A stretch of DNA of 64,000 bases from Pseudonocardia abyssalis. GTDB lineage: Bacteria > Actinomycetota > Actinomycetes > Mycobacteriales > Pseudonocardiaceae. The notes below the pieces were generated by a model. It saw only the letters and a list, made by a program, of their open reading frames with translations. It was not told where the DNA came from and did not search any database. Below are positions 1-64,000 of this stretch, one piece after another. The stretch lies in assembly GCF_019263705.2 (NCBI RefSeq), contig NZ_JADQDK010000001.1, forward strand, positions 1,860,001 to 1,924,000, given 5' to 3'. Position numbers and translations under genes: made by a program. Each line of letters starts with the position of its first letter. The first letter of the stretch is position 1.

Positions 1-205
1 CGACCTCGCGCTCCAGCGCGCGGAACGCGTCCTCGCCGTCGTGCAGGAACATGTCGGCGATCGGCTTCCCGGCCCGTTCGACGATCAGCGCGTCGACGTC
101 GGTGAAGCCGACGCCGAGCCGGCGGGCGAGCACCTTGCCGACGGTCGTCTTGCCGGCGCCGGGCGGGCCGACGAGCACCAGCCTCGGGCGGAGTGGGGCG
201 GTCAT
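1..205 (-). CDS. aroK: Shikimate kinase, N-terminal part (cut by window edge)
   Basis: Phosphorylates shikimate at the 3-hydroxyl using ATP, fifth step of the chorismate pathway, in the cytosol. The visible 68 residues start at an ATG and show the P-loop GPPGAGKTT at residues 13-21 and the FTDVDALI segment at 34-41 that carries the shikimate-binding aspartate. The rest of the protein lies beyond base 1. It is on the same strand as aroC, as in the mycobacterial aroC-aroK-aroB-aroD order, but about 780 bases separate the two genes here, so it probably has its own promoter. Identification is secure; only completeness is limited. Confidence 0.93.
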
Positions 206-379
206 CGGTCGAGCGTAGTGACCGGGCCGGGACCATCGCGCCGGCACCGCCCGGTGACCCTCCGCGCCCCCTCCCGTCGACCGACCCGGTGGCGCGATAG
301 CCTCCCGTGGCGTCGATGCGGCGCACGGTGACGACTCCCGCCCCGCGGCCCGGGGTGATCGCACGATCGGAGAACCGGC

Positions 380-730
380 GTGGACCACGGCGAACAGGAC
401 CACCGGCTCCCCCCGCGGCGCGAGCAGCTCCCGCTCCCCCGCCGCGACGGCCGGTCCCACCTCGAACCGCAGCTGCGCGACCCCCGTGGCTCCGGCTCCG
501 GCACCCCCTTCGCGGCGTTCGACGCGGGCTCCGGGCTCGAGGCCGGACCCGGCGGATCCGCGGCCGACGCCTCTCCGGGCGACGCCTCTCCGGGCGACGA
601 CGGCCCGGCCGGTCGTGCAGGTACCGGCGCGGACGATCCCATCGGCACCGCCCCGCCGGAGAGCCGCGCCGCGATCTTCCGCGCCGCCGTCCGCAGGGCC
701 GTCGACCGGTCGTCGCGCCGCACCGGCTGA
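380..730 (+). CDS. Hypothetical disordered 116-aa protein
   Basis: I do not recognise this protein. The GTG start follows a GGAG eight bases upstream, and third codon positions are almost all G or C, which is how real genes in this window look. The first 35 residues are rich in Arg and Pro, the middle (about 45-85) in Gly, Ala, Asp and Ser, and the C-terminus (about 90-116) could form a basic helix. No membrane segment or known motif is visible. A 15-bp tandem duplication lies inside it. It is alone on the plus strand between aroC and aroK, and a long hairpin follows it. It could still be a chance open frame. Confidence 0.42.
566..595. repeat. 15-bp tandem duplication
   Basis: The unit gacgcctctccgggc occurs twice in a row and a partial third copy (gacga) follows. 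It encodes DASPG twice in the hypothetical protein at 380-730. The 15-bp period keeps the reading frame and recurs at other loci in this window. Confidence 0.85.
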
Positions 731-791
731 CCCGTCCCGGTCCTCCGCGCCGGTCCCCGGCGCGCACGACCGTCACCGTAGTGGTGGACGC

Positions 792-857
792 GGTGATCAG
801 CGGTGTGGAACGGGGTGCGGGCCGGGACCCGCCCCCTGTTCCGAGACGCTGATCACC
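792..857. terminator. Long two-part hairpin between convergent genes
   Basis: The outer arms ggtgatcagcg (792-802) and cgctgatcacc (847-857) are perfectly complementary. Inside them lies a second stem of 15 positions with two mismatches (807-821 with 828-842) and a 6-base loop at 822-827. A 4x4 internal bulge separates the stems. It lies between the end of the plus-strand hypothetical gene (730) and the end of leftward aroC (989), so a bidirectional terminator is the simplest reading. There is no T-tract, which is usual for actinobacteria. An RNA regulatory element is an alternative. Confidence 0.6.
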
Positions 858-988
858 AGCCGGGCACGCGGACGCGATCGACGTCAGAGGGGTCGGCGGC
901 CCGCGACAGCCCTCCTCCGTCGATCTCGTGGCGGGGCGACGGTGCCCGGTCCCCTCGACGTGACGACCGCCCGGCCCGCCGTGGAGGG

Positions 989-2161
989 TCAGGCGTGCGC
1001 GGCCCGGTAGGACGCGACGTTGCGGCGGGTCTCGTCGAGCGAGTCGCCCCCGAACTTCTCCAGCGCCGCCTCGGCCAGCACCAGTGCCACCATCGACTCG
1101 GCGACGACACCGGCCCGCGGGACCGCGCACGCGTCGGAGCGCTGGTGGATCGCGGTGGCCTCCTCGCCGGTGGCGGTGTCGATGGTGCGCAGGGCCCGGG
1201 GCACGGTGGAGATCGGCTTCATCGCCACCCGCACGCGCACCGGCTCGCCGTTGGTCATGCCTCCCTCGATGCCGCCCGCACGGTTGGACAGCCGCTTCAC
1301 CGGGTCGCCCGGGATCATCTCGTCGTGGGCCGCGCTGCCGCGGCGGTGCGCGGTGCGGAAGCCGTCGCCGATCTCGACGCCCTTCATCGCCTGGATGCTC
1401 ATCAGCGCACCGGCGAGCCGCCCGTCGAGCCTGCGGTCGGACTGGACGTAGGACCCCACACCCACCGGCATCCCGTACGCGATCACCTCGATGACCCCGC
1501 CGAGGGTGTCGGCGTCCTCGTGGGCGGCGTCGATCTCGGCGATCATGTGCGCGGTGGTCTCCGCGGAGAACGCGCGGACCGGGCTGGCGTCGACGCGCTC
1601 GAGGTCGCCGGGGCCGGGGACGGGGTCGTCCTCCGGGGCGTCGACGGCGCCGATCGCCACGACGTGCGACACGATGTCGACCCCGAGGGCCTGCTTGAGG
1701 AACGCCTTCGCCACGGTGCCCATGACGACCTTCGCGGCCGTCTCGCGGGCGCTCGCCCGCTCCAGCACCGGACGGGCGTCGTCGAAGCCGAACTTCGTCA
1801 TGCCGGCGAGGTCGGCGTGGCCGGGCCGGGGTCGGGTGAGCGGGGCGTTGCGTGCGCGGCCCGCGATCAGCTCGGGATCCACCGGGTCGGCCGCCATGAC
1901 GGTCTCCCACTTCGGCCACTCGGTGTTGGCGATGCGCACCGCGACCGGGCCGCCCTGCGTCAGGCCGTGCCGGAGGCCGCCGATCACCTCGAGCTCGTCG
2001 GCCTCGAACGCCATCCGGGGGCTGCGGCCGTGGCCCAGCTTCCGGCGCGCCAGCTCGGCGCCCAGCTCCTTGGTCGTGATCTCGACACCGGCGACCATGC
2101 CCTCCAGCACGGCGACCAGCGCGGGACCGTGGGACTCCCCGGCGGTGATCCAACGCAGCAC
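989..2161 (-). CDS. aroC: Chorismate synthase
   Basis: Converts 5-enolpyruvylshikimate-3-phosphate to chorismate, the last shared step to aromatic amino acids, folate and menaquinone; the enzyme is cytosolic and needs reduced FMN. The 390 residues match the usual length. The family's first signature GESHGPAL is at residues 8-15, followed by GRSPRM and the conserved RPGHADL region, and [10 protein letters not shown] in the C-terminal half. The start is a GTG giving [12 protein letters not shown], the normal N-terminus. The prepilin peptidase ends only 12 bases upstream, so the two are probably cotranscribed. Confidence 0.97.
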
Positions 2162-2173
2162 GCCGCCATCCTC

Positions 2174-2836
2174 TCACCAGGGACCACCCGCACCCGCCGC
2201 GGCCGCCACCAGCACGACCGCCGACCCCACCACCATCGACGGACCGTGCGGCACCGCTCTGCGACCACACGCCGCCGCGCGCCCCAGCGTCAGGACCGAC
2301 GCCAGCACCGCCGCGAGGAGGAGCGCGGGCCAGGACACCACGGCCAGCGGCGCCCCGAGCGACGCCGCCAGCTTCACGTCACCCGCCCCGAGCGCCCCGG
2401 GAGCCGCGAGGTGGACCGCGGCGTGCACCCCGGCCGCGAGCAGCACGCCGGGCACCGCCCGCCCGACGGCGTCGGGGCCCAGCGGCGTGACCAGCAGGAG
2501 TGCGGCAGGCACCGCGGGCAGCGTGAGGGCGTCGGGCAGGCGGTGGTGCCGCAGGTCGACCAGCCCTGCCGCGACCCCGAACCAGGCCGTCCCGAGCAGC
2601 ACCGGCACCCACCGTCCCGGCAGCACTCCCGCGGCCCAGGCCCCGACGACGGCGGCCCACGGCGCCGCCACCGCGACCTCGCACACCGGCACGCGCACCC
2701 GCGTCCCCCGCGCCATCCGCCCCAGCAGCACGCGGACGGCCGCACCGGCCGCCGCACCGGCCAGGGCCCCGAGCAGACCCGCGCCCGACACCCCGGGCCA
2801 GAACACCCCGTCACCGAGCGCTCCCGTCCCGATCAC
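2174..2836 (-). CDS. Prepilin peptidase, A24 family
   Basis: Predicted membrane aspartyl protease that cleaves the leader of type IV pilin-like (in actinobacteria Flp/Tad) prepilins. The roughly 220 residues are mostly hydrophobic segments. The two catalytic aspartates are visible: one in GLVDLRHHRLPD and one in GAGDVKLAASLG, the family GxGD motif. I chose the GTG at 2836, preceded by a G-rich Shine-Dalgarno-like stretch; the frame stays open further upstream but there it runs opposite the PPOX gene and looks non-coding. It corresponds to Rv2551c of M. tuberculosis. No pilin genes lie nearby, so its substrate is encoded elsewhere. Confidence 0.85.
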   Translation of the reverse strand: MIGTGALGDGVFWPGVSGAGLLGALAGAAAGAAVRVLLGRMARGTRVRVPVCEVAVAAPWAAVVGAWAAGVLPGRWVPVLLGTAWFGVAAGLVDLRHHRLPDALTLPAVPAALLLVTPLGPDAVGRAVPGVLLAAGVHAAVHLAAPGALGAGDVKLAASLGAPLAVVSWPALLLAAVLASVLTLGRAAACGRRAVPHGPSMVVGSAVVLVAAAAGAGGPW

Positions 2837-3026
2837 CCTGACACCCCCCGTCCGCCCGATCCGGTTCCCCGCCTCCCGGTCCAGCGTCGGGTCCGAGGTC
2901 GTCCCACGCCAGACCCCCACCACCGGTTGTGGACGGGCGCACCGCGAGGTGGACGACCCGGCCCGGGAGCGGTTCCCGGCGGGCCCGATGTGGTAAGCCC
3001 GGGGGCACCGACCGACAGGAGTTCCC

Positions 3027-3461
3027 ATGGCGTCCGACCCCGCTCTGCTCGACCTGTTCACCGAGATCGGCGGTGGCGTCCTCATCACGCTCAAGCGCGA
3101 CGGGCGGCCCCAGTCCTCCGTGGTGACCCACGCGTTCGACCCGGCCACCCGCACGCTCCGGATCTCCGTGACCGAGGGACGGGCCAAGACGCGCAACCTG
3201 CGCCGCGACCCGCGGGTCAGCTACCAGGTCACCCGGCCCGACCTCACCGCCTACGCGGTCGGAGAGGGCACCGCGCAGCTCACCGCGACGGCCGCGGACC
3301 CGCACGACGACACCGTGCAGGCGCTGGTCACCTACTACCGCGACGTGCGCGGCGAGCACCCCGACTGGGACGACTACCGGGCGGCGATGGTCGCCGAGGG
3401 CCGCGTCCTGCTCACCGTCGTCGTCGACCACGTCTACGGCTGGGTGCCGCCGGCCGCGTGA
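3027..3461 (+). CDS. PPOX-class flavin/F420-dependent oxidoreductase
   Basis: Small split-barrel protein of the pyridoxamine-5'-phosphate-oxidase-like superfamily; many actinobacterial members bind F420 or FMN and reduce diverse substrates. The 144 residues include the typical opening with ITLKRDGRPQSSVV (about 20-33), the TEGRAKTRNLRRDPRVSY segment (about 49-66) expected to contact the cofactor phosphate, and the closing strand VYGW near the C-terminus. A clear AGGAG lies seven bases before the ATG. It stands with the next gene where mycobacteria carry aroE. The cofactor (F420 or FMN) cannot be decided from sequence alone. Confidence 0.85.
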   Translation: MASDPALLDLFTEIGGGVLITLKRDGRPQSSVVTHAFDPATRTLRISVTEGRAKTRNLRRDPRVSYQVTRPDLTAYAVGEGTAQLTATAADPHDDTVQALVTYYRDVRGEHPDWDDYRAAMVAEGRVLLTVVVDHVYGWVPPAA

Positions 3462-3480
3462 ACCGGGGCAGGATGACCTC

Positions 3481-4320
3481 ATGAACGAGGCTCGGGCGGT
3501 CGTGCGGGCCGAGGTCGACCACGGGAGCGCCGAGCTGGTGGGCGACCCCGACCGGCCGCAGGGCTGGACGCTGCTGGTCGACGGCACCGCACAGTCCCAC
3601 GTCGACCTCGACGACCCCACGCACCTCGAGTTCGAGTACGTGCGGCGGCTCGCGCACGTCGTCGACCTCGTCGCCCCGCCCACCGCGCCGCTGCGGGTGC
3701 TGCACCTCGGCGGCGGGGCCTGGACGCTGCCCCGCTACGTCGCCGCCACCCGCCCCGGCTCGACACAGCAGGTGGCGGAGATCGACGCCGGGCTGGTCGA
3801 CCTGGTGGCGGCGCGGCTGCCCGTCGACGGGTACGGGATCGAGGTCACCGTCGGCGACGCGCGGGCGGTGCTGACGGAGGTCCCGACCGGCTCGGTCGAC
3901 CTGCTCGTACTCGACGTGTTCGCCGGCGCACGCACCCCCGCCCATCTCACCACCACCGAGTTCGTCGCCGACGCCGCGCGGGTCCTCGCGCCGGGCGGGA
4001 TGTACGCGGCCAACGTCGCCGACGGCGGCGCGCTGCCGTTCGCCCGCACCCAGTTCGCCGTGGCCGGGTCCCGGTTCGCACGGCTGGCCGTCGTCGTCGC
4101 CCCGAACGTGCTCCAGGGGCGCCGCTTCGGCAACCTCGTGCTGCTCGCCCGCGACGGCGAACTGCCGGTGCAGGGTCTGGTCCGGCGCGCGGCGGGCGAC
4201 CCGTTCCCCGCCCGCGTGCTGGACGACGCGCAGGTCCGGGAGCTGGCCACGACCCCGGTCGGCGACCGCGGGGCCACCCCGTCCCCGATGCCGCCGTCCG
4301 GCTTCTTCGGCCGGCCCTGA
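3481..4320 (+). CDS. Spermidine synthase-like methyltransferase-fold protein
   Basis: Belongs to the spermidine/spermine synthase (PABS) fold group, close to class I methyltransferases. The nucleotide-binding loop VLHLGGGAWTLPRY is near residue 75, followed by the acidic VAEIDAGLV that would hold the ribose, then VTVGDARAVL and LLVLDVFAG (about 140). Members linked to polyamine synthesis keep further substrate residues that I cannot confirm here, so the substrate is open. The gene starts 19 bases after the PPOX gene and is probably cotranscribed. Its stop lies 13 bases from the convergent mltG. Confidence 0.78.
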   Translation: MNEARAVVRAEVDHGSAELVGDPDRPQGWTLLVDGTAQSHVDLDDPTHLEFEYVRRLAHVVDLVAPPTAPLRVLHLGGGAWTLPRYVAATRPGSTQQVAEIDAGLVDLVAARLPVDGYGIEVTVGDARAVLTEVPTGSVDLLVLDVFAGARTPAHLTTTEFVADAARVLAPGGMYAANVADGGALPFARTQFAVAGSRFARLAVVVAPNVLQGRRFGNLVLLARDGELPVQGLVRRAAGDPFPARVLDDAQVRELATTPVGDRGATPSPMPPSGFFGRP

Positions 4321-4333
4321 CCCGGGCGACCGG

Positions 4334-5827
4334 TCAGAAGGCCCCGTTGTCGCGCGCGAGCTGGACGTTGGCGGTGTGCTCGGCGAACGTCTCGGCGAAG
4401 CACGACGTGCCGTCGGTCTGGCAGCGCACGAAGAAGAACCACGGGCCGGGCTCGGGGTCGAGCGCGGCGGCGACGGCCTCACGGCCGGGTGCGGCGATCG
4501 GCGTCGGCGGCAGGCCCGCGGTGGCGTAGCTGTTGTACGGACCCGGGGTGCTGCGGTCCTCGGCCGTGGTGCGCAGGGCCTGCAGGTCCAGCGGGTAGTT
4601 GACGGTGGAGTCCAGCTCGAGGCGCTGCCCGATCTGCAGGCGGTTGTAGACCACCCGCGCGACCTTGGGCATGTCCGGCGTGATGCCCTCCTTCTCCACC
4701 AGCGACGAGATGATCAGCACCTCGTACGGCGAGGTCCCGATCGCGTCGGCCCCGGCGACGATGCCACCGGCCTCGAGCCGGGCCGTCGACGTGGCCAGCA
4801 GGCCCTGCAACACCTCGACGGCCGTCCGACCCGGCTCCACCTCGTAGAGGCCGGGGACGAGCAGGCCCTCCAGGCGGCGCACCGGGTCGGCGGCCGAGAC
4901 GGCCTCCTGCGCCCACGACGGGACCCCGAGCTCGGCCGGGTCGGTCTCCGCCATCGCCGAGCGCAGGTCCTCGACGCCCACGCACGAGTCCGCACCGTCG
5001 ATCGTGGCGCAGGTGGCCCGCGAGATGAGCGTGAGGACGCCGGGCGCGACGGTGCCGTCCGGGGCGCTGGTGTCGTCGAGCTGGACACCGCCGCGGATCT
5101 CCAGCTGACCCACGCGGGCGTCGGGTTCGAGCAGTCGTTCGACCGCCGCGGTGGCGGACATCCGCGAGCGCATCTGGTACGAACCGGGCTGCACACCGAG
5201 GATCCGGTCGTCCTGCTCGGCGGCGTCGAGGAACGCGGCGACGCTCGCCACGACCCCGGTGCTCTCCAGGGTGCGGCCGATCGCGGCGGTGGAGTCGCCG
5301 TCGGCGACCCGGACGATCACGTCGCCCTCCCCCGCACCCTCGAAGTCGGCGGCCGAGGTCAGCGAGCGGAACAGGTAGACCGCGCCGCCGACGACGGCCA
5401 CCAGTAGCACCGCGACGGCGAGCAGCAGGACCCCGCTGCGGCGCGCCCGGCCCGGAGCCCGACGCCCGCGCGCGGGTGCGCCCGACCGGCCGTCCCCGTC
5501 CGGGTGACCGTCCCTGCCGTCCCCGTCCCTGCCGTCCGCGTCCCTGCCGTCCCCGTCCCTGCCGTCCCCGTCCCTGCCGTCCCCGTCGGGACGGGGGTCC
5601 CGGTCCAGGTAGGGGCCCCGGTCCGCGGAGGAGTCCCGGTCGGAGCGGCCGGTCGCCGTGGCACCGGCGCCGCGCACCACGGGGATCGGGGCGGTCGCGG
5701 CCTCGCTCGCGGGATCGGCGGCCGATCCGTCGACGGCGCGCAAGCGGGTCGTCGGGCCGTCGATGTCCACAACGCCGGAGGGTAACGATCGGGTCTCCCC
5801 CGTACCCGACGGGGGTTGAGCACTCAC
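4334..5827 (-). CDS. mltG: Endolytic transglycosylase MltG
   Basis: Membrane-bound lytic transglycosylase that cuts nascent peptidoglycan and ends glycan strands. The 497 residues comprise a cytoplasmic, disordered N-terminus, one transmembrane helix at about 131-153 after a basic RARR stretch, and the extracellular YceG domain. The conserved SSLVEKEG at about 375-381 holds the catalytic glutamate, followed by VVYNRL and the LDSTVNYPL region. The N-terminus contains a run of Asp-Gly-Arg pentapeptides (about 81-114) encoded by a 15-bp tandem repeat. A GTG start is used. ruvX ends about 40 bases upstream, matching the conserved alaS-ruvX-mltG order. Confidence 0.95.
   Translation of the reverse strand: MSAQPPSGTGETRSLPSGVVDIDGPTTRLRAVDGSAADPASEAATAPIPVVRGAGATATGRSDRDSSADRGPYLDRDPRPDGDGRDGDGRDGDGRDADGRDGDGRDGHPDGDGRSGAPARGRRAPGRARRSGVLLLAVAVLLVAVVGGAVYLFRSLTSAADFEGAGEGDVIVRVADGDSTAAIGRTLESTGVVASVAAFLDAAEQDDRILGVQPGSYQMRSRMSATAAVERLLEPDARVGQLEIRGGVQLDDTSAPDGTVAPGVLTLISRATCATIDGADSCVGVEDLRSAMAETDPAELGVPSWAQEAVSAADPVRRLEGLLVPGLYEVEPGRTAVEVLQGLLATSTARLEAGGIVAGADAIGTSPYEVLIISSLVEKEGITPDMPKVARVVYNRLQIGQRLELDSTVNYPLDLQALRTTAEDRSTPGPYNSYATAGLPPTPIAAPGREAVAAALDPEPGPWFFFVRCQTDGTSCFAETFAEHTANVQLARDNGAF
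5511..5587. repeat. 15-bp tandem repeat in mltG
   Basis: Four full units of ccccgtccctgccgt (one with ccgcgt) lie at 5521-5580, with partial copies on both sides. On the minus strand they encode repeated GDGRD/ADGRD pentapeptides in the cytoplasmic tail of MltG. The unit is a multiple of three, so copy-number change would preserve the frame. Confidence 0.95.
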
Positions 5828-5867
5828 CTGGTCCGATTCGTCCGGTTCACCGTCCGGGGGCCGGTGA

Positions 5868-6299
5868 TCAGCGATGACGGTCCAGCCAGCCCTGGAGGAT
5901 GCCGACCGCGGCGACCTGGTCGACGACGGCCCGCTGCTTGCGGCCCTTGCGTCCGCTCTCGCGCATCTGCCGCGTGGCGACGACGGTGGTGAGCCGCTCG
6001 TCGGACAGCTCGATCGGGACGCCCACCGCGGGCTCCAGCGACGCCACGAACGCGCGCGCGGCCTCCGCGGCCGGGCCCTCGCGCCCGGCGAGCGTGCGCG
6101 GCAGCCCCACCACGAGCCCGACCGCCTCGTGCTCGGCGACCAGCGCCGCGATGGCGGCCACGTCGGTACCGCCGTCGATGTCGCGCGGCACGGTGGCCAG
6201 CGGCGTCGCGATCAGCCCGTCCGGGTCGGAGAGCGCCACCCCGACCCGGACGGACCCGACGTCGATACCGAGCCGGCGCCCGCGCCTAGCGACCGGCAC
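5868..6299 (-). CDS. ruvX: RuvX/YqgF-family RNase H-fold nuclease
   Basis: Putative pre-16S rRNA processing nuclease (formerly annotated as Holliday junction resolvase). The 143 residues show the RNase H-like start LGIDVGSVRVGVALSD near residue 10, LVVGLPRTLAG in the middle and SDERLTTVVA, which together bring the metal-binding acidic residues. I placed the start at the GTG at 6299, just inside the end of alaS's trailer; the frame is open further upstream but overlaps alaS. It lies two bases from the alaS stop and ahead of mltG, so the three form one leftward operon. Confidence 0.92.
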   Translation of the reverse strand: MPVARRGRRLGIDVGSVRVGVALSDPDGLIATPLATVPRDIDGGTDVAAIAALVAEHEAVGLVVGLPRTLAGREGPAAEAARAFVASLEPAVGVPIELSDERLTTVVATRQMRESGRKGRKQRAVVDQVAAVGILQGWLDRHR

Positions 6300-6301
6300 G
6301 G

Positions 6302-8968
6302 CTACCGGGCACGCAGGTGCGCCCGGAGGGCCTCCACCGCGGCCGGGATGCCGGCCGGGTCGGTGCCACCGCCCTGCGCGAGGTCCGGCTTGCCGCCGCC
6401 CCGGCCGCCGACGGCCGCCGCGAAGGACGGGATCAGCTTGCCTGCGGCGAGCCCGGCGTCGCGGGCCGCGGAGGTGGTGGCCACGACGAAGGCGACCTTG
6501 TCGCCGTCCCCGGAGAACAGGGCCACCACACCCGGGCGCGGGCCCAGCCGGCCGCGGACGTCGGCGGCCAGGGCCCGCAGGTCGTTGCCGCCCACCCCGT
6601 CCGGAGCAGCGACCGCGACGAGCGCGACCCCGCCCACGTCCTCGGCGCCGCCGGCGAGGGCGCCCGCCGAGGACAGCACGGCGTCGGCCCGGACCTTCTC
6701 CAGGTCGCGCTCGGCGGTGCGCAGCCGCTCGACGAGCCCGTTGATCCGCTCGGGCAGGTCGTCCGGGCGTACCTTGAGCTGCTCGGCGATGTTCGAGACC
6801 AGCACGTGCTCGCGCGAGAGGAACCGGAACGCGTCGAGCCCGACCAGGGCGTCGACCCGGCGCACGCCGGAGCCGATCGATCCCTCGGACAGCACCTTGA
6901 TCATGCCGATCTCGCCGGTGCGGCCCACGTGCGTGCCTCCGCACAGCTCCCGCGAGTAGTCGCCCATGTCGACCACGCGGACGCGGTCGCCGTACTTCTC
7001 GCCGAACAGCATCATCGCGCCGAGCGTGCGGGCCTCGTCCATCGTCGTCTCGTAGGACTCGACGGCGCGGTCCTCCTGCAGGACCGTGTTGACCTCGTCC
7101 TCGATCTCCGCGAGCGCGGCCGGGGCGACCCCGCCGCTCGGCGAGGTGAAGTCGAACCGCATGCGGCCGGGGGCGTTGAGCGAGCCGGCCTGCGCGGCCG
7201 ACGGGCCGAGAGCGCCGCGGACGCCGGCGTGCACGAGGTGCGTGGCGGTGTGGGCCCGGGAGATCGACGTGCGCCGGGCGACGTCCACGGTGGCCACGAC
7301 GGCCGCGTCGAGCGTGACCTCGCCCGCCGTGACCGTGCCGCGGTGCACGCGCAGCCCCGCGACGGGCGACTGCACGTCGTCGACGCGGACGGTGAACGAA
7401 CCGCCCGCCAGCGTGCCGGTGTCGGCCTGCTGGCCGCCCGCCTCGGCGTAGAACGGTGTGCGGTCGAGCACGATCTCCACGGCGTCGCCCTCGCGGGCTG
7501 CCGGCACCGGTACGCCGTCGACGAGCAGCCCGATGACGGTGCCCTCGGCGGCGAGCTCGGTGTAGCCGAGGAAGTCGACGGCCCCGTGGGTGTCGAGCAG
7601 TGCGCGGTAGATCGACCCGTCGCCGCCGTGACCGACCTTGTGCTTGGCGGCGTCGGCCTTCGCGCGGGTGCGCTGCTCCTGCATGAGCGCGGTGAAGCGG
7701 TCGCGGTCGACCTCGAGCCCGGCCTCCGCGGCCATCTCCAGCGTGAGGTCGATCGGGAAGCCGAACGTGTCGTGCAGCTGGAACGCGCGGTCCCCGGGCA
7801 GCACCGTGGCCCCGGAGGAGCGGGTCTCGGCCACCGCGGTGTCGAAGATCCGCTCGCCCGCGGTGAGCGTCTGCAGGAACGCCTCCTCCTCGGCGCGCAC
7901 GACCGCGGAGATCCGCTCGAAGTCGGTGACGAGTTCCGGGTAGGACGGCGCCATCGCGTCGCGGACGACCTCGGCGAACGCCCCGAGCACCGGCTCGGTG
8001 ACGCCGAGGAGCCGGGCGGAGCGCACGATCCGGCGCAGCAGGCGGCGCAGGACGTAGCCGCGGCCGTCGTTGGCGGGCGTCACGCCGTCGGCGATGATCA
8101 TCACACCGGAGCGGGCGTGGTCGGCGATGACGCGGAACCGGACGTCGTCCTCCTCCGAGGCGCCGTAGCGCCGCCCGGAGAACGCCTCGGCCCGGGCGAT
8201 GACCGGGCGCACGAGATCGGTCTCGTAGACGTTCGCGACGCCCTGCAGCAGGGTGGCGACCCGCTCGACACCCATGCCGGTGTCGATGTTGGGCCGCGGG
8301 AGCTTCCCGATCGGCGGGTGACCGAGCTTCGGGCTCAGGTCACCGCGCACGTCCTGCATGAAGACCAGGTTCCAGATCTCCAGGTAGCGGTTCTCGTCCG
8401 CGACCGGGCCGCCCTCGGCGCCGAACTCCGGCCCGCGGTCGTAGTAGATCTCCGAGCAGGGACCGCCGGGACCGGGCACACCCATGTCCCAGTAGTTGTC
8501 CTTGCCGTCGCGGCGCTGGATCCGCTCGGGCGGGAGCCCCGCGATGTCGCGCCACAGCCCGATGGCCTCGTCGTCGTCGAGGTAGACGGTGACCCACAGG
8601 CGCTCGGGGTCGAAGCCGTAGCCGCCCTCGTCCTGCGAGCCGGTGATCAGCTTCCAGGCGTGCTCGATCGCCCCGGCCTTGAAGTAGTCACCGAAGGAGA
8701 AGTTGCCGGCCATCTGGAAGAACGTGTTGTGCCGGGTGGTGCGGCCGACCTCGTCGATGTCGCCGGTGCGCACGCACTTCTGGATCGACGTGGCGGTCGG
8801 GTAGGGCGCCGACACCTCACCGAGGAAGTACGGCTTGAACTGCACCATCCCCGCGTTGACGAACAGCAGGTTGGGGTCGTCGAGGATGAGCGACGCACTG
8901 GGCACGCGGATGTGGCCCGCGGCGACGAAGTGGTCGGTGAAACGACGGACGATCTCGTGGGTCTGCAC
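6302..8968 (-). CDS. alaS: Alanyl-tRNA synthetase
   Basis: Charges tRNA-Ala with alanine in the cytosol and edits mischarged serine or glycine. At 888 residues it is full length. The class II catalytic domain begins at the N-terminus ([23 protein letters not shown]). The editing domain shows [10 protein letters not shown] around residue 573 and [15 protein letters not shown] around 677, the zinc-binding editing motifs. The C-terminal domain ends in the glycine-rich stretch [19 protein letters not shown] start gives the expected [11 protein letters not shown]-terminus. ruvX follows after two bases. Confidence 0.98.
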
Positions 8969-9017
8969 GCAAGGGGCTCTCTACCGAGGAGGAATGGGGC
9001 GGAGCGGCAGGGAGGGA

Positions 9018-9314
9018 CTAGTTCCCTGCCCGCGGCGCTCGCGCAGGAGCGGGCTCGGCGAGCGCCTCGGCGTAGGTGGGGACGTGCCCACCGGTACGGC
9101 GCTCGACCAGCTCGGTCAGCTCGCGCTCGCGGGCGTCCATGCCGGCGCGGACCTCGGCGCCGAACGCACCCAGGCCGGCCCCGAGCTCGCGCAGGCCGTC
9201 GGCGATGTTCCCACCGATGCCCGACGGCGTGACGGCGTGCGCGGCCCGGGTGGCACGACGGGTCACGTAGGAACCGGCGACCGCGCCGACCCCGACCCAG
9301 AACAACCGCTTCAT
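9018..9314 (-). CDS. Small conserved actinobacterial protein (DUF6167-like)
   Basis: 98 residues beginning MKRLFWVGVGAVAGSYVTRR, a short hydrophobic N-terminal segment followed by basic residues, then an amphipathic middle (HAVTPSGIGG, VRAGMDARERELTELVE) that may coil. It resembles the small protein found between DUF948 genes and alaS in many actinobacteria; the DUF number is from memory. The role is unknown; envelope association is plausible from the hydrophobic start. Its ATG overlaps the stop of a 25-codon frame by four bases, and alaS lies 49 bases downstream, so it belongs to the same leftward unit. Confidence 0.78.
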   Translation of the reverse strand: MKRLFWVGVGAVAGSYVTRRATRAAHAVTPSGIGGNIADGLRELGAGLGAFGAEVRAGMDARERELTELVERRTGGHVPTYAEALAEPAPARAPRAGN

Positions 9315-9388
9315 CGCACGGCCTCGCTGCGCCCGGCCGGTGAAGCGGCACGGCGCTGCGCCGACGATCCGCTCGCGAGCTCGCTCAT
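9311..9388 (-). CDS. Possible 25-aa linker peptide coupled on both sides
   Basis: This tiny frame starts with an ATG that overlaps the TGA of the DUF948 gene (ATGA) and ends with a TGA that overlaps the ATG of the next gene (ATGA). The product would be a Ser/Ala/Arg-rich peptide, MSELASGSSAQ onward, with no recognisable motif. The double overlap is what translational coupling looks like, so ribosomes may cross all three genes. The peptide itself may have no function. Confidence 0.45.
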   Translation of the reverse strand: MSELASGSSAQRRAASPAGRSEAVR

Positions 9389-9804
9389 GACTTCTTCCCC
9401 TTGCGACGCAGCCGACCCGGGCGGGTCTGCAACGAGTGTGCGCCGGCGTCGCGCCCGGCACGACGGGCCTTCACCGCCTTGTTCAGCCCGTAGGAGAACG
9501 CGGCCGCCCGGACCAGCGGGCCGCCCATCGTGGCGGTGAACAGCGACGTGAGCACCGAGACGTTGCTGGTGACGGTGCGCGCGCTCGAGGTGATGCCGTC
9601 CACCCGCTCCAGCTGCGTGTTCACCTGGTGCAGCGTGGTCTGGGCGTTGTCGAGCAGCGGCGCGCTGCCCTCGTGTGCCTTGCGGATGGCGACGGTCGCC
9701 TCGTCGAGGGTGCGACCCAGCTTGAGCAGCGGGACCGCCAGCAGCAGCACGAGGACGACGAACGCCCCCGCGGCGATGAGCGCGGCGATCTGACCAGCCG
9801 ACAC
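9385..9804 (-). CDS. DUF948 membrane-anchored protein
   Basis: 139 residues with one N-terminal transmembrane helix (about 5-27, IAALIAAGAFVVLVLLLAVPLL), then a predicted long helix including LDNAQTTLHQVNTQLERVD typical of DUF948, a second weaker hydrophobic stretch (about 85-105), and a very basic C-terminus ending GRLRRKGKKS. Family members are small envelope proteins of unknown role, some related to general-stress proteins. GTG start. First gene of the leftward DUF948 to alaS-ruvX-mltG run. A 13-bp palindrome lies 10 bases upstream of the start. Confidence 0.85.
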   Translation of the reverse strand: MSAGQIAALIAAGAFVVLVLLLAVPLLKLGRTLDEATVAIRKAHEGSAPLLDNAQTTLHQVNTQLERVDGITSSARTVTSNVSVLTSLFTATMGGPLVRAAAFSYGLNKAVKARRAGRDAGAHSLQTRPGRLRRKGKKS

Positions 9805-9891
9805 GAGGCCTCCTCGAACCGTTCGACGACAGAGTGTGATCGCCGGTCAGGCTACCGCGCGGGAGATGGCCCGCCACCTGGGGTCGCTCCC

Positions 9892-9927
9892 CCGCCCGCC
9901 CCGGTGATGATCCACCGGGGCGGGCGG
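9892..9927 (-). terminator. Strong hairpin after the sigma factor gene
   Basis: The arms at 9892-9906 and 9913-9927 are perfectly complementary over 15 bases with a 6-base loop (atgatc). The hairpin lies 12 bases past the stop of the sigma factor gene and before the DUF948 promoter region, so it probably ends the sigma-factor transcript. No T-tract follows. Confidence 0.8.
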
Positions 9928-9938
9928 CGGGCGGGTGC

Positions 9939-10634
9939 TCAGAGGGCGTCGAGGGGCGAGCGCGGGGCGGGGACCACCAGGTCGGCGGCGCCGGGGCCGA
10001 GCGCGGCGCGCAGGCGGTTCAGCGCGCGGTGCTGGGTGACGCGCACCGCGCCGGGTGTGGAGGAGACCGCGGCGGCGGTCTCCTCCGCACTGAGCCCCAC
10101 CGCGATGCGCAGCACGAGGACCTCCCGCTGGCGCGGGGTGAGGATGTGCAGCAGCTCGCCGAGCCGCTCACTGAGCTCGCACTCGAGCAGCCGGTGCTCG
10201 GGGCCGTCGTCGGACACGGGGGCGTCGGGCAGCTCGGGGACGGGCTCGGTGCGGTTGCGGCCGATGACCCGGAACGCGTCGGTCACCTTGTGTGCGGCGA
10301 TCCCGTAGACGAAGGCCCGGAACGACAGCCCACGCATCTTGTACGCGGGCAGCGCGCTGACCACGGCGAGGCAGACCTCCTGGGCGACGTCGTCGGCCGA
10401 ACCCGTGACGCTCTCCTGCCGGCCGAGCCGTCCGCGGCAGTAGCGGAGCACGAACGGGTGAATCTCGGCGAGAAGTCGGTCACGTGCCCGGTCCTCCCCC
10501 GCGACGGCCGCGGCGACCATCGACTCCAGGGTGGACTCCGGGGCCGCCGGCTCCCGGTCGGCGTACTCCTCGACGACCCCGGTGCGGCCGGCGGTCTCGA
10601 CGGCGACCGGCTCCAGCACCGTCGCGGCCGTCAT
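9939..10634 (-). CDS. RNA polymerase sigma factor, SigD/ShbA-like
   Basis: ECF-type sigma factor of 231 residues. Region 2 covers about 60-130, including SADDVAQEVCLAVVSALP and FRAFVYGIAAHKVTDAFR for -10 recognition and melting. Region 4 covers about 160-215 with LTPRQREVLVLRIAVGLSAEETAAAV and GAVRVTQHRALNRLR, the helix-turn-helix for the -35 box. These stretches closely resemble mycobacterial SigD and streptomycete ShbA as I remember them. No anti-sigma gene is next to it. It has its own terminator and a 313-base upstream region shared with the divergent TetR gene. The N-terminal 45 residues are acidic and variable. Confidence 0.88.
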   Translation of the reverse strand: MTAATVLEPVAVETAGRTGVVEEYADREPAAPESTLESMVAAAVAGEDRARDRLLAEIHPFVLRYCRGRLGRQESVTGSADDVAQEVCLAVVSALPAYKMRGLSFRAFVYGIAAHKVTDAFRVIGRNRTEPVPELPDAPVSDDGPEHRLLECELSERLGELLHILTPRQREVLVLRIAVGLSAEETAAAVSSTPGAVRVTQHRALNRLRAALGPGAADLVVPAPRSPLDAL

Positions 10635-10947
10635 CGGACGAACTCGTTCATGCGGGTTCCCCTCCCAGGTCGGCGTCCCGGATCAGCACTGCGGCGCCGA
10701 CGTCGTGCGGACTGCTGCCACGCCCCGGGGGCCCCGGGAGCGACAGTCGTACTGCCCTGCAGTCGGAGAGACCCGTTGTCCGCGAGATACGCGAGCGTCC
10801 CCCGACGCTCCCGGATCGTGACCCTCCCGAACCCGCTCCGCTGTGCCCTGCGGAGCGAACTCGTTCACCGTTCAAGTACGCATTTTGGGTGACTCTCCAA
10901 GTTGGAGTCAAGAGCACTTCAGCCCGAAGTTGGTTACTCTGCGTTCA
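10635..10947. other. Divergent intergenic region, sigma factor / TetR
   Basis: The 313 bases between the divergent starts are richer in A and T near 10860-10945 than the surroundings, as expected for promoters. One 13-bp palindrome is visible at 10895-10907 and a second aagttgg half-site at 10927-10933. I see no convincing gene and no clear -35/-10 pair. Confidence 0.6.
10895..10907. promoter_or_regulatory. Palindrome upstream of tetR, candidate operator
   Basis: ctccaa-g-ttggag is a perfect 13-bp palindrome 41 bases before the TetR start. The half-site aagttgg recurs at 10927-10933. TetR proteins usually repress their own promoter through such palindromes, so this is a candidate autoregulatory site; the assignment is inference. 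Confidence 0.45.
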
Positions 10948-11640
10948 ATGTCCTCTGCCGACGAACCCCGAGCGGCCGATCCACGGGCCCGGGCCGCCCA
11001 GACGAAGCGCGACCGCACACGGCGCGCGCTGCTCGATGCTGCCGACGCGACGTTCGGTTCACGGGGGTGGGCGCGTACCCGGATCGAGGACATCGCGGCC
11101 GCGGCCGGGGTCTCCGCCGCCACCGCGTACAACCACTTCCCGTCCAAGCACTCGCTGATCGGACACGTCTACGCGCCGCTGGTGCGGCCGCTGTTCGTGC
11201 AGGCCGAACGCGACGTGGCGGCCGGACGTGCGGCGGTCGCGGCCCTGGAGGACCAGGTCAGAGCCCTGGCCCGGATGACCTCGCGACACCGCGAGCTCAG
11301 CGCGTCGTTCTTCTCCGCGGTGCAGGACTACACGATCCGCGTCGAGGGCCCCGCCGATCCGGCCGACGAGATCGACCCCCGCCTGCTCGCCCCGGTCCCC
11401 GACTCGATCCGGCTGCTGATCGAGCACGGGCAGCGCACCGGGGAGCTGCGGTCCTACCCGGTCGCGGCCGACATCAGCGCCCTGCTCGTCAACACCCTGC
11501 TGACGCGCACGATGAACCGACCCGACGAGCCGGCGGACTCCCGGGCCGAGCTGTTGCTGACCGTGCTGTTCGGAACCCTGCGGCCCGAACTCCTCGTGAA
11601 AGGCCCTGCCGACGATCGCCCGTTCCGCCGCAGATCCTGA
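10948..11640 (+). CDS. TetR/AcrR-family transcriptional regulator
   Basis: 230 residues. The DNA-binding domain follows an Arg-rich leader: RTRRALLDAADATFGSRGWA (about 23-42), then IEDIAAAAGVSAATAYNHF (about 46-64), the standard helix-turn-helix, and PSKHSLI. The C-terminal ligand domain (about 75-225) has no recognisable specificity. I chose the ATG at 10948 because upstream residues do not look like TetR sequence. It is divergent from the sigma factor and 132 bases ahead of the DNRLRE gene; its target could be itself, the sigma gene or the downstream gene. Confidence 0.88.
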   Translation: MSSADEPRAADPRARAAQTKRDRTRRALLDAADATFGSRGWARTRIEDIAAAAGVSAATAYNHFPSKHSLIGHVYAPLVRPLFVQAERDVAAGRAAVAALEDQVRALARMTSRHRELSASFFSAVQDYTIRVEGPADPADEIDPRLLAPVPDSIRLLIEHGQRTGELRSYPVAADISALLVNTLLTRTMNRPDEPADSRAELLLTVLFGTLRPELLVKGPADDRPFRRRS

Positions 11641-11772
11641 GCCGGACGGTGGTACCGCTCGGCGATCCGTCGGTCACCGGGCACCCCGAACGGATGGACG
11701 GCGTCACCGTTGTGGGTGCGATGCACCCGTTGATCTTGTCGGCTCTGCGTCACACCACGTCTGATCACGATC

Positions 11773-12867
11773 ATGAAGACGTACGCGGCACGCACCGCGG
11801 TCCTCCTCGGTGTCGCGCTCGCACTGGCCGTTCCCGGAACCGCCGGAGCCGACGAACCGGACACACCCGAGACCCGTACCGAGACCAGCACGACCGTGGC
11901 CCGCGTCGACGGCTCCCGCGCGGTCACCCTCTTCGCCGGGCCGGTGCAACTGCGCCGCGGGGCCGAGTGGGTACCCGTCGACCTGACTTTCGGATCGGGT
12001 CCGGACGGAGTCATCCGGCCGGCCGCCGCCCTCCACGACCTGACGCTCACCCCGACCGGCCCGGTCGTGCGGTGGACCGGCGGCGGGTCGGCCGCGCTCG
12101 CCCCGGTCGGGCCGGACCCGCTGCCCGCGCCCGCCCTCGCCGGGAACCGCGCCACCTACCCCCAGGTGGCCCCCGGGTACGACCTCGTCGTCGAGGCGAC
12201 CCGCACCGGCTTCGCCGCGTCGATCCGGCGTGCCGGCACCGCGGTCGGCCCGGCCCCGGTGCTCGCGCTGACCACGACCGCCCCGGGCACCGAACGCGTC
12301 GTGGAGGGGGCCGCCACCGAGTCCGCCGTCAGCCGCGTCGTCGCGTCCGCCCCGGTGTCCGGCGCGACCCCGGCACCGTTCGACACCACCGTGCAGTCGA
12401 CGATCCTGCGCAGCGACGCCTCCGGTGACCCGGATCTGCGACTGGGCAGCTACGACGGCGTAGCGGTCGCGCGCAGCTTCCTGTCCTGGGACCTGGCCGA
12501 GGTGGCCGGCCGCCCGATCGGCACGGCCGTGCTGCGGGTGCACCAGGACTGGTCCTCGTCGTGCGCCCCGGCGGCGTGGGAGGTCTGGTCCGCCCCGGCC
12601 GTCGGACCCGCGACGCGCTTCGCGAACCAGCCCGCCGCCGAGCGGCTGTGGTCGACCAGCACCGAGACCCGCGGCAACGCCCCGGCCTGCGCCGCGGGCT
12701 GGACGCAGGTGGACGTCACCGAGCTGGTGCGGGCCTGGTCCGCGGCGGGCGTGCCGACCGGGACCATGATGCTGCGCGCCGCCGACGAGGCCTCGCCGCA
12801 GGGCTGGAAGCGGCTCGGGTCGGCGGAGAGCCCGAACGTGCCGAACCTGGAGATCACGCTGGGCTGA
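11773..12867 (+). CDS. Secreted DNRLRE-domain protein
   Basis: 364 residues with a Sec signal peptide (MKTYAARTAVLLGVALALAV, cleavage near AGA-DE at about 26). The rest resembles the N-terminal part of large actinobacterial RHS/polysaccharide-related secreted proteins: a beta-rich stretch (about 45-160) and a C-terminal DNRLRE-like domain (about 205-364) with SFLSWDL, AVLRVHQDW, WTQVDVTELVRAW and the closing NLEITLG. Two cysteines in the last domain could form a disulfide. It is complete but far shorter than RHS toxins and lacks any toxin tip. Its 3' end overlaps convergent rocD by 14 bases. Confidence 0.75.
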   Translation: MKTYAARTAVLLGVALALAVPGTAGADEPDTPETRTETSTTVARVDGSRAVTLFAGPVQLRRGAEWVPVDLTFGSGPDGVIRPAAALHDLTLTPTGPVVRWTGGGSAALAPVGPDPLPAPALAGNRATYPQVAPGYDLVVEATRTGFAASIRRAGTAVGPAPVLALTTTAPGTERVVEGAATESAVSRVVASAPVSGATPAPFDTTVQSTILRSDASGDPDLRLGSYDGVAVARSFLSWDLAEVAGRPIGTAVLRVHQDWSSSCAPAAWEVWSAPAVGPATRFANQPAAERLWSTSTETRGNAPACAAGWTQVDVTELVRAWSAAGVPTGTMMLRAADEASPQGWKRLGSAESPNVPNLEITLG

Positions 12868-14098
12868 GCACGTCCCGCAGGGCGTCGACGGCCACCCGGA
12901 CCTCCTCGGAGGTGATCACCAGCGGGGGCGAGAACCGGATCGTCGCGCCGTGGGTGTCCTTGACCAGGACCCCGCGGCGGGCGAGTGCCTCGCTCACCGC
13001 GCGGCCGGTGCCGATCCGCGGGTCGACGTCGACGCCGGCCCACAACCCGACCCCGCGTACCGCGGTGACCCCGTGCCCGACCAGCTCACCGAGCCGGGCG
13101 TGCAGCTCCGCACCCCGCGCGGTGGCCCGGGCCGGCATCCCGTCCGGGCCGGTGTCGGCGAGCAGGTCGAGCACCGCGAGGCCGACGGCGCAGGCCAGCG
13201 GGTTGCCGCCGAACGTGCTCCCGTGCTGGCCGGGGCGCAGGACGCCGAGCACGTCCCGGTCGGCGACCACGGCCGAGAGCGCCATGATCCCGCCGCCGAG
13301 GGCCTTGCCGAGCAGGTAGACGTCGGCGTCGACGCCCGCGGCGCGCGTCGCCAGGACGTGCCCGGTGCGACCCAGCCCGGACTGCACCTCGTCGGCGACG
13401 AACAGCACCCGGTGCGCGGTGCACACCTCGCGGACCGCGGCGAGGTACCCCGGCGGCGGTACGACGACCCCGGCCTCGCCCTGGACGGGCTCGATCAGCA
13501 CGGCGACGGTGTCGGGCGTGATCGCGGCGCGGAGGGCCTCGGCGTCGCCGTAGGGCACCACGTCGAAGCCCGGGGTGAACGGGCCGAAGCCCCCGCGGGC
13601 GTCGGGATCGGTGGAGAAGCCGACGATCGTGGTCGTGCGGCCGTGGAACCCGCCGTCGGCCACGACGATCCGGGCGCGGTCCTCCGGCACGCCCTTGACC
13701 TCGTAGCCCCACTTGCGCGCGACCTTGATCCCGCTCTCGACGGCCTCGGCGCCGGTGTTCATCGGCAGGACCATCTCCTTGCCCAGCAGGGTCGCGAGGC
13801 CCGCGCAGAACGGGCCGATGCGGTCGCTGCCGAACGCGCGGCTGGTCAGCGTCACGCGGTCGAGCTGGGCGTGCGCGGCGGCGAGCAACGCGGGATGTCC
13901 GTGGCCGAAGTTGAGCGCGGAGTAGCCGGCGAGGCAGTCGAGGTACCGGTCGCCCTCGACGTCGGTGACCCAGGAGCCCTGCGCGTGCGCCACCACGACC
14001 GGCAGCGGGTGGTAGTTGTGCGCGGAGTGCTCGTCCATCAGGCGCTCGTGGAACGCGGTGGCGGACTCCTCGGTGATTGCCATCTCGGCGGCGGTCAC
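12854..14098 (-). CDS. rocD: Ornithine aminotransferase
   Basis: PLP enzyme that moves the delta-amino group of ornithine to 2-oxoglutarate, giving glutamate semialdehyde (arginine/ornithine catabolism). The 414 residues show class III aminotransferase features: PMNTGAEAVESGIKVARKW (about 112-130), FHGRTTT, the cofactor aspartate in VADEVQSGLGRTG (about 235-246) and the Schiff-base lysine in YLLGKALGGG (K265). The GTG start overlaps the ddaH stop (GTGA) and follows a GGAGG-like site within ddaH, so the genes are translationally coupled. The ddaH-rocD pairing matches Rv2323c/Rv2322c-Rv2321c. Here rocD is one intact gene, whereas M. tuberculosis has it split. Confidence 0.92.
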   Translation of the reverse strand: MTAAEMAITEESATAFHERLMDEHSAHNYHPLPVVVAHAQGSWVTDVEGDRYLDCLAGYSALNFGHGHPALLAAAHAQLDRVTLTSRAFGSDRIGPFCAGLATLLGKEMVLPMNTGAEAVESGIKVARKWGYEVKGVPEDRARIVVADGGFHGRTTTIVGFSTDPDARGGFGPFTPGFDVVPYGDAEALRAAITPDTVAVLIEPVQGEAGVVVPPPGYLAAVREVCTAHRVLFVADEVQSGLGRTGHVLATRAAGVDADVYLLGKALGGGIMALSAVVADRDVLGVLRPGQHGSTFGGNPLACAVGLAVLDLLADTGPDGMPARATARGAELHARLGELVGHGVTAVRGVGLWAGVDVDPRIGTGRAVSEALARRGVLVKDTHGATIRFSPPLVITSEEVRVAVDALRDVLSPA

Positions 14099-14934
14099 GG
14101 TCGTACCTCCAGGGTGCAGCACTTGGGTCCGCCGCCGCCCAGGAGCAGCTCGGACAGGTCGACGGGGACGGGCACGAAGCCGCGGTCGGCGATCGCGGCC
14201 GCGAGCCGCGGGGCCTGCGCGGGGAGCACGACGTGGCGGCCGTCGCTCACCGCGTTGAGGCCGAGCACGGCGGCGTCGGCCACGTCGGCGACGACGGCGT
14301 CGGGGAACCGCGCGCGCAGCACGGCCTGCGCGGCCGGGGTGAACGCCGAGGGGAGCCAGGCGATCGTGGCGTCGTCGAGGGCGGCGACCGCGGTGTCGAG
14401 GTGGTAGTAGCGGGGGTCGACCAGGTCCAGGGTCAGCACCTCGCGGCCGAGCACGCGCGCGACCTCCGCGTGGGCGCGGGGGTCGGTGCGGAACCCGGTG
14501 CCGGCGAGCACCACGTCGCCGACGACGAGCAGGTCGCCCTCCCCCTCGTTGACGAACTCCGGCTCGGTGGTCGGGAACCCCGCCGCCCGGAACCAGGCGG
14601 TGTGCGCGGCGGCCTCGGCGGCCCGCTCGGGATGGCGGAACCGCGCGCCGAGCACCCGCCCGCCGACGACGGTGGCGCCGTTGGCGGCGAACACCATGTC
14701 GGGCAGGCCGGGGACGGGGTCGAGCAGGTCGACGACGTGGCCGAGGTCGAGGTAGGTGCGTCGCAGGTCCTCCCACTGCCGCACCGCGCGGGCGGTGTCG
14801 ACGGGCAGGTCGGGGCGCATCCACGGGTTGATGGCGTAGGTCACGGCGAAGTGGTCGGGCCGGCACATCAGGTAGTGGCGGGGCCGGGCGACGCGGTCGC
14901 CGACGGGATCGGGGCGGGACAGGACGCTGGTCAC
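14095..14934 (-). CDS. ddaH: Dimethylargininase-like amidinotransferase-fold hydrolase
   Basis: Guanidino-group-modifying enzyme of the DDAH type, expected to turn dimethylarginine (or a related guanidine) into citrulline and amine. The 279 residues contain CRPDHFAVTYAINPW near the start, FAANGATV, EFVNEGEGDLL, the histidine in YYHLDTAV and the catalytic cysteine in the C-terminal GGGGPKCCTLE (Cys272 or 273). I preferred the GTG at 14934, which has GGAG seven bases upstream, over the GTG at 14940. It corresponds to Rv2323c. Coupled to rocD. Whether dimethylarginine is the true substrate is unproven; a role in arginine metabolism fits the context. Confidence 0.82.
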   Translation of the reverse strand: MTSVLSRPDPVGDRVARPRHYLMCRPDHFAVTYAINPWMRPDLPVDTARAVRQWEDLRRTYLDLGHVVDLLDPVPGLPDMVFAANGATVVGGRVLGARFRHPERAAEAAAHTAWFRAAGFPTTEPEFVNEGEGDLLVVGDVVLAGTGFRTDPRAHAEVARVLGREVLTLDLVDPRYYHLDTAVAALDDATIAWLPSAFTPAAQAVLRARFPDAVVADVADAAVLGLNAVSDGRHVVLPAQAPRLAAAIADRGFVPVPVDLSELLLGGGGPKCCTLEVRP

Positions 14935-15037
14935 GAACACGCTCCACGGATGCGGCGGGACGGCCGCGACGGCGGGGCCGGGACACCTCAACGGTAGGAA
15001 CGCCCGGTGCGCGGGACAACCGCGATCCGCGGCCTGA

Positions 15038-15086
15038 CGACGCACGGAACCCGCGTGGATCCGGGCGTCGACGCACGGAACCCGCG
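15038..15086. repeat. 18-bp intergenic direct repeat
   Basis: The 18-base sequence cgacgcacggaacccgcg occurs at 15038-15055 and again at 15069-15086, in the space between the ddaH start and the end of the AsnC gene. No function is evident; it may be a dispersed intergenic repeat of the genome or a regulator site for ddaH-rocD. Confidence 0.8.
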
Positions 15087-15093
15087 CGACCGG

Positions 15094-15573
15094 TCAGACC
15101 GGCGGATGGGGCGCGGCCGGGCGGCGGATCAGCGGGCTGAGCACGAGCACGCTCTTGGTCCGCGCCACGAACGGCTCCGCCCCGATCTGCTCCAGCACCT
15201 TCTCGAAGTGCCGGATGTCGGCGGCGAGGATGCGCAGCACCGCGTCGGCCTCCCCGGAGACGGTGCTCGCGTCGACGACCTCGGGGAACCGCTCCACCGC
15301 GGCCCGGATCGTCGCGGGCGGGGTGCGCATGCGGCAGTGCAGCTCGACGTAGCCCTCGATCGTCCAGCCGAGCGCTCCGGGGTCGAGCCGCACGGTGAAC
15401 CCGGTGATCGCCCCCCCGGTGCGCAGCCGGTCGACCCGCCGCTTCACCGCCGACGCCGACAGCCCCACCCGCGTGCCGAGGTCGGCGTAGCTGCGCCGGG
15501 CGTCGTCGACCAGGAGGGCGATGATCTGCTCGTCGAGCCGGTCGAGGTCCACGGGTGCCACGATGTCACGCAT
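15094..15573 (-). CDS. Lrp/AsnC-family regulator
   Basis: About 159 residues. N-terminal winged helix ([38 protein letters not shown], about 12-50) and C-terminal RAM domain with GYVELHCRM and [17 protein letters not shown], which usually binds amino acids and drives oligomer formation. It parallels Rv2324 beside Rv2323c. It lies between ddaH-rocD and divergent arcA and probably senses arginine or ornithine to control both. The ATG at 15573 overlaps the arcA ATG; GTG codons at 15561 and 15552 are alternative starts that would avoid this. Confidence 0.88.
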
Positions 15574-16792
15574 GTACCGAGTGGACTCCGAGGTCGGCAG
15601 GCTGCGCCAGGTCATCCTGCACCGCCCCGGCCTGGAGCTGAAACGCCTGACGCCCGGCAACAAGGACCGCCTGCTCTTCGACGACGTGCTGTGGGTGCAG
15701 CGCGCGCAGGAGGAGCACGACCGGTTCGCGGAGGTGCTCGGCTCCCGCGGCGTGTCCGTCCACCTCTTCGGCGAGCTGCTCCGCTCGACCGTCGAGATCC
15801 CCGAGGCGCACGCCTACGTCCTGGACCGGATCTTCGACGAGCGCGTCTACGGCCCGATGGCGATCGACGCACTGCGCAACTGCTTCGACGCGATGGACCT
15901 CGACACCCTCACCGAGCACCTGATCGGCGGGATCACCAAGCGCGAGGTCCTCGCCCGGATCCCGGAGCCGCGCTCGGTCGCCTTCCACGTCCTCGAACCC
16001 GACGACTTCGTCCTCGAACCCCTGCCCAACCACCTCTACACCCGCGACACGTCGGCATGGATCGGCGGCGGCGTGTCGATCAACAGCATGCGCAAGCAGG
16101 CCCGCATCCGCGAGACCGTGCACTACGAGGCGGTCTACCGCTGGCACCCGCTGTTCGCCGACGCCGGGTTCCGGATCTGGTCGGCGGGCTCGGAGAACGG
16201 CGTCGCCACCACCGAGGGCGGCGACATGCTCGTGCTCGGCGGCGGCGCCGTGCTCGTCGGGATGAGCGAGCGGACGACCGCGGCGGGCGTCGAGCGGCTG
16301 GCGCGGGCGCTGTTCGCGGGCGGCGACGTCGACCGGATCGTCGCGCTGCGGATGCCCGAGACCCGCGCGCTCATGCACCTCGACACCGTGATGACGATGG
16401 TCGACCCGGAGACGTTCACGAAGTACGCGGGGCTGGGGATGCTGCCCGCGTACACCGTGCGCCCCGGCGACAACGAGAAGGAACTGCACGTCACCGACCA
16501 CTCCCCCGACGGCATGCACGCCGCGATCGCCGAGGTGCTGGGGCTGCCGGAGATCCGCGTGCTGACCGCGGAGCAGGACGTGCACGCGGCCGAGCGGGAG
16601 CAGTGGGACGACGGCTGCAACGTCCTCGCCGTCTCGCCCGGGGTGGTGCTCACCTACGAGCGCAACGTCACGACCAACACGTTCCTGCGCCGCCACGGCA
16701 TCGAGGTCCTCGACATCCCCGGCGGCGAGCTCGGGCGCGGCCGCGGGGGGCCCCGTTGCATGAGCTGCCCGATCGAGCGCGACCCGGCCTGA
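15572..16792 (+). CDS. arcA: Arginine deiminase
   Basis: Hydrolyses arginine to citrulline and ammonia. About 406 residues, normal for the family. Visible landmarks are [17 protein letters not shown] near the N-terminus, [56 protein letters not shown] and the catalytic cysteine in [11 protein letters not shown] (Cys396). An ATG nine bases earlier (15563) is also possible. No ornithine carbamoyltransferase or carbamate kinase follows, so the classical ATP-yielding pathway is not encoded here; citrulline could feed arginine recycling. Divergent from the AsnC gene with overlapping start codons. Confidence 0.95.
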
Positions 16793-16795
16793 GTG

Positions 16796-16830
16796 TCGCG
16801 ACTCGCGGGCGGGGATCTCGCGACTCGCGT
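16796..16830. repeat. 12-bp direct repeat between arcA and DUF4185 gene
   Basis: tcgcgactcgcg occurs at about 16796-16807 and 16819-16830 in the short gap after arcA. Both copies contain overlapping palindromic parts (tcgcga, cgcgactcgcg). Similar GC-rich fillers appear in other gaps in this window. No clear function. Confidence 0.6.
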
Positions 16831-16858
16831 GGGTGGGGGGCGTGGCAGGCTCGGCCGC

Positions 16859-17893
16859 ATGAGCGCGGCGAGCGACGGCCCGGTGACCCGGGCACCGGCG
16901 TACAAGGTCACCGACCTCACCGGACCCGGCCACACCGACGCGTTCGGCATCGGTGGCACCGACCTCGGCGCCACCACGACGGCCCCGGACGGGCGGCTGG
17001 TGTCGGTCTTCGGCGACACCTTCGCCTCCCCCCGCGCGGGCGGCCGCGGCTGGCGCTCGCCCGTCGTGCTGTTCGGGGACCCGGCGTCGGTCCCGACCGG
17101 GCTGCGCTGGACCGGCAGCGCCGGCCGCGGGCCGCGGGCCCGGCAGGTGGTGCGCTACGTCCACCAGGTGCCGCGCTGGTTCGCCCGCCGCCCCCGCCGC
17201 GTCACCACCGTGCTGCCGACCGACGTCATCACGATCGGCGACACGATGTACCTGCACGTCATGGTGTGCCGGGAGCTGGGCCACGTGCACTGGACGGAGA
17301 TCCACTCCTCGCGCGACCAGGGCGTCACCTGGCGTCCCACCGGTGTGCGGTGGCCGGGTGGGCACCTCGACGGCATGTTCCAGATGCTCACCTGGGAGCT
17401 CGGCGACGACGGGTTCGTCCACGCCTTCACCACCGGCTTCCAGCGCGACAAGGGGCTCGTGCTGCACCGGGTGCCCGCCGACCGGATCACCACGCCCGGG
17501 GCCTGGGAGAGCTGGGGCTTCTCCCCCGACGACGGCTGGGCGTGGGGCCGCCCGCCGACGGTCGCCCTGCCCGGGGCGTACGGGGAGCTCTCGCTCCGCC
17601 GGGTCGAGGACCGCTGGCTGCTCTCCGTCTTCGACGCCGGCAACTACCGCATGGACGTCCTCGACCTCGCCTCCCCGCTCGAGGACCTGCACACCGCCCG
17701 GCGCGTCACCGTGCTCGACGGCTGCGCGTGGGAGCACGAGGACCACGCCGCCGGCCGCGTCGCCCAGCTCTACGGCGGCTACGTGCTCCCCGGCTCCCGC
17801 CTCGACGACCTGCACCTGGTCGTGAGCCAGTGGAACACCGCGCTGGGCTGGCCGTACCGGGCGATGCAGTTCCGCACCGACCTCAGCACCTGA
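16859..17893 (+). CDS. DUF4185 domain protein, sialidase-like fold
   Basis: 344 residues of the DUF4185 family, which is predicted to form a five-bladed propeller like glycosyl hydrolases. Recognisable blocks are DAFGIGGTDLGATTTAPDGR with VSVFGDTF (about 30-57), HWTEIHSSRDQGVTW, GMFQMLTWEL, ELSLRRVEDRWLLSVFDAGNY and LVVSQWNTALGWPYRAMQFR at the end. No signal peptide is visible from the chosen ATG, although family members are often exported and a frame with earlier starts exists. It follows arcA by 66 bases. Substrate unknown. Confidence 0.75.
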   Translation: MSAASDGPVTRAPAYKVTDLTGPGHTDAFGIGGTDLGATTTAPDGRLVSVFGDTFASPRAGGRGWRSPVVLFGDPASVPTGLRWTGSAGRGPRARQVVRYVHQVPRWFARRPRRVTTVLPTDVITIGDTMYLHVMVCRELGHVHWTEIHSSRDQGVTWRPTGVRWPGGHLDGMFQMLTWELGDDGFVHAFTTGFQRDKGLVLHRVPADRITTPGAWESWGFSPDDGWAWGRPPTVALPGAYGELSLRRVEDRWLLSVFDAGNYRMDVLDLASPLEDLHTARRVTVLDGCAWEHEDHAAGRVAQLYGGYVLPGSRLDDLHLVVSQWNTALGWPYRAMQFRTDLST

Positions 17894-17916
17894 GCCCCGC
17901 GCACCTCCCGGCGCCC

Positions 17917-17938
17917 CGCGCACGTCCGGACGTGCGCG
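17917..17938. terminator. 22-bp perfect palindrome, bidirectional terminator
   Basis: Positions 17917-17938 are self-complementary over all 22 bases (core cacgtccggacgtg). Outer sequences at about 17898-17913 and 17941-17957 can pair as well, giving a larger stem. It lies between the convergent ends of the DUF4185 gene and rarA and so could stop transcription from both sides. Confidence 0.7.
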
Positions 17939-17957
17939 AACGGCGGGAAGGTGCGCG

Positions 17958-19310
17958 TCAGCGGCCCCGGACGGCGCGGCGCAGCTTGGCCAGCCGCTCG
18001 GACAGGGTGCGCTCGCCGCCGTGCGGGGTGGGCCGGTAGTAGTCCGTCCCGACCAGCGCGTCGGGCGGGTACTGCTGGGCGAGCACGCCGTCGGGGTGGT
18101 TGTGCGGGTAGCGGTAGCCGACGGCGTTGCCGAGCTTCTGCGCCCCCGCGTAGTGCCCGTCGCGCAGGTGCGGCGGCACCGCTCCGACGGCGCCGGCCCG
18201 GACCTCGGCCATCGCCTCGTCGATGCCGACGATCACCGCGTTCGACTTCGGCGCCGTCGCCAGGTGCACCGTGGCCTGCGCGAGCGCGAGCCGGGCCTCC
18301 GGCATGCCGATGAGCTGCACGACCTGAGCGGCGGCGACGGCGGCCTGCAGCGCGGTGGGGTCGGCGAGGCCGATGTCCTCGCTCGCGTGCACCATCAGCC
18401 GCCGCGCGATGAACCGGGCGTCCTCCCCCGCGACGATCATGCGGGCGAGGTAGTGCAGCGCGGCGTCGGGGTCGGAGCCGCGGATGGACTTGATGAACGC
18501 GCTGATGACGTCGTAGTGCTGGTCGCCCTGGCGGTCGTAGCGGACGGTCGCCTCGGTGACCGCGCGCTCGACCGCGGGCACGTCGATCACGGTGGCCCCG
18601 GTGCCGAGCACCCCGTCGGCACTGGCCTCCAGCGCGGTGAGCGCGCGCCGGGCGTCACCCGCGGCGAGCCGGACGAGCGCGTCCTCGGCGTCGGCCGCCA
18701 GCTCCACCGCGGCAGCCAGGCCCCGCGGGTCGGCGACGGCCCGGCGCAGCAGCGCCCGCACGTCGTCCTCGGTGAGCGACTGCAGCTGCAGCACCAGCGA
18801 GCGCGACAGCAGCGGCGAGACGACCGAGAACGACGGGTTCTCCGTGGTGGCCGCGACGAGCAGGACCAACCGGTCCTCGACCGCACCGAGCAGGGCGTCC
18901 TGCTGGGTCTTGGAGAAGCGGTGGACCTCGTCGATGAACAGGACGGTCTGCTGGTCGTGGTGGTCGCGGCGGCGCCTGGCGTCGGCGATCACCTCGCGCA
19001 GCTCCTTGACGCCGCTCGACAGCGCCGACAGGGCGACGAAGTGCCGGGACCCGACACCCGCCAGCAACCGCGCGATGGTGGTCTTCCCGGTGCCGGGCGG
19101 GCCGTGGAGCAGCACCGACGCCGCCGCCCCGCCCTCGACGAGCCGCCGCAGCGGGGCGCCCGGCGCGAGCAGGTGGGCCTGCCCGACGACCTCGTCCAGG
19201 GTGCGCGGGCGCATCCGGGCGGCGAGCGGGGCGGTGGCCCGCGCGCGCTCCGGAACGGCCTCGGGGGCCGGCTCGTCGAGCTCGAACAGCCCGTCCGCGT
19301 CGGTGGTCAC
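17958..19310 (-). CDS. rarA: Replication-associated recombination protein A (MgsA/RarA)
   Basis: AAA+ ATPase that acts at stalled replication forks together with single-strand DNA and SSB. The 450 residues show Walker [10 protein letters not shown] (70-78), Walker [10 protein letters not shown] (about 125-132), sensor ATTENPSF, and the family's C-terminal tetramerisation region with [26 protein letters not shown] and the closing [20 protein letters not shown] start at 19310; upstream residues in frame look like noise. It corresponds to Rv2559c. It is followed by a palindromic terminator. Confidence 0.95.
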
Positions 19311-19403
19311 GGCGCCACCCTGCCACCGGCGCGCCGGACGTCCCGAACGGCCCGTGGCTGTCGGGGTCCCATGGCACCATGACGACGTCGAAGGGAGAGC
19401 GCG

Positions 19404-19746
19404 CTGACAGCCACCTGGCCGAGCCACCTGCTGACGCTCCAGGAACGGGAGGCTCTTCCCGAGGACGAGGCCTTCCGGCTGGAGTTGGTCGACGGAGTGA
19501 CGTGCTGCTCGCAGTCGAGATCCCGTCGGACGGTACGCGCAAGGTCGACCGCATCCTCGAGTTCGCCGGGTACCCGGAGGCCGGGATCGGCCGGTACTGG
19601 ATGCTCGACATCGACGGCCCCGTCTCCCCGACCACGTACGCCCTGATCGACGGGCACTACGAGCTGTCCGGGGAGCACACCGGCGCCGCCACGCTCGACG
19701 TCGCGGGCCACCCCGTCACCCTCGATCTGGACGCTCTCGTCCGGCG
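19404..19746 (+). pseudogene. Broken Uma2-family (DUF820) nuclease gene
   Basis: The first piece (19404 to about 19500) reads [29 protein letters not shown], the typical Uma2 N-terminus, but it begins with CTG instead of the expected GTG, after a GGGAG. The second piece, in another frame, reads [17 protein letters not shown] and [15 protein letters not shown], the Uma2 catalytic half. About 50 residues that should lie between are missing, and no stop follows the second piece. So the gene has lost its start, middle and stop. Uma2 proteins are PD-(D/E)XK-like and abundant in actinobacteria; their role is unclear. Confidence 0.8.
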
Positions 19747-19919
19747 TCGAGGTTTCGTCTCCGCCGGTGGCCGTCGAACAGCTCGAACGCACCGATCACG
19801 GCCGGCAGGATCCCGGGCGTTCTCCCCTCGAACCACAGGGACCGCAGCTCCGGGAACACCAGGGCGAGCACCAGACCCGCCCCCAGGAGCACCACTCCGA
19901 GCACCGCCTTCGCCGTCAT
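19716..19919 (-). CDS. Small hypothetical membrane protein
   Basis: 67 residues from an ATG: a hydrophobic helix (about 3-24, KAVLGVVLLGAGLVLALVF), then ELRSLWFEGR, a second moderately hydrophobic part (GILPAVIGAFELF) and a basic tail. I do not recognise it. It is divergent from the aminotransferase at 20115 and overlaps the tail of the Uma2 pseudogene on the other strand. Codon usage fits a real gene. It could also be a chance hydrophobic frame. Confidence 0.5.
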   Translation of the reverse strand: MTAKAVLGVVLLGAGLVLALVFPELRSLWFEGRTPGILPAVIGAFELFDGHRRRRNLDAGRERPDRG

Positions 19920-20114
19920 GCCCCGACGCCAGGACCGCCGCCGGCGGACCGCATCGGTCGAAGGAGGTGGATCTGCGTTCCATCTGTCGGGAAACCGGTT
20001 CCGTATCCCGGGACCGCCCGGCATCATCGGAGGTGGCCCGCCACCCCGGACCGCACCCCCGCCCTGTCGATCCAGGACGCCCCACCCCGTCCAGATCGAC
20101 CCTGCGAGGTCCCC

Positions 20115-21263
20115 GTGCCCCTGTCCACCGCCGCCCGCTCCGTCCGCGGCTCCGCCATCCGCGACCTGCTCGCCCTCACCTCCCGCCCGGAGGTGATCAG
20201 CCTGGCCGGAGGCCTGCCCGCCGCCGACCTGATGCCGCGCGAGCGGATCGCCGCCGCCGCCGCGGCCGCGCTCGCGCACCCCGCGTCGATCCAGTACGGC
20301 GAGACGGCCGGGCTCCCCGCGCTGCGCGTCGTCCTCGCCGCCCACGAGACCGCCCGCTGCCGCCGCGAGATCACCGACGTCGTCGTGACCACCGGGTCGC
20401 AGCAGGCGCTCGATCTCGTCGCCCGCGCGGTGCTCGACCCCGGCGACGCGGTGGTGGTCGAGGACCCGGCCTACGTCGGCGCGCTGCAGGTGTTCCAGGC
20501 CGCGGGGGCCGCGCTGCACCCGGTCCCGCTCGACGGCGACGGCCTGCGGGTCGACGTGCTGGAGGACCACCTGCGCGACGGGCTGCGGCCGCGGCTCGTG
20601 CACACCGTCTCGACCTTCCACAACCCGCGCGGGGTCACCCTCTCCCCGCAGCGGCGGGTGCGGCTCGCCGGACTGGCGGAGCGGTACGGGTTCACCGTCG
20701 TCGAGGACGACCCGTACGGCCTGCTCGCCTTCGACGGCGCACCCCCGCTCCCGGTCGCCGCGCACTCCGATCGTGTGGTCCGGCTGGGCAGCGCGTCGAA
20801 GGTGCTGGCGCCGGCCCTGCGCGTCGGGTGGCTCAGCGGGCCGCCCGGGCTGCTCGCCGCCGTCGAGCTCCTCAAGCAGTGCACCGACCTGTGCACGTCG
20901 TCGCTGACGCAGGCGATCGCGGCCGACCTGCTCGCCGACACCGCCTTCCTCGACGCCCACCTGAGCGGCGTCCGCGCCGCCACCGCGAGCCGGGCGCACG
21001 CCTTCACCACGGCCGTGGCGCGGCACCTGCCCGGCGTCACCTGCTCGGCCCCGACGGGCGGGATGTTCTGCTGGCTGGAGCTCCCCGGCGTCGACACCAC
21101 CGCACTGCTCCCCCGTGCGCTGGAGCACGGGGTCGGATTCGTGCCGGGCGGCGCGTTCGCGGTGGAGGCACCACAGCCGCACGCGATCCGCTGCTGCTAC
21201 GCCTCGCACCCCGAACCGGTGATCCACGAGGCGGTGCGCAGGCTCGCGCGCGCTGCGACGTAG
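20115..21263 (+). CDS. PLP-dependent class I/II aminotransferase (2-aminoadipate transaminase-like)
   Basis: 382 residues without the GntR domain of MocR proteins. It shows VISLAGGLPAADLMP near the start, TTGSQQALDLVARAVLDPGD (about 92-111), FHNPRGVTLSPQRR (the N-P of the substrate pocket, about 169-181), VVEDDPYGLL with the cofactor aspartate (about 195-204), and the Schiff-base lysine in LGSASKVLAPALRVGWL (K229). The pattern is that of LysN/AadAT-like enzymes that take 2-aminoadipate, leucine or aromatic amino acids. GTG start with GAGG upstream. An AsnC-type gene starts nine bases downstream. Confidence 0.88.
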   Translation: MPLSTAARSVRGSAIRDLLALTSRPEVISLAGGLPAADLMPRERIAAAAAAALAHPASIQYGETAGLPALRVVLAAHETARCRREITDVVVTTGSQQALDLVARAVLDPGDAVVVEDPAYVGALQVFQAAGAALHPVPLDGDGLRVDVLEDHLRDGLRPRLVHTVSTFHNPRGVTLSPQRRVRLAGLAERYGFTVVEDDPYGLLAFDGAPPLPVAAHSDRVVRLGSASKVLAPALRVGWLSGPPGLLAAVELLKQCTDLCTSSLTQAIAADLLADTAFLDAHLSGVRAATASRAHAFTTAVARHLPGVTCSAPTGGMFCWLELPGVDTTALLPRALEHGVGFVPGGAFAVEAPQPHAIRCCYASHPEPVIHEAVRRLARAAT

Positions 21264-21272
21264 GGTCGCCGG

Positions 21273-21764
21273 GTGCGCCAGATCCTCGAACTGCTGGAGC
21301 GCGACGCCCAGCTCTCCCACGACACCCTCGCCACGATGACCGGCATCCCCGTCGCCGACGTCAGCGCTGCGGTCACGGCCTGGGAGGCGTCCGGCGCGAT
21401 CCGCCGCTACAAGGCCGTCGTCGACTGGGACGCCGTCGACGGCGACTCCACCGCCGAGACCGTCACCGCGTTCATCGACGTCTCCCTCGCCCCGGCCCGC
21501 GGCGTCGGCTTCGACGACGTGGCCGAGCGGATCGCCCGGTTCCCCGAGGTCCGCAGCGTGTACCTGGTCTCCGGCAGCCAGGACCTGCGCTGCACCGTCG
21601 AGGGCCGCACGATCCGCGCGGTGTCGGACTTCGTGTCCCAGAAGCTCTCCACGATCGACCGCGTCCGCGCCACGGCCACGCACTTCGTGCTCAAGACCTA
21701 CAAGCGCGACGGCGACTCGTTCGCCACGCCGGACGCCGACCACCGCCTGCCGGTCACGCCGTGA
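21273..21764 (+). CDS. Lrp/AsnC-family regulator
   Basis: 163 residues; helix-turn-helix LLERDAQLSHDTLATMTGIPVADVSAAV at the N-terminus and a RAM-type domain with TVTAFIDVSL and VRSVYLVSGSQDLRCTVEG. The C-terminal LKTYKRDGDSF is typical of the AsnC proteins paired with PatA-like aminotransferases in many bacteria. The stop overlaps the next gene's GTG (GTGA). Lying between two aminotransferases on the same strand, it probably controls them in response to an amino acid. Confidence 0.88.
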   Translation: MRQILELLERDAQLSHDTLATMTGIPVADVSAAVTAWEASGAIRRYKAVVDWDAVDGDSTAETVTAFIDVSLAPARGVGFDDVAERIARFPEVRSVYLVSGSQDLRCTVEGRTIRAVSDFVSQKLSTIDRVRATATHFVLKTYKRDGDSFATPDADHRLPVTP

Positions 21765-22915
21765 AGCCGCTCAACTCCGTCATCGCGGCCTGCCCGCCCT
21801 CGGGCATCCGGCGGTTCTTCGACATCGCCGCCGAGATGGACGACGTGATCTCCCTCGGGGTCGGCGAGCCCGACTTCGTGACGCCGTGGCGCATCCGCGA
21901 GGCCGGCATCTACGCCCTCGAGCACGGCTACACCACCTACACCTCCAACGCGGGCCTGCCGAGGCTGCGCGAGCTGATCTGCGACGACCTCGCCACCCGC
22001 TACGGCGCCTCCTACGACCCGCGCGACGAGTGCCTGATCACCACCGGTGTCTCCGAGGGCCTCGACCTGGTGCTGCGGGTGCTGCTCAACCCCGGCGACG
22101 AGGTGATCGTCCCGGAGCCCTGCTACGTGGCCTACGAGCCGTGCGTCGGGTTCGCCGGCGGCACGCCGGTGCGGGTGCCGACCCGCGCCGAGGACGACTT
22201 CGCGATCGACGCCGACGTCGTCGCCGCGGCGATCACCCCGCGCACCAAGGCCATCCTGATCGGCTCCCCCGCCAACCCGACGGGTGCGGTGCAGCCCCGC
22301 GCGGCCCTGGAGGCGCTGGTCCGGCTCGCCGAGGAGCACGACCTCTACCTGATCTCCGACGAGATCTACGACCGCCTCACCTACGACGGCACGCACACCT
22401 GCCTCGGCGCGCTGCCCGGCGCCCGCGAGCGCACCGTGCTGCTGGGCGGCTTCTCCAAGGCCCACGCGATGACGGGCTGGCGGGTCGGCTGGATCTGCGC
22501 GCCGCAGGCCGTCGCGGAGCTGTGCGTGCGCGTGCACCAGTACACGATGCTGTGCGCGCCGCACGTCTCCCAGCTCGCCGCGGTGGAGGCGCTGACCGGG
22601 CCCGACGACGACGTCGACGCGATGGTCGCCGACTACGACCGCCGCCGCCGCGTGTTCGTCAAGGGCCTGCGCGAGATCGGGCTGGACTGCCCGGAGCCGG
22701 GTGGGGCGTTCTACGCGTTCCCCTCGATCCGGTCCTCCGGGCTCGACAGCGAGACCTTCGCCGAGCGGCTGCTGCACGCGGAGAGCGTCGCGGTCGTGCC
22801 GGGCAACGTGTTCGGGCCCTCCGGCGAGGGCCACATCCGCTGCTCCTACGCCACCGCGCTGCCTCAGCTGGAGGAGGCGCTGGTGCGCATCGACAGGTTC
22901 CTGCACTCCCTGTAG
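21761..22915 (+). CDS. PLP-dependent aminotransferase, PatA-like
   Basis: 384 residues of the class I aminotransferase family. Seen: ISLGVGEPDFVTPWRIREAG (30-49), YTSNAGLPRLRELI, GVSEGLDLVLRVLLNPGDEV, SPANPTGAV (about 169-177), ISDEIYDRLTY with Asp200 and Tyr203, and the Schiff-base lysine in GGFSKAHAMTGWRVGW (K233). Substrates in the family are aromatic amino acids, aspartate or meso-diaminopimelate; this one cannot be decided. It begins at a GTG that overlaps the AsnC stop, so it is translationally coupled to its likely regulator. Confidence 0.9.
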   Translation: MKPLNSVIAACPPSGIRRFFDIAAEMDDVISLGVGEPDFVTPWRIREAGIYALEHGYTTYTSNAGLPRLRELICDDLATRYGASYDPRDECLITTGVSEGLDLVLRVLLNPGDEVIVPEPCYVAYEPCVGFAGGTPVRVPTRAEDDFAIDADVVAAAITPRTKAILIGSPANPTGAVQPRAALEALVRLAEEHDLYLISDEIYDRLTYDGTHTCLGALPGARERTVLLGGFSKAHAMTGWRVGWICAPQAVAELCVRVHQYTMLCAPHVSQLAAVEALTGPDDDVDAMVADYDRRRRVFVKGLREIGLDCPEPGGAFYAFPSIRSSGLDSETFAERLLHAESVAVVPGNVFGPSGEGHIRCSYATALPQLEEALVRIDRFLHSL

Positions 22916-22989
22916 TAGGACGTCCACGCACCGTGGAGTTAGCGCCGGGTTCACGGGGCGGCAAAGCGGGTGCGTCAGGCTCTACCGGC

Positions 22990-23187
22990 ATGGACACCTG
23001 CCCGCTCTGCGCCCTCCCGCACACCCCCGGCGACCTGACGTGGAGCAGCCAGCACGAGCCGGACGGCACCGTCGTCTGGATCTGCCCGACCTGCACCCGC
23101 GCCCAGCTCTGGCTCATCGAAGCCGGAATGACGATCGCGACGCCCCGGGCCCCCGCCGCCCCGGAACCGGTGCGCCGCGCCGCCTGA
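22990..23187 (+). CDS. Small zinc-ribbon protein
   Basis: 65 residues with two CxxC pairs, CPLC at 4-7 and CPTC at about 33-36, spaced as a zinc ribbon, with DLTWSSQHEPDGTVVWI between them. The tail is Ala/Pro-rich. Such proteins are common and uncharacterised in actinobacteria. It starts 74 bases after the aminotransferase and is convergent with the LacI gene. ATG start. It may bind nucleic acid or another protein; no function is proposed. Confidence 0.75.
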   Translation: MDTCPLCALPHTPGDLTWSSQHEPDGTVVWICPTCTRAQLWLIEAGMTIATPRAPAAPEPVRRAA

Positions 23188-23219
23188 CCCGCACCCGCCC
23201 GGGACGGACCGTCACCCGG

Positions 23220-23283
23220 CGCGCGGGGGCGCGGTCACCCGTCGCGCGGGGGCGCGGTCACCCCGTCGCGCGGGGGCGCGGTG
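23220..23283. repeat. 23/24-bp tandem repeat at the 3' end of the lacI-type gene
   Basis: Three copies of cgcgcgggggcgcggtcacc with short spacers lie at 23220-23242, 23243-23266 and 23267-23283. On the minus strand they encode the APPRDGVTAPPRDG tail of the regulator and run past its stop codon. The repeat has probably extended the C-terminus. Confidence 0.9.
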
Positions 23284-24284
23284 CTGCGGCGGACCACGAG
23301 CTGCGTGGGCAGCGTGACACCCCCGGGAGCACGTGCCCCCGGTACGTCCGCCCCGGGGGCATCGGCCAGGGCCGCGAGCACCATCCGCGCCGCCACCTCG
23401 CCCTGCTCCCGCGCGGGCTGCCGCACGGTGGTGAGGTCGGTCAGGTCGGCCAGCGGATGGTCGTCGATCCCGATCACCGACAGGTCCTCCGGGACCCGCA
23501 GCCCGGCCCGGCGCAGCGTCCGCACCGCGCCCAGGGCCACCTCGTCGGAGTGCGCGTAGACCGCCGTCGGCGGTTCGCGGAGCCCGAGCAGCCGCGCCAT
23601 CCCCTCGGCGCCCCCGGCACCGCCCCAGTCGACGACCGCCACCAGGTCCTCGTCGTAGGGGATGCCCGCGTCGGCCAGTGAGTCGCGGTAGGCGACCGAG
23701 CGGGCGTCCGGGTACCCGTCGCTCTGCGGGTCGGTCGCGGCGATCATGCCGATCCGGCGGTGCCCCAGGTGCACCAGGTGGTCGACGGCCTGGCGTCCCG
23801 CGACGTGGTCGTCGACCCCGACGAAGGGGTGCCCCGCCACCTGCCCGACCGCCGCCACGATCGTGACGCCCATGAGCTCGAGGCGCTCCCGCTCCCGGGC
23901 GTCGACCGGGAGGCCCAGCACCACCAGCGCATCGACCTTGCGGCGGGCCGGAAGGGTATCGAAGAAGGCGCGCCGGTCGGCGGCGTCACCGACGCGGTAG
24001 AGCAGCAGGTCGATGCGCTCGTGACGCAGCACCGACTCGATGCCCTCCAGCACCGCCCCGAAGAACCAGCGCGACAGGTGCGGCAGGACGACGCCGACCC
24101 GGCCGGTGGTCCCCCGCGCCAGACCGGCGGCATCCGGGGAGGCCACGAAGGCCAGCTCCTCGGCCGCCGCACGCACCCGCGCACGGGTCGCGACCGCGAC
24201 GTGGGGTCGGTCGCTCAACGCCCGCGACGCCGTGGCCGGGGAGACCCCGGCCCGGCGCGCCACGTCAGCGAGGGTGACGCTCAT
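23235..24284 (-). CDS. LacI-family repressor of the sugar transporter
   Basis: 349 residues. DNA-binding head TLADVARRAGVSPATASRALS (4-24) with hinge AAGLARGTTGRVGVVLP, and the periplasmic-binding-protein-like effector domain (about 60-325) with GVDDHVAGRQAVDHLVHLGHRRIGMI and VIGIDDHPLADLTDLTTVRQP. The last 14 residues are a repeat-encoded APPRDG tail. It is divergent from the ABC importer; two GGAAG-NN-CTTCC-type palindromes lie between them, the classic operator core of this family. It probably represses the importer and itself until a sugar binds. Confidence 0.93.
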   Translation of the reverse strand: MSVTLADVARRAGVSPATASRALSDRPHVAVATRARVRAAAEELAFVASPDAAGLARGTTGRVGVVLPHLSRWFFGAVLEGIESVLRHERIDLLLYRVGDAADRRAFFDTLPARRKVDALVVLGLPVDARERERLELMGVTIVAAVGQVAGHPFVGVDDHVAGRQAVDHLVHLGHRRIGMIAATDPQSDGYPDARSVAYRDSLADAGIPYDEDLVAVVDWGGAGGAEGMARLLGLREPPTAVYAHSDEVALGAVRTLRRAGLRVPEDLSVIGIDDHPLADLTDLTTVRQPAREQGEVAARMVLAALADAPGADVPGARAPGGVTLPTQLVVRRSTAPPRDGVTAPPRDG

Positions 24285-24301
24285 CGCACCAGCCTAGGTC
24301 A

Positions 24302-24317
24302 CCGGAAGGGCTTCCGG
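24302..24317. promoter_or_regulatory. LacI-type operator, upstream copy
   Basis: ccggaagggcttccgg has the arms ccggaag and cttccgg around gg. It lies 17 bases upstream of the LacI-family start and 31 bp ahead of the importer's -10 candidate, so it could mediate autoregulation. It shares ggaag/cttcc with the second operator. Confidence 0.7.
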
Positions 24318-24332
24318 AGCACTTACGCACTC

Positions 24333-24362
24333 TTGACAGCACGTACGCGGGTCGTCCAGAGT
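24333..24362 (+). promoter_or_regulatory. Candidate promoter of the sugar ABC operon
   Basis: A perfect TTGACA lies at 24333-24338. The best -10 match at an 18-base spacing is CAGAGT (24357-24362), which is weak. A TAGAAC at 24365-24370 is an alternative but is too far away. The second operator follows directly, which fits repression. The transcript would carry a leader of about 300 bases before the first gene. Confidence 0.5.
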
Positions 24363-24370
24363 GCTAGAAC

Positions 24371-24384
24371 TGGAAGCGCTTCCA
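24371..24384. promoter_or_regulatory. LacI-type operator, perfect palindrome
   Basis: TGGAAGCGCTTCCA is a perfect 14-bp palindrome of the LacI/GalR type (central CpG, GGAAG-CTTCC arms). It lies just after the candidate -10 box of the importer operon, where bound repressor would block transcription. Confidence 0.85.
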
Positions 24385-24668
24385 AGGGGGGCCTGTGACC
24401 GAGTCGTCGGGCTCCCGGGGGTGCTCCGTGGCGGTCCGTGAGGTATACCCGCGCGGCCCCGCCGCCGTCAACCGGGGCGGCGCGCCCCGCCGCCGCCCGC
24501 CCGGCCCTGCTCCCCCGGGCGCGGTCGACACCCGCCCACCCACGCCGGCCCCCGGCGTGCCGCCCGCCCCGGGTCGCCGATCCGGCCCGGTGGGCCGAGG
24601 CCACTGACCGCCGGCTCGTGCGGCGCAGACGTCCCGATGAAGGCAGTTCGATCCCACGGAGGAGCAGC

Positions 24669-25964
24669 ATGCGTCAACGACGACGGCGGCGCCTGGGCAC
24701 CGCGGCGGTGGCCGCGCTCGCCCTGTGCGGCCTGGCCGGGTGCGGGGTCTCCGATCCCGGACCACCCACCCTGACCTGGTACATCAACCCCGACTCCGGC
24801 GGACAGGCCGAGATCGCCGCCGCCTGCACCGCGGCGGCGAACGGCGCCTACGACATCGAGGTCTCCACCCTGCCCCGCGAGTCCTCCGAGCAGCGCCAGC
24901 AGCTCGTGCGCCGCCTCGCGGCGGGCGACTCCTCGATCGACATCATGAGCCTCGACCCGCCCTACATCCCGGAGTTCGCACAGGCCGGCTTCCTCGCCCC
25001 CGTGCCCGCCGAGGTCGGGGCGCGCGCGATCGACGGCGTCGCGCAGAGCGCGATCGACGGTGCGACGTGGAACGACCAGCTGGTCACCATCCCGTTCTGG
25101 GCCAACACCCAGCTCCTCTGGTACAAGAAGTCGGTCGCCGAGGCCGCCGGGCTGGACATGACCCAGCCGGTCACCTGGGACCAGCTCGTCGCCGCCGCCC
25201 AGGCCCAGGACACCCAGATCGCGGCGCAGGGCCGCCGCGCCGAGTCGCTCGTCGTGTGGTTCAACGCGCTGATCCAGTCGGCGGGCGGCGAGGTCATCAC
25301 GCAGACCGCCGACCGGCCCGAGGACATCCAGCTCGGTCTGGACAGCCCGCAGTCCCAGCGCGCCTCCGCCGTCATGAGCGAGATCGCGAACAGCGGCGTG
25401 GTCGGCCCGGCGTTCACCACCGCGGGTGAGGACGAGAGCGTCGCGTCCTTCGAGAACGGCGCCGCCGGGTTCATGGTCAACTGGCCGTTCGTCTGGGGCC
25501 GCGCGAAGAGCGGCGTCGAGGGCGGCACGCTAGACCAGTCCGTGGTCGACGACTACGGCTGGGCCGTCTACCCCGAGGTCGACCCGGGTACGCCCAGCGC
25601 CCCGCCCTACGGCGGGATCAACCTCGGCGTCGGCGCGTCCAGCCGCTACCCGGACCTCGCGTACCAGGCCACCGAGTGCATCACCTCCGACGAGAACCAG
25701 AAGGCGTACTTCATCTCCGACGGCAACCCCGCGGCCAGCCTCGCGGTGTTCGAGGACCCGGAGGTCATCGCGGAGTTCCCCATGGCCCCGGTGATCGCCC
25801 AGTCCCTGCAGCAGGCGAAGCCCCGCCCGCAGACCGCGTACTACAGCGAGGTCTCCGGCAGCCTGCAGCGCGAGTACCACCCGCCGACCGCGGTGTCGCC
25901 CGCGACCGGGCCCGACGCCGCCGCCCTGATCCGCGCCGTCCTGTCCGGGGAGGAACTGCTGTGA
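24669..25964 (+). CDS. Sugar ABC transporter substrate-binding lipoprotein (LpqY-like)
   Basis: 431 residues. A basic start, hydrophobic stretch and lipobox LAGC at about 20-23 mark a lipoprotein anchored outside the membrane. The mature part begins with LTWYINPDSGG and continues with STLPRESSEQRQQLVRRLAAGDSSIDIMSLDPPYIPEFAQAG-type sequence that resembles mycobacterial LpqY, the trehalose receptor. The ATG has GGAGGAG eight bases upstream. The stop overlaps the first permease start (GTGA). Trehalose is the best guess for the ligand; related alpha-glucosides are possible. Confidence 0.9.
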   Translation: MRQRRRRRLGTAAVAALALCGLAGCGVSDPGPPTLTWYINPDSGGQAEIAAACTAAANGAYDIEVSTLPRESSEQRQQLVRRLAAGDSSIDIMSLDPPYIPEFAQAGFLAPVPAEVGARAIDGVAQSAIDGATWNDQLVTIPFWANTQLLWYKKSVAEAAGLDMTQPVTWDQLVAAAQAQDTQIAAQGRRAESLVVWFNALIQSAGGEVITQTADRPEDIQLGLDSPQSQRASAVMSEIANSGVVGPAFTTAGEDESVASFENGAAGFMVNWPFVWGRAKSGVEGGTLDQSVVDDYGWAVYPEVDPGTPSAPPYGGINLGVGASSRYPDLAYQATECITSDENQKAYFISDGNPAASLAVFEDPEVIAEFPMAPVIAQSLQQAKPRPQTAYYSEVSGSLQREYHPPTAVSPATGPDAAALIRAVLSGEELL

Positions 25965-26923
25965 CCACGACCGCGCCCCCGTCCACCGGGTCGGCCACGG
26001 CCGCGCCGGCACCGGCCCGGCACACCAGCGACCGCGTCCGCGCCGAGCGGCGCCTGGGCTGGATGCTCGCCGGTCCGGCGTTCGCGGTGATGCTGCTCGT
26101 CACCGCGTACCCGATCTTCCAGGCGATCTACGACTCGCTGTTCTCCTACCGGCTCACCGACCCGGGCAACCGCTCGTTCGTCGGGCTGGGCAACTACTGG
26201 GTCGTCCTCACCGACGCCCTGTGGTGGCAGTCCTTCGGCGTGACCGCGTTCATCACGGTCGTCACCGTCGCGGTGGAACTGGTGCTGGGCTTCGCGCTCG
26301 CGCTGGTGATGCTCAAGGCGCTCAAGGGCCTGCGCCCGATCCTGCGGGCCGCGATCCTGCTGCCCTACGCGATCATCACCGTCGTCTCGGCGTTCGCGTG
26401 GCAGTTCGCGTTCGACCTGACGTCGGGCTTCGTCAACAGCTGGTTCGCGTGGCTGCCGGGCATCTCGGCGGAGACCGACTGGTTCGGCCAGACCGGCACG
26501 TCGCTCCTGGTGATCTGCCTGGCCGAGATCTGGAAGACCACCCCGTTCATCTCGCTGCTGCTGCTCGCGGGTCTGGCCCAGGTGCCCGACGTGCTGCAGG
26601 AGGCCGCGCAGGTCGACGGCGCCACCTGGTGGCAGCGGATGCGCAAGGTGACCATCCCGAACATGAAGGCCGCGATCATGGTGGCCCTGCTGTTCCGCAC
26701 GCTCGACGCGTTCCGCGTGTTCGACAGCGTCTTCATCATGACGGCGGGCGCCAACGGCACCGAGACGGTGTCGTTCCTGGCCTACCGCCAGACGATCGCC
26801 CGGCTCGAGATCGGCCTGGGGTCGGCGGTGTCGGTTCTGCTCTTCCTGTCCGTGGTGCTCATCGCGTTCGGATTCATCAAGGGGTTCAAGGTCGACCTGG
26901 CCCAGGCCCGAGGGGAGAAGTAG
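25961..26923 (+). CDS. Sugar ABC transporter permease (SugA/MalF type)
   Basis: 320 residues with six likely membrane helices, beginning around residue 33 (LGWMLAGPAFAVMLLVTAYPIF). The cytoplasmic EAA loop, EAAQVDGATWWQRMRKVTIP (about 211-230), docks on the ATPase. The N-terminal 30 residues are Ala/Pro/Thr-rich. It is coupled to the binding protein by a GTGA overlap, and the second permease starts right after its TAG. Member of the MalF/SugA subfamily. Confidence 0.93.
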   Translation: MTTTAPPSTGSATAAPAPARHTSDRVRAERRLGWMLAGPAFAVMLLVTAYPIFQAIYDSLFSYRLTDPGNRSFVGLGNYWVVLTDALWWQSFGVTAFITVVTVAVELVLGFALALVMLKALKGLRPILRAAILLPYAIITVVSAFAWQFAFDLTSGFVNSWFAWLPGISAETDWFGQTGTSLLVICLAEIWKTTPFISLLLLAGLAQVPDVLQEAAQVDGATWWQRMRKVTIPNMKAAIMVALLFRTLDAFRVFDSVFIMTAGANGTETVSFLAYRQTIARLEIGLGSAVSVLLFLSVVLIAFGFIKGFKVDLAQARGEK

Positions 26924-27757
26924 ATGTCCACGCGCGAACGCACCTGGTGGATCGTCGCCGGCATCGGGATCATCCTCTACGCCCTGTTCCCGATCGCCTG
27001 GATCGTGTCGCTGTCGTTCAAATCGGCCTCCGACATCTCCAACGGGCAGTTCCTGCCCACCGTCTTCACCTGGGAGAACTACTCGCTGATCCTCACCGGG
27101 GACGCCAGTGAGCTGTTCCTGCCCGCCCTGCTCAACTCCTTCGGCATCTGCCTGATCGCCACGGCGCTGTCGTGCCTGCTCGCGATGTTCGCGGCGTACG
27201 CCATCGCCCGGCTCGACTTCCCCGGCAAGAAGATCATCCTGTCCACGGCCCTCGCGGTGGCGATCTTCCCGGTGATCTCGATCGTCACGCCGCTGTTCAA
27301 CCTGTGGCGCCAGATCGGGCTCTACGACACCTGGCCCGGCCTGATCATCCCGTACCTGTCGCTGACGCTGCCGATCTCGATCTGGACCATGTCGGCGTTC
27401 TTCCGGGAGATCCCGTGGGAGATGGAGCAGGCCGCGCAGGTCGACGGCGCCACCACCTGGCAGGCGTTCCGCAAGGTCATCGTGCCGCTCGCCGCCCCCG
27501 GCGTGTTCACCACGGCGATCATCGCGTTCTTCCTGGCCTGGAACGACTTCGTGTACGGGATCTCGCTGACCTCGACCTCGGCGGCCCGCCCCGTGCCGGC
27601 CGCGCTCGGCCTGTTCTCCGGCGCATCGCAGTTCGAGGACCCGACGGGCGGCATCGCCGCGGCCGCCGTGGTCGTCACCATCCCGGTGATCATCCTCGTC
27701 CTGTTCTTCCAGCGGCGCATCGTCGCCGGTCTCACCAACGGCGCGGTCAAGGGTTAG
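26924..27757 (+). CDS. Sugar ABC transporter permease (SugB/MalG type)
   Basis: 277 residues, six predicted helices, starting with WWIVAGIGIILYALFPIAWIVSLSF. The EAA loop reads EQAAQVDGATTWQAFRKVIVPLAAPG (middle part, about 166-190). ALFPIAWIVSLSFK and the TWENYSLILTG segment are typical of MalG-type partners. The ATG follows the previous stop with no gap. Forms the membrane pore with the preceding protein. Confidence 0.93.
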   Translation: MSTRERTWWIVAGIGIILYALFPIAWIVSLSFKSASDISNGQFLPTVFTWENYSLILTGDASELFLPALLNSFGICLIATALSCLLAMFAAYAIARLDFPGKKIILSTALAVAIFPVISIVTPLFNLWRQIGLYDTWPGLIIPYLSLTLPISIWTMSAFFREIPWEMEQAAQVDGATTWQAFRKVIVPLAAPGVFTTAIIAFFLAWNDFVYGISLTSTSAARPVPAALGLFSGASQFEDPTGGIAAAAVVVTIPVIILVLFFQRRIVAGLTNGAVKG

Positions 27758-27765
27758 GAGAAGTC

Positions 27766-29007
27766 ATGGCTTCGATCGAGATGCGCAACATCGTCAAGAA
27801 GTACGGCGACGGCTTCCCCGCCGTCAACGACGTCAGCCTGGACATCGCCGACGGCGAGTTCATGATCCTGGTCGGCCCGTCCGGCTGCGGGAAGTCCACG
27901 CTGCTGCGGATGATCGTCGGCCTGGAGGACATCACCACCGGCGACATGATCATCGGCGGTACGCGCGTCAACGACAAGGCGCCGCGCGACCGCAACCTGT
28001 CGATGGTGTTCCAGAACTACGCCCTCTACCCGCACCTGTCGGTCTACGAGAACATCGCGTTCCCGCTGCGCCTGCAGAACGTCCCCGACGACGAGGTCCG
28101 CAGGCGCGTCACCGAGGCGGCCGACGTCCTGGAGCTCCACGAGCACCTGGAGCGCAAGCCGGCGAACCTCTCCGGTGGGCAGCGCCAGCGCGTCGCGATG
28201 GGGCGGGCGATCGTCCGCTCCGCCGACGCGTTCCTGTTCGACGAGCCGCTGTCGAACCTCGACGCCAAGCTCCGCGGGCAGATGCGCACGGAGATCGCGC
28301 GCCTGCAGCGACGCCTGGGCATCACCACGGTCTACGTCACCCACGACCAGACCGAGGCCATGACGCTGGGCGACCGCGTCTGCGTGCTGCGCAAGGGCCT
28401 CATCCAGCAGGTCGCCTCGCCGCGGGAGCTCTACGAACAGCCCGTCAACCTGTTCGTGGCCGGGTTCATCGGGTCCCCCCCGATGAACTTCCTGCCCGCG
28501 ACGGTCTCGGGCAGCAGCCTGGACACCCCGTTCGGGCCGATCCAGCTCGACGAGCGGCGCGCGAAGGCCGTCGAGGGCAAGGAGCTGGTGCTCGTCGGCA
28601 TCCGCCCGGAGTACTTCGAGGACGCCTCGCTGGTCGACGAGGCGAAGCGCCCGCTGGGGTCGGTGTTCACCGCGCGCGTCGACGTCACGGAGTGGCTCGG
28701 CGACTCGCAGTACGCCTACATCCCCTACGACGCGCCCGAGGACGTCACGCTGCAGCTCAAGGAGCTCTCGCGCGAGCTCGACTCCGACCAGCTGCGGACC
28801 CAGGCGATCGTGTCGATCGACGCGACCAGCCGCATCCGCGAGGGGCGCGACGCGGAGTTCTGGCTCGACAGCCGCAAGGTGCACGTCTTCGACCCGGAGA
28901 CCGGTGACAACCTCACCCGCGACGCCGACGCGGGGGCCGAGCTGACCCGCCTGGCCGCCGAGGACCGGGTGGAGCAGGTCGAGCACGCACGGCAGGCCGC
29001 CGGCTGA
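27766..29007 (+). CDS. Sugar ABC transporter ATPase (SugC/UgpC/MsmX type)
   Basis: 413 residues. Walker A GPSGCGKST (37-45), Q-loop FQNYALYPHLSVYENIAFPL, signature LSGGQRQRVAMGRA (about 134-147), Walker B AFLFDEPLSNLDAKLR and switch histidine VYVTHDQTEAMTLGDR. The C-terminal regulatory TOBE domains (about 240-385) include VGIRPEYFED and VHVFDPETGDNL. It powers the two permeases. AGGAG lies six bases before the ATG. A strong hairpin follows the stop. The tail after residue 385 is an extra acidic stretch. Confidence 0.95.
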   Translation: MASIEMRNIVKKYGDGFPAVNDVSLDIADGEFMILVGPSGCGKSTLLRMIVGLEDITTGDMIIGGTRVNDKAPRDRNLSMVFQNYALYPHLSVYENIAFPLRLQNVPDDEVRRRVTEAADVLELHEHLERKPANLSGGQRQRVAMGRAIVRSADAFLFDEPLSNLDAKLRGQMRTEIARLQRRLGITTVYVTHDQTEAMTLGDRVCVLRKGLIQQVASPRELYEQPVNLFVAGFIGSPPMNFLPATVSGSSLDTPFGPIQLDERRAKAVEGKELVLVGIRPEYFEDASLVDEAKRPLGSVFTARVDVTEWLGDSQYAYIPYDAPEDVTLQLKELSRELDSDQLRTQAIVSIDATSRIREGRDAEFWLDSRKVHVFDPETGDNLTRDADAGAELTRLAAEDRVEQVEHARQAAG

Positions 29008-29017
29008 CCGGACGGAC

Positions 29018-29054
29018 GGTGCGCGGCGGCGGGCCCTCCCGGCCGCCGCGCACC
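29018..29054. terminator. Bidirectional terminator hairpin
   Basis: ggtgcgcggcggc (29018-29030) pairs perfectly with gccgccgcgcacc (29042-29054), a 13-bp stem with an 11-base loop. It sits in the 50-base gap between the convergent ends of the ABC ATPase gene and the phosphotransferase-like gene. Confidence 0.85.
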
Positions 29055-29057
29055 CCG

Positions 29058-30251
29058 CTAGGCCACCGAGCGGAACGCCGGGTACACCGGCAGCGTCGAC
29101 GGGGCGTCGGTGTGCCGGTCGCGCAGCACGTCGGCGACGGCGACACCCAGCCCGGCACTGGCGGGCCGTCCGGCTGCGGCAGCGGACACCGCCATCTCCC
29201 GCCAGTAGTGCGCGAGGACGGTGCTGACCCGCGGGGTGCGGGTCGGGTCGGCGCCCAGTGGCACGTCGCGGCTGCGGATCCGCGGCAGCAGCCACCACGT
29301 GCACAACCACACCCACAGCAGCTGCGCGTCGAGCAGCCGGTGCTCGAGCAACTCGGGGTCGTCGAGGTCGGGCCAGATGTCGGCGATCTCGTTGTGCCAG
29401 GCCTCCAGCATCACCGCGGCCGTGCCGGACGGCAGCGCGAAGCTCGCCTCGCACGCCGGGAACGGCACGCGGAAGTACGCGGCGTCCAGGGCGACGTCAC
29501 GGAAGCACCCGCCCTCGAAGTCGACGAACCGCACACCGCGGCTGGTGACGAGGTTGTTGTCCGGGCAGGTGTCCGATGCGCTGAACGCGCGGTAGCGGGT
29601 GCCGCCGAGCAGCCGCGCGGTGTCCTGCGCCTCGCGGTGCGCCGCGGCGGGCACCGCGATGCCGAGCTCGTCGGTCAGCATCGCGGAGACCCCGGCGAGG
29701 GCCGCGCGCGCGTCGTCGATCACGGGGTCGCGTGACGTCCGCTCCCCCATCCGACGCAGCAGCGCGCCGAAGTCGTTCTCACGCCCGGCCGTGGCCGCCT
29801 GCATCCGGCCCAGCCCGCGCGCCCAGCCCAGCAGGCAGCGCTGCGCGGCGGCGGGATCGGGACCGAACAGGGCGTCGGCGAGGGTGGAGCCGCGGCCGAG
29901 GTCCTCCAGGACGAGCAGCCGCGCGACGGGGTCGTGGGCGATCAGCACCGGGCTCGCGCGGGCCTCGCTGGGCAGCGCGGTGAACAGCTGGCAGCTCGCG
30001 ACCTCGTGGTGGAACGGGTCGGGCATCCCCGGTTCCGGGTCGGCCAGGTAGTGCTTGACGACGAGCGTGCGCGGCAACGAGAACGGGTTGCGCGCGACCC
30101 GGGCGCGGGCGACGACCGAGCGGTCGCTGCCGCCCAGATCCTCCGGGTCGGCGAGAACGACGGAAGCACCCGCCCTGCGGGTGAGCAGGCGTTCGGCGGC
30201 AGCCAGCGCGACGAGCACCGGCCTGGGGAAACTGCCCAGGTCGCTTACCAT
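29058..30251 (-). CDS. Aminoglycoside phosphotransferase-fold kinase-like protein
   Basis: 397 residues with features of the protein-kinase-like APH/choline kinase group: VVKHYLADPEP with a nucleotide lysine (about 64), LLVLEDLGRGSTLADAL, the catalytic-loop equivalent SDTCPDNNLVTSRG with D and N (about 228-240), and the metal aspartate in VRFVDFEGG (about 243-250). The usual HGD is replaced by SDT, so catalytic competence is uncertain. Its substrate may be a sugar, since it faces the sugar importer, but it lies on the other strand with its own promoter and that link is only positional. Confidence 0.72.
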   Translation of the reverse strand: MVSDLGSFPRPVLVALAAAERLLTRRAGASVVLADPEDLGGSDRSVVARARVARNPFSLPRTLVVKHYLADPEPGMPDPFHHEVASCQLFTALPSEARASPVLIAHDPVARLLVLEDLGRGSTLADALFGPDPAAAQRCLLGWARGLGRMQAATAGRENDFGALLRRMGERTSRDPVIDDARAALAGVSAMLTDELGIAVPAAAHREAQDTARLLGGTRYRAFSASDTCPDNNLVTSRGVRFVDFEGGCFRDVALDAAYFRVPFPACEASFALPSGTAAVMLEAWHNEIADIWPDLDDPELLEHRLLDAQLLWVWLCTWWLLPRIRSRDVPLGADPTRTPRVSTVLAHYWREMAVSAAAAGRPASAGLGVAVADVLRDRHTDAPSTLPVYPAFRSVA

Positions 30252-30294
30252 CGCCCGGGACCCTACCCGCTCGCCCGCCGGGCGGCCGAAGGCG

Positions 30295-31236
30295 TCAGCC
30301 GGTGGACAGCCGCCGCGTCCCGCGCCGCCGTGCCGCGGACGTGCGCGAGGCCAGGAGCACCGCGATGGCGGCCAGCACGATCCCGACGATGTTGACGACC
30401 AGCTGCAGGGCCGAGCCCGCGGCTTCGGCGAACCGGCCCTCCACCAGCGCGACGCTCGCGAACGCCGCCGCGGGCACGGTCGTGACCGAGATGAACACCC
30501 CGACCAGCGACGCCGACTTCGCCGAGGTCAGGGCGAGCATGCCGGCCGCCCCGGCCAGCAGCGCGACGATGAGGGAGAACCAGCCGACCTGGTAGATGAA
30601 GTCGACCTGGTCCAGCGCGTCGAGGGTGGTGGCGTCGAGCAGCCCGACGTAGTCGAACAGGACGGTGGCGACGGCGGTGACGGCCATCGCGAGCGGGAAG
30701 CCGACGGCCAGCGCCAGTGCGCCCCGGCGCACGAGATCACGGCGGCGCAGCACGATCCCGACCGCCACGGCGGCCAGCGGCCCGAACTCCGGGCCGAGCA
30801 CCATCGCGCCGACGACCGTGACCGGCGAGTTGGTGATCGCGCCGATCGCGGCGAGCAGGCAGGCGACGGTGAGGAACGCCTGGAAGCTCACCGACAGCCG
30901 CGAGTCCTCGCCGGTGCGGGCCACCACCTCGTCCCAGATGACGGCGTCCTGCGGGTCGCCGGGCACCACCTCCTCGGCGGTGTCGGCCGCGTCGGACAGT
31001 GTGGTGTCGATCGTCTCCAGCGTGACGCCACCGACGCGGTCGACACCGAGCGCGCACAGGCCGTCGAGCACGGCGTCGACGGCCTCGCGGGTGACGTCGG
31101 CCTCGACGACGTCACCGGCCGGCTGGACCGCCGCTCCCGTCAGCACCGTGAGGTGCGTGGCGCCGGGCTCGGCGAGCAGCAGGTCCCGGACGGCGGCCGT
31201 CGTCTCCACCGGGGAGATGACCCGCAGGTGCTGCAC
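30295..31236 (-). CDS. DUF389 membrane protein
   Basis: 313 residues. An N-terminal soluble part (about 1-110; MQHLRVISPVETTAAVRDLL onward) is followed by six hydrophobic helices. The DUF389 core reads FQAFLTVACLLAAIGAITNSPVTVVGAMVLGPEFGPLAAVAVGI (about 118-160), with QVGWFSLIVALLAGAAGMLAL and a further helix pair near the end. Function unknown; homologues were once called hydrophobic. It starts six bases after aspS on the same strand, so it is likely read through from aspS. The basic C-terminus should be cytoplasmic. Confidence 0.88.
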   Translation of the reverse strand: MQHLRVISPVETTAAVRDLLLAEPGATHLTVLTGAAVQPAGDVVEADVTREAVDAVLDGLCALGVDRVGGVTLETIDTTLSDAADTAEEVVPGDPQDAVIWDEVVARTGEDSRLSVSFQAFLTVACLLAAIGAITNSPVTVVGAMVLGPEFGPLAAVAVGIVLRRRDLVRRGALALAVGFPLAMAVTAVATVLFDYVGLLDATTLDALDQVDFIYQVGWFSLIVALLAGAAGMLALTSAKSASLVGVFISVTTVPAAAFASVALVEGRFAEAAGSALQLVVNIVGIVLAAIAVLLASRTSAARRRGTRRLSTG

Positions 31237-31242
31237 CGCGGG

Positions 31243-33039
31243 TCAGCTCGGTTCGGCGGGCGCGGCCGGGGCGGCCTTGGCCGCGGGCCTGGCGTCCACC
31301 CCTGCCTCCTTGCGCTGCTCGGGGGTGATCGGGGCGGGCGCCGCGGTGAGCGGGTCGTAGCCGCCACCGGTCTTCGGGAACGCGATGACCTCGCGGATCG
31401 AGTCGACGCCCGCGAGCAGCGCCGTGATCCGGTCCCAGCCGAACGCGATGCCGCCGTGCGGGGGCGGGCCGAACGCGAACGCGTCGAGCAGGAAGCCGAA
31501 CTTCTCCTGCGCCTCCTCCGCGCCGAGGCCCATGATCTCGAAGACGCGCTTCTGGACGTCGGCACGGTGGATTCGGATCGACCCGCCGCCGATCTCGTTG
31601 CCGTTGCAGACGATGTCGTAGGCGTAGGCGAGCGCGTTGCCCGGGTCGGACTCGAACGTGTCGATCCAGTCGGCGTTCGGCGAGGTGAACGCGTGGTGCA
31701 GCGCGGTCCACTGACCGCTGCCGACGGCGACGTCGTCGGTCTCGGCGGTGGACTCGAACATCGGGGCGTCGACGATCCAGACGAACGACCACGCCGACTC
31801 GTCGATCTGGCCGGTGCGGCGCGCGATCTCCCCGCGGGCCGCGCCGAGCAGCGCGCGGGCGTCCTTCGGGGTGCCGGCGGCGAAGAAGATGCAGTCGCCC
31901 GGCTGAGCGCCGACGGCCTTCGCGAGCCCCTCGCGTTCGGCCTCGGACAGGTTCTTGACGACCGGGCCGCGCTCGTCGACCGAGCCGTCCTCACCGATGA
32001 GCACGTAGGCGAGACCGCGGGCGCCGCGCTGCTTGGCCCACTCCTGCCAGGCGTCGAGCGCGCGGCGGGCCTGCGATCCCCCGCCGGTCATCACGACGGC
32101 ACCGACGTAGGGGTTCTGGAAGACGCGGAACTGCGTCTCGGAGAAGTACTCCGTCATGTCGGTGAGCTCGATGCCGAACCGCAGGTCGGGCTTGTCGGAC
32201 CCGTACCGGCGCATCGACTCCTCGTAGGTCATCCGCGGGATCGGGAGCGGGACCTCGTAGCCGATCAGGCTCCACAGCGCGGCGAGGATGGCCTCGGCGA
32301 GTTCCAGCACGTCGTCCTGCTCGACGAAGCTCATCTCGATGTCGAGCTGGGTGAACTCGGGCTGGCGGTCGGCGCGGAAGTCCTCGTCGCGGTAGCAGCG
32401 GGCGATCTGGTAGTACCGCTCCATCCCGCCGACCATGAGCAGCTGCTTGAACAGCTGCGGGCTCTGCGGCAGGGCGTACCAGCTCCCCGGGCGCAGACGG
32501 GCCGGCACGAGGAAGTCGCGGGCCCCCTCGGGCGTCGACCGGGTGAGCGTGGGGGTCTCGATCTCGACGAAGTCGCGCTCGTCGAGCACGCCGCGGGCGG
32601 CCTTGTTGACCGCGCTGCGCAGGCGCAGGGCCGCTGCGGGGCCGCTGCGGCGCAGATCGAGGTAGCGGTGCTTGAGGCGGATCTCCTCGCCGACCTCGCC
32701 GTGCTCGTCGACCGGGAACGGCAGCGGGGCCGACTCCGACAGCACCGTGAACCCGGTGACGGTGATCTCGACGGCGCCCGTGGGCAGCTCCGGGTTCTCG
32801 TTGCCCGCGGGACGGGCGACGACCTCGCCGGTGATCTGCACACAGAACTCCGAGCGCAGCCGGTGCGCCCGCTCGGCCATCTCGCCCTCACGGAACACGA
32901 CCTGCGCCGACCCGGAGGCGTCGCGGAGGTCGACGAAGATCACTCCGCCGTGATCACGGCGGCGCGCCACCCAGCCGGCGAGGGTCACGGACTGTCCGGC
33001 GTGCTCGGCACGCAACGTACCGGCGGGGTGGGATCGCAT
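31243..33039 (-). CDS. aspS: Aspartyl-tRNA synthetase (probably non-discriminating)
   Basis: 598 residues. N-terminal OB-fold anticodon domain starts [32 protein letters not shown]. The class II catalytic domain has [77 protein letters not shown] (motif 2 region) and GIAFGWDRI (motif 3). The bacterial GAD insertion lies between. I use the ATG at 33039, as in mycobacterial AspS; a GTG one codon earlier is possible. Actinobacteria often use AspRS on both tRNA-Asp and tRNA-Asn with GatCAB; not testable here. The C-terminus carries an Ala/Pro-rich extension. Confidence 0.97.
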
Positions 33040-33194
33040 CACGGCGACGAGGCTATCCGGCACCCCCCGGCACCCGGCCAGCAGGTTTCCCTACGCCCGG
33101 TCACGACCCGGACCCGGCCCGTCGCGCGGGCGCAGCCGGATCCCGACCCGGCCACCACCTGCCGGTCGTGCGGGTGGCTCGCCACGGCAGGCTG

Positions 33195-35237
33195 TCACAG
33201 CAGGGTCAGCTGCTCAGCCTCCGCGGCGTGCACGGCGGCCCGCTCCGACTCGACCGGACCGGGCGCACCCCGCACCACCCCCTGCGACGCCGCGAGACCG
33301 TGGCGGCGCAGCAGCGGCACGACGCGGGCGCCCAGCGCCCGCCGGTACTCCGCGTCGACGTAGGCGCCGCGGCGGTAGAGCCGGGCGTAGGGCTCGACGA
33401 GTCGCGGGTACTCCCGCGCCAGCCAGGCCAGGAACCAGTCACGGGTGCCCGGACGCAGGTGCAGGGCCATGACGCTCACCCCGGTGGCGCCGGCCGCGGC
33501 GATGCGGCCGAACAGGGCGTCGAGGGCGTCGTCGGAGTCGGTGAGCAGCGGCAGCACCGGTGCGACCATGACCCCGCAGCCCATCCCGGCGTCGGCGATG
33601 CGGCGGACCAGGTCGAGACGGGCCCCGGGCGACGGCGTGCCGGGTTCGAGCCGGGTCTGCAGACCGCGGTCGAGCAGGGCGATCGAGACGCCGAGCCCGA
33701 CCGGGACGTCGCGGGCAGCGGCCGCCAGCCGGGGCAGGTCGCGGGTGAGCACCGTGCCCTTCGTCAGCAACGAGAACGGGGTGCCCGACCGCGCCAGCGC
33801 GTCGATCACGCCCGGCATCAGCCGGTAGCGCCCTTCTGCGCGCTGGTAGGGGTCGGTGTTGGTGCCCATCGCGACCGGTTCACGGGCCCAGCTCGGGCGG
33901 CGCAGCTCACGGTCGAGCACCCGGGCGACGTTGACCTTGACGACGATCTGGGAGTCGAAATCGGCTCCCGGGTCGAGATCGAGGTAGGTGTGGGTGCCGC
34001 GGGCGAAGCAGTTGTGGCTGACGACGCCCTCGGCCACGAAGTCGCCCGTGCCGGTGGTGATGTCGTACATGGCCACGGTGCGGCCGGTGGGCTCCACCGC
34101 GACGACCTCCGCGGCCACCCCGACCGGCGCGCCGGACAGGTCCCGGCGCCGTCCCACGGCGGGCCCGGTGAGCTGCAGGAACCGCACGTAGGCCGCCGTG
34201 CCGCCGGTGAGCCGGACGATCCGTTCGCCGCGGTCGGGGGTCTCCATCACGAAGCCGAACCCCATCCGGTGCAGCGCCCCGGCGACCCGCCCGACCACCT
34301 CCTCGTCGGCGTGCCGCACCCGCAGCTCGCCGTGTGCGACGGCACCCCGGGCGTCGACGACCCCGGCCAGGAAGCCGGCGCACCAGTCGTCGCCCGGGCT
34401 CTCCGGCCAGCGGACGACCTCGGCGACCGGTGCGATCCCGGCGCCCGGCCGGGCGGGGCGGGGCACCGGCGGCGCGATGCGGCCGTCGACCGCTCCCCCG
34501 ACGGCGACCGGCACCGGGACCTCCCGGCCGATCTCCGCGAGGTAGTGGTGCGCCCGACCGAGGGCCTCCAGCTCCAGGTGGGCCGAGGGGAAGCAGCGGT
34601 CGGGCTCGGCCGGGGTGGGACCGTCGGCGCGGACCAGCCCGGACAGGTAGCCCCGCCGGTAACCGGGCGTCGGTGCCGCGGTGCGCCCGGCGAACGGGCC
34701 GGGGCCGAGCAGCGCGCTCCCGGCGCGGAGACGCGGGCGGCGCCCGGACCGGCACCAGCCGCCGGTGACGTGGCGCCAGCCGGAGTCGGTGAGGAAGCGG
34801 TGCTCCCCGCTCGCGACGATCTCGGTGCCGCCGGACAGGCGCAGGCGCACCGATGGCTTGACCGTGGACCAGTGCGCCCGGACGGTCGTGCGGACGTAGC
34901 GCCGGCATCCGTCCACCTGCTCCGTGCCGACCACGGCGTCGCCGACACGCAGGTCGGCGATCGGGCGCGTGGAGCCGTCGGCCATGAGCACCCGGGTGGG
35001 CCCGGCGAGGCAGTAGACGCAGGCGTGGGAGCAGCCGCGGTACGGGTTGACCGTCCAGCGGAACGGAACCGGCGATGTGCCGGGCACGCGGTTGAGCGCG
35101 GAGCGCGCCTCCACCTCGTGGAACACCGCGCCGGCGAACTCCGGCGTGCGCACCGAGCGCAACAGGCCGCGCAGGCCCGGCAGAGCCGCCTCCGCACCGA
35201 CGCCCTCGTCCAGGACCTGCTGCCCGCTCCACCGCAT
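33195..35237 (-). CDS. Intein-containing Rv2578c-family radical SAM protein
   Basis: Precursor of 680 residues: N-extein 1-75, intein 76-409, C-extein 410-680, giving a spliced protein of about 346 residues, the size of Rv2578c. The radical SAM cluster motif CxxxCxxC is NPYRGCSHACVY joined to CFARGTHTYL, and the intein lies exactly before the third cysteine. The C-extein has MGTNTDPYQRAEGRYRLM and LLTKGTVLTRDLP, typical of the spore-photoproduct-lyase-like group. Its reaction is unknown. A perfect LexA box ends nine bases upstream of the ATG, so it should be induced by DNA damage. Confidence 0.93.
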   Translation of the reverse strand: MRWSGQQVLDEGVGAEAALPGLRGLLRSVRTPEFAGAVFHEVEARSALNRVPGTSPVPFRWTVNPYRGCSHACVYCLAGPTRVLMADGSTRPIADLRVGDAVVGTEQVDGCRRYVRTTVRAHWSTVKPSVRLRLSGGTEIVASGEHRFLTDSGWRHVTGGWCRSGRRPRLRAGSALLGPGPFAGRTAAPTPGYRRGYLSGLVRADGPTPAEPDRCFPSAHLELEALGRAHHYLAEIGREVPVPVAVGGAVDGRIAPPVPRPARPGAGIAPVAEVVRWPESPGDDWCAGFLAGVVDARGAVAHGELRVRHADEEVVGRVAGALHRMGFGFVMETPDRGERIVRLTGGTAAYVRFLQLTGPAVGRRRDLSGAPVGVAAEVVAVEPTGRTVAMYDITTGTGDFVAEGVVSHNCFARGTHTYLDLDPGADFDSQIVVKVNVARVLDRELRRPSWAREPVAMGTNTDPYQRAEGRYRLMPGVIDALARSGTPFSLLTKGTVLTRDLPRLAAAARDVPVGLGVSIALLDRGLQTRLEPGTPSPGARLDLVRRIADAGMGCGVMVAPVLPLLTDSDDALDALFGRIAAAGATGVSVMALHLRPGTRDWFLAWLAREYPRLVEPYARLYRRGAYVDAEYRRALGARVVPLLRRHGLAASQGVVRGAPGPVESERAAVHAAEAEQLTLL
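34011..35012 (-). other. Intein with LAGLIDADG endonuclease remnant
   Basis: 334 residues from Cys1 (CLAGPTRVLMADGS, block A) to the terminal His-Asn (GVVSHN, block G), followed by Cys+1 of the host. Block B carries SGEHRFLTDSGW and block F reads VAMYDITTGTGDFVAEG. Between them lie two LAGLIDADG-like helices: YLSGLVRADG (intein residues 122-131), which keeps its acidic residue, and FLAGVVDARG (214-223), in which the expected Asp/Glu before Gly is Arg. Splicing residues look intact; the homing endonuclease is probably inactive. Confidence 0.9.
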
Positions 35238-35245
35238 GGCGTCAT

Positions 35246-35261
35246 TCGAACACACGTTCGA
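35246..35261. promoter_or_regulatory. SOS box (LexA site), perfect
   Basis: TCGAACACACGTTCGA matches the mycobacterial/actinobacterial LexA consensus TCGAAC-N4-GTTCGA at every fixed position, and the symmetry extends one base further on each side (35245-35262). It lies nine bases upstream of the radical SAM start and about 60 bases ahead of divergent gntK. Rv2578c has a LexA site in M. tuberculosis as I recall. Confidence 0.93.
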
Positions 35262-35320
35262 ACTCGCGGCAAGCGGGTTCTCCTCCAGCGGTTGTCGGTG
35301 CCGTGGGGCACTCTGCCCCC

Positions 35321-35845
35321 ATGGACCGACAGACCCTGGTGGTGATGGGCGTCTCCGGCGTCGGCAAGACGTCCGTGGCGCAGGAGCTCGTGGCGCGCAC
35401 CGGGTGGGCCTTCGCCGAGGGCGACGACCTGCATCCCGAGGCCAACCGGCGGAAGATGGCGGCCGGCCATCCCCTCGACGACGACGACCGGTGGCCGTGG
35501 CTGCACCGCATCGCCGACCGGATCGGTGCACAGGAGGAGGCCGGGCTCGGCGCCGTCATCACCTGCTCGGCGCTCAAGCGGCGCTACCGCGACCTGTTGC
35601 GCGACGGTCACCCGTCGGTGCGGTTCGTGCACCTGCTCGCCCCGCCCGAGCTGGTCGAGCAGCGGATCACCGCCCGGAAGGGGCACTACATGCCGCCGTC
35701 CCTGCTGGCCAGCCAGCTCGCCGCGCTGGAGCCCCTGGAGGACGACGAACCGGGCGTCGAGGTCGACACGACGGGCGACCCGGGCACGGTCGCCGATCGG
35801 GCGCTCGCCCTGCTCGGGCACTCGACCGAAGGGGCCGCGTCGTGA
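35321..35845 (+). CDS. gntK: Gluconokinase
   Basis: Phosphorylates gluconate to 6-phosphogluconate with ATP. 174 residues, normal for the GntK/IdnK family. P-loop GVSGVGKTS (10-18), then AEGDDLHPEANRRKMAAGHPLDDDDRWPWL (substrate region, about 33-62), VITCSALKRRYRDLLR and the lid RITARKGHYMPPSLLASQ. I chose the ATG at 35321 (MDRQTLVVMGVSG). The stop overlaps the start of the permease gene (GTGA), so the two are cotranslated. Confidence 0.95.
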   Translation: MDRQTLVVMGVSGVGKTSVAQELVARTGWAFAEGDDLHPEANRRKMAAGHPLDDDDRWPWLHRIADRIGAQEEAGLGAVITCSALKRRYRDLLRDGHPSVRFVHLLAPPELVEQRITARKGHYMPPSLLASQLAALEPLEDDEPGVEVDTTGDPGTVADRALALLGHSTEGAAS

Positions 35846-37311
35846 TCTCCCTGCTCGCCCAGGACGCCGCCGCACCGACGGCCGGCGCCGGGCAGCTCGT
35901 CACCGCCGCGCTGCTCGGCATCGCGGTCATCGTCGTGCTGATCTCGTGGTTGCACGTCCACCCGTTCCTCGCGCTGCTGCTCGGGTCGGCCGTGCTCGGC
36001 GTGACCGGCGGGCTCGGGCCGTCCGGCACGATCGACAGCTTCACCGACGGCGTCGGGTCCACCGTCGGGGGCGTCGGCGTGCTCATCGCGCTCGGCGCCA
36101 TGATCGGGGGGCTGCTCGCCGACTCCGGCGGGGCCGACCGGGTGGTCGAGTCGGTCACCTCGCGGTTCGGCCCGCGCGGGCTGCCGTGGGCGATGGCCGG
36201 GGTCGCCGCACTGATCGGCCTGCCGCTGTTCTTCGAGGTCGGGGTCGTGCTGCTGGTGCCGGTCGTGCTGCTCGTCGCGGCACGCGTCGGGGTGCCGGTG
36301 CTCGCGGTCGGCATCCCCGCGCTCGCCGGACTGTCGGTGCTGCACGGCCTGGTGCCCCCACACCCCGGTCCGCTGGTCGCCATCGACGCCCTCGGTGCCG
36401 ACCTCGGCCTGACGCTGGCGTTCGGGCTGCTGGTCGCGGTCCCGACGGTGATCGTCTCCGGGCCGCTGCTGGCGAGGTTCGTCGTGCGGTGGGTACCCCT
36501 GCCCGCCGCCACCGTCCCGACGGCGGCCGCGTCGTCGACGGGTGACGACCGGCCGGCCGACAAGCCGGGCGCCGCCACCGACCCTGCCACGCCCGCCGGC
36601 ACCGCCACGCCCACCGGCACCGCCACGCCCACCGGCACCGGGCGCAAGGTCGGCGTCGGATCGGCGATCGCCGTCGTGCTCACGCCCGTCGCCCTGATGC
36701 TGATCCGTGCCGTCGCCGAGGTCCTCCTGCCCGAGGGGGACTCCGTGCGCGGGGCGCTGGAGGTCGCGGGCGAGCCGGTGGTCGCACTGCTCGCGGGCGT
36801 CCTGCTGGCGATGGTCGTGCTCGGCGCCCCCGCCGGGCTCGACCGCCGCGCGATCTCGGCGTCCGTCGGCGGCGCGCTGCCGGCGATCGCGGGCATCCTG
36901 CTCATCGTCGGCGCGGGCGGCGGGTTCAAGCAGACCCTCATCGACGCGGGCGTCGGCGACCTCGTCGGCAGCTACGCCGAGGGCGTCGCGCTCTCCCCGT
37001 TGATCCTCGGCTGGCTCGTCGCCGTCGGGATCCGGGTGGCCACGGGGTCGGCGACGGTCGCGACGATCACCGCGGCCGGCATCGTCGCGCCGCTCGCGGC
37101 GGGCCTCGACGCCCCGGTCGTCGCGCTGCTCGCGCTCGCGATCGGGGCCGGTTCGCTGTTCTTCTCCCACGTCAACGATGCCGGGTTCTGGCTGGTCAAG
37201 GAGTACTTCGGGCTCACGGTGGGGCAGACGCTCAAGAGCTGGTCGCTGATGGAGACGGTGATCTCGGTCGTCGGGCTCGCGGGGGTGCTGCTGCTGTCGC
37301 TCGTCGTCTAG
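35842..37311 (+). CDS. gntP: Gluconate:H+ symporter, GntP family
   Basis: 489 residues, about 12-14 hydrophobic helices. Recognisable GntP segments are GLPLFFEVGVVLLVPVVLLVAARVGVPV (about 131-158), HGLVPPHPGPLVAIDALGADLG (about 170-190), GAGGGFKQTLIDAGVG and FFSHVNDAGFWLVKEYFGLTVGQTLKSW near the end. A cytoplasmic loop around 230-270 holds a repeat-encoded Ala/Thr/Pro/Gly stretch not usual in the family. GTG start overlapping gntK. Together they take up and phosphorylate gluconate for the pentose-phosphate pathway. Confidence 0.93.
   Translation: MISLLAQDAAAPTAGAGQLVTAALLGIAVIVVLISWLHVHPFLALLLGSAVLGVTGGLGPSGTIDSFTDGVGSTVGGVGVLIALGAMIGGLLADSGGADRVVESVTSRFGPRGLPWAMAGVAALIGLPLFFEVGVVLLVPVVLLVAARVGVPVLAVGIPALAGLSVLHGLVPPHPGPLVAIDALGADLGLTLAFGLLVAVPTVIVSGPLLARFVVRWVPLPAATVPTAAASSTGDDRPADKPGAATDPATPAGTATPTGTATPTGTGRKVGVGSAIAVVLTPVALMLIRAVAEVLLPEGDSVRGALEVAGEPVVALLAGVLLAMVVLGAPAGLDRRAISASVGGALPAIAGILLIVGAGGGFKQTLIDAGVGDLVGSYAEGVALSPLILGWLVAVGIRVATGSATVATITAAGIVAPLAAGLDAPVVALLALAIGAGSLFFSHVNDAGFWLVKEYFGLTVGQTLKSWSLMETVISVVGLAGVLLLSLVV
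36583..36636. repeat. 18-bp tandem repeat in gntP loop
   Basis: Two identical units accgccacgcccaccggc at 36601-36618 and 36619-36636, preceded by a diverged copy at 36583-36600. They encode TATPTG/PATPAG repeats in a predicted cytoplasmic loop, so copy number could vary without harming the membrane core. Confidence 0.88.
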
Positions 37312-37324
37312 GGAGGATGACGGG

Positions 37325-38860
37325 GTGAGAGCCGCCGACCCCCCGACGCCCGGCGAGCGCCGCCGGGCAGCGGACACCGGCGGGGACGCCGTGACCGACG
37401 AGCTGCCGGTCCTCGGCCGACCCACCCCGCGACGGCCGACAGGCGGCCGCGAGGAGCCGAAGCGGGAGGAGCCGAAGCGGGAGGAGCCGGCGCACCCGGT
37501 CGAGCATCGGGATGCCGACCCCTCGCGCGACCTCACCGGCCGGGCGACCGGGCGACCCGACGGGCGGACGGCCGGGCGGACCGACCAGGACACCGCGGAC
37601 GACCACGAGCCCGCGGCCCCGGACGGTAGGGCGACCCCGGCAGGACGGGCGACGCGGCAGCGCGCCCGCTCGGCCCCCGCCGCCGTCGGCCACGGCCACT
37701 CCCACGGGGGGCCCGCCGCACCGGCCGGTCGCCGGGTGCGGATCCTCATCGCCGCCCTTCTCGTGCCGTGCGCGCTGGCCACGCTGGTCGGGGTGGCGCT
37801 GCTGTGGCCGGGTGGCCCGGCGATCGCCCCGCCCGCCACCGCCCAGCAGCCGGTGCAGGGCGAGATCACCGCGGCCCGGGCCACCGACTGCTCCCCCGGC
37901 TCGGGCGAGGGCGGGTGCGTCGCGCTCGTCGTCCGGATGACCGACGGGCCGCTGCCCGGCCGCGATCTCGTACAGGTCGTGCCGGTCGAGCCCGGCACCC
38001 CGACGTTCGGCGTCGGCGACGACATCGTCCTCGGCTACTCCGGTGGGGACGCCACCGATCCGGGCTCCTACCAGGTCGTCGACTTCCAGCGCAGCGGCGC
38101 GCTGGTGTGGCTCACCGTGCTGTTCGCCGCCGCGGTCGTGCTGTTGGGCCGGTGGCGCGGCCTCGCGGCCCTCGGGGCGCTGGTGCTGAGCTTCGTGGTG
38201 CTGCTGGGGTTCGTGCTGCCCGCGATCCTGGCCGGCGCCAACCCCCTCGCCGTCGCCGTCGTCGGGTCCTGCCTGATCATGTTCGCGGTCCTATACCTGA
38301 CGCACGGCCCGTCCGCCCGGACCTCGACGGCCGTGCTCGGCACACTCGCCTCACTGGCCCTGATCGGCGTGCTCGGCTCACTGTTCTCCGCGGTCGCCCG
38401 GCTCACCGGGCTCGACGACCAGACCACCACCCTGATCGCGTCGCTCGGCACCGGCGTCGACGCGCGCGGCCTGCTGCTGGCCGGCGTCGTCATCGGGGCG
38501 CTCGGCGTGCTCGACGACGTCACGGTCACCCAGACCAGCGCCGTCTGGGAGCTGCGCCGCGCCGACCCCGACATGAGCACCGCCGGGCTGTTCACCGCGG
38601 CCATGCGGATCGGGCGCGACCACGTCGCCTCGGCCGTCAACACCCTCGTGCTCGCCTACGCGGGCGCGTCCCTGCCGTTGCTGCTGTTGTTCTCCCTGTC
38701 CGGGCAGTCCCTGGGTGACGTCGCCACCTCGCAGGCGGTGGCCACGGAGATCGTGCGGACGCTGGTGGGCAGCATCGGTCTGGTGGCGTCGGTCCCGATC
38801 ACCACGGCACTGGCCGCGGTGGTGGCGCGCCGCGAGACCCCCGAGGCGCTGCGGATCTGA
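37325..38860 (+). CDS. YibE/F family membrane protein
   Basis: 511 residues. A long polar N-terminus (1-135) rich in Arg, Glu, Pro and Asp contains the repeat GGREEPKREEPKREEPAH and a His-rich GHGHSHGG. One membrane helix follows (about 139-160), then an extracellular domain (about 170-250), then seven or more helices of the YibE/F core, including VLDDVTVTQTSAVWELRRADP and RIGRDHVASAVNTLVLAYAGASLPLLLLF. Function unproven; it is a putative transporter. GTG start with GGGAGG eight bases upstream; a GTG at 37391 is an alternative. It starts 13 bases after gntP. Confidence 0.88.
   Translation: MRAADPPTPGERRRAADTGGDAVTDELPVLGRPTPRRPTGGREEPKREEPKREEPAHPVEHRDADPSRDLTGRATGRPDGRTAGRTDQDTADDHEPAAPDGRATPAGRATRQRARSAPAAVGHGHSHGGPAAPAGRRVRILIAALLVPCALATLVGVALLWPGGPAIAPPATAQQPVQGEITAARATDCSPGSGEGGCVALVVRMTDGPLPGRDLVQVVPVEPGTPTFGVGDDIVLGYSGGDATDPGSYQVVDFQRSGALVWLTVLFAAAVVLLGRWRGLAALGALVLSFVVLLGFVLPAILAGANPLAVAVVGSCLIMFAVLYLTHGPSARTSTAVLGTLASLALIGVLGSLFSAVARLTGLDDQTTTLIASLGTGVDARGLLLAGVVIGALGVLDDVTVTQTSAVWELRRADPDMSTAGLFTAAMRIGRDHVASAVNTLVLAYAGASLPLLLLFSLSGQSLGDVATSQAVATEIVRTLVGSIGLVASVPITTALAAVVARRETPEALRI
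37451..37488. repeat. 15-bp tandem repeat in yibE/F-type gene
   Basis: gaggagccgaagcgg occurs twice (37451-37465, 37466-37480) with a third partial copy. It encodes EEPKR repeats in the disordered N-terminus. Same unit length as the mltG and ruvA/ruvB repeats. Confidence 0.9.
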
Positions 38861-38894
38861 CGACCTGCGGATCCGACGACCTGCGGATCCGACG
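38849..38894. repeat. 16-bp tandem repeat across the yibE/F stop codon
   Basis: ctgcggatcYgacgac occurs at 38849-38864 and 38865-38880, and 14 bases of a third copy follow to 38894. The first copy contains the stop codon TGA; in the next two the equivalent triplet is CGA. The repeat fills the whole gap to the convergent methyltransferase gene, which has no hairpin terminator. Confidence 0.93.
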
Positions 38895-39437
38895 TCACTC
38901 GCGGCGCCGCGCCACCAGCGTCGCCTCGCCGCCACCCTCCGCGATCGCGAGGGGCACCAGGTCGGCGAACGCCGCGACGAGCTCGCCCGGGGCCGCGCGG
39001 AACTGTCCGCCGGAGTCACCCACCTCCGACAGCACGGTGATCACCAGCAGACCCCCGGGGGCCAGTGCCGCGGCGAGCGCCGGGTAGAGCGACGGCTCGC
39101 GGTAGCGCTGGCAGACCACCAGGTCGTAGGGCCCGGCCACCGGCAGCCCCGTGGTGAGGTCGTGCGCGATCCAGGTGACGCCGGGCGCGAGCGCCGCCCC
39201 GGCCGCCAACCCGACCGGCGAGACGTCCACCGCGTCGACGGCGAACCCGCGTCCCGCCAGCCACGCCGCGACCCCGCCGCGCCCGCACGCGACGTCGAGC
39301 GCGCGACCACCGGCGGGCAGCAGGTGCTCGCGGCCGCGTACGGCGTCGGGCGGCATCGGGACCACCGGCCCCGCGACGGCGTGGCGGGCGTCCCAGCGGG
39401 ACGCATCGGCTCCGGGTACCGCGTCGGGCTCAGGCAT
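38895..39437 (-). CDS. Class I SAM-dependent methyltransferase
   Basis: 180 residues. SAM-binding motif [20 protein letters not shown] (about 46-64), acidic loop [11 protein letters not shown], then [11 protein letters not shown] and [11 protein letters not shown], with [14 protein letters not shown]. The compact C-terminal half gives no hint about the acceptor; similarity is to TehB/UbiE-like enzymes. The ATG lies inside the last codons of hisS (8-base overlap), so it is translated from the hisS transcript. Confidence 0.82.
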
Positions 39438-40692
39438 CGAGCAGCGTCACCAGCTCGTCGACGACCGAGTCGAGGGCGACGGACCGCTGCTCCCCCGACA
39501 CCAGGTCCTTCACCCCGACGGTGCCGGCATCGAGGTCGCGGTCGCCGAGCACGAGGGCGTAGCGGGCGCCGGAGCGGTCGGCCGACTTCATCGCGCCCTT
39601 GAGCCCGCGCCCGCCGTAGGCCAGGTCGACGCGTACGCCCGAGCGGCGCAACGCCCCGGCGAGCACGACGAGCCGGCGCTTCGCCGCGTCGCCCAGCGGC
39701 ACCCCGAAGACCTCGACCCGCGCGTCCGACCAGGGTGTGACGCCCTCGGCCCGGCAGGCGAGCAGCGTGCGGTCGACGCCGATCCCGAAGCCGACGCCGG
39801 ACAGCGGCTGCCCGCCGAGCGTCTCCATGAGCCCGTCGTAGCGCCCGCCGCCGCCGATGCCGGACTGCGCGCCGAGCCCGTCGTGGACGAACTCGAAGGT
39901 GGTCTTCGTGTAGTAGTCGAGCCCGCGCACCATCCGCGGGTTCTCGACGTACTTCACGCCGAGGTCGTCGAGGTGGGCGAGCGCCGCCGCGTGGTGCTCG
40001 GCGGCCGCCGGGGACAGGTGGTCGACCAGCAGCGGGGCGTCGGCCGTCAGCGCGCGCACCTCCGGCCGCTTGTCGTCGAGCACGCGCAGCGGGTTGAGCT
40101 CCGCCCGGGCGCGGGTGGCGTCGTCGAGCGGCAGCCCGGCGAGGAACTCCTGGAGGAGCCCGCGGTACGCGGGACGGCAGTCGGCGTCGCCGAGCGAGGT
40201 GATCTCCAGGCGGTAGCCGGTGAGGCCGAGCGAGCGGAAGCCCTCGTCGGCGACGGCGATGACCTCGGCGTCCAGGGCCGGGTCGTCGACGCCGATCGCC
40301 TCGACGCCCACCTGCTGCAGCTGCCGGTAGCGCCCGGCCTGCGGGCGCTCGTACCGGAAGAACGGGCCCGCGTAATAGACCTTGACCGGGAGCCCGACGC
40401 GGTCGAGCCCGTGCTCGATCACCGAGCGGACGACGCCCGCCGTGCCCTCCGGGCGCAGCGTCACCGAGCGGTCGCCGCGGTCGGCGAAGGTGTACATCTC
40501 CTTGCTGACGACGTCGGTCGACTCCCCGACGCCCCGCGCGTAGAGCCCGGTGTCCTCGAAGACCGGCAGCTCCAGCAGCCCGTAGCCCGCGCGGGTCGCG
40601 GACCCGACGAGGGTGTCGCGGACGCAGGCGAACGCGGCGGAGTCGGGCGGGGTGTACTCGGGGATCCCCTTGGGCGCCGCGAAGGTGCTCAC
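39430..40692 (-). CDS. hisS: Histidyl-tRNA synthetase
   Basis: Class II synthetase of 420 residues. Motif 1 region [25 protein letters not shown], motif 2 [18 protein letters not shown] and [24 protein letters not shown], the HisA peptide [15 protein letters not shown] and VGFGIGVDR, then the C-terminal anticodon domain. Begins [20 protein letters not shown] from a GTG that overlaps the MBL gene stop (GTGA). Its end overlaps the methyltransferase start. The MBL-hisS pair matches Rv2581c-Rv2580c. Confidence 0.97.
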
Positions 40693-41384
40693 AGCCCGCG
40701 CCCCGGGACCGGCAGCCCCTGCAGGAACGGGTTCGACGCCCGCTCCCGCCCGATCGTCGTGGTCGCCCCGTGCCCGGGCAGGACCAGCGCGTCGTCGGAA
40801 CGGGTGAGGAGCTTGTCGCGCAGGCTCGCGAGCATCTGGCCGTGGTCACCACCCGGGAGGTCGGTGCGCCCGATCGACCCGGCGAACAGCGTGTCGCCCG
40901 CGATGATCACCTCGGCGCCCTGCCCCTCGTCGGCGGCCGAGGTCGGCGTGAAGATCACCGACCCGCGGGTGTGGCCCGGGGTGTGGTCGACGCGCAGCGT
41001 GAGCCCGGCGAGGTCGAGCGAGGACCCGTCGGTCATCTCCTCCACCGACTTCGGCTCCCGCATCTCCAGCCGCCCGCCGAAGAACGCCGCGGACTCCCTC
41101 GACAGCCCCTTCATCGGGTCGGCGAGCATCTCGCGGTCCTCGGGATGGATCCACGCGGCGATGTCGTGGCCGTCGCAGACCGGGGTGACGCTGAACGTGT
41201 GGTCGAAGTGCCCGTGCGTGAGCAGCACGGCGACCGGGGTCAGGCGGTGCTCGGCGAGCAGAGCGTCGAGGGGCTCCACGGCGTCCTGGCCGGGATCGAC
41301 CACGACGCACGCCTCCCCCGGACCCGACGCCACGACGTAGCAGTTGGTCTGGAACGAACCTGCGGGAAATCCGGCAACGAGCAC
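40689..41384 (-). CDS. MBL-fold metallo-hydrolase (glyoxalase II-like)
   Basis: 231 residues with the metallo-beta-lactamase signature [10 protein letters not shown] (about 79-88), [14 protein letters not shown] with the next metal histidine, the bridging aspartate in IIAGDTLF and the last histidine in [13 protein letters not shown]-terminus [18 protein letters not shown] is typical of this actinobacterial subgroup (Rv2581c). Probably hydrolyses a thioester or related compound; the substrate is unknown. GTG start at 41384. Coupled to hisS. Confidence 0.9.
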
Positions 41385-41452
41385 CCGACCAGCGTAGAGC
41401 CCGGTGCTCCTGGATATCGTGGCGGCCGATCGGTGGACACGGAGGTGCACGG

Positions 41453-42307
41453 GTGGCGACCAACCAGATGCGGCGCGAGGCGGCCAAGCGGAAGCTCGAG
41501 CGTCAGCAGGAGCGGCGGGTCCAGCAGGACAAGCGCCGCAAGCAGGTCGCCGTGTTCACCTCGGTGGCCGTGGTGGTCGTGGTCGTCGTCGGGATCGTGC
41601 TGTTCACGACGCTGTCCGGGGGCGAGGACGCCCCTGCGGCCGCCGACCCGGCGTCGACGGCCGTCACCCCGGCGGAGATCCCCACCGAGGCCGTCGCGCT
41701 CCCGGTCCGCCCCGAGCCGCTGCCGAACCCCACGACGTGCACGTTCACCCCCGACGGCAGCGCGGCGGCCAAGCCCGTGCAGCCGCCGGCCGGCACCGAC
41801 GTCAGCAGCACCGGCACCGTCGCGGTGACGCTGCAGACCGGCGCCGGGGCCATCCCGCTGACGCTGGACAAGGCCCTCGCGCCCTGCACCGTCGACAGCT
41901 TCGTGAGCCTCGCGCAGCAGGGGTACTTCGACCGGTCCCCGTGCCACCGCCTCACCACCGACCCGGGCCTGCAGGTGCTGCAGTGCGGCGACCCGACCGG
42001 CACCGGCCAGGGCGGCCCCGGCTACACCGTCCCCGACGAGTTCTTCGACGGCCTCACCTACGGGCGCGGCATCCTCGCGATGGCCAACACCGGCCAGCCG
42101 AACACCGGCGGCAGCCAGTTCTTCATGGTCTACGGCGACGGCGAGCTCCCGCCGCAGTACACCGCGTTCGGCTCGATCGACCCCGCCGGACTGGAGGTCG
42201 TCGACACGATCGCCCGCGCCGGGCACGACGGGTCGCTCGACCCCTCGCCGGGCGGCGGCGCCCCCGTCGAGCCGGTCGTGATCGAGACGGCCACGATCGC
42301 CGGCTGA
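41453..42307 (+). CDS. Membrane-anchored cyclophilin-type peptidyl-prolyl isomerase
   Basis: 284 residues: a basic N-terminus (AAKRKLERQQERRVQQDKRR), one membrane helix (about 33-52, VAVFTSVAVVVVVVVGIVLF), a Pro/Ala-rich linker and an extracytoplasmic cyclophilin domain (about 120-284) with SFVSLAQQGYFDRSPCHRL, GPGYTVPDEF, GILAMANTGQPNTGGSQFFMVYGD and YTAFGSID. It corresponds to Rv2582 and should speed proline isomerisation in exported proteins. Divergent from the MBL gene across 68 bases. GTG start with GGAGG nearby. Confidence 0.93.
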   Translation: MATNQMRREAAKRKLERQQERRVQQDKRRKQVAVFTSVAVVVVVVVGIVLFTTLSGGEDAPAAADPASTAVTPAEIPTEAVALPVRPEPLPNPTTCTFTPDGSAAAKPVQPPAGTDVSSTGTVAVTLQTGAGAIPLTLDKALAPCTVDSFVSLAQQGYFDRSPCHRLTTDPGLQVLQCGDPTGTGQGGPGYTVPDEFFDGLTYGRGILAMANTGQPNTGGSQFFMVYGDGELPPQYTAFGSIDPAGLEVVDTIARAGHDGSLDPSPGGGAPVEPVVIETATIAG

Positions 42308-42313
42308 CCCGCC

Positions 42314-43840
42314 GTGCACCTGCGGGCGATCGCGTGCGCGCTGCTCGGCGCGCTCGTGGTGTCCGCGTGCGGCGCGGGCCCGCCGGTCGGCGAGACCGTC
42401 CGCGTCGAGCAGGGCGAGCTGCGGGGCCGCACCGACGGCGACGTCCTGCGCTTCGGCGACGTCCCGTACGCCGCCCCGGCGCAGCGCTGGGTCGCCCCGG
42501 CCCCGCCGGCGGCATGGGACGGCGTCCGCGACGCCACCGGTCCCGGGTCCCGCTGCCCGCAGACCGCCGCCGCACCGGACGTCCCGCACGCCACCGCGGC
42601 GAGCGTCGACGAGGACTGCCTCACCCTCGACGTCACCGTCCCCACCGGCACCCCGGCCGACGCGCGGCTGCCGGTGCTGGTGTGGCTGCACGGCGGCGGG
42701 TTCTCCGCGGGGGCGGGGGCCGACTACGACCCGCGCCGCCTCGCCCGCGCCGGGCTCGTCGTCGTCACCGTCAACTACCGGCTCGGGATGCTGGGGTTCC
42801 TCGCCCTGCCCGGCCTGGCGGGGTCGGGCACGTTCGGGCTGGCCGACCAGCAGGCCGCGCTCGGCTGGGTGGCCCGCAACGCCGCCGTGTTCGGCGGCGA
42901 CCCCGCACAGGTGACGCTGGCCGGGGAGTCGGCCGGGGCCGACGGGGTGTGCGCGCAGCTCGCCGCCCCCGCGGCCGCCGGGCTGTTCGCGCGCGCGGTG
43001 ATGCAGAGCGGCGGGTGCGGCACCGCCAACCTCCTCGACGTCATCGGGCCGGGCACCGGCCCGGCGGGCGACACCTGGAAACTCCTCGACGTCGCCGAGG
43101 AGCTGGGGACGGACACCGCCGAGGCGTTGGGCTGCGGCGGCCGACGCCCGCTGGAGTGCCTGCGCACCCGGCCCGTCGAGCAGCTGGTCGGTGCGCCCGG
43201 CTACTGGAGCCCGGCCACCGGAACACCCCTGCTCCCCCGACGCCCGTCCGACGTGCTCACGACGATGCCGCCCGTCCCGATCCTCGCCGGCACCACCCGT
43301 GACGAGGGCACCCTGTTCACGAACGCGTTCCTGCCGACGCTCGACCCGTCGACGTTCCGCACGCTGCTCGCCCGCGCGGGCGGCGACCGGGCCCGTGACG
43401 TCGGCCGCACCTACTCCCCCGGTGACCGCACGCCGTCGCGCGTCTGGGCCGCCGTCGTCACCGACCGCGCGTACGCGTGCCCCGCACTCGACACCTACGC
43501 CGCCCTCGCCGGCCGCGGCCCCGTCTTCGCCTACGAGTTCGCCGACATTACGGCCCCGTCCCCGTTCGCCGCACTCGCCCCCGACCTGGCCGACGGTGTC
43601 ACGCACGGCGCCGAGGTGCCCTATCTGTTCGACCTGCGCCCGGGCGTCACGCTGACGGCGGCGCAAGGGGGCACCGCCGCCGAACTGGTGACGGCGTGGG
43701 CCCGGTTCGCCCGCTCCGGTGACCCCGGCTGGCCCGCCTGGACCGGCGGCGGCACCGTCCGCACGATCACCGCGGGTGCGCCCGCGGATCACCCGGCCGG
43801 GGACATCGCCGCGGAGCACCACTGCGGCATCTGGCGGTAG
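42314..43840 (+). CDS. Carboxylesterase/type B lipase, lipoprotein
   Basis: 508 residues. The signal sequence ends in lipobox VSAC (Cys19), so the enzyme is probably lipid-anchored. Alpha/beta-hydrolase features: FGDVPYAAPA, oxyanion loop WLHGGGFSAG (about 124-133), nucleophile elbow LAGESAGADG with Ser206, AGTTRDEG with the acid, and a late GVTHGAEVPYLF carrying the histidine (about 431-443). It starts six bases after the isomerase gene on the same strand. The natural ester is unknown. Confidence 0.88.
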   Translation: MHLRAIACALLGALVVSACGAGPPVGETVRVEQGELRGRTDGDVLRFGDVPYAAPAQRWVAPAPPAAWDGVRDATGPGSRCPQTAAAPDVPHATAASVDEDCLTLDVTVPTGTPADARLPVLVWLHGGGFSAGAGADYDPRRLARAGLVVVTVNYRLGMLGFLALPGLAGSGTFGLADQQAALGWVARNAAVFGGDPAQVTLAGESAGADGVCAQLAAPAAAGLFARAVMQSGGCGTANLLDVIGPGTGPAGDTWKLLDVAEELGTDTAEALGCGGRRPLECLRTRPVEQLVGAPGYWSPATGTPLLPRRPSDVLTTMPPVPILAGTTRDEGTLFTNAFLPTLDPSTFRTLLARAGGDRARDVGRTYSPGDRTPSRVWAAVVTDRAYACPALDTYAALAGRGPVFAYEFADITAPSPFAALAPDLADGVTHGAEVPYLFDLRPGVTLTAAQGGTAAELVTAWARFARSGDPGWPAWTGGGTVRTITAGAPADHPAGDIAAEHHCGIWR

Positions 43841-43850
43841 CCTCGGCCCC

Positions 43851-44429
43851 GTGATCATGCTACGGAGCCTGCTCCTGCCCGCCCTGCTGCTGACGCTGGC
43901 GGGCTGCGGCGGCGCGCCGGCGGCCCCGGCCCCCACCACGGAACCCGCGCCCACGACGACGAGCGCCGCCGCGACCACCACCCCGCCCACGGGCGAGGTC
44001 GCCCGCTGCGTCGCCGCCGACCTCCGCGCGGGCCTGGGCGAGGCGTCCGGCGAGGGCCAGCGCACGGTGTCGATCGTCTACCGCAACGTCTCCGACCGGC
44101 CGTGCGAGGCGCGCGGTGTGCCCGGAGTCGACCTCCGGGGCCCCGACGACCCCAACGGCCCCGTCTACTCGGTGCTGCGCCAGGAGGCCGACGGTGCGGG
44201 CGCGACGCTGGAGCCCGGGGGCTCCGTCTCCGCCACGCTCACCTACCTGACCGACAGCGACGGCTCCGTCGGCACGCTGGGCTCGACGGGCTGGGTGCCC
44301 ACCGAGCTCGTGACCACCCCGCCCGGCGACACCTCCCAGCTCACCGTGCCGTGGAACGGCGACACGGTCCTGCGCCAGGACGGGGCCACCCGCCCCGGCA
44401 CCTACGTGGGCCCGCTCGCCGCGTCCTGA
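43851..44429 (+). CDS. DUF4232 lipoprotein
   Basis: 192 residues from the GTG at 43851 (or ATG at 43857). Signal LLLPALLLTLAGC with the lipobox Cys at about 19, a Pro/Thr/Ala linker, then the DUF4232 domain (about 58-185): CVAADLRAGLGEASGEGQRTVSIVYRN, CEARGVPGVDLRG and LEPGGSVSATLTY. The domain is a beta-sandwich common in actinobacterial lipoproteins, of unknown role. It lies 10 bases after the esterase gene. A truncated gene region follows. Confidence 0.83.
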   Translation: MIMLRSLLLPALLLTLAGCGGAPAAPAPTTEPAPTTTSAAATTTPPTGEVARCVAADLRAGLGEASGEGQRTVSIVYRNVSDRPCEARGVPGVDLRGPDDPNGPVYSVLRQEADGAGATLEPGGSVSATLTYLTDSDGSVGTLGSTGWVPTELVTTPPGDTSQLTVPWNGDTVLRQDGATRPGTYVGPLAAS

Positions 44430-44478
44430 CGCGGGGCGACCCCGTCCAGGACCACCACCAGCTCGAACAGCGAGTCGA

Positions 44479-45065
44479 TCACCGCGCCCGCCCGGCCCCG
44501 CGCAGGGCGGCCGCGGGCCGGTGCCCCCCGGTGACGTCCACCGCCTCGAACCCGGCCCGCAGCGCGCCCCGCACGTCGTACTCGGTGTCGCCGACGTAGA
44601 CCGCACGGGTCCGCAGCCCGCGCACCGCGCTCAGGTGCGCCGCCTTGTCGGCCACCCCGCCCCGGACGGACCCGAGCCAGCGCCCCGGCCCGGCCGCGTC
44701 GACGTCGGTCCGCACCGCGGCGAGCCCACCGCGATCGGGTCCAGCGCCGCCGACACCACCCCGGTGAGCGCGCCGTGCCCCACCAGTTCGGCGAGCACCG
44801 CCGCCGCCTCGGATCGGGGTTCCGCCGGTGCGGCGGCGAGCGCGCGGTTCCGCTCGTCCTCCGCCGCATCGGCGTCGACCACCCCGAGCCCGGCCAGCCG
44901 GCCGGCGAGCGGGAGGGAGAACCCGTCCCGGAACCGCTCCTCCGTGAGCCCGGCCGGCCCCCGGGCGGTGAGGACCGTGTTGGTGGCCCCCACCGCCCGC
45001 GCGACGTCGGACATGATCGTGTCGTTCCGGTCGAACACGACCAAGGTGTCGCCGTAGCGGCTCAC
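44479..45065 (-). pseudogene. HAD-family hydrolase gene with a frameshift
   Basis: From the GTG at 45065 the frame reads GDTLVVFDRNDTIMSDVARAVG (motif I, with Asn at the position of the second Asp) and continues to GALTGVVSAALDPIAV near 44730. The rest, GLAAVRTDVDAAGP, then VRGGVADKAAHL and AVYVGDTEYDVRGALRAGF (motif IV, GDTEYD), is in the next frame and stops at 44479. One G missing from the run at 44725-44727 explains the shift. The start overlaps the TGA of the ATPase remnant (GTGA), so the pair came from one operon. Confidence 0.85.
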
Positions 45066-45302
45066 GCGCCGGCCACCATCGCCTCCGGGACCGGCTCGGC
45101 GGCCGTGCCCAGGTTCCGCCCCGAGTCGGGGTCGAACACGTGCACCTGCGCCGGATCGCACGCCGGCGGCACGGTCTCCCCCACCGTCACCCGGAGGTCG
45201 GGGGTGGGTGCGGGCGCGCAGGATGTGGCCGTCGAGGTCGAGGGGCAGGATCGTCGACGGGCCCTCGTGCTCCACCAGCACCCGGGCCGCCGCCCGCCAC
45301 CG
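45062..45302 (-). pseudogene. C-terminal remnant of a sugar ABC ATPase (MalK/UgpC type)
   Basis: Only the regulatory tail is left: ARVLVEHEGPSTILPLDLDG and HILRART (TOBE domain), then in another frame DLRVTVGETVPPACDPAQ and VHVFDPDSGRNLGTAA, ending at a TGA at 45062-45064. One extra base in the run at 45200-45204 causes the shift. The nucleotide-binding domain is missing; the remnant breaks off near 45302, next to a tandem repeat. The ending VHVFDPxSGxNL is like that of the intact importer ATPase at 27766-29007. Confidence 0.8.
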
Positions 45303-45329
45303 GAACCGATCCCGGCGAACCGGCGCGGG

Positions 45330-45376
45330 CGTCCCCGGCTCCCGGTACCGTCCCCGGCTCCCGGTACCGTCCCCGG
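45330..45376. repeat. 19-bp tandem repeat at the break point
   Basis: cgtccccggctcccggtac occurs at 45330-45348 and 45349-45367, with a partial third copy to 45376. It lies between the broken ends of the ATPase remnant and the coiled-coil fragment, which suggests it marks the deletion junction. Confidence 0.9.
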
Positions 45377-45378
45377 CC

Positions 45379-45480
45379 GTGACCACGCCCGACCTCACCC
45401 CGCGCGTCCGACGGGTGGAGGAGGACGTCACGGCGATCGCCGACACCGTCATCGGGATCAGACACACCGTCGACGGCCGC
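45379..45480 (+). pseudogene. 5' fragment of a small coiled-coil gene
   Basis: A GTG start is followed by TTPDLTPRVRRVEEDVTAI and ADTVIGIRHTVDGRA, a heptad-like pattern seen at the N-terminus of small actinobacterial coiled-coil proteins. After about 34 residues the similarity ends, and the frame runs on over the end of rel without protein-like sequence. It is probably the start of a gene whose remainder was deleted. The family name is not known to me. Confidence 0.5.
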
Positions 45481-45508
45481 GCGGCTCGAGCCACGCCGAC
45501 CCCGGGGC

Positions 45509-47839
45509 TCAGCCCGCGCTGGTCACCCGGTAGACGTCGTAGACGCCCTCGACGTTGCGCACCACCTTCAGCACGTGCCCGAGGTGCTTCGGGTCGCCCA
45601 TCTCGAAGCTGAACCGCGACACCGCGACCCGGTCGCGCGATGTGGTGACCGACGCCGAGAGGATATTGACCTTCTCGTCGGCCAGCACCTTCGTGATGTC
45701 GGACAGCAGCCGGTGCCGGTCGAGGGCCTCGGCCTGGATCGCGACCAGGAACACCGAGCCCGCCGACACCGACCAGGCGACGTCGATGATCCGCTCGGAG
45801 CGGCTCTGCAGCTCCGCGGCGTTCGTGCAGTCCGTGCGGTGCACCGAGATCCCGCCGCCGCGGGTGACGAAGCCCAGGATGTCGTCGCCGGGCACGGGGG
45901 TGCAGCAGCGGGCGAGCTTCGTGTAGAGGTCGGCCAGGTCGGCGGAGTCGCCCCGGACCACGACCCCGGCGTCGCCGGTGGCGCGCCGGGTCCGGACCGT
46001 CGACGGGGTGGCCCGCTCGGCGAGCTCCTCCTCCGCGTCCTCGATCCCGCCCAGCAGCGCGACGAGCCGCTGCACGACGTGCCGCGCGCTCGCGTGACCC
46101 TCGCCGACCGCGGCGTAGAGCCCGGACAGGTCGGGGAAGTGCAGCTCCCGCGACAGCGCGGCCATCGAGTCGGCGGAGACGAGCCGCTGCAGGGGCACAC
46201 CGGTGCGGCGGGCCTCACGGGTGATCGCGTCCTTGCCGTTCTCGATCGCCTCCTCGCGGCGCTCCTTCGCGAACCACTGCTTGATCTTGGTGCGGGCGCG
46301 CGGGGACGCGGCGAACGCGAGCCAGTCGCGCGACGGCCCGGCCCCCTCCGCCTTGGAGGTGAAGATCTCGACGACGTCGCCGGACTCCAGCTTGCGCTCC
46401 AGCGCCACCAGCCGGCCGTTGACCCTGCTGCCGATGCAGCGGTTGCCGACCTCGGTGTGCACGGCATAGGCCAGGTCGACGGGCGTGGAGCCGAGCGGCA
46501 GCGTCAGCACGTCGCCCTTCGGCGTGAAGACGAAGATCTCCTTGGTGCCCAGGTCGAAGCGCAGCGACTCCAGGAAGTCGCCGGGGTCGGCGGCCTCCCG
46601 CTGCCAGTCGAGCAGCTGGCGCATCCACGACATGTCGTCGACCTCGACGGTCGATCCCGCGTGCGACGCCGCGCCGTTCTTCTGTGCGGTCTCCTTGTAG
46701 CGCCAGTGCGCCGCGATGCCGTACTCCGCGGTGCGGTGCATCTCCGCGGTGCGGATCTGGCACTCCAGCGGCTTGCCGTCGGGCCCGATCACCGTGGTGT
46801 GCAGCGACTGGTAGACCCCGAACCGCGGCTGCGCGATGTAGTCCTTGAACCGCCCGGGCATCGGCTGCCACAGCGCGTGGACCATGCCCATGGCCGCGTA
46901 GCAGTCGCGCACGTCGTCGACCATGATCCGCACGCCGACGAGGTCGTGGATGTCGTCGAAGTCGCGGCCCTTGACGATCATCTTGCGGTAGATCGACCAG
47001 TAGTGCTTCGGCCGGCCCTCGACGGTCGCGGCGATCCGCGCGGAGTCGAGCTGGGCGGTGACCTCGTCGATGACCTGCTTGAGGTACGTGTCGCGCGACG
47101 GGGCGCGGGTGGCGACGAGCCGGACGATCTCGGAGTACTTCTTCGGGTGCAGGATCGCGAAGGACAGGTCCTCGAGCTCCCACTTGACCGTGGCCATCCC
47201 GAGCCGGTGCGCGAGCGGCGCGAAGACCTCCAGGGTCTCGCGCGCCTTCTTCGCCTGCTTCTCCGGCGGCAGGAACCGCATGGTGCGCATGTTGTGCAGC
47301 CGGTCGGACAGCTTGATCACCAGGACGCGGGGGTCGCGGGCCATCGCGACGATCATCTTGCGGATCGTCTCGGCCTCGGCCGCGTTGCCGTACTCGACCT
47401 TGTCGAGCTTCGTGACGCCGTCGACGAGCTGGGTGACCTCCTCGCCGAAGTCGGCGCGCAGGCGGTCGAGCGAGTAGTCGGTGTCCTCGACGGTGTCGTG
47501 CAGCAGCGCCGCGACCAGCGTGGTGGTGTCCATGCCCAGCTCGGCGAGGATCGTGGACACCGCGAGCGGGTGCGTGATGTACGGGTCGCCGGACTTGCGC
47601 TTCTGGCCCTCGTGCTTGGCCTCGGCGACGTCGAACGCGCGCTGCAGCAGTGCGAGGTCGGCCTTGGGGTGCACGGTGCGGTGGACGCTGGCCAGCGGCT
47701 CCAGCACCGGCGCGACGACGGCGACGCGCTGCGGCGTCATCCGGCGGGCGATCCGGGCCCGGACACGGCGGGTGGCCGAGGGCTTGGCGGGGCCGTCCGG
47801 GGTGGGGACCGGGGGCGCTGCCGGCTGGACGTCGGTCAC
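45509..47839 (-). CDS. rel: Bifunctional (p)ppGpp synthetase/hydrolase
   Basis: 776 residues, complete Rel/SpoT homologue. HD hydrolase domain with [17 protein letters not shown] and [14 protein letters not shown] (His114-Asp115, Glu118-Asp119), [12 protein letters not shown]; synthetase domain with [22 protein letters not shown] and [27 protein letters not shown] domain ([32 protein letters not shown]); and a C-terminal ACT domain. The intact HD motif indicates that it can degrade as well as make the alarmone. GTG start. Last gene of the leftward secDF-apt-rel run, matching Rv2583c. Confidence 0.97.
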
Positions 47840-47858
47840 CTCGGTGAGGATAGACGCT

Positions 47859-48407
47859 CTAGGCGTGCAGGAGCGCGTGCACCGGCAGCGGCGCCAGCGC
47901 CTGGCGCCCGGACAGCGCGGTGAGCTCCAGCAGCGCCCCGAACCCGATGACCTCGGCCCCCGCGTCGGCGAGCAGGGCGACCGTGGCCGCCGCCGTGCCG
48001 CCGGTGGCCAGCACGTCGTCGACGACGAACACGCGCGCGCCCGGCGCCACGGTGTCGGCGGGCAGCTCCAGGGTGGCGGTGCCGTACTCGAGGTCGTAGG
48101 TGCGCGATCCGGCGACGCGCGGCAGCTTGCCCGCCTTGCGCACCGGGATCATCCCGACACCCGCGACGAGCGCCACCGCGGCCCCGAGCAGGAACCCCCG
48201 CGCCTCGATGCCGGCGACGACGTCGGCCTCCCCCACGCACGCCGCCAGCTCGGTCGCGACGGTGGTGAACGCGCGGGCGTCGGCGAAGACCGGGGTGAGA
48301 TCCTTGAACAGGATCCCGGGGCCCGGGTAGTCGGGGACGTCGTGGACGAGCCCGAGGACGTGGGTGAGCGAGCCGTCCTCGTCGAGGTCGGGGTCGGCGA
48401 CGGTCAC
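47859..48407 (-). CDS. apt: Adenine phosphoribosyltransferase
   Basis: Salvages adenine to AMP with PRPP. 182 residues. [21 protein letters not shown] (about 23-43) and [18 protein letters not shown] are the Apt markers; the PRPP-binding loop is [16 protein letters not shown] (127-141). The GTG start overlaps the secF stop (GTGA), the usual arrangement upstream of rel in actinobacteria. The small lipoprotein gene found between apt and secF in mycobacteria (Rv2585c) is absent. Confidence 0.95.
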
Positions 48408-49603
48408 GTGCGCCGACGTCCGGTGGGCCGGTTGGCCTGCGGCCGCTGCGCAGGCGCCTTGCCCGGACGCGACGGCACCCCGGACGCGGCCGTGAGCGCC
48501 TTCTCCTTGCGCAGCTCGGTGGCCAGCACGGCGTCGTCGCCGACTCCCGGTTCGCCGACGCCCGGGTCGCCGACGTCCGGGTCGCCGGCGCCCGGGGCGG
48601 CGGCGCGCAGTCGGCGCATCCGCACCCGCTCGGCCTGCTCGCGGACCTTCGGGTCGCGCAGCTTGAGGTCGACGAGCAGCGGCGTGGCCAGGAGCAGCGA
48701 GGACACGGCACCGGCGATGATGCCGACCATCTGCACCAGCGCGAGGTCGGCCAGCGTGCCGACGCCGAGCACCCCGACGCCGATCACCAGCAGGCCCAGC
48801 ACCGGCAGCACCGCGATCAGCGAGGTGTTGATCGAGCGCATCAGCGTCTGGTTCAGCGCGAGGTTCGCCGCCTCGGCGTAGGTGCGGCGGGAGAGCCCGA
48901 GCAGCCCGCGGGTGTTCTCCTTGACCTTGTCGAACACCACGACGGTGTCGTAGAGCGAGAAGCCGAGGATCGTCAGCAGGCCGATCACCGTGGACGGGGT
49001 GACCTCGAACCCGATGATCGAGTAGATGCCCGCGGTGACGACGACGTCGTGCACCAGCGCGACCAGAGCCGCGATCGCCATGGAGCGCTCGAAGTAGAAC
49101 GCCAGGAACACCGTGACCAGCACGAGGAACACCGCGAGCGCGATGACGGCCTGTCGGGTGATCTGGTCGCCCCAGCTGCCGCTGACCGCGCTGTCGCTGA
49201 TCGCGGTCTGCGTCGGCGTACCGTCCGGCCCGACCGGGGCGAACTCGGCGAACAGGGCGTCCTTGAGTGTGACGAGCTGCGCGGCGTCGAGCGTCTCGGA
49301 GCGGATCTGCACCGACTGCGCCGCCCCGGTGCCGGCGACCTGCACGGCGGCCGGCTCCTCGCCGACGGCCCGCTCGTAGACCGCCCGGACGGACTCGACG
49401 TCGACCGGGGTCGTCGTGCCCGACGTCGGGAACTGGATCTGGGTGCCGCCGGTGAAGTCGATGCCGAGGTTGAAGCCCCGGATCGCGATCGACAGGATGC
49501 ACACGAGCACCAGCACGCCGAACGCGACGTACCAGGTCTTCCGCCGGCCGACGACGTCGAACGCGCCGGTGCCGGTGTAGAGCCGGGCGAACACGCTGGG
49601 CAT
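48404..49603 (-). CDS. secF: Protein translocase subunit SecF
   Basis: 399 residues, six membrane helices. N-terminal FDVVGRRKTWYVAFGVLVLVC and NLGIDFTGGTQIQF, the P1-like periplasmic part, then the helical core with ALVALVHDVVVTAGIYSIIGFEVTPSTVIGLLTILGFSLYDTVVVFDKVKEN. Works with SecD to pull exported proteins with the proton-motive force. The C-terminus carries a disordered stretch with repeats such as GDPDVGDPGVGEPGVGD. Starts one base after the secD stop. Confidence 0.96.
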   Translation of the reverse strand: MPSVFARLYTGTGAFDVVGRRKTWYVAFGVLVLVCILSIAIRGFNLGIDFTGGTQIQFPTSGTTTPVDVESVRAVYERAVGEEPAAVQVAGTGAAQSVQIRSETLDAAQLVTLKDALFAEFAPVGPDGTPTQTAISDSAVSGSWGDQITRQAVIALAVFLVLVTVFLAFYFERSMAIAALVALVHDVVVTAGIYSIIGFEVTPSTVIGLLTILGFSLYDTVVVFDKVKENTRGLLGLSRRTYAEAANLALNQTLMRSINTSLIAVLPVLGLLVIGVGVLGVGTLADLALVQMVGIIAGAVSSLLLATPLLVDLKLRDPKVREQAERVRMRRLRAAAPGAGDPDVGDPGVGEPGVGDDAVLATELRKEKALTAASGVPSRPGKAPAQRPQANRPTGRRRT

Positions 49604-49604
49604 G

Positions 49605-51368
49605 TCAGGCCCCCTTCGTGGTGGAGACGCGACGTCCGGACGCGGCGGCGGTGGCCTTCTTGTGCTCGGCCCCCATCCGCGCGGCGGAACCGAGGCCGGA
49701 GAACTTGGAGCTGCCGAACACCTTGTTGTTCGACGCCAGCGCGACCAGCGGGTGCGTCACGAGGAACACGACGACGAGGTCGAGGACCGTCGACAGGCCC
49801 AGGGTGAACGCGAAGCCCTTCACCTGCCCGACCGCGAGCACGTAGAGCACGACGGAGGCCAGGAAGCTGACGGCGTCGGCGGCGAGGATCGTGCGCCGCG
49901 CGCGCACCCAGGCCCGCGGGACGGCGGAGCGGAACGTCCGGCCCTCCCGCATCTCGTCCTTCAACCGTTCGAAGAAGATCACGAACGAGTCGGCCGTGAT
50001 CCCGATGGCGACGATGAACCCGGCCACGCCCGCGAGGTCGAGGGTGAACCCGATCCAGCGCCCGAGGAGCACCAGCACGGCGTAGACGACCGCCCCGGAC
50101 AGGATCAGCGACAGAATCGTCAGCAGTCCGAGCACGCGGTAGTAGGCGAGGCAGTAGAGGAAGACGAGCAGCAGACCGACGCCGCCCGCGATCAGGCCGG
50201 CCTGCAGGGAGGCGAGCCCGAGCGTGGCCGAGACCGTCTGCGCCTCCGACGAGGTGAACGACAGCGGCAGCGAGCCGTAGCGCAGGATCCCGGCGAGGTC
50301 CTGGGCCTCCTCGGGGGTGAACTGGCCCTCGATCCGGGTGTCGCCGTAGATCGCGGAGTTGATCCGCGGGGCGGAGACGACCTCGCCGTCGAGCACGAAC
50401 GCGGCGTTCTTGCCGATGTTCGCCGAGGTGTACGCGCCCCAGGTGGCGGCACCGCTGGTGGTGAACTGGACGCTCACGACGGTGCCGATGCCGCCCTGCG
50501 CGGGCTGGGCCTGGGCCCCGGCGATCTCGGTGCCCTCCAGCAGGATCGGGGCGAGCACGTACTTCGCGGTGCCGTCGACGTCGCAGGCGACCAGCGGCAG
50601 AGTCGGGTCGTCATAACCGCGCAGCGGGTCGTTCGCGGTGCAGTCCAACGTGGCGAGGGCCTGCTGCTGCACGGCCGGGTCGGTGCTCTGCCGCAGGGCC
50701 CTGGCCTCGTCGATGGCCGCGGCCAGCTCGGGGTCGGCCGGGGCGTCCGGGATGTCCGCCGCGGGGGCGTCGGGGGCGGGAGTCGGTTCCGGCGTGGGGC
50801 CGGGCGTCGGCGCCGTCAGCGGGGTGGTCTGCGCGACGGGGGCCACGTCGGTCTCGACGACCGGGAGGCCCGCGCCCTGCGGCGTCCCCGTCGGGGCGGC
50901 GGGGTCGGCGGGGTCGGCGGGGGCGACCTCGGCAGGCGCGGCCGGGTCGCTGGGTACCGCCGGGGCCGTGGCGGGCGCCGGGGCGGCGGCGACGGGGCCG
51001 CCGACCACCTCGCGGATGCGCAGCTGCGCGGTCTGGCCCAGCGACCGGGCCTGCTCGCCGTCGTCGCCGGGAACGGTGATCGTCAGGTTGTTGCCGTCGA
51101 GCACCACCTCGGAGCCACCGACACCCAGCCCGTCGACGCGCTGCTGGATGATCGCCTGCGCCTGCAGCAGCTGGTCGCGCGGGGCCTGCGCCCCGGTCTC
51201 GGTGCGTGCCTCCAGCGTGACGCGGGTGCCGCCCTGCAGGTCGATGCCGAGCTTGGGCGTGATGGCGCCGTCACCGGTGAAGAACACCAGCGAGTACAGG
51301 ACGGCGATCACGCCGACGAACGACGCGAGGTAGCGCCAGGGGCGGATCTGCCCCGGGGTGGTGGCCAC
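49605..51368 (-). CDS. secD: Protein translocase subunit SecD
   Basis: 587 residues. First helix YLASFVGVIAVLYSLVFF, then PKLGIDLQGGTRVTLEA (the SecD D1 motif), the large extracytoplasmic domain and five more helices with GLIAGGVGLLLVFLYCLAYYRVLGLLTILSLILSGAVV and FIVAIGITADSFVIFFERLKDEMREG. A long Ala/Pro/Asp-rich insertion (about 125-205) splits the extracytoplasmic domain; this is typical of actinobacterial SecD. Partner of SecF. Confidence 0.96.
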   Translation of the reverse strand: MATTPGQIRPWRYLASFVGVIAVLYSLVFFTGDGAITPKLGIDLQGGTRVTLEARTETGAQAPRDQLLQAQAIIQQRVDGLGVGGSEVVLDGNNLTITVPGDDGEQARSLGQTAQLRIREVVGGPVAAAPAPATAPAVPSDPAAPAEVAPADPADPAAPTGTPQGAGLPVVETDVAPVAQTTPLTAPTPGPTPEPTPAPDAPAADIPDAPADPELAAAIDEARALRQSTDPAVQQQALATLDCTANDPLRGYDDPTLPLVACDVDGTAKYVLAPILLEGTEIAGAQAQPAQGGIGTVVSVQFTTSGAATWGAYTSANIGKNAAFVLDGEVVSAPRINSAIYGDTRIEGQFTPEEAQDLAGILRYGSLPLSFTSSEAQTVSATLGLASLQAGLIAGGVGLLLVFLYCLAYYRVLGLLTILSLILSGAVVYAVLVLLGRWIGFTLDLAGVAGFIVAIGITADSFVIFFERLKDEMREGRTFRSAVPRAWVRARRTILAADAVSFLASVVLYVLAVGQVKGFAFTLGLSTVLDLVVVFLVTHPLVALASNNKVFGSSKFSGLGSAARMGAEHKKATAAASGRRVSTTKGA

Positions 51369-51426
51369 GGTGGTCTCTTCCTGACGTCACGCCGCGGCCG
51401 GTGGCCGCGGCGGGGGTTTCAGCCGC

Positions 51427-51774
51427 TCAGCTCTGGGTGGCGCCGTTGGAGTCGTTGTCCTTGACCAACGACGGCGGGGCGTCGTCGTTGGTCAGGGCGT
51501 CGGCGGGCTCGGACGCCACGACCTTCTCCCGGACCGAGCCCCGCACCCAGGTGGTGATGACGTCGTCGGCGATCTCCAGGTCGACGGTCTCCTTGTAGGA
51601 GACGTCGACGACCGTGGCACGCAGGCCGGAGGCGGTGACGACGATGTCGCCGACCACCAGGTCGGACTGCATCTGCTGCATCTCCGCCATCTGCCGGCGC
51701 TGCTTGCGCCCCGACAGGAAGATCGGGATGAACAGCAGCAGGATGAACAGGGGGAACAGCTGCGAGAGGTCCAT
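51427..51774 (-). CDS. yajC: Preprotein translocase subunit YajC
   Basis: 115 residues with one N-terminal membrane helix (LFPLFILLLFIPIFL, about 6-20), the basic cytoplasmic GRKQRRQMAEMQQMQSDL and the conserved VGDIVVTASGLRATVVDVS. An auxiliary subunit of SecDF. The acidic tail is variable. ATG start; ruvB ends 54 bases upstream, so the gene may be read from the ruv operon or from its own promoter. Confidence 0.94.
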   Translation of the reverse strand: MDLSQLFPLFILLLFIPIFLSGRKQRRQMAEMQQMQSDLVVGDIVVTASGLRATVVDVSYKETVDLEIADDVITTWVRGSVREKVVASEPADALTNDDAPPSLVKDNDSNGATQS

Positions 51775-51828
51775 GGTCTCCGTATCTCCGCACGTCGTCG
51801 GCCGGTGGGTGAGTCTGCCAGCCCGGCC

Positions 51829-52854
51829 TCAGAACAACGGCGGAGGGCCACCCGGGAGGACGTCCGGCGGAGCGGTGAGGCCCAGATGGGCCCACGCGGA
51901 CGCCGTGGCGACCCGCCCTCGTGGCGTCCGGGCGAGCATGCCGGCCCGGACGAGGTAGGGCTCGCAGACCTCCTCGACGGTACCCGGCTCCTCCCCCACC
52001 GCGACGGCCAGCGTCGAGACACCCACCGGGCCGCCGCCGAAGGACCGCACCAGCGCGCCGAGCACGGCCCGGTCGAGGCGGTCCAGGCCGAGCTCGTCGA
52101 CGTCGTAGACGGCCAGTGCGTCGCGGGCGACCGCCCGGGTGACCCGGCCGTCGGCCCGGACCTCCGCGAAGTCCCGCACACGGCGCAGCAGCCGGTTCGC
52201 GATGCGGGGCGTGCCGCGGGAGCGCCCGGCGATCTCCTCGGCACCGTCGGGGTGCAGGTCGACGCCGAGGATCACCGCGGCGCGGCGCAGCACCCGCTCC
52301 AGCTCGTGCGGCTCGTAGAACTCCATGTGCGCGGTGAACCCGAACCGGTCGCGCAGCGGACCGGTCAGCGCACCGGACCGCGTCGTGGCCCCGACCAGGG
52401 TGAACGGGGCGATGTCGAGCGGGATGGACGTCGCGCCCGGGCCCTTGCCGACGACGACGTCGACCCGGAAGTCCTCCATCGCGAGGTAGAGCATCTCCTC
52501 CGCGGGACGGGCGATCCGGTGGATCTCGTCGATGAACAGGACGTCGCCGGGGGCGAGGTTGGACAGCATCGCGGCGAGGTCACCCGCCCGCTCCAGCGCC
52601 GGGCCCGAGGTGAGGCGCACCGCGGCCCCCAGCTCCTCGGCGACGATCAGCGCGAGGCTCGTCTTGCCCAGCCCGGGAGGCCCGGACAACAGGATGTGGT
52701 CGGGCGGGGTCCCCCGGCCCTGCGCGCCCTGCAGCACCAGCTCCAGCTGCTCGCGCACGCGGGGCTGCCCGATGAACTCGGTGAGGTTGCGGGGGCGCAG
52801 GGAGGCGTCGACCTCGACGTCCTCGGGCTCGGCGGCGGCGCTCAGCTCACCCAC
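51829..52854 (-). CDS. ruvB: Holliday junction branch migration ATPase RuvB
   Basis: 341 residues of the AAA+ motor that drives branch migration with Ruv[20 protein letters not shown], Walker [11 protein letters not shown] (57-66), Walker [11 protein letters not shown] (105-114), [36 protein letters not shown] (sensor 1 and hairpin), and the arginine-containing [18 protein letters not shown]. The GTG start lies past a 15-bp repeat tract that separates it from ruvA. Leftward, third gene of ruvC-ruvA-ruvB. Confidence 0.97.
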
Positions 52855-52967
52855 GGCCGCCGCCCCCTGCTCCGCGCACCGCTACGCACCGGTCCGGCCG
52901 ACCCCGCAGACCTGCGGGCCTCGCACCGACCGCCGGCGCTCTGCGCGGCGACCGCGGGGTCTGCGAG

Positions 52968-53042
52968 GTGCTCACCGGAGACGTGCTCCCGCAGGACGCG
53001 CTCGCCGATGTCGTGCTCACGGGGGATGTGCTCACCGGGACC
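52968..53042. repeat. 15-bp tandem repeat between ruvA and ruvB
   Basis: Five consecutive 15-base units start at 52968, 52983, 52998, 53013 and 53028, with the plus-strand consensus gtgctcaccggngay. The last unit overlaps the ruvA stop (53032-53034). One minus-strand frame reads [20 protein letters not shown], with high third-position GC, and another carries a 62-codon frame (52847-53035) that overlaps both neighbours. I do not call either a gene with confidence. Confidence 0.88.
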
Positions 53043-53631
53043 GGCCCAGGCTGCCGAGCGCCGCACGCAGCAGCGTCGCGGCGTCGGCGTCGGCGTCGCG
53101 GGCCAGCGCGGCGTCCACCGCGGTCTCCGCGGTCTTCGGGGTGAAACCCAGCCCGACCAGTGCCTCCACGACCTCGTCACGACGGGTGCCGGTGACGGGC
53201 GTGGGCAGCGTCGCAGCCGGCGCGGCGGCGGTGGCCACGACCTTGTCCTTGAGCTCCAGCACCATCCGCTGCGCGACCTTCGGGCCGATGCCGGGCACCC
53301 GCGTCAGCACCTTGGTGTCGCCGTCGAGCAGGGCGCGGACGACGTCGTCGGGGGTGAGGACGGCGAGCGTGGCCAGTGCGAGCCGCGGCCCGATGCCCGC
53401 GACGGACTGCAGCAGCCCGAACAGCTCCCGCTGGTCGGCGTCGGCGAACCCGAACAGCGTCAGCGAGTCCTCGCGCACCACCAGCACCGTCGACAGGCGC
53501 GCCTGCTCACCGCGGCGCAGCCCGGCCAGCGTGTTGGGGGCGGCGACCACCGCGAGCCCCACCCCGCCGACCTCGACGACGGCGTGGTCGAGCGCGATCT
53601 CCAGCACCTCACCCCGCACCGACGAGATCAC
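53032..53631 (-). CDS. ruvA: Holliday junction DNA helicase subunit RuvA
   Basis: 199 residues. Domain [26 protein letters not shown], domain II with the helix-hairpin-helix motifs [18 protein letters not shown] and [22 protein letters not shown], and domain III with [23 protein letters not shown] that contacts RuvB. The GTG at 53631 follows AGGAGG by nine bases; upstream residues are not RuvA-like. The last codons lie in a 15-bp repeat tract. Confidence 0.96.
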
Positions 53632-53672
53632 GGTGACATCCCTCCTGGTCGCTTGCTGGTCACTGGCCCGCA

Positions 53673-53726
53673 GGCTCGCACACACCGTCCGCGGGTCGCA
53701 CACAGGTCCGGTCCCGTGTGCGAGCC
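53673..53726. repeat. Inverted repeat between ruvC and ruvA
   Basis: ggctcgcacac (53673-53683) and gtgtgcgagcc (53716-53726) are perfect 11-base inverted copies. Related partial copies, gtcgcacac near 53695 and gtgcgagccgg near 53738, flank the right arm. The cluster fills the 117-base gap. It could form alternative hairpins in the mRNA and reduce read-through from ruvC, or it may be a dispersed intergenic palindrome. Confidence 0.75.
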
Positions 53727-53748
53727 CCCGACCCTCCGTGCGAGCCGG

Positions 53749-54315
53749 CTACCTCGCCGCCCGCGCCGCCGCCGCGAGACGGGCGCGGTGCGCCTTCGCC
53801 AGCTCGTCGGACCGCACCTTGGCCTGCGCCATCCGCTCCATCATCGGGGCGCGCCAGCAGTGGCAGATCGCCAGGGCCAGTGCGTCGGCGGCGTCGGCGG
53901 GGCGCGGGGCCTGCGCCAGCCCCAGCACCTTGGTGACCATGATCGTCACCTGTTCCTTGCCCGCGCGGCCCTCCCCCGTGACGGCCGCCTTCACCTCGCT
54001 CGGCGTGTGGAACGCGACCGGCAGCCCGGCCCGGGCGGCGAGCAGAGCCACCACCCCACTGGCCTGCGCGGTGCCCATCACCGTGCGCACGTTGTGCTGG
54101 CTGAACACCCGCTCGATCGCGACGACGTCGGGCCGGTGGCGCTCGATCCACCGCTCCACCTCGGCGCCGACGGCGAGCAGGCGCTGCTCCAGCGGCAGGT
54201 CCGGCGCGGTCCGCACCACGTCGACGGCGACGGCGCGCACCGTACGCCCGGACGCGCCGTCGACGACCCCGAGGCCGCACCGCGTCAGCCCCGGGTCGAC
54301 TCCGAGCACCCGCAC
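53749..54315 (-). CDS. ruvC: Holliday junction endonuclease RuvC
   Basis: 188 residues. Cleaves Holliday junctions symmetrically as a dimer. The four catalytic acids are visible: Asp7 in [12 protein letters not shown], Glu68 in VAIERVF, and Asp141/Asp144 in [31 protein letters not shown] is the family signature. The GTG start has GGAGGGG at a good distance, and a near-perfect SOS box lies 15 bases upstream, so ruvCAB should be DNA-damage-inducible. The Arg/Ala-rich tail is short. Confidence 0.97.
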
Positions 54316-54329
54316 CTGGTTCCCCCTCC

Positions 54330-54345
54330 GCGAACACCTGTTCGA
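54330..54345. promoter_or_regulatory. SOS box (LexA site) upstream of ruvC
   Basis: On the minus strand TCGAACAGGTGTTCGC matches TCGAAC-N4-GTTCGA with one mismatch at the last base. It lies 15 bases before the ruvC start. ruvC is a known LexA target in mycobacteria, which supports the call. The divergent methyltransferase gene at 54501 is about 155 bases away. Confidence 0.85.
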
Positions 54346-54500
54346 CGACGGAGGCTACCGGCGCCCCGGCCCGGGACCGCGGGGGCACGCCGGAGCGCGC
54401 CGGTCTGGTCCTGCCCGACACCCGTCCCGACCGCGACGACCTCACCCCGGGCACGCACTGGGTCACCGGCCGTTCACCCGCGCCCCCTACGGTCCGGTCC

Positions 54501-55085
54501 GTGTCCGACCGCCACGTCCTGTTCCGCGAGTTCCTCCGCGCCCCCACCCGCGTCGCCACCGTCACCGCCAGCTCCGACGCGCTGGTCGCGGCGATGCTCG
54601 CCCCGCTGGACCTCGGCGACGACCCGACGGTCGTGGAGCTGGGGGCGGGGACCGGCCGCGTCACCGACGCCCTCGTCGCCCGGCTCGGCGGCCGCGGCCG
54701 CCACGTCGCCGTCGAGCTGAACCCGGAGCTGGCGCGGCGCCTCGCCGCTCGCCACCCCGGCGTCACCGTCGTCTGCGCCGACGCCGGGCGGCTCCCCGGG
54801 GTGCTGCGCGAGCACGGGATCGACCGCGTCGACGCCGTGTCCAGCCTGCTGCCCTGGATCGCCTGGCACGCCCCGATCGCCGACCTGGCCGCCGCCGCAC
54901 TGACCCCGACCGGCACGTTCACCCAGGTCACGCTGCTGCCGACGACCTGGATGCCACCGGCCCGCCGCCAGGAGCACGCCGTGCGGGCCCGGTTCGCCGA
55001 GGTCTCCCTCAGCCGCCCGGTGTGGGCGAACCTGCCCCCGGCCCGGGTGCTGGTCGCCCGCCGGCCCCGGCCGGGCACGACCTGA
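54501..55085 (+). CDS. SAM-dependent methyltransferase, rRNA adenine dimethylase-like
   Basis: 194 residues resembling phospholipid N-methyltransferases and short KsgA-like proteins. LFREFLRAPTRVATVTASS at the start, then motif I VVELGAGTGRVTDALVARL (about 44-62), VAVELNPELARRLAARHP, CADAGRL and the catalytic-region SSLLPWIAWH. The tail has FTQVTLLPT and ends in VLVARRPRPGTT. A lipid headgroup is a likely acceptor by family, but this is not shown. ATG or GTG at 54501 after a short leader; a hairpin follows. Confidence 0.78.
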   Translation: MSDRHVLFREFLRAPTRVATVTASSDALVAAMLAPLDLGDDPTVVELGAGTGRVTDALVARLGGRGRHVAVELNPELARRLAARHPGVTVVCADAGRLPGVLREHGIDRVDAVSSLLPWIAWHAPIADLAAAALTPTGTFTQVTLLPTTWMPPARRQEHAVRARFAEVSLSRPVWANLPPARVLVARRPRPGTT

Positions 55086-55089
55086 TCTC

Positions 55090-55111
55090 GGTGCGGCTGC
55101 ACAGCCGCACC
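55090..55111. terminator. Hairpin after the methyltransferase gene
   Basis: ggtgcggctg (55090-55099) and cagccgcacc (55102-55111) form a 10-bp perfect stem around ca, five bases after the stop codon. With only two unpaired bases the actual loop would open somewhat. A likely terminator. Confidence 0.7.
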
Positions 55112-55182
55112 ATCGTGCTGCTGCCCGATCCCGACCCACCGGCGACGAGGATCCGGCGGGGTCGTTCCGTACGCTCGGGGGA

Positions 55183-55686
55183 ATGCACGTGGAGATCGTC
55201 GCGCTGCACACCTCGCCCGTCCACGCCTACTCCGGACGTCCCGGCGACGGCCCCCTCCCCGACCCGGACGGCGGCGCCCACGACCGCATCGAGGTCCGCG
55301 CCGGGCTCGGGGTCGTCGGCGACCGCTACTTCGGCCATCCGGCGCACCGCACCGCGTCGGTCACCGTGCTCGCCGTCGAGTCGCTGGAGCACATGGCCGC
55401 GGAGCTGGACCTGGCCGCGGTGCCGGACCCGCTGCGGACCCGCCGCACGATCGTCCTGCGAGGCTTCGCCGTCGACGACCTGCCGCGCGGTTCCGAGTTC
55501 TCGCTCGACTCCGGCGACGGCCCGGTCCGCTTCCGCGCCCACCGTCCGGCGAACCCGTGCGCCTGGATGGACGTCGTGCTGGCGCCCGGGGCCTTCCGCG
55601 CCCTGCGCCACCGGGGCGGGATGCGCTGCGAACCGCTCACCGACGGCGTGCTGGGCCTCGGCCCGGCCGTCCTGGGCCATGGCTGA
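55183..55686 (+). CDS. MOSC-domain protein
   Basis: 167 residues. VEIVALHTSPVHAYSGRPGDGP at the start, GLGVVGDRYFGHPAHRTASVTVLAVESLEHMA in the middle and HRPANPCAWMDVVLAPGAFRALRHRGGMRCEP toward the end, with the conserved cysteine of MOSC domains (about 126). MOSC proteins handle sulfur for molybdenum cofactor enzymes or reduce N-hydroxylated compounds. The stand-alone bacterial forms are uncharacterised. ATG start. DUF3237 gene follows by about 90 bases. Confidence 0.82.
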   Translation: MHVEIVALHTSPVHAYSGRPGDGPLPDPDGGAHDRIEVRAGLGVVGDRYFGHPAHRTASVTVLAVESLEHMAAELDLAAVPDPLRTRRTIVLRGFAVDDLPRGSEFSLDSGDGPVRFRAHRPANPCAWMDVVLAPGAFRALRHRGGMRCEPLTDGVLGLGPAVLGHG

Positions 55687-55777
55687 TCCGGAGGCCGCTC
55701 ACGCCCGCGCAACCGACGCGCAACCTCGTGGGGCGACCCTGCCGGAGTCCGTGACTCCCGCCGCCGAGAGGTGCACC

Positions 55778-56239
55778 GTGCCCACACTGATCCACGAGTT
55801 CGATTACCACGTCGACGTGGGCGGGGTCGCCGACGTCGGGACCGGCCCGTACGGCCACCGGATGATCGCCGCCGGGTCCGGCGGGAAGGTCGTCGGCGAC
55901 CGCCTCACCGGGACGATCGCCCCGTCGGCAGGCGGCGACTGGCTCCTGCTGGGCCAGGACGGCTACGGGCGGCTCGACGTCCGCAACACCGTGCTCACGG
56001 CCGACGGCGCCTGCGTCTACATCCAGCTGCACGGTCTCGTCGAGCTGACTCCTGCGGTCCTGGCCGTCTTCGCGGGTGGTGCCGTCCCGACCGACTTCGG
56101 CGGGCAGTACTTCGTCACCACACCCCGCCTCGAGACCGGTGACGAGCGGTACGCATGGGTCAACCGGGTCCTGTTCGTCGCCGAGGCGCGGATCCTGCCC
56201 GGCCCGTGCATCGACTACCGGGTGTTCCGCGTCGGGTAG
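55778..56239 (+). CDS. DUF3237 domain protein
   Basis: 153 residues, a single DUF3237 domain expected to form a beta-barrel. Seen: LIHEFDYHVDVGGVADVGTGPYGHRMI, GGKVVGDRLTGTIAPSAGGDWLLLGQDGYGRLDVRNTVLTADGACVYIQ in pieces, and YAWVNRVLFVAEARI near the end, the usual last strand. Family function is unknown. I chose the GTG at 55778 with GAGAGGTG upstream; the frame is open back to an ATG at 55679 that overlaps the MOSC gene, which would add a polar leader. Convergent with the AfsR-like gene across 13 bases. Confidence 0.83.
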   Translation: MPTLIHEFDYHVDVGGVADVGTGPYGHRMIAAGSGGKVVGDRLTGTIAPSAGGDWLLLGQDGYGRLDVRNTVLTADGACVYIQLHGLVELTPAVLAVFAGGAVPTDFGGQYFVTTPRLETGDERYAWVNRVLFVAEARILPGPCIDYRVFRVG

Positions 56240-56252
56240 CTCCTGGGGCCGG

Positions 56253-59243
56253 TCAGCGCCGCAGCCGGGCCGCACGCACCTCCGCGACCAGGTCCGGTAC
56301 GGGGACCGCGGCTCCCGCCGCGGCCTCCCGCCCGTAGGCCTCGGGGCCGAGCCCGGCGAGCATGCTGCGGCGGGTCGCGGCCACGACGTCACCGAGCACC
56401 CGCACGCCTGCGTCGTCCTCGGTGCGGGCGGCGCGGACCGCGCCGCCCGCACCGAGGAGCCGGGCCGCCACCCGGTGGTCACCGGACCGGGCGGCCAGCA
56501 CCGAGACCACCTCGAAGGTCTCGGCCCGGAACTGCAGGTTGCCGAGGCGGTGCTGGAGGTCGAGTAGCTCGGCGACGACGTCGCGCGCGATGTCGTCCTC
56601 CCCGCACAGGACGTAGGTCTGCGCCGCGCGCACGAGGGCCATCACGTGCACACCGGGCAGCGGGAAGTCCCGGGCCGACGCCAGAGCCCGCCCCGCCACG
56701 GCCGAGGCCTCCGCAGGGTCGGCCCCGGCGAGCAGCGGCGCGAGCGCGGCGAGGGCGTGCGGGCGCACCAGGTCGTCGTCCCCGGACAGATCGACCGCCC
56801 GGGCGAACTCGGCCCGGGCCGCCGCGGCGTCGCCCGCTCCCATCGCGAGCCATCCGAAGCTGTAGCTGCACCACCCCGCGCTGCTGCGCGGCACGGCCCA
56901 GCGCAGCGCGTCGAGATAGCCGGCCCGGGCCCCGTCCCGGTCGCCCCGCAGCATCCGGAACTCCGCGTGGAAGTAGCGGACCCAGAACCGGCAGGCGTCG
57001 TCGTCGGCCTCCTCGGCCAGCTCCGCGGCCCGGACGAACAACCGCACCGACCGTTCCGGGTCACCGACCTCCCACCACCGCAGCAGCACCGCCAGACCGA
57101 CCACGCACTCGCACCGCGCGACGGCGTCGGTACCCGGGCCGTCCACCACGGCCTGGAGCCAGCCCACCGCCTCGGCGCGTCCCGCGGCCCACGCCCAGTG
57201 CACCCACAGCCCGCTGAGCAGCAACAGGGCGCCGTCGTGGTCGCCGTCGGCCAGCGCCGAGGCGACGGCGGCGCGGAAGTTCTCCTCCTCGGCGGCGACC
57301 CGGCGGTGCCACAGCGCGGAGTCCCAGCCGGCCCCCCACACCCGGCGCTGCTCGCGGGCCGATCCGACGTAGTGCGCACGGTGCCGGGCCCGGACCGACC
57401 CGACCTCCCCCGCGTCGGACAGCCGCTCGGCGGCGAAGCCGCGCACGGTCTCCAGCAGCACGAAGCGGACCTCGCCGCGGCGGCGCCGGGTGCTCACGAC
57501 CGACTTGTCCACGAGCCGCGAGACCAGCTCCGCGACCCGGCCCGCGTCCCCGCCGTCGCCGGCGACCGCCGCGGCCGCGTCGAGGTCGAAACCCGCGGCG
57601 AACACCGCCAGCCTGCGCAGCACGACCTGCTCGTCGACGCTGAGGAGGTCGTGGCTCCACTCGATCGCGCCCCGCAGCGTCCGCTGCCGCGGCGATGCGG
57701 TCCGGTGCCCCGCGGTGAGCAGGGTGAACCGGTCGTCGAGCCGGGCCGCGACCTGCTCGGCGGACAACACGCGCATCCGCGCCGCGGCGAGCTCCAACGC
57801 GAGCGGGATGCCGTCGAGGCGACGGCAGATGCGGGCCACCGCGGCGGCGGTGCCCGCGTCGAGCTCGAAGTCGGCGGCCGCCGCGCGGGCCCGCTGCCGG
57901 AACAGCACGGCGGCGTCGGAGCCCGCGAGGTCCGCCACCGCCACCGCGTCCGGCGCCGGCAGCGACAGCGGCGGGACGACCCTGGTCACCTCCCCGGCCA
58001 GCCCCAGCGGCTCACGGCTGGTGGCGAGGACCGTGAGCCGGGGACAGCGCCGGCGCAGCGCCTCGACGGCGCGGGCGACGGCGCCGACGACGTGCTCGCA
58101 GTTGTCGACCACCAGCAGCAGGGGCCGGTCACCGAGTCGGCCGGCGATGCGCTGCACGATCGCCGCGGGCGTGCCGGCGCCCGCGGTGGCGACGCCGAGC
58201 GCTGTCGCGACCTCGCCGAGCACGGTCCCGTCGCCCGCCGCCCGGTCGAGCGGGGCCAGCTCGACGAGCCGGACGCCTCCGTCGTGGGCGGGTGCGGCGT
58301 CGGTGGCGAGCTGCAACGCCACCCGGGTCTTCCCGACTCCCGCCACGCCGGTCAGCGTGAGCAGCCGGGTCCCGGCCAGCAGCCCGGCCAGCTCCGCCAG
58401 CACGGCCGACCGGCCGACCAGCGGGGTCGGCGCCGTCGGCAGGTCCGGGACCGCGGCGTGGTCGGCGGGACCCGGACCGCCGTCCGCGGCCAGCAGCGGG
58501 TCCTGCCGCAGGATCCGCGCCTGCAGCTCCACCAGCGCCGGGGTCGGTGCGACGGCCAGCTCGTCGCGGAGCAGCGCGTGCACCGTCCGGTAGGCGGCCA
58601 GCGCGTCGGCCTGCCGGCCGCAGCGGTAGCGCGCCAGCATCAGCTGGCCCCAGGCCCGCTCGCGCAGCGGGTGCGCGAGCACCTGCCCCTCGGCCCGGTC
58701 CAGCGCGTCCGCGGTCAGCCCGGCGCGGAGCTCGGCGTCGACGAGGTCCTCCACCGCCGAGGCCCGCGCCTCCTCCAGGCGGTGTGCGGGGGCGCGGGCG
58801 AACCCGTGCCCGTCGAGCTCGGCGTGGGCGGGTCCCCGCCACAGCGCGAGGGCGTCGCGCAGCGTGCCGACCGCGGCGGCGGCGTGTCCGGCGGCGAGCT
58901 GCTCGCGACCCCGCGCCAGCCCGCGCTCGAACCGGACCGCGTCGATCGCGGCCGGGTCGACCGTGAGGACGTACCCGCCGCCGCGGGGGGCGAGGCGGTC
59001 CCCGGCGGGCCCGAGCGCGCTGCGCAGCCGGGAGACCAGACTGCGCAGCGTCACCCGGACGCTCGGTGGCACCTCGCCCGCGGCCCACAGCAGCTCGGTC
59101 AGCGCGTCGGTGCCGACCGGCCGGTTGTCCTGTACCGCGAGGGCGGCCAGCAGCAGGCGCTGCTTGCGGCTGCCGATCCGTACCGCACACCCGTCGACCC
59201 ACACCTCCAGCGGACCGAGCACCCGGACCTCGACGTCGGACAC
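56253..59243 (-). CDS. AfsR-like SARP regulator (BTAD, NB-ARC ATPase, TPR)
   Basis: 996 residues. OmpR-type winged helix (about 4-95; VRVLGPLEVWVDG, RKQRLLLAALAVQ), BTAD domain (about 100-245; AHRLEEARASAVEDLVDAELRAG), a P-loop ATPase (about 272-560) with GVAGVGKT at 299-306 and LLLVVDNCEHV, then helical repeats to the end. Domain order is that of AfsR/EmbR-type activators of secondary metabolism. The GTG start at 59243 follows GGAGGGGG. It lies 158 bases after the LuxR gene on the same strand. No biosynthetic cluster is visible in the window, so its target is unknown. Confidence 0.9.
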   Translation of the reverse strand: MSDVEVRVLGPLEVWVDGCAVRIGSRKQRLLLAALAVQDNRPVGTDALTELLWAAGEVPPSVRVTLRSLVSRLRSALGPAGDRLAPRGGGYVLTVDPAAIDAVRFERGLARGREQLAAGHAAAAVGTLRDALALWRGPAHAELDGHGFARAPAHRLEEARASAVEDLVDAELRAGLTADALDRAEGQVLAHPLRERAWGQLMLARYRCGRQADALAAYRTVHALLRDELAVAPTPALVELQARILRQDPLLAADGGPGPADHAAVPDLPTAPTPLVGRSAVLAELAGLLAGTRLLTLTGVAGVGKTRVALQLATDAAPAHDGGVRLVELAPLDRAAGDGTVLGEVATALGVATAGAGTPAAIVQRIAGRLGDRPLLLVVDNCEHVVGAVARAVEALRRRCPRLTVLATSREPLGLAGEVTRVVPPLSLPAPDAVAVADLAGSDAAVLFRQRARAAAADFELDAGTAAAVARICRRLDGIPLALELAAARMRVLSAEQVAARLDDRFTLLTAGHRTASPRQRTLRGAIEWSHDLLSVDEQVVLRRLAVFAAGFDLDAAAAVAGDGGDAGRVAELVSRLVDKSVVSTRRRRGEVRFVLLETVRGFAAERLSDAGEVGSVRARHRAHYVGSAREQRRVWGAGWDSALWHRRVAAEEENFRAAVASALADGDHDGALLLLSGLWVHWAWAAGRAEAVGWLQAVVDGPGTDAVARCECVVGLAVLLRWWEVGDPERSVRLFVRAAELAEEADDDACRFWVRYFHAEFRMLRGDRDGARAGYLDALRWAVPRSSAGWCSYSFGWLAMGAGDAAAARAEFARAVDLSGDDDLVRPHALAALAPLLAGADPAEASAVAGRALASARDFPLPGVHVMALVRAAQTYVLCGEDDIARDVVAELLDLQHRLGNLQFRAETFEVVSVLAARSGDHRVAARLLGAGGAVRAARTEDDAGVRVLGDVVAATRRSMLAGLGPEAYGREAAAGAAVPVPDLVAEVRAARLRR

Positions 59244-59326
59244 CGGGTCACCCCCTCCACCACGGCCGCGATCGTGCCCGACGTGCGGGCGCAGGTCGAG
59301 GGCCGGCCCGCGTCGCGGACCGGCGC

Positions 59327-59360
59327 GCGGCGGGGCGGGGCGCGGCGGGGCGGGGCGCGG
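59327..59360. repeat. 15-bp GC-only tandem repeat
   Basis: gcggcggggcggggc occurs at 59327-59341 and 59342-59356, followed by gcgg. It lies in the 158-base gap between the LuxR gene and the AfsR-like gene. No A or T is present over 34 bases. It may impede transcription between the two genes. Confidence 0.9.
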
Positions 59361-59401
59361 CCACCGGCGGCGGGCTGCGCGTCGGCCCGGCCGAGCCGGA
59401 G

Positions 59402-62188
59402 CTAGCCGAGGGCGGCGCCGAGCTGCGTGCGTGAGGTGACGCCCAGCTTGCGGTCGGTGTGGCCGAGATGGGTCTCCACCGTCTTCTCGGAGACGAACAG
59501 GGCCTGGGCCACGGCCCGGTTGGTGAGGCCGCCCGCCACCATCGTCGCCACCCGTCGCTCGGTGGCGGTGAGCGCGTCGACACCGGTCGCCCGCAGCCGG
59601 CGCGGGCGCCCGCCCGCGGCCACGAGCTCCTCGTGGGCGAGGTCGGCGACCGCCCCCGCCCCCCGCGCGAGGGCGAGATCCAACCCCGCGCGCAGTGGCA
59701 CGCGCGCCTCGACCCGCCGCCCGGACCGCCGCAGCGCCGCGCCCAGTGCGGTGAGCGCCCGCGCCCGTTCCAGCGGGGTGTCCGTCGCGACGTCGACGGC
59801 CTGCCGCAGCAGCGCGACGCCCTCCGGGCCCGCGGTGACCAGGCCCGCGACGCGCAGCGACTCCGCGAGCGGCAACGGTGCACCCCACCCCCTCGCGCTG
59901 TCCACGGCGTCCTTCGCCACGACCGACGCGCGGTCGCCCTCGCCGCGGCCGAACAGGGCCAGCGCCAGGTGCGGCCGCCAGCGGAACATCACGGGACCGT
60001 CCGCGTCGATGGAGGCCGCGCGCCGGCCGCACTGCTCCAGGTCCGCCACCGCCTCGTCGTGGCGGCCCTGTGCGACCCGCAGGCGTCCGCGGGCGCTGAA
60101 CAGGTAGTTCGTGGTCGACCACGGCCCGGACTCGAACAGCGACGCCCGCGCGGCCAGTTCGGCGTCGGCGCCGGCGTGGTCCCCGGTGTCGATCAGCGCG
60201 TAGACGAGCCAGGCCACGGCGAAGCCCTCGGTCACCGTCGGCCCGGCCTCGGCGCGCACCAGGTCGAGGGCGCAGCGGGTGTCGGCGATCGTGGCGTCGA
60301 GATCGCCGCAGTAGTGGGACGCGTACCCCCGGAAGGCCGACGCGAGCGCGAACCCACGCACGTCTCCGCGCAGCCGGTGCAGCGCGATCGCCTCGTCCCA
60401 CACCTGGACGGCCCGCCCGGCGCGCCCGGCGAGCGTCAGGCTGATCAGCGCGCTCGGCAGCGACATCATCGCCGCCGGGTCGAGCAGGTGCCGCCCGCCG
60501 AGCGACAGCTCGGCGAGCCGGAGTGCCCGCTCCCGTGAGCCGTTCCGCACGACCTCCTCCAGGGCCAGGTTGGCCAGGAGCATGCAGGCGGCGCGGGTCG
60601 TCGGCTCCGGGTCGGCGGCGCGTGCGGCGTGCCACCGCAGGGCGACGGGACGGGTCGACCCGTGCTGGGTCGCCGCCGTCAGCAGCTCGACGGTCAGCTC
60701 CGTGGTGAGGTCGGCGTCGGCCTCCCCGAGTGCCTCGACGGCCCGCTCGCACACCTGCACCGCCTCCGGGAACCGGCCGCTGTGGGCGAGCACGCGCGCC
60801 AGGAGGAGGCTCGAGCGGGCCCGGGCGACGCCGTCGGGTGCGTCCTCGACGGCCTCGGCCAGGTGCGTGGCCGCGGCGGCGGAACCCGCCTGCATCTCGG
60901 CCTGGCCGAGTGCGAGCAGCACGCCGTGGCGGTCGGCCGGGGTCACCGGTTCGGCGAGGGCGCGGATCAGGTAGCGGGCCGCCGTCTCCGGGGCACCCCG
61001 GGCCGTCGCCCGCCTCGCGGCCGCGCGCAGGGCGTCGACGATCCACGGGTCGCCCGCGGGCGGTGCGGCGAGCAGGTGCGGCACGAGTGCGTCCCCGTGC
61101 TCGCCGTCGGCGGCCAGGACCGTCGCCGCCCGCCGGTGGGTCGCGGCCAGCCGGGCGGGCCCCAGCGTGGAGGCCACCGCGGAGCGCAGGAGCGGGTGCA
61201 GGAACGTCAGGGCCGTGTCCCGTTCGACGAGCCGCGCGGCGACGAGTGCGTCGGCCGCCGCGACGACCTCGGCGTCCGGGATCCCGGCCAGGCGCGCCGC
61301 ACGCCCCGGATCGGCACCGTCACCCAGCACCGCCGCGGCCGCGGCGAGGGCCACGGCCGGCCCGGGCAGGGCGGCCAACCGGGTGTGCACGGCGCGCAGC
61401 ACCCCGCGGGGCACCACGGCCGCGACCCGGTCGACGTCGGCCGCCCGGGGCGTCACCCCGGCCGCGGCGAGCTCCGCCAGCAGCTCGCCGAGCAGGAACG
61501 GGTTGCCCCCGGTGGTGGTGCGACACGCCGCGCAGAACGCCGGGTCGGGCGGGCCGAGCGCGGCCGTGACGAGGCGGCGGACCCCGTCCGCAGTGAGGGG
61601 TCGGGGTCGCACCATGACCGCCCCCGGTTCGGCGGCCAGCACGCCGAGCAGGTCCTGCCTGCCCCCGACCGCGGTCGGCCGGGTGGCGACCAGCAACCCG
61701 ACCGCCACCCCGTCGAGCCGCCGCGCGAGGTACGCCAGGAACCTCAGGGACGGGACGTCGCACCAGTGCGCGTCGTCGACGACCAGCAGCAACGGACGCA
61801 CGGCGGCGAGGTCGGCCACCAGCCAGTACAGACCGTGCAGGATCCCGAAGAGGTCCTGGCCGCCCGGACCGGCCGCCGACACCGGGCCCAGCACCGGTCC
61901 GGCGAGGGTGGCCGCACCCTCGAGTGCCGTTCCCGGCTCGGACGCCGCCGCTCCCAGCAGCTCGCGCACCATCCCGAAGGCCAGATCCTGCTCGAGCTCC
62001 GCGCCCCGGGCCCCGAGCACCCGGACGTCCCGCTCGGCGGCCAGGGTGGCCGCCGCCCGGACGAGACCGGTCTTCCCGATGCCCGCGTCCCCCTCGATGA
62101 CCAGCAGTCCCCCGGCCGAGGAGGCCGCCGCGTCGACCAGCCGCCGCACGCAACCGGTCTCGTGGTCACGTTCCAGCAGCTCGGGCAT
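59402..62188 (-). CDS. LuxR-family ATPase regulator (LAL type)
   Basis: 928 residues. AAA-type ATPase with Walker A EGDAGIGKT (32-40), Walker B RPLLLVVDDAHWCDVPSLRFLAYLARRL in parts (about 125-152) and TGGNPFLLGELL; a long TPR-like helical middle; and a C-terminal LuxR helix-turn-helix (about 868-922; LTATERRVATMVAGGLTNRAVAQALFVSEKTVETHL). MalT/LAL proteins bind a ligand and ATP and activate transcription. The ATG at 62188 has GAAGGTG upstream. It is divergent from a small secreted protein gene. Targets unknown; it may act with the AfsR-like gene downstream. Confidence 0.92.
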   Translation of the reverse strand: MPELLERDHETGCVRRLVDAAASSAGGLLVIEGDAGIGKTGLVRAAATLAAERDVRVLGARGAELEQDLAFGMVRELLGAAASEPGTALEGAATLAGPVLGPVSAAGPGGQDLFGILHGLYWLVADLAAVRPLLLVVDDAHWCDVPSLRFLAYLARRLDGVAVGLLVATRPTAVGGRQDLLGVLAAEPGAVMVRPRPLTADGVRRLVTAALGPPDPAFCAACRTTTGGNPFLLGELLAELAAAGVTPRAADVDRVAAVVPRGVLRAVHTRLAALPGPAVALAAAAAVLGDGADPGRAARLAGIPDAEVVAAADALVAARLVERDTALTFLHPLLRSAVASTLGPARLAATHRRAATVLAADGEHGDALVPHLLAAPPAGDPWIVDALRAAARRATARGAPETAARYLIRALAEPVTPADRHGVLLALGQAEMQAGSAAAATHLAEAVEDAPDGVARARSSLLLARVLAHSGRFPEAVQVCERAVEALGEADADLTTELTVELLTAATQHGSTRPVALRWHAARAADPEPTTRAACMLLANLALEEVVRNGSRERALRLAELSLGGRHLLDPAAMMSLPSALISLTLAGRAGRAVQVWDEAIALHRLRGDVRGFALASAFRGYASHYCGDLDATIADTRCALDLVRAEAGPTVTEGFAVAWLVYALIDTGDHAGADAELAARASLFESGPWSTTNYLFSARGRLRVAQGRHDEAVADLEQCGRRAASIDADGPVMFRWRPHLALALFGRGEGDRASVVAKDAVDSARGWGAPLPLAESLRVAGLVTAGPEGVALLRQAVDVATDTPLERARALTALGAALRRSGRRVEARVPLRAGLDLALARGAGAVADLAHEELVAAGGRPRRLRATGVDALTATERRVATMVAGGLTNRAVAQALFVSEKTVETHLGHTDRKLGVTSRTQLGAALG

Positions 62189-62398
62189 CCGGATCACCTT
62201 CTCGGGGTGTTTCTCAGGGACTCGTGCCGACGACGACGACGCCGCTCCCCTCCTAGGTTCGTACCGGCGCCACCGGACGTTTCGGGGCCGGGTCCGGACC
62301 AGCGCCGCAGGCTCTCCACCCCCGCCCGCTGTGTGGCGCAACCGTGCCGCAACCGGCTGGGCCGATGCTTCGACCCCCACCGACAACCGGGAGCGATC

Positions 62399-62647
62399 AT
62401 GACCACCCGCACCGTCCGGCGCCTGCTCGTCGTCGCCACCATCGCCGGGGCCGCAGCGGTGCTGTCGGCCGGCCCGGCGGTCGCGGCAGGCGATTCCGCC
62501 GACCACGACTGCGCAGGCAGCGCCATCCGGGTCGCCGCCACCCAGGTCCCCGACTTCGGGCGGGTCGTCGCGGCCGGTGCGCACCTGCAGGTCGTCGACA
62601 ACGCGGGCTACGCGAACTGCGACCAGCCGCCGCGCCGGAACCCGTAG
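62399..62647 (+). CDS. Small secreted two-cysteine protein
   Basis: 82 residues with a clear Sec signal peptide (MTTRTVRRLLVVATIAGAAA to AVAA, cleavage near residue 30) and a mature part of about 52 residues with two cysteines (CAGSAIRVAATQ and YANCDQ) that could form one disulfide. I do not recognise it. GGGAG lies six bases before the ATG. It is divergent from the LAL regulator with a 210-base gap, and a strong hairpin follows, so it is a single-gene transcript. Confidence 0.78.
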   Translation: MTTRTVRRLLVVATIAGAAAVLSAGPAVAAGDSADHDCAGSAIRVAATQVPDFGRVVAAGAHLQVVDNAGYANCDQPPRRNP

Positions 62648-62675
62648 CCCTGCGGCCGGTTGCACCCCACGATCG

Positions 62676-62711
62676 GCCCGGTCCGACGGCGTGCCCGCCG
62701 TCGGACCGGGC
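62676..62711 (+). terminator. 16-bp-stem terminator hairpin
   Basis: Arms at 62676-62691 (gcccggtccgacggcg) and 62696-62711 are perfectly complementary over 16 bases with a tetraloop tgcc. It begins 28 bases after the stop of the small secreted protein gene. One of the most stable hairpins in the window. Confidence 0.88.
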
Positions 62712-62787
62712 TGCCCACCGGCGACCGTCGCCCCGGCCCGCATCCCGGGCCGGCGACCCTCCGCACACCACGACCACCGGAGCATCC

Positions 62788-63702
62788 GTGGACTACCAGA
62801 CCATGCGCGGGCTGTTCTTCACCCCGCCCGGCGCACCCCGGCCGCCCTGTCCCGCCACCGCGCACCGCACCCCCGCCCGGCTGCTGCGCGACGCGATCGA
62901 GCCGCTGGCCTGCCAGGCCATCTGGTCACCCGAGGCCGCCGAGGACTATGCCGCGCTCGGGCTCGACGACTACTTCGCGGCCTACGTGTGGCAGCGCACC
63001 GCGGCGCTGGGCACGCCGCCGACCCGGCTCGCGGTCACCGCGCTGGGGGTCTTCGCGCCCGACCTGGTCGGGCCGGTGTTCGAGGCGGGCGTCGCGGCGC
63101 TGTCCCGGGCCGACGTCGTCCGGGTGCGGCTCGACGCGCCCGGCCGCACCCTCCGCCGTGAGCTCGGCGGGATCGACGCCGAGGCGGCCCGGGCGGTGGC
63201 GCTGCTGCGCCGGGGGATCGAGGCCGCCGAGTCGACGGCCCGCCCGCTGTTCACCGGTCTCTGCGCCGACCCCTGGCCGCAGGACCCGCTCGCCGCGCTG
63301 GTGCACGCCGGCAACGTGCTGCGCGAGCACCGCGGCGACTCCCACCTCGCCGCGTGCGCCGCCGCCGGCCTCGACCCGGTGCAGGCCAACGTGCTCACCG
63401 AGCTGTGGTGCGGCTACCCGCTGCTCACCTACACCCCGTCGCGCGGCTGGACCGCGGAGCGGATGGACACCGCCGTCGCGGGCCTACGTGCGCGCGGCCT
63501 GCTCGACGGTGACGCGCTCGGGGCCGAGGGTCTGCGCGTGCGCGACGCGCTGGAGCACACGACCGACGCGATGCAACGGACCGTCATCGACGCGATCGGG
63601 CCCGATCTGGACTCCCTGACCACGCAGCTCGCCGAATGGTCCGACGCCCTCGTCGCGGCAGGCGCCGCGCCCCCCGACCCGGCCAAGCGCCTGGCCGGCT
63701 GA
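62788..63702 (+). CDS. SCO6745-family protein (MarR-like helix bundle)
   Basis: 304 residues of an actinobacterial family named after SCO6745. Visible: ARLLRDAIEPLACQAIWSPEAAEDYAALGLDDYFAAYVWQR in parts (30-70), PTRLAVTALGVFAPDLVGPVFEAG, PLAALVHAGNVLREHRGDSHLAACAAAGLDPVQANVLTELW and a closing helical region with RGLLDGDALGAEGLRVRDALEHTTD that resembles a winged helix. Function is unproven; regulatory or catalytic roles are both possible. GTG start with GGAG six bases upstream. The SnoaL-like gene follows at 26 bases. Confidence 0.8.
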   Translation: MDYQTMRGLFFTPPGAPRPPCPATAHRTPARLLRDAIEPLACQAIWSPEAAEDYAALGLDDYFAAYVWQRTAALGTPPTRLAVTALGVFAPDLVGPVFEAGVAALSRADVVRVRLDAPGRTLRRELGGIDAEAARAVALLRRGIEAAESTARPLFTGLCADPWPQDPLAALVHAGNVLREHRGDSHLAACAAAGLDPVQANVLTELWCGYPLLTYTPSRGWTAERMDTAVAGLRARGLLDGDALGAEGLRVRDALEHTTDAMQRTVIDAIGPDLDSLTTQLAEWSDALVAAGAAPPDPAKRLAG

Positions 63703-63727
63703 TCCCAGCACCCTCTGGAGGCCCGAC

Positions 63728-64000
63728 ATGACCAGCCCGGACACCGTCCCCGACACCCAGGCGACCCGAGCCGTGATCCGACGCCTGGAGCACGCCGTGA
63801 ACACCCGGCAGCCCGACCTCCTCGTCGACATCGTCACCGACGACTTCGTCCGCCACTGCGAGGCGACCCCGGGCGTCGAGGTCCGCACCCGAGGGGAGTT
63901 CGCCGACTTCCTCGACCAGGACCTGACCGTGTTCCCCGACAGCGTCCAGACCTTCGACCACATCCTCGTCGACGGCGACATGGCCGCGGTCTGGGCGACC
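63728..64000 (+). CDS. SnoaL-like/NTF2-fold protein, 5' part (cut by window edge)
   Basis: The first 91 residues are visible, from an ATG with GGAGG eight bases upstream. RAVIRRLEHAVNTRQPDLLVDIV, DDFVRHCEATPG, EFADFLDQDLTVFPD and HILVDGDMAAVWAT follow the pattern of SnoaL-like polyketide cyclase-type proteins (DUF/ester cyclase group). The fold serves as small-molecule enzyme or binding pocket; the substrate cannot be read here. It is probably cotranscribed with the SCO6745-family gene. Confidence 0.82.
   Translation, partial: MTSPDTVPDTQATRAVIRRLEHAVNTRQPDLLVDIVTDDFVRHCEATPGVEVRTRGEFADFLDQDLTVFPDSVQTFDHILVDGDMAAVWAT

Follow-up and report, generated by a model that had tools for sequence, protein, structure and literature searches.

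The reverse strand of the window (the whole 64,000-nucleotide stretch of Pseudonocardia abyssalis DNA that was analysed, from a genome of 6.3 Mb that is 99% complete) carries an ATG-initiated gene for an Rv2578c-family radical SAM protein, interrupted by an in-frame intein and preceded by a LexA box (Table 1). The NCBIfam profile NF038136 ("intein-containing Rv2578c family radical SAM protein") matches residues 1-648 of the translated protein with 792 bits (cut-off 700); the plain Rv2578c family model, NF038135, gives 508 bits (cut-off 430). The NF038136 match assigns the gene to the same enzyme family and to its intein-containing form, and is silent on LexA control, promoter layout, and splicing conditions. 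Among the named records listed, in which those of a near-identical genome may be absent, the nearest relative is a gene of P. hydrocarbonoxydans, with 85% identity in the best segment.

Table 1. Features of the Rv2578c-family locus, in window coordinates
Feature	Position	Strand	Basis
Intein-containing Rv2578c-family radical SAM gene, 680 aa	33195..35237	-	Open reading frame; NF038136, 792 bits
N-extein, residues 1-75, with cluster cysteines Cys69 (C-7) and Cys73 (C-3)	35013..35237	-	
Intein, residues 76-409, 334 aa, class 1 (Cys1, block B SxxH, penultimate His, terminal Asn)	34011..35012	-	
C-extein, residues 410-680, opening with Cys+1 (third cluster cysteine), then the remaining radical SAM domain	33198..34010	-	
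First LAGLIDADG acid, intein Asp130, kept	34623..34625	-	
Position of the second LAGLIDADG acid, occupied by intein Arg222	34347..34349	-	
LexA (SOS) box TCGAACGTGTGTTCGA, perfect palindromic match	35246..35261	.	Motif search
Predicted -35 element TTGCCG, 11 bases before the box start	35267..35272	-	Predicted; position conserved in many relatives
Predicted -10 element TCGAAT, 17 bp after the -35 element, overlapping the 3' end of the LexA box	35244..35249	-	Predicted

The intein is placed immediately ahead of Cys410, the third cysteine of the CxxxCxxC motif, exactly where a first-pass annotation of this DNA had put it. In the spliced protein, C69, C73, and C410 form the C-x3-C-x2-C radical SAM cluster motif (CSHAC-VY-C). 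The unspliced precursor also presents CxxxCxxC (CSHACVYC), with the intein Cys1 (Cys76 of the precursor) in the third place. The motif is present in all 226 parsed genes of the family survey described below, a count to be read with the parse pattern, which demanded the motif and left four unparsed genes outside. The intein retains the first but not the second LAGLIDADG acid; the second is also gone in all nine of the other Pseudonocardia full-length inteins compared, and the homing endonuclease of the window intein is probably inactive. The nearest solved intein by sequence, at a weak E of 0.006, is the Mycobacterium tuberculosis RecA intein (PI-MtuI). That intein also sits in an SOS-controlled DNA-damage gene; its host is a recombinase, whereas the host in the window is an iron-sulfur enzyme.

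A comparison of the whole precursor with solved structures by sequence gave no match at E 0.01. The best match of the enzyme's predicted fold is spore photoproduct lyase (PDB 4fhf and kin), at about 16% identity. Each feature has a precedent: NF038136 covers an intein in the Rv2578c family, and radical SAM genes under SOS control have been published; a literature search over open-licence papers found none that combines SOS control with an intein in Rv2578c-type genes.

The LexA box and the predicted promoter

Eight bases separate the LexA box TCGAACGTGTGTTCGA (35261-35246) from the ATG of the radical SAM gene; the first-pass annotation was right that the match is perfect, and its spacing of nine bases is corrected to eight. 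The 6.3-Mb genome contains seven perfect boxes and no instance of the reversed pattern. The other six perfect boxes lie beside the following: imuA' (NF058630); an error-prone DNA polymerase gene (a 497-aa piece scoring 554 bits to NF004225, below that model's full-length cut-off); dnaB (TIGR00665); an AlkB-type gene (2OG-Fe(II) oxygenase, PF13532); a gene for a DUF222 protein; and two opposed frames, one of them GNAT-like. The genome encodes both lexA and recA. In particular, recA has a one-mismatch box upstream, and lexA has two two-mismatch boxes upstream, which are not significant alone (3 matches at three or fewer mismatches in the locus, against 1.4 expected). Across the family, a box with at most two mismatches is present in 174 of 208 homologue start regions (-250 to +30), whereas 51 shuffled palindromes average 1.5 such regions and never exceed 9. 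The conserved promoter box argues for membership of the gene in the actinobacterial LexA regulon.

SOS control of genes of this kind is known from published work. Specifically, passages of PMC9380542 describe a Streptomyces venezuelae radical SAM gene likened to photoproduct repair enzymes, vnz_31145, that has a LexA ChIP-seq site and is induced 20-fold by mitomycin C; a comparative study assigns a radical SAM protein to the core SOS regulon of Gram-positive bacteria (PMC7739468); and a passage on M. tuberculosis lists a RecA-dependent "DNA repair photolyase", its gene unnamed there, among mitomycin C-induced genes (PMC8151990). The gene vnz_31145, LexA-bound and mitomycin C-induced, is a candidate counterpart of the window gene only, and its box is reported at -61. 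A search for the 14-base S. venezuelae box at three mismatches gave no match in 36 loci picked as Streptomyces-like by a protein motif. Family conservation, the genome's own SOS genes, and these published radical SAM SOS genes strongly support, as a prediction from sequence, the LexA control that the first-pass annotation had proposed.

The arrangement of box, promoter elements, and start codon is constrained across the family, in which the box usually lies about 24 bases before the start codon. Of 156 non-duplicate genes with a box near -24, 151 have a start codon that begins 23-25 bases downstream of the first base of the box. In 40% of the 156 a TTGAC-like element precedes the box by 11 bases, and in 15% by 12; the other 25 offsets tried account for no more than 1% each, and 45% have no TTGAC-like -35 element at the expected place. 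T occupies the first and last -10 positions in 96%, and a Shine-Dalgarno-like tetramer is found in only 1 of the 156. In the window gene, the start codon lies 6 bases past the predicted -10 element, and the 17-bp spacer would therefore place the start of transcription at or adjoining the start codon. The layout predicts a leaderless mRNA, with LexA positioned to cover the -10 element and the spacer.

A strict sigma-70 consensus promoter was also considered and rejected: a strict scan finds none in the window, because the -10 element TCGAAT has no A at its second position.

Two further boxes deserve mention. The perfect box upstream of the replicative helicase gene dnaB (L005:1501-1516) starts 85 bases from the first in-frame ATG. 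A second likely SOS unit, ruvC-ruvA, is found in the window itself, with a one-mismatch box (54330-54345) 14 bases upstream of it.

Box and intein across the family

The family was surveyed in two sets. A class-wide sample of 394 genomes gave 177 with a match, 158 of them above the cut-off, and contributed 149 genes besides the window's own, among the matches listed. A named set comprised 80 loci, the best 80 of at least 589 confirmed relatives, and is enriched for inteins because its loci are those nearest to the query. The total, including the window gene, was 230 genes, of which 226 were parsed (L077, L091, L103, and L114 were not), corresponding to 220 distinct proteins. Four of the 226, all intein-bearing, have no usable start and were excluded from box counts.

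Inteins are present in 96 of the 226 parsed genes, made up of 30 from the class sample (149 genes), 65 from the named set (76 parsed genes), and the window gene; 90 of these rows are distinct. All 96 share one insertion site, with lengths of 143-458 aa, the longest belonging to Pseudonocardia sulfidoxydans (L079). Cys1, the block B His, the His-Asn pair, and Cys+1 of a class 1 intein are kept in all 96 rows, as they are in the window; C-7 and C-3 are kept in all 226 parsed genes. The parse pattern demanded the cysteine motif and the Asn-Cys junction, and only the two His residues are free tests. Both LAGLIDADG acids are kept in 23 of 58 full-length inteins (57 distinct), and endonuclease-free mini-inteins of 143-166 aa persist over whole clades. 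On a C-extein tree of 219 rows (FastTree; 76 of 216 inner branches weak), intein presence and absence require 26 changes, of which 13 are forced by well-supported branches, and the states full, mini, and none require 31. Intein-free relatives exist inside Pseudonocardia itself, namely L093 and others judged by length.

The box is common with and without the intein. When boxes with at most two mismatches within 150 bases upstream are counted, the class sample has one in 27 of 29 intein-bearing and 88 of 119 intein-free genes; for the named set, the figures are 61 of 62 and 11 of 11, respectively. At positions -28 to -21, the corresponding counts are 25 of 29 and 75 of 119 in the class sample, and 51 of 62 and 10 of 11 in the named set. 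With duplicates removed, a two-mismatch box is present in 83 of 86 intein-bearing and 99 of 130 intein-free genes. Neither a clear box nor its core was found in 10 of 216 genes, of which three are intein-bearing; a candidate with three or four mismatches lies at exactly -24 in five of these ten. The first-pass annotation had raised co-occurrence of intein and SOS box among Rv2578c homologues; over the 226 parsed genes, intein-bearing and intein-free members have the box alike.

The 31 intein-free genes of the class sample without such a box are concentrated in one branch, 25 being Streptomyces-like (a label taken from a protein motif). Among all 35 Streptomyces-like class genes, 25 have a diverged GGGAAC-N4-GTTCTA 44-59 bases upstream, and two more have it further off. 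Many Streptomyces-like loci (L009-L036 and others) have a Shine-Dalgarno-like AGGAGG. The promoter layout thus seems to have been rebuilt in this branch.

An origin of box and intein as a pair was rejected, the box being widespread without the intein. The two are uncoupled: the box is found in genes that have no intein, and it persists through repeated gain and loss of the intein. LexA control is independent of the intein, is probably older than it, and looks ancestral. Inteins pass through a known cycle of invasion, endonuclease decay, and loss. The patchy occurrence fits this cycle rather than a fixed part of the gene's regulation, and the window intein looks like a resident mobile element, a passenger. 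The persistence of mini-inteins without an endonuclease over whole clades would also fit a benefit to the host.

Interpretation and alternatives

We consider it very probable that the locus is a LexA-repressed SOS gene for an Rv2578c-family radical SAM enzyme, in which a mobile class 1 intein is inserted where the third cluster cysteine is encoded. In the resting state, LexA would sit on the spacer and -10 element, the predicted transcript beginning at the start codon or immediately beside it. DNA damage would remove LexA, and the resulting leaderless mRNA would be translated into the 680-aa precursor. The intein would then excise itself through Cys1, His-Asn, and Cys+1, restoring the C-x3-C-x2-C motif and permitting a [4Fe-4S] cluster and SAM chemistry, with DNA repair as the presumed role of the enzyme. 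SOS control would be the ancestral, functional layer, and the intein a resident selfish element whose homing endonuclease has decayed, and which is retained since the enzyme can work only if the intein is lost precisely or goes on splicing. Splicing in vivo may be fast and constitutive. That a conserved gene with an SOS box has a resident intein at a cluster cysteine is secure.

The first-pass annotation read the same arrangement as two gates in series. Its observation is confirmed and its interpretation partly supported: the insertion site makes it nearly unavoidable that splicing would precede activity, whereas two gates as a regulatory design find no support in a family in which box and intein are uncoupled. 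Assembly of the iron-sulfur site only after splicing, which it also claimed, was its inference; the precursor is already C-x3-C-x2-C by way of the intein Cys1, and a cluster or metal could in principle be bound before splicing.

A stronger version of the two-gate view supposes that the intein has been recruited as a sensor, so that SOS induction supplies the precursor and a Cys-3/Cys1 disulfide, or a metal or cluster at C-7, C-3, and C1, holds splicing until conditions are reducing and a new iron-sulfur cluster can form. We regard this redox-gated switch as unlikely. MoaA, too, is a radical SAM enzyme. The MoaA intein of Pyrococcus abyssi has a cysteine at -3 paired with Cys1, and a disulfide between this N-extein cysteine (Cys-3 in PMC3922620) and Cys1 blocks splicing under oxidation, according to two reviews (PMC10663303 and PMC3922620). 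The same geometry is present in the window (Cys73 and Cys76) and in all 96 intein rows, although P. abyssi MoaA is another enzyme in an archaeal host, without LexA control, and a disulfide in the window protein is a prediction. Passages of PMC6195587 report reversible inhibition of a mycobacterial DnaB intein by oxidants, and the clade-wide mini-inteins also speak for a sensor. However, C-3 belongs to the cluster motif that the enzyme itself needs and is equally fixed in intein-free relatives, so that its conservation is no sign of selection for sensing; moreover, the intein is often lost or gained while the SOS box stays, even within Pseudonocardia (L093). Since the pair is the same as in MoaA, the behaviour to expect would be that oxidation holds splicing and reduction releases it, instead of damage activating it. 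The intein would then be a hold-and-release valve, with damage accumulating a precursor in which C-7, C-3, and Cys1 form CxxxCxxC, and oxidation or a metal or cluster blocking its splicing. Such a valve, which would free an oxygen-labile enzyme only once reducing, iron-replete conditions return, is doubtful as well, and redox-gated release is the bold part of our reading, one we would not expect to hold.

Two other explanations were weighed against the preferred one, a LexA-controlled enzyme gene with a passenger intein. SOS-timed homing, in which endonuclease synthesis would coincide with RecA induction and active recombination, and cleavage by the endonuclease would itself heighten the SOS response, could help explain the success of the intein in this gene. 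The 23 full-length inteins with both LAGLIDADG acids, the patchy distribution, and the LexA-type host promoter of most genes are consistent with it. Inteins occur in many genes without SOS control, however, boxes are weak in some members whose endonuclease motifs are intact (L219, L224, and L229), and the window intein, without its second acid, would probably draw no present benefit; we judge this explanation quite improbable. Highly improbable, in our view, is a spore-photoproduct-lyase-type repair enzyme proper, which would reverse thymine photoproducts and for which the intein would be irrelevant. The first-pass annotation had related the protein to spore-photoproduct-lyase-like proteins, and this stands as far as the overall predicted fold and a weak profile match carry it, with nothing beyond these two. 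Spore photoproduct lyase requires a further cysteine as hydrogen donor (C140 mutants). Over 130 aligned intein-free sequences of the Rv2578c family, only the three cluster cysteines are invariant, with no fourth; the next-best cysteine columns reach 103 of 130 and 49 of 130. The hosts of the family gene are not known as endospore formers. Passages of a 2026 paper give more than 4 Å RMSD to B. subtilis SplB and urge caution, and report that a prophage inactivates the orthologue in one Streptomyces strain, which the authors take to mean that its loss carries no significant cost in fitness (PMC12924846).

On the preferred reading, a single odd gene becomes a family-wide natural experiment: one probably SOS-controlled iron-sulfur enzyme and one insertion site, with full-intein, mini-intein, and intein-free versions among close relatives, down to one genus. 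The set is a clean one in which to look for redox sensing by an intein located at a cluster cysteine, and it comes with a precise promoter model, a LexA box over the -10 element of a predicted leaderless gene, for a little-studied actinobacterial SOS gene.

Gene neighbourhood and probable other insertions at the site

Clustering of the flanking frames by similarity did not reveal a conserved functional neighbourhood; a direct search of the short flanks places aspS near the gene at 58, and gluconokinase at 8, of the 229 fetched loci. In two Pseudonocardia genomes (L082 and L093), the orientation of the gene is reversed relative to aspS and gluconokinase. These two genes, one with a mini-intein and one without an intein, lie side by side on the C-extein tree; a local inversion or reinsertion, plus intein loss, may be involved.

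In two of the unparsed genes, from Amycolatopsis anabasis (L103:2850-3060) and an Actinophytocola MAG (L114:1800-2007), the C-extein is preceded by other DNA that is not an intein. An Rfam search at this odd junction gave nothing credible. This DNA has a common end, GTAAGTGTGTG.GCTTG.GCT.., that abuts the third-cysteine codon, and is probably a mobile element that has integrated at the conserved intein site. The attB of the Samy prophage in a Streptomyces family member may be compared with this probable insertion.
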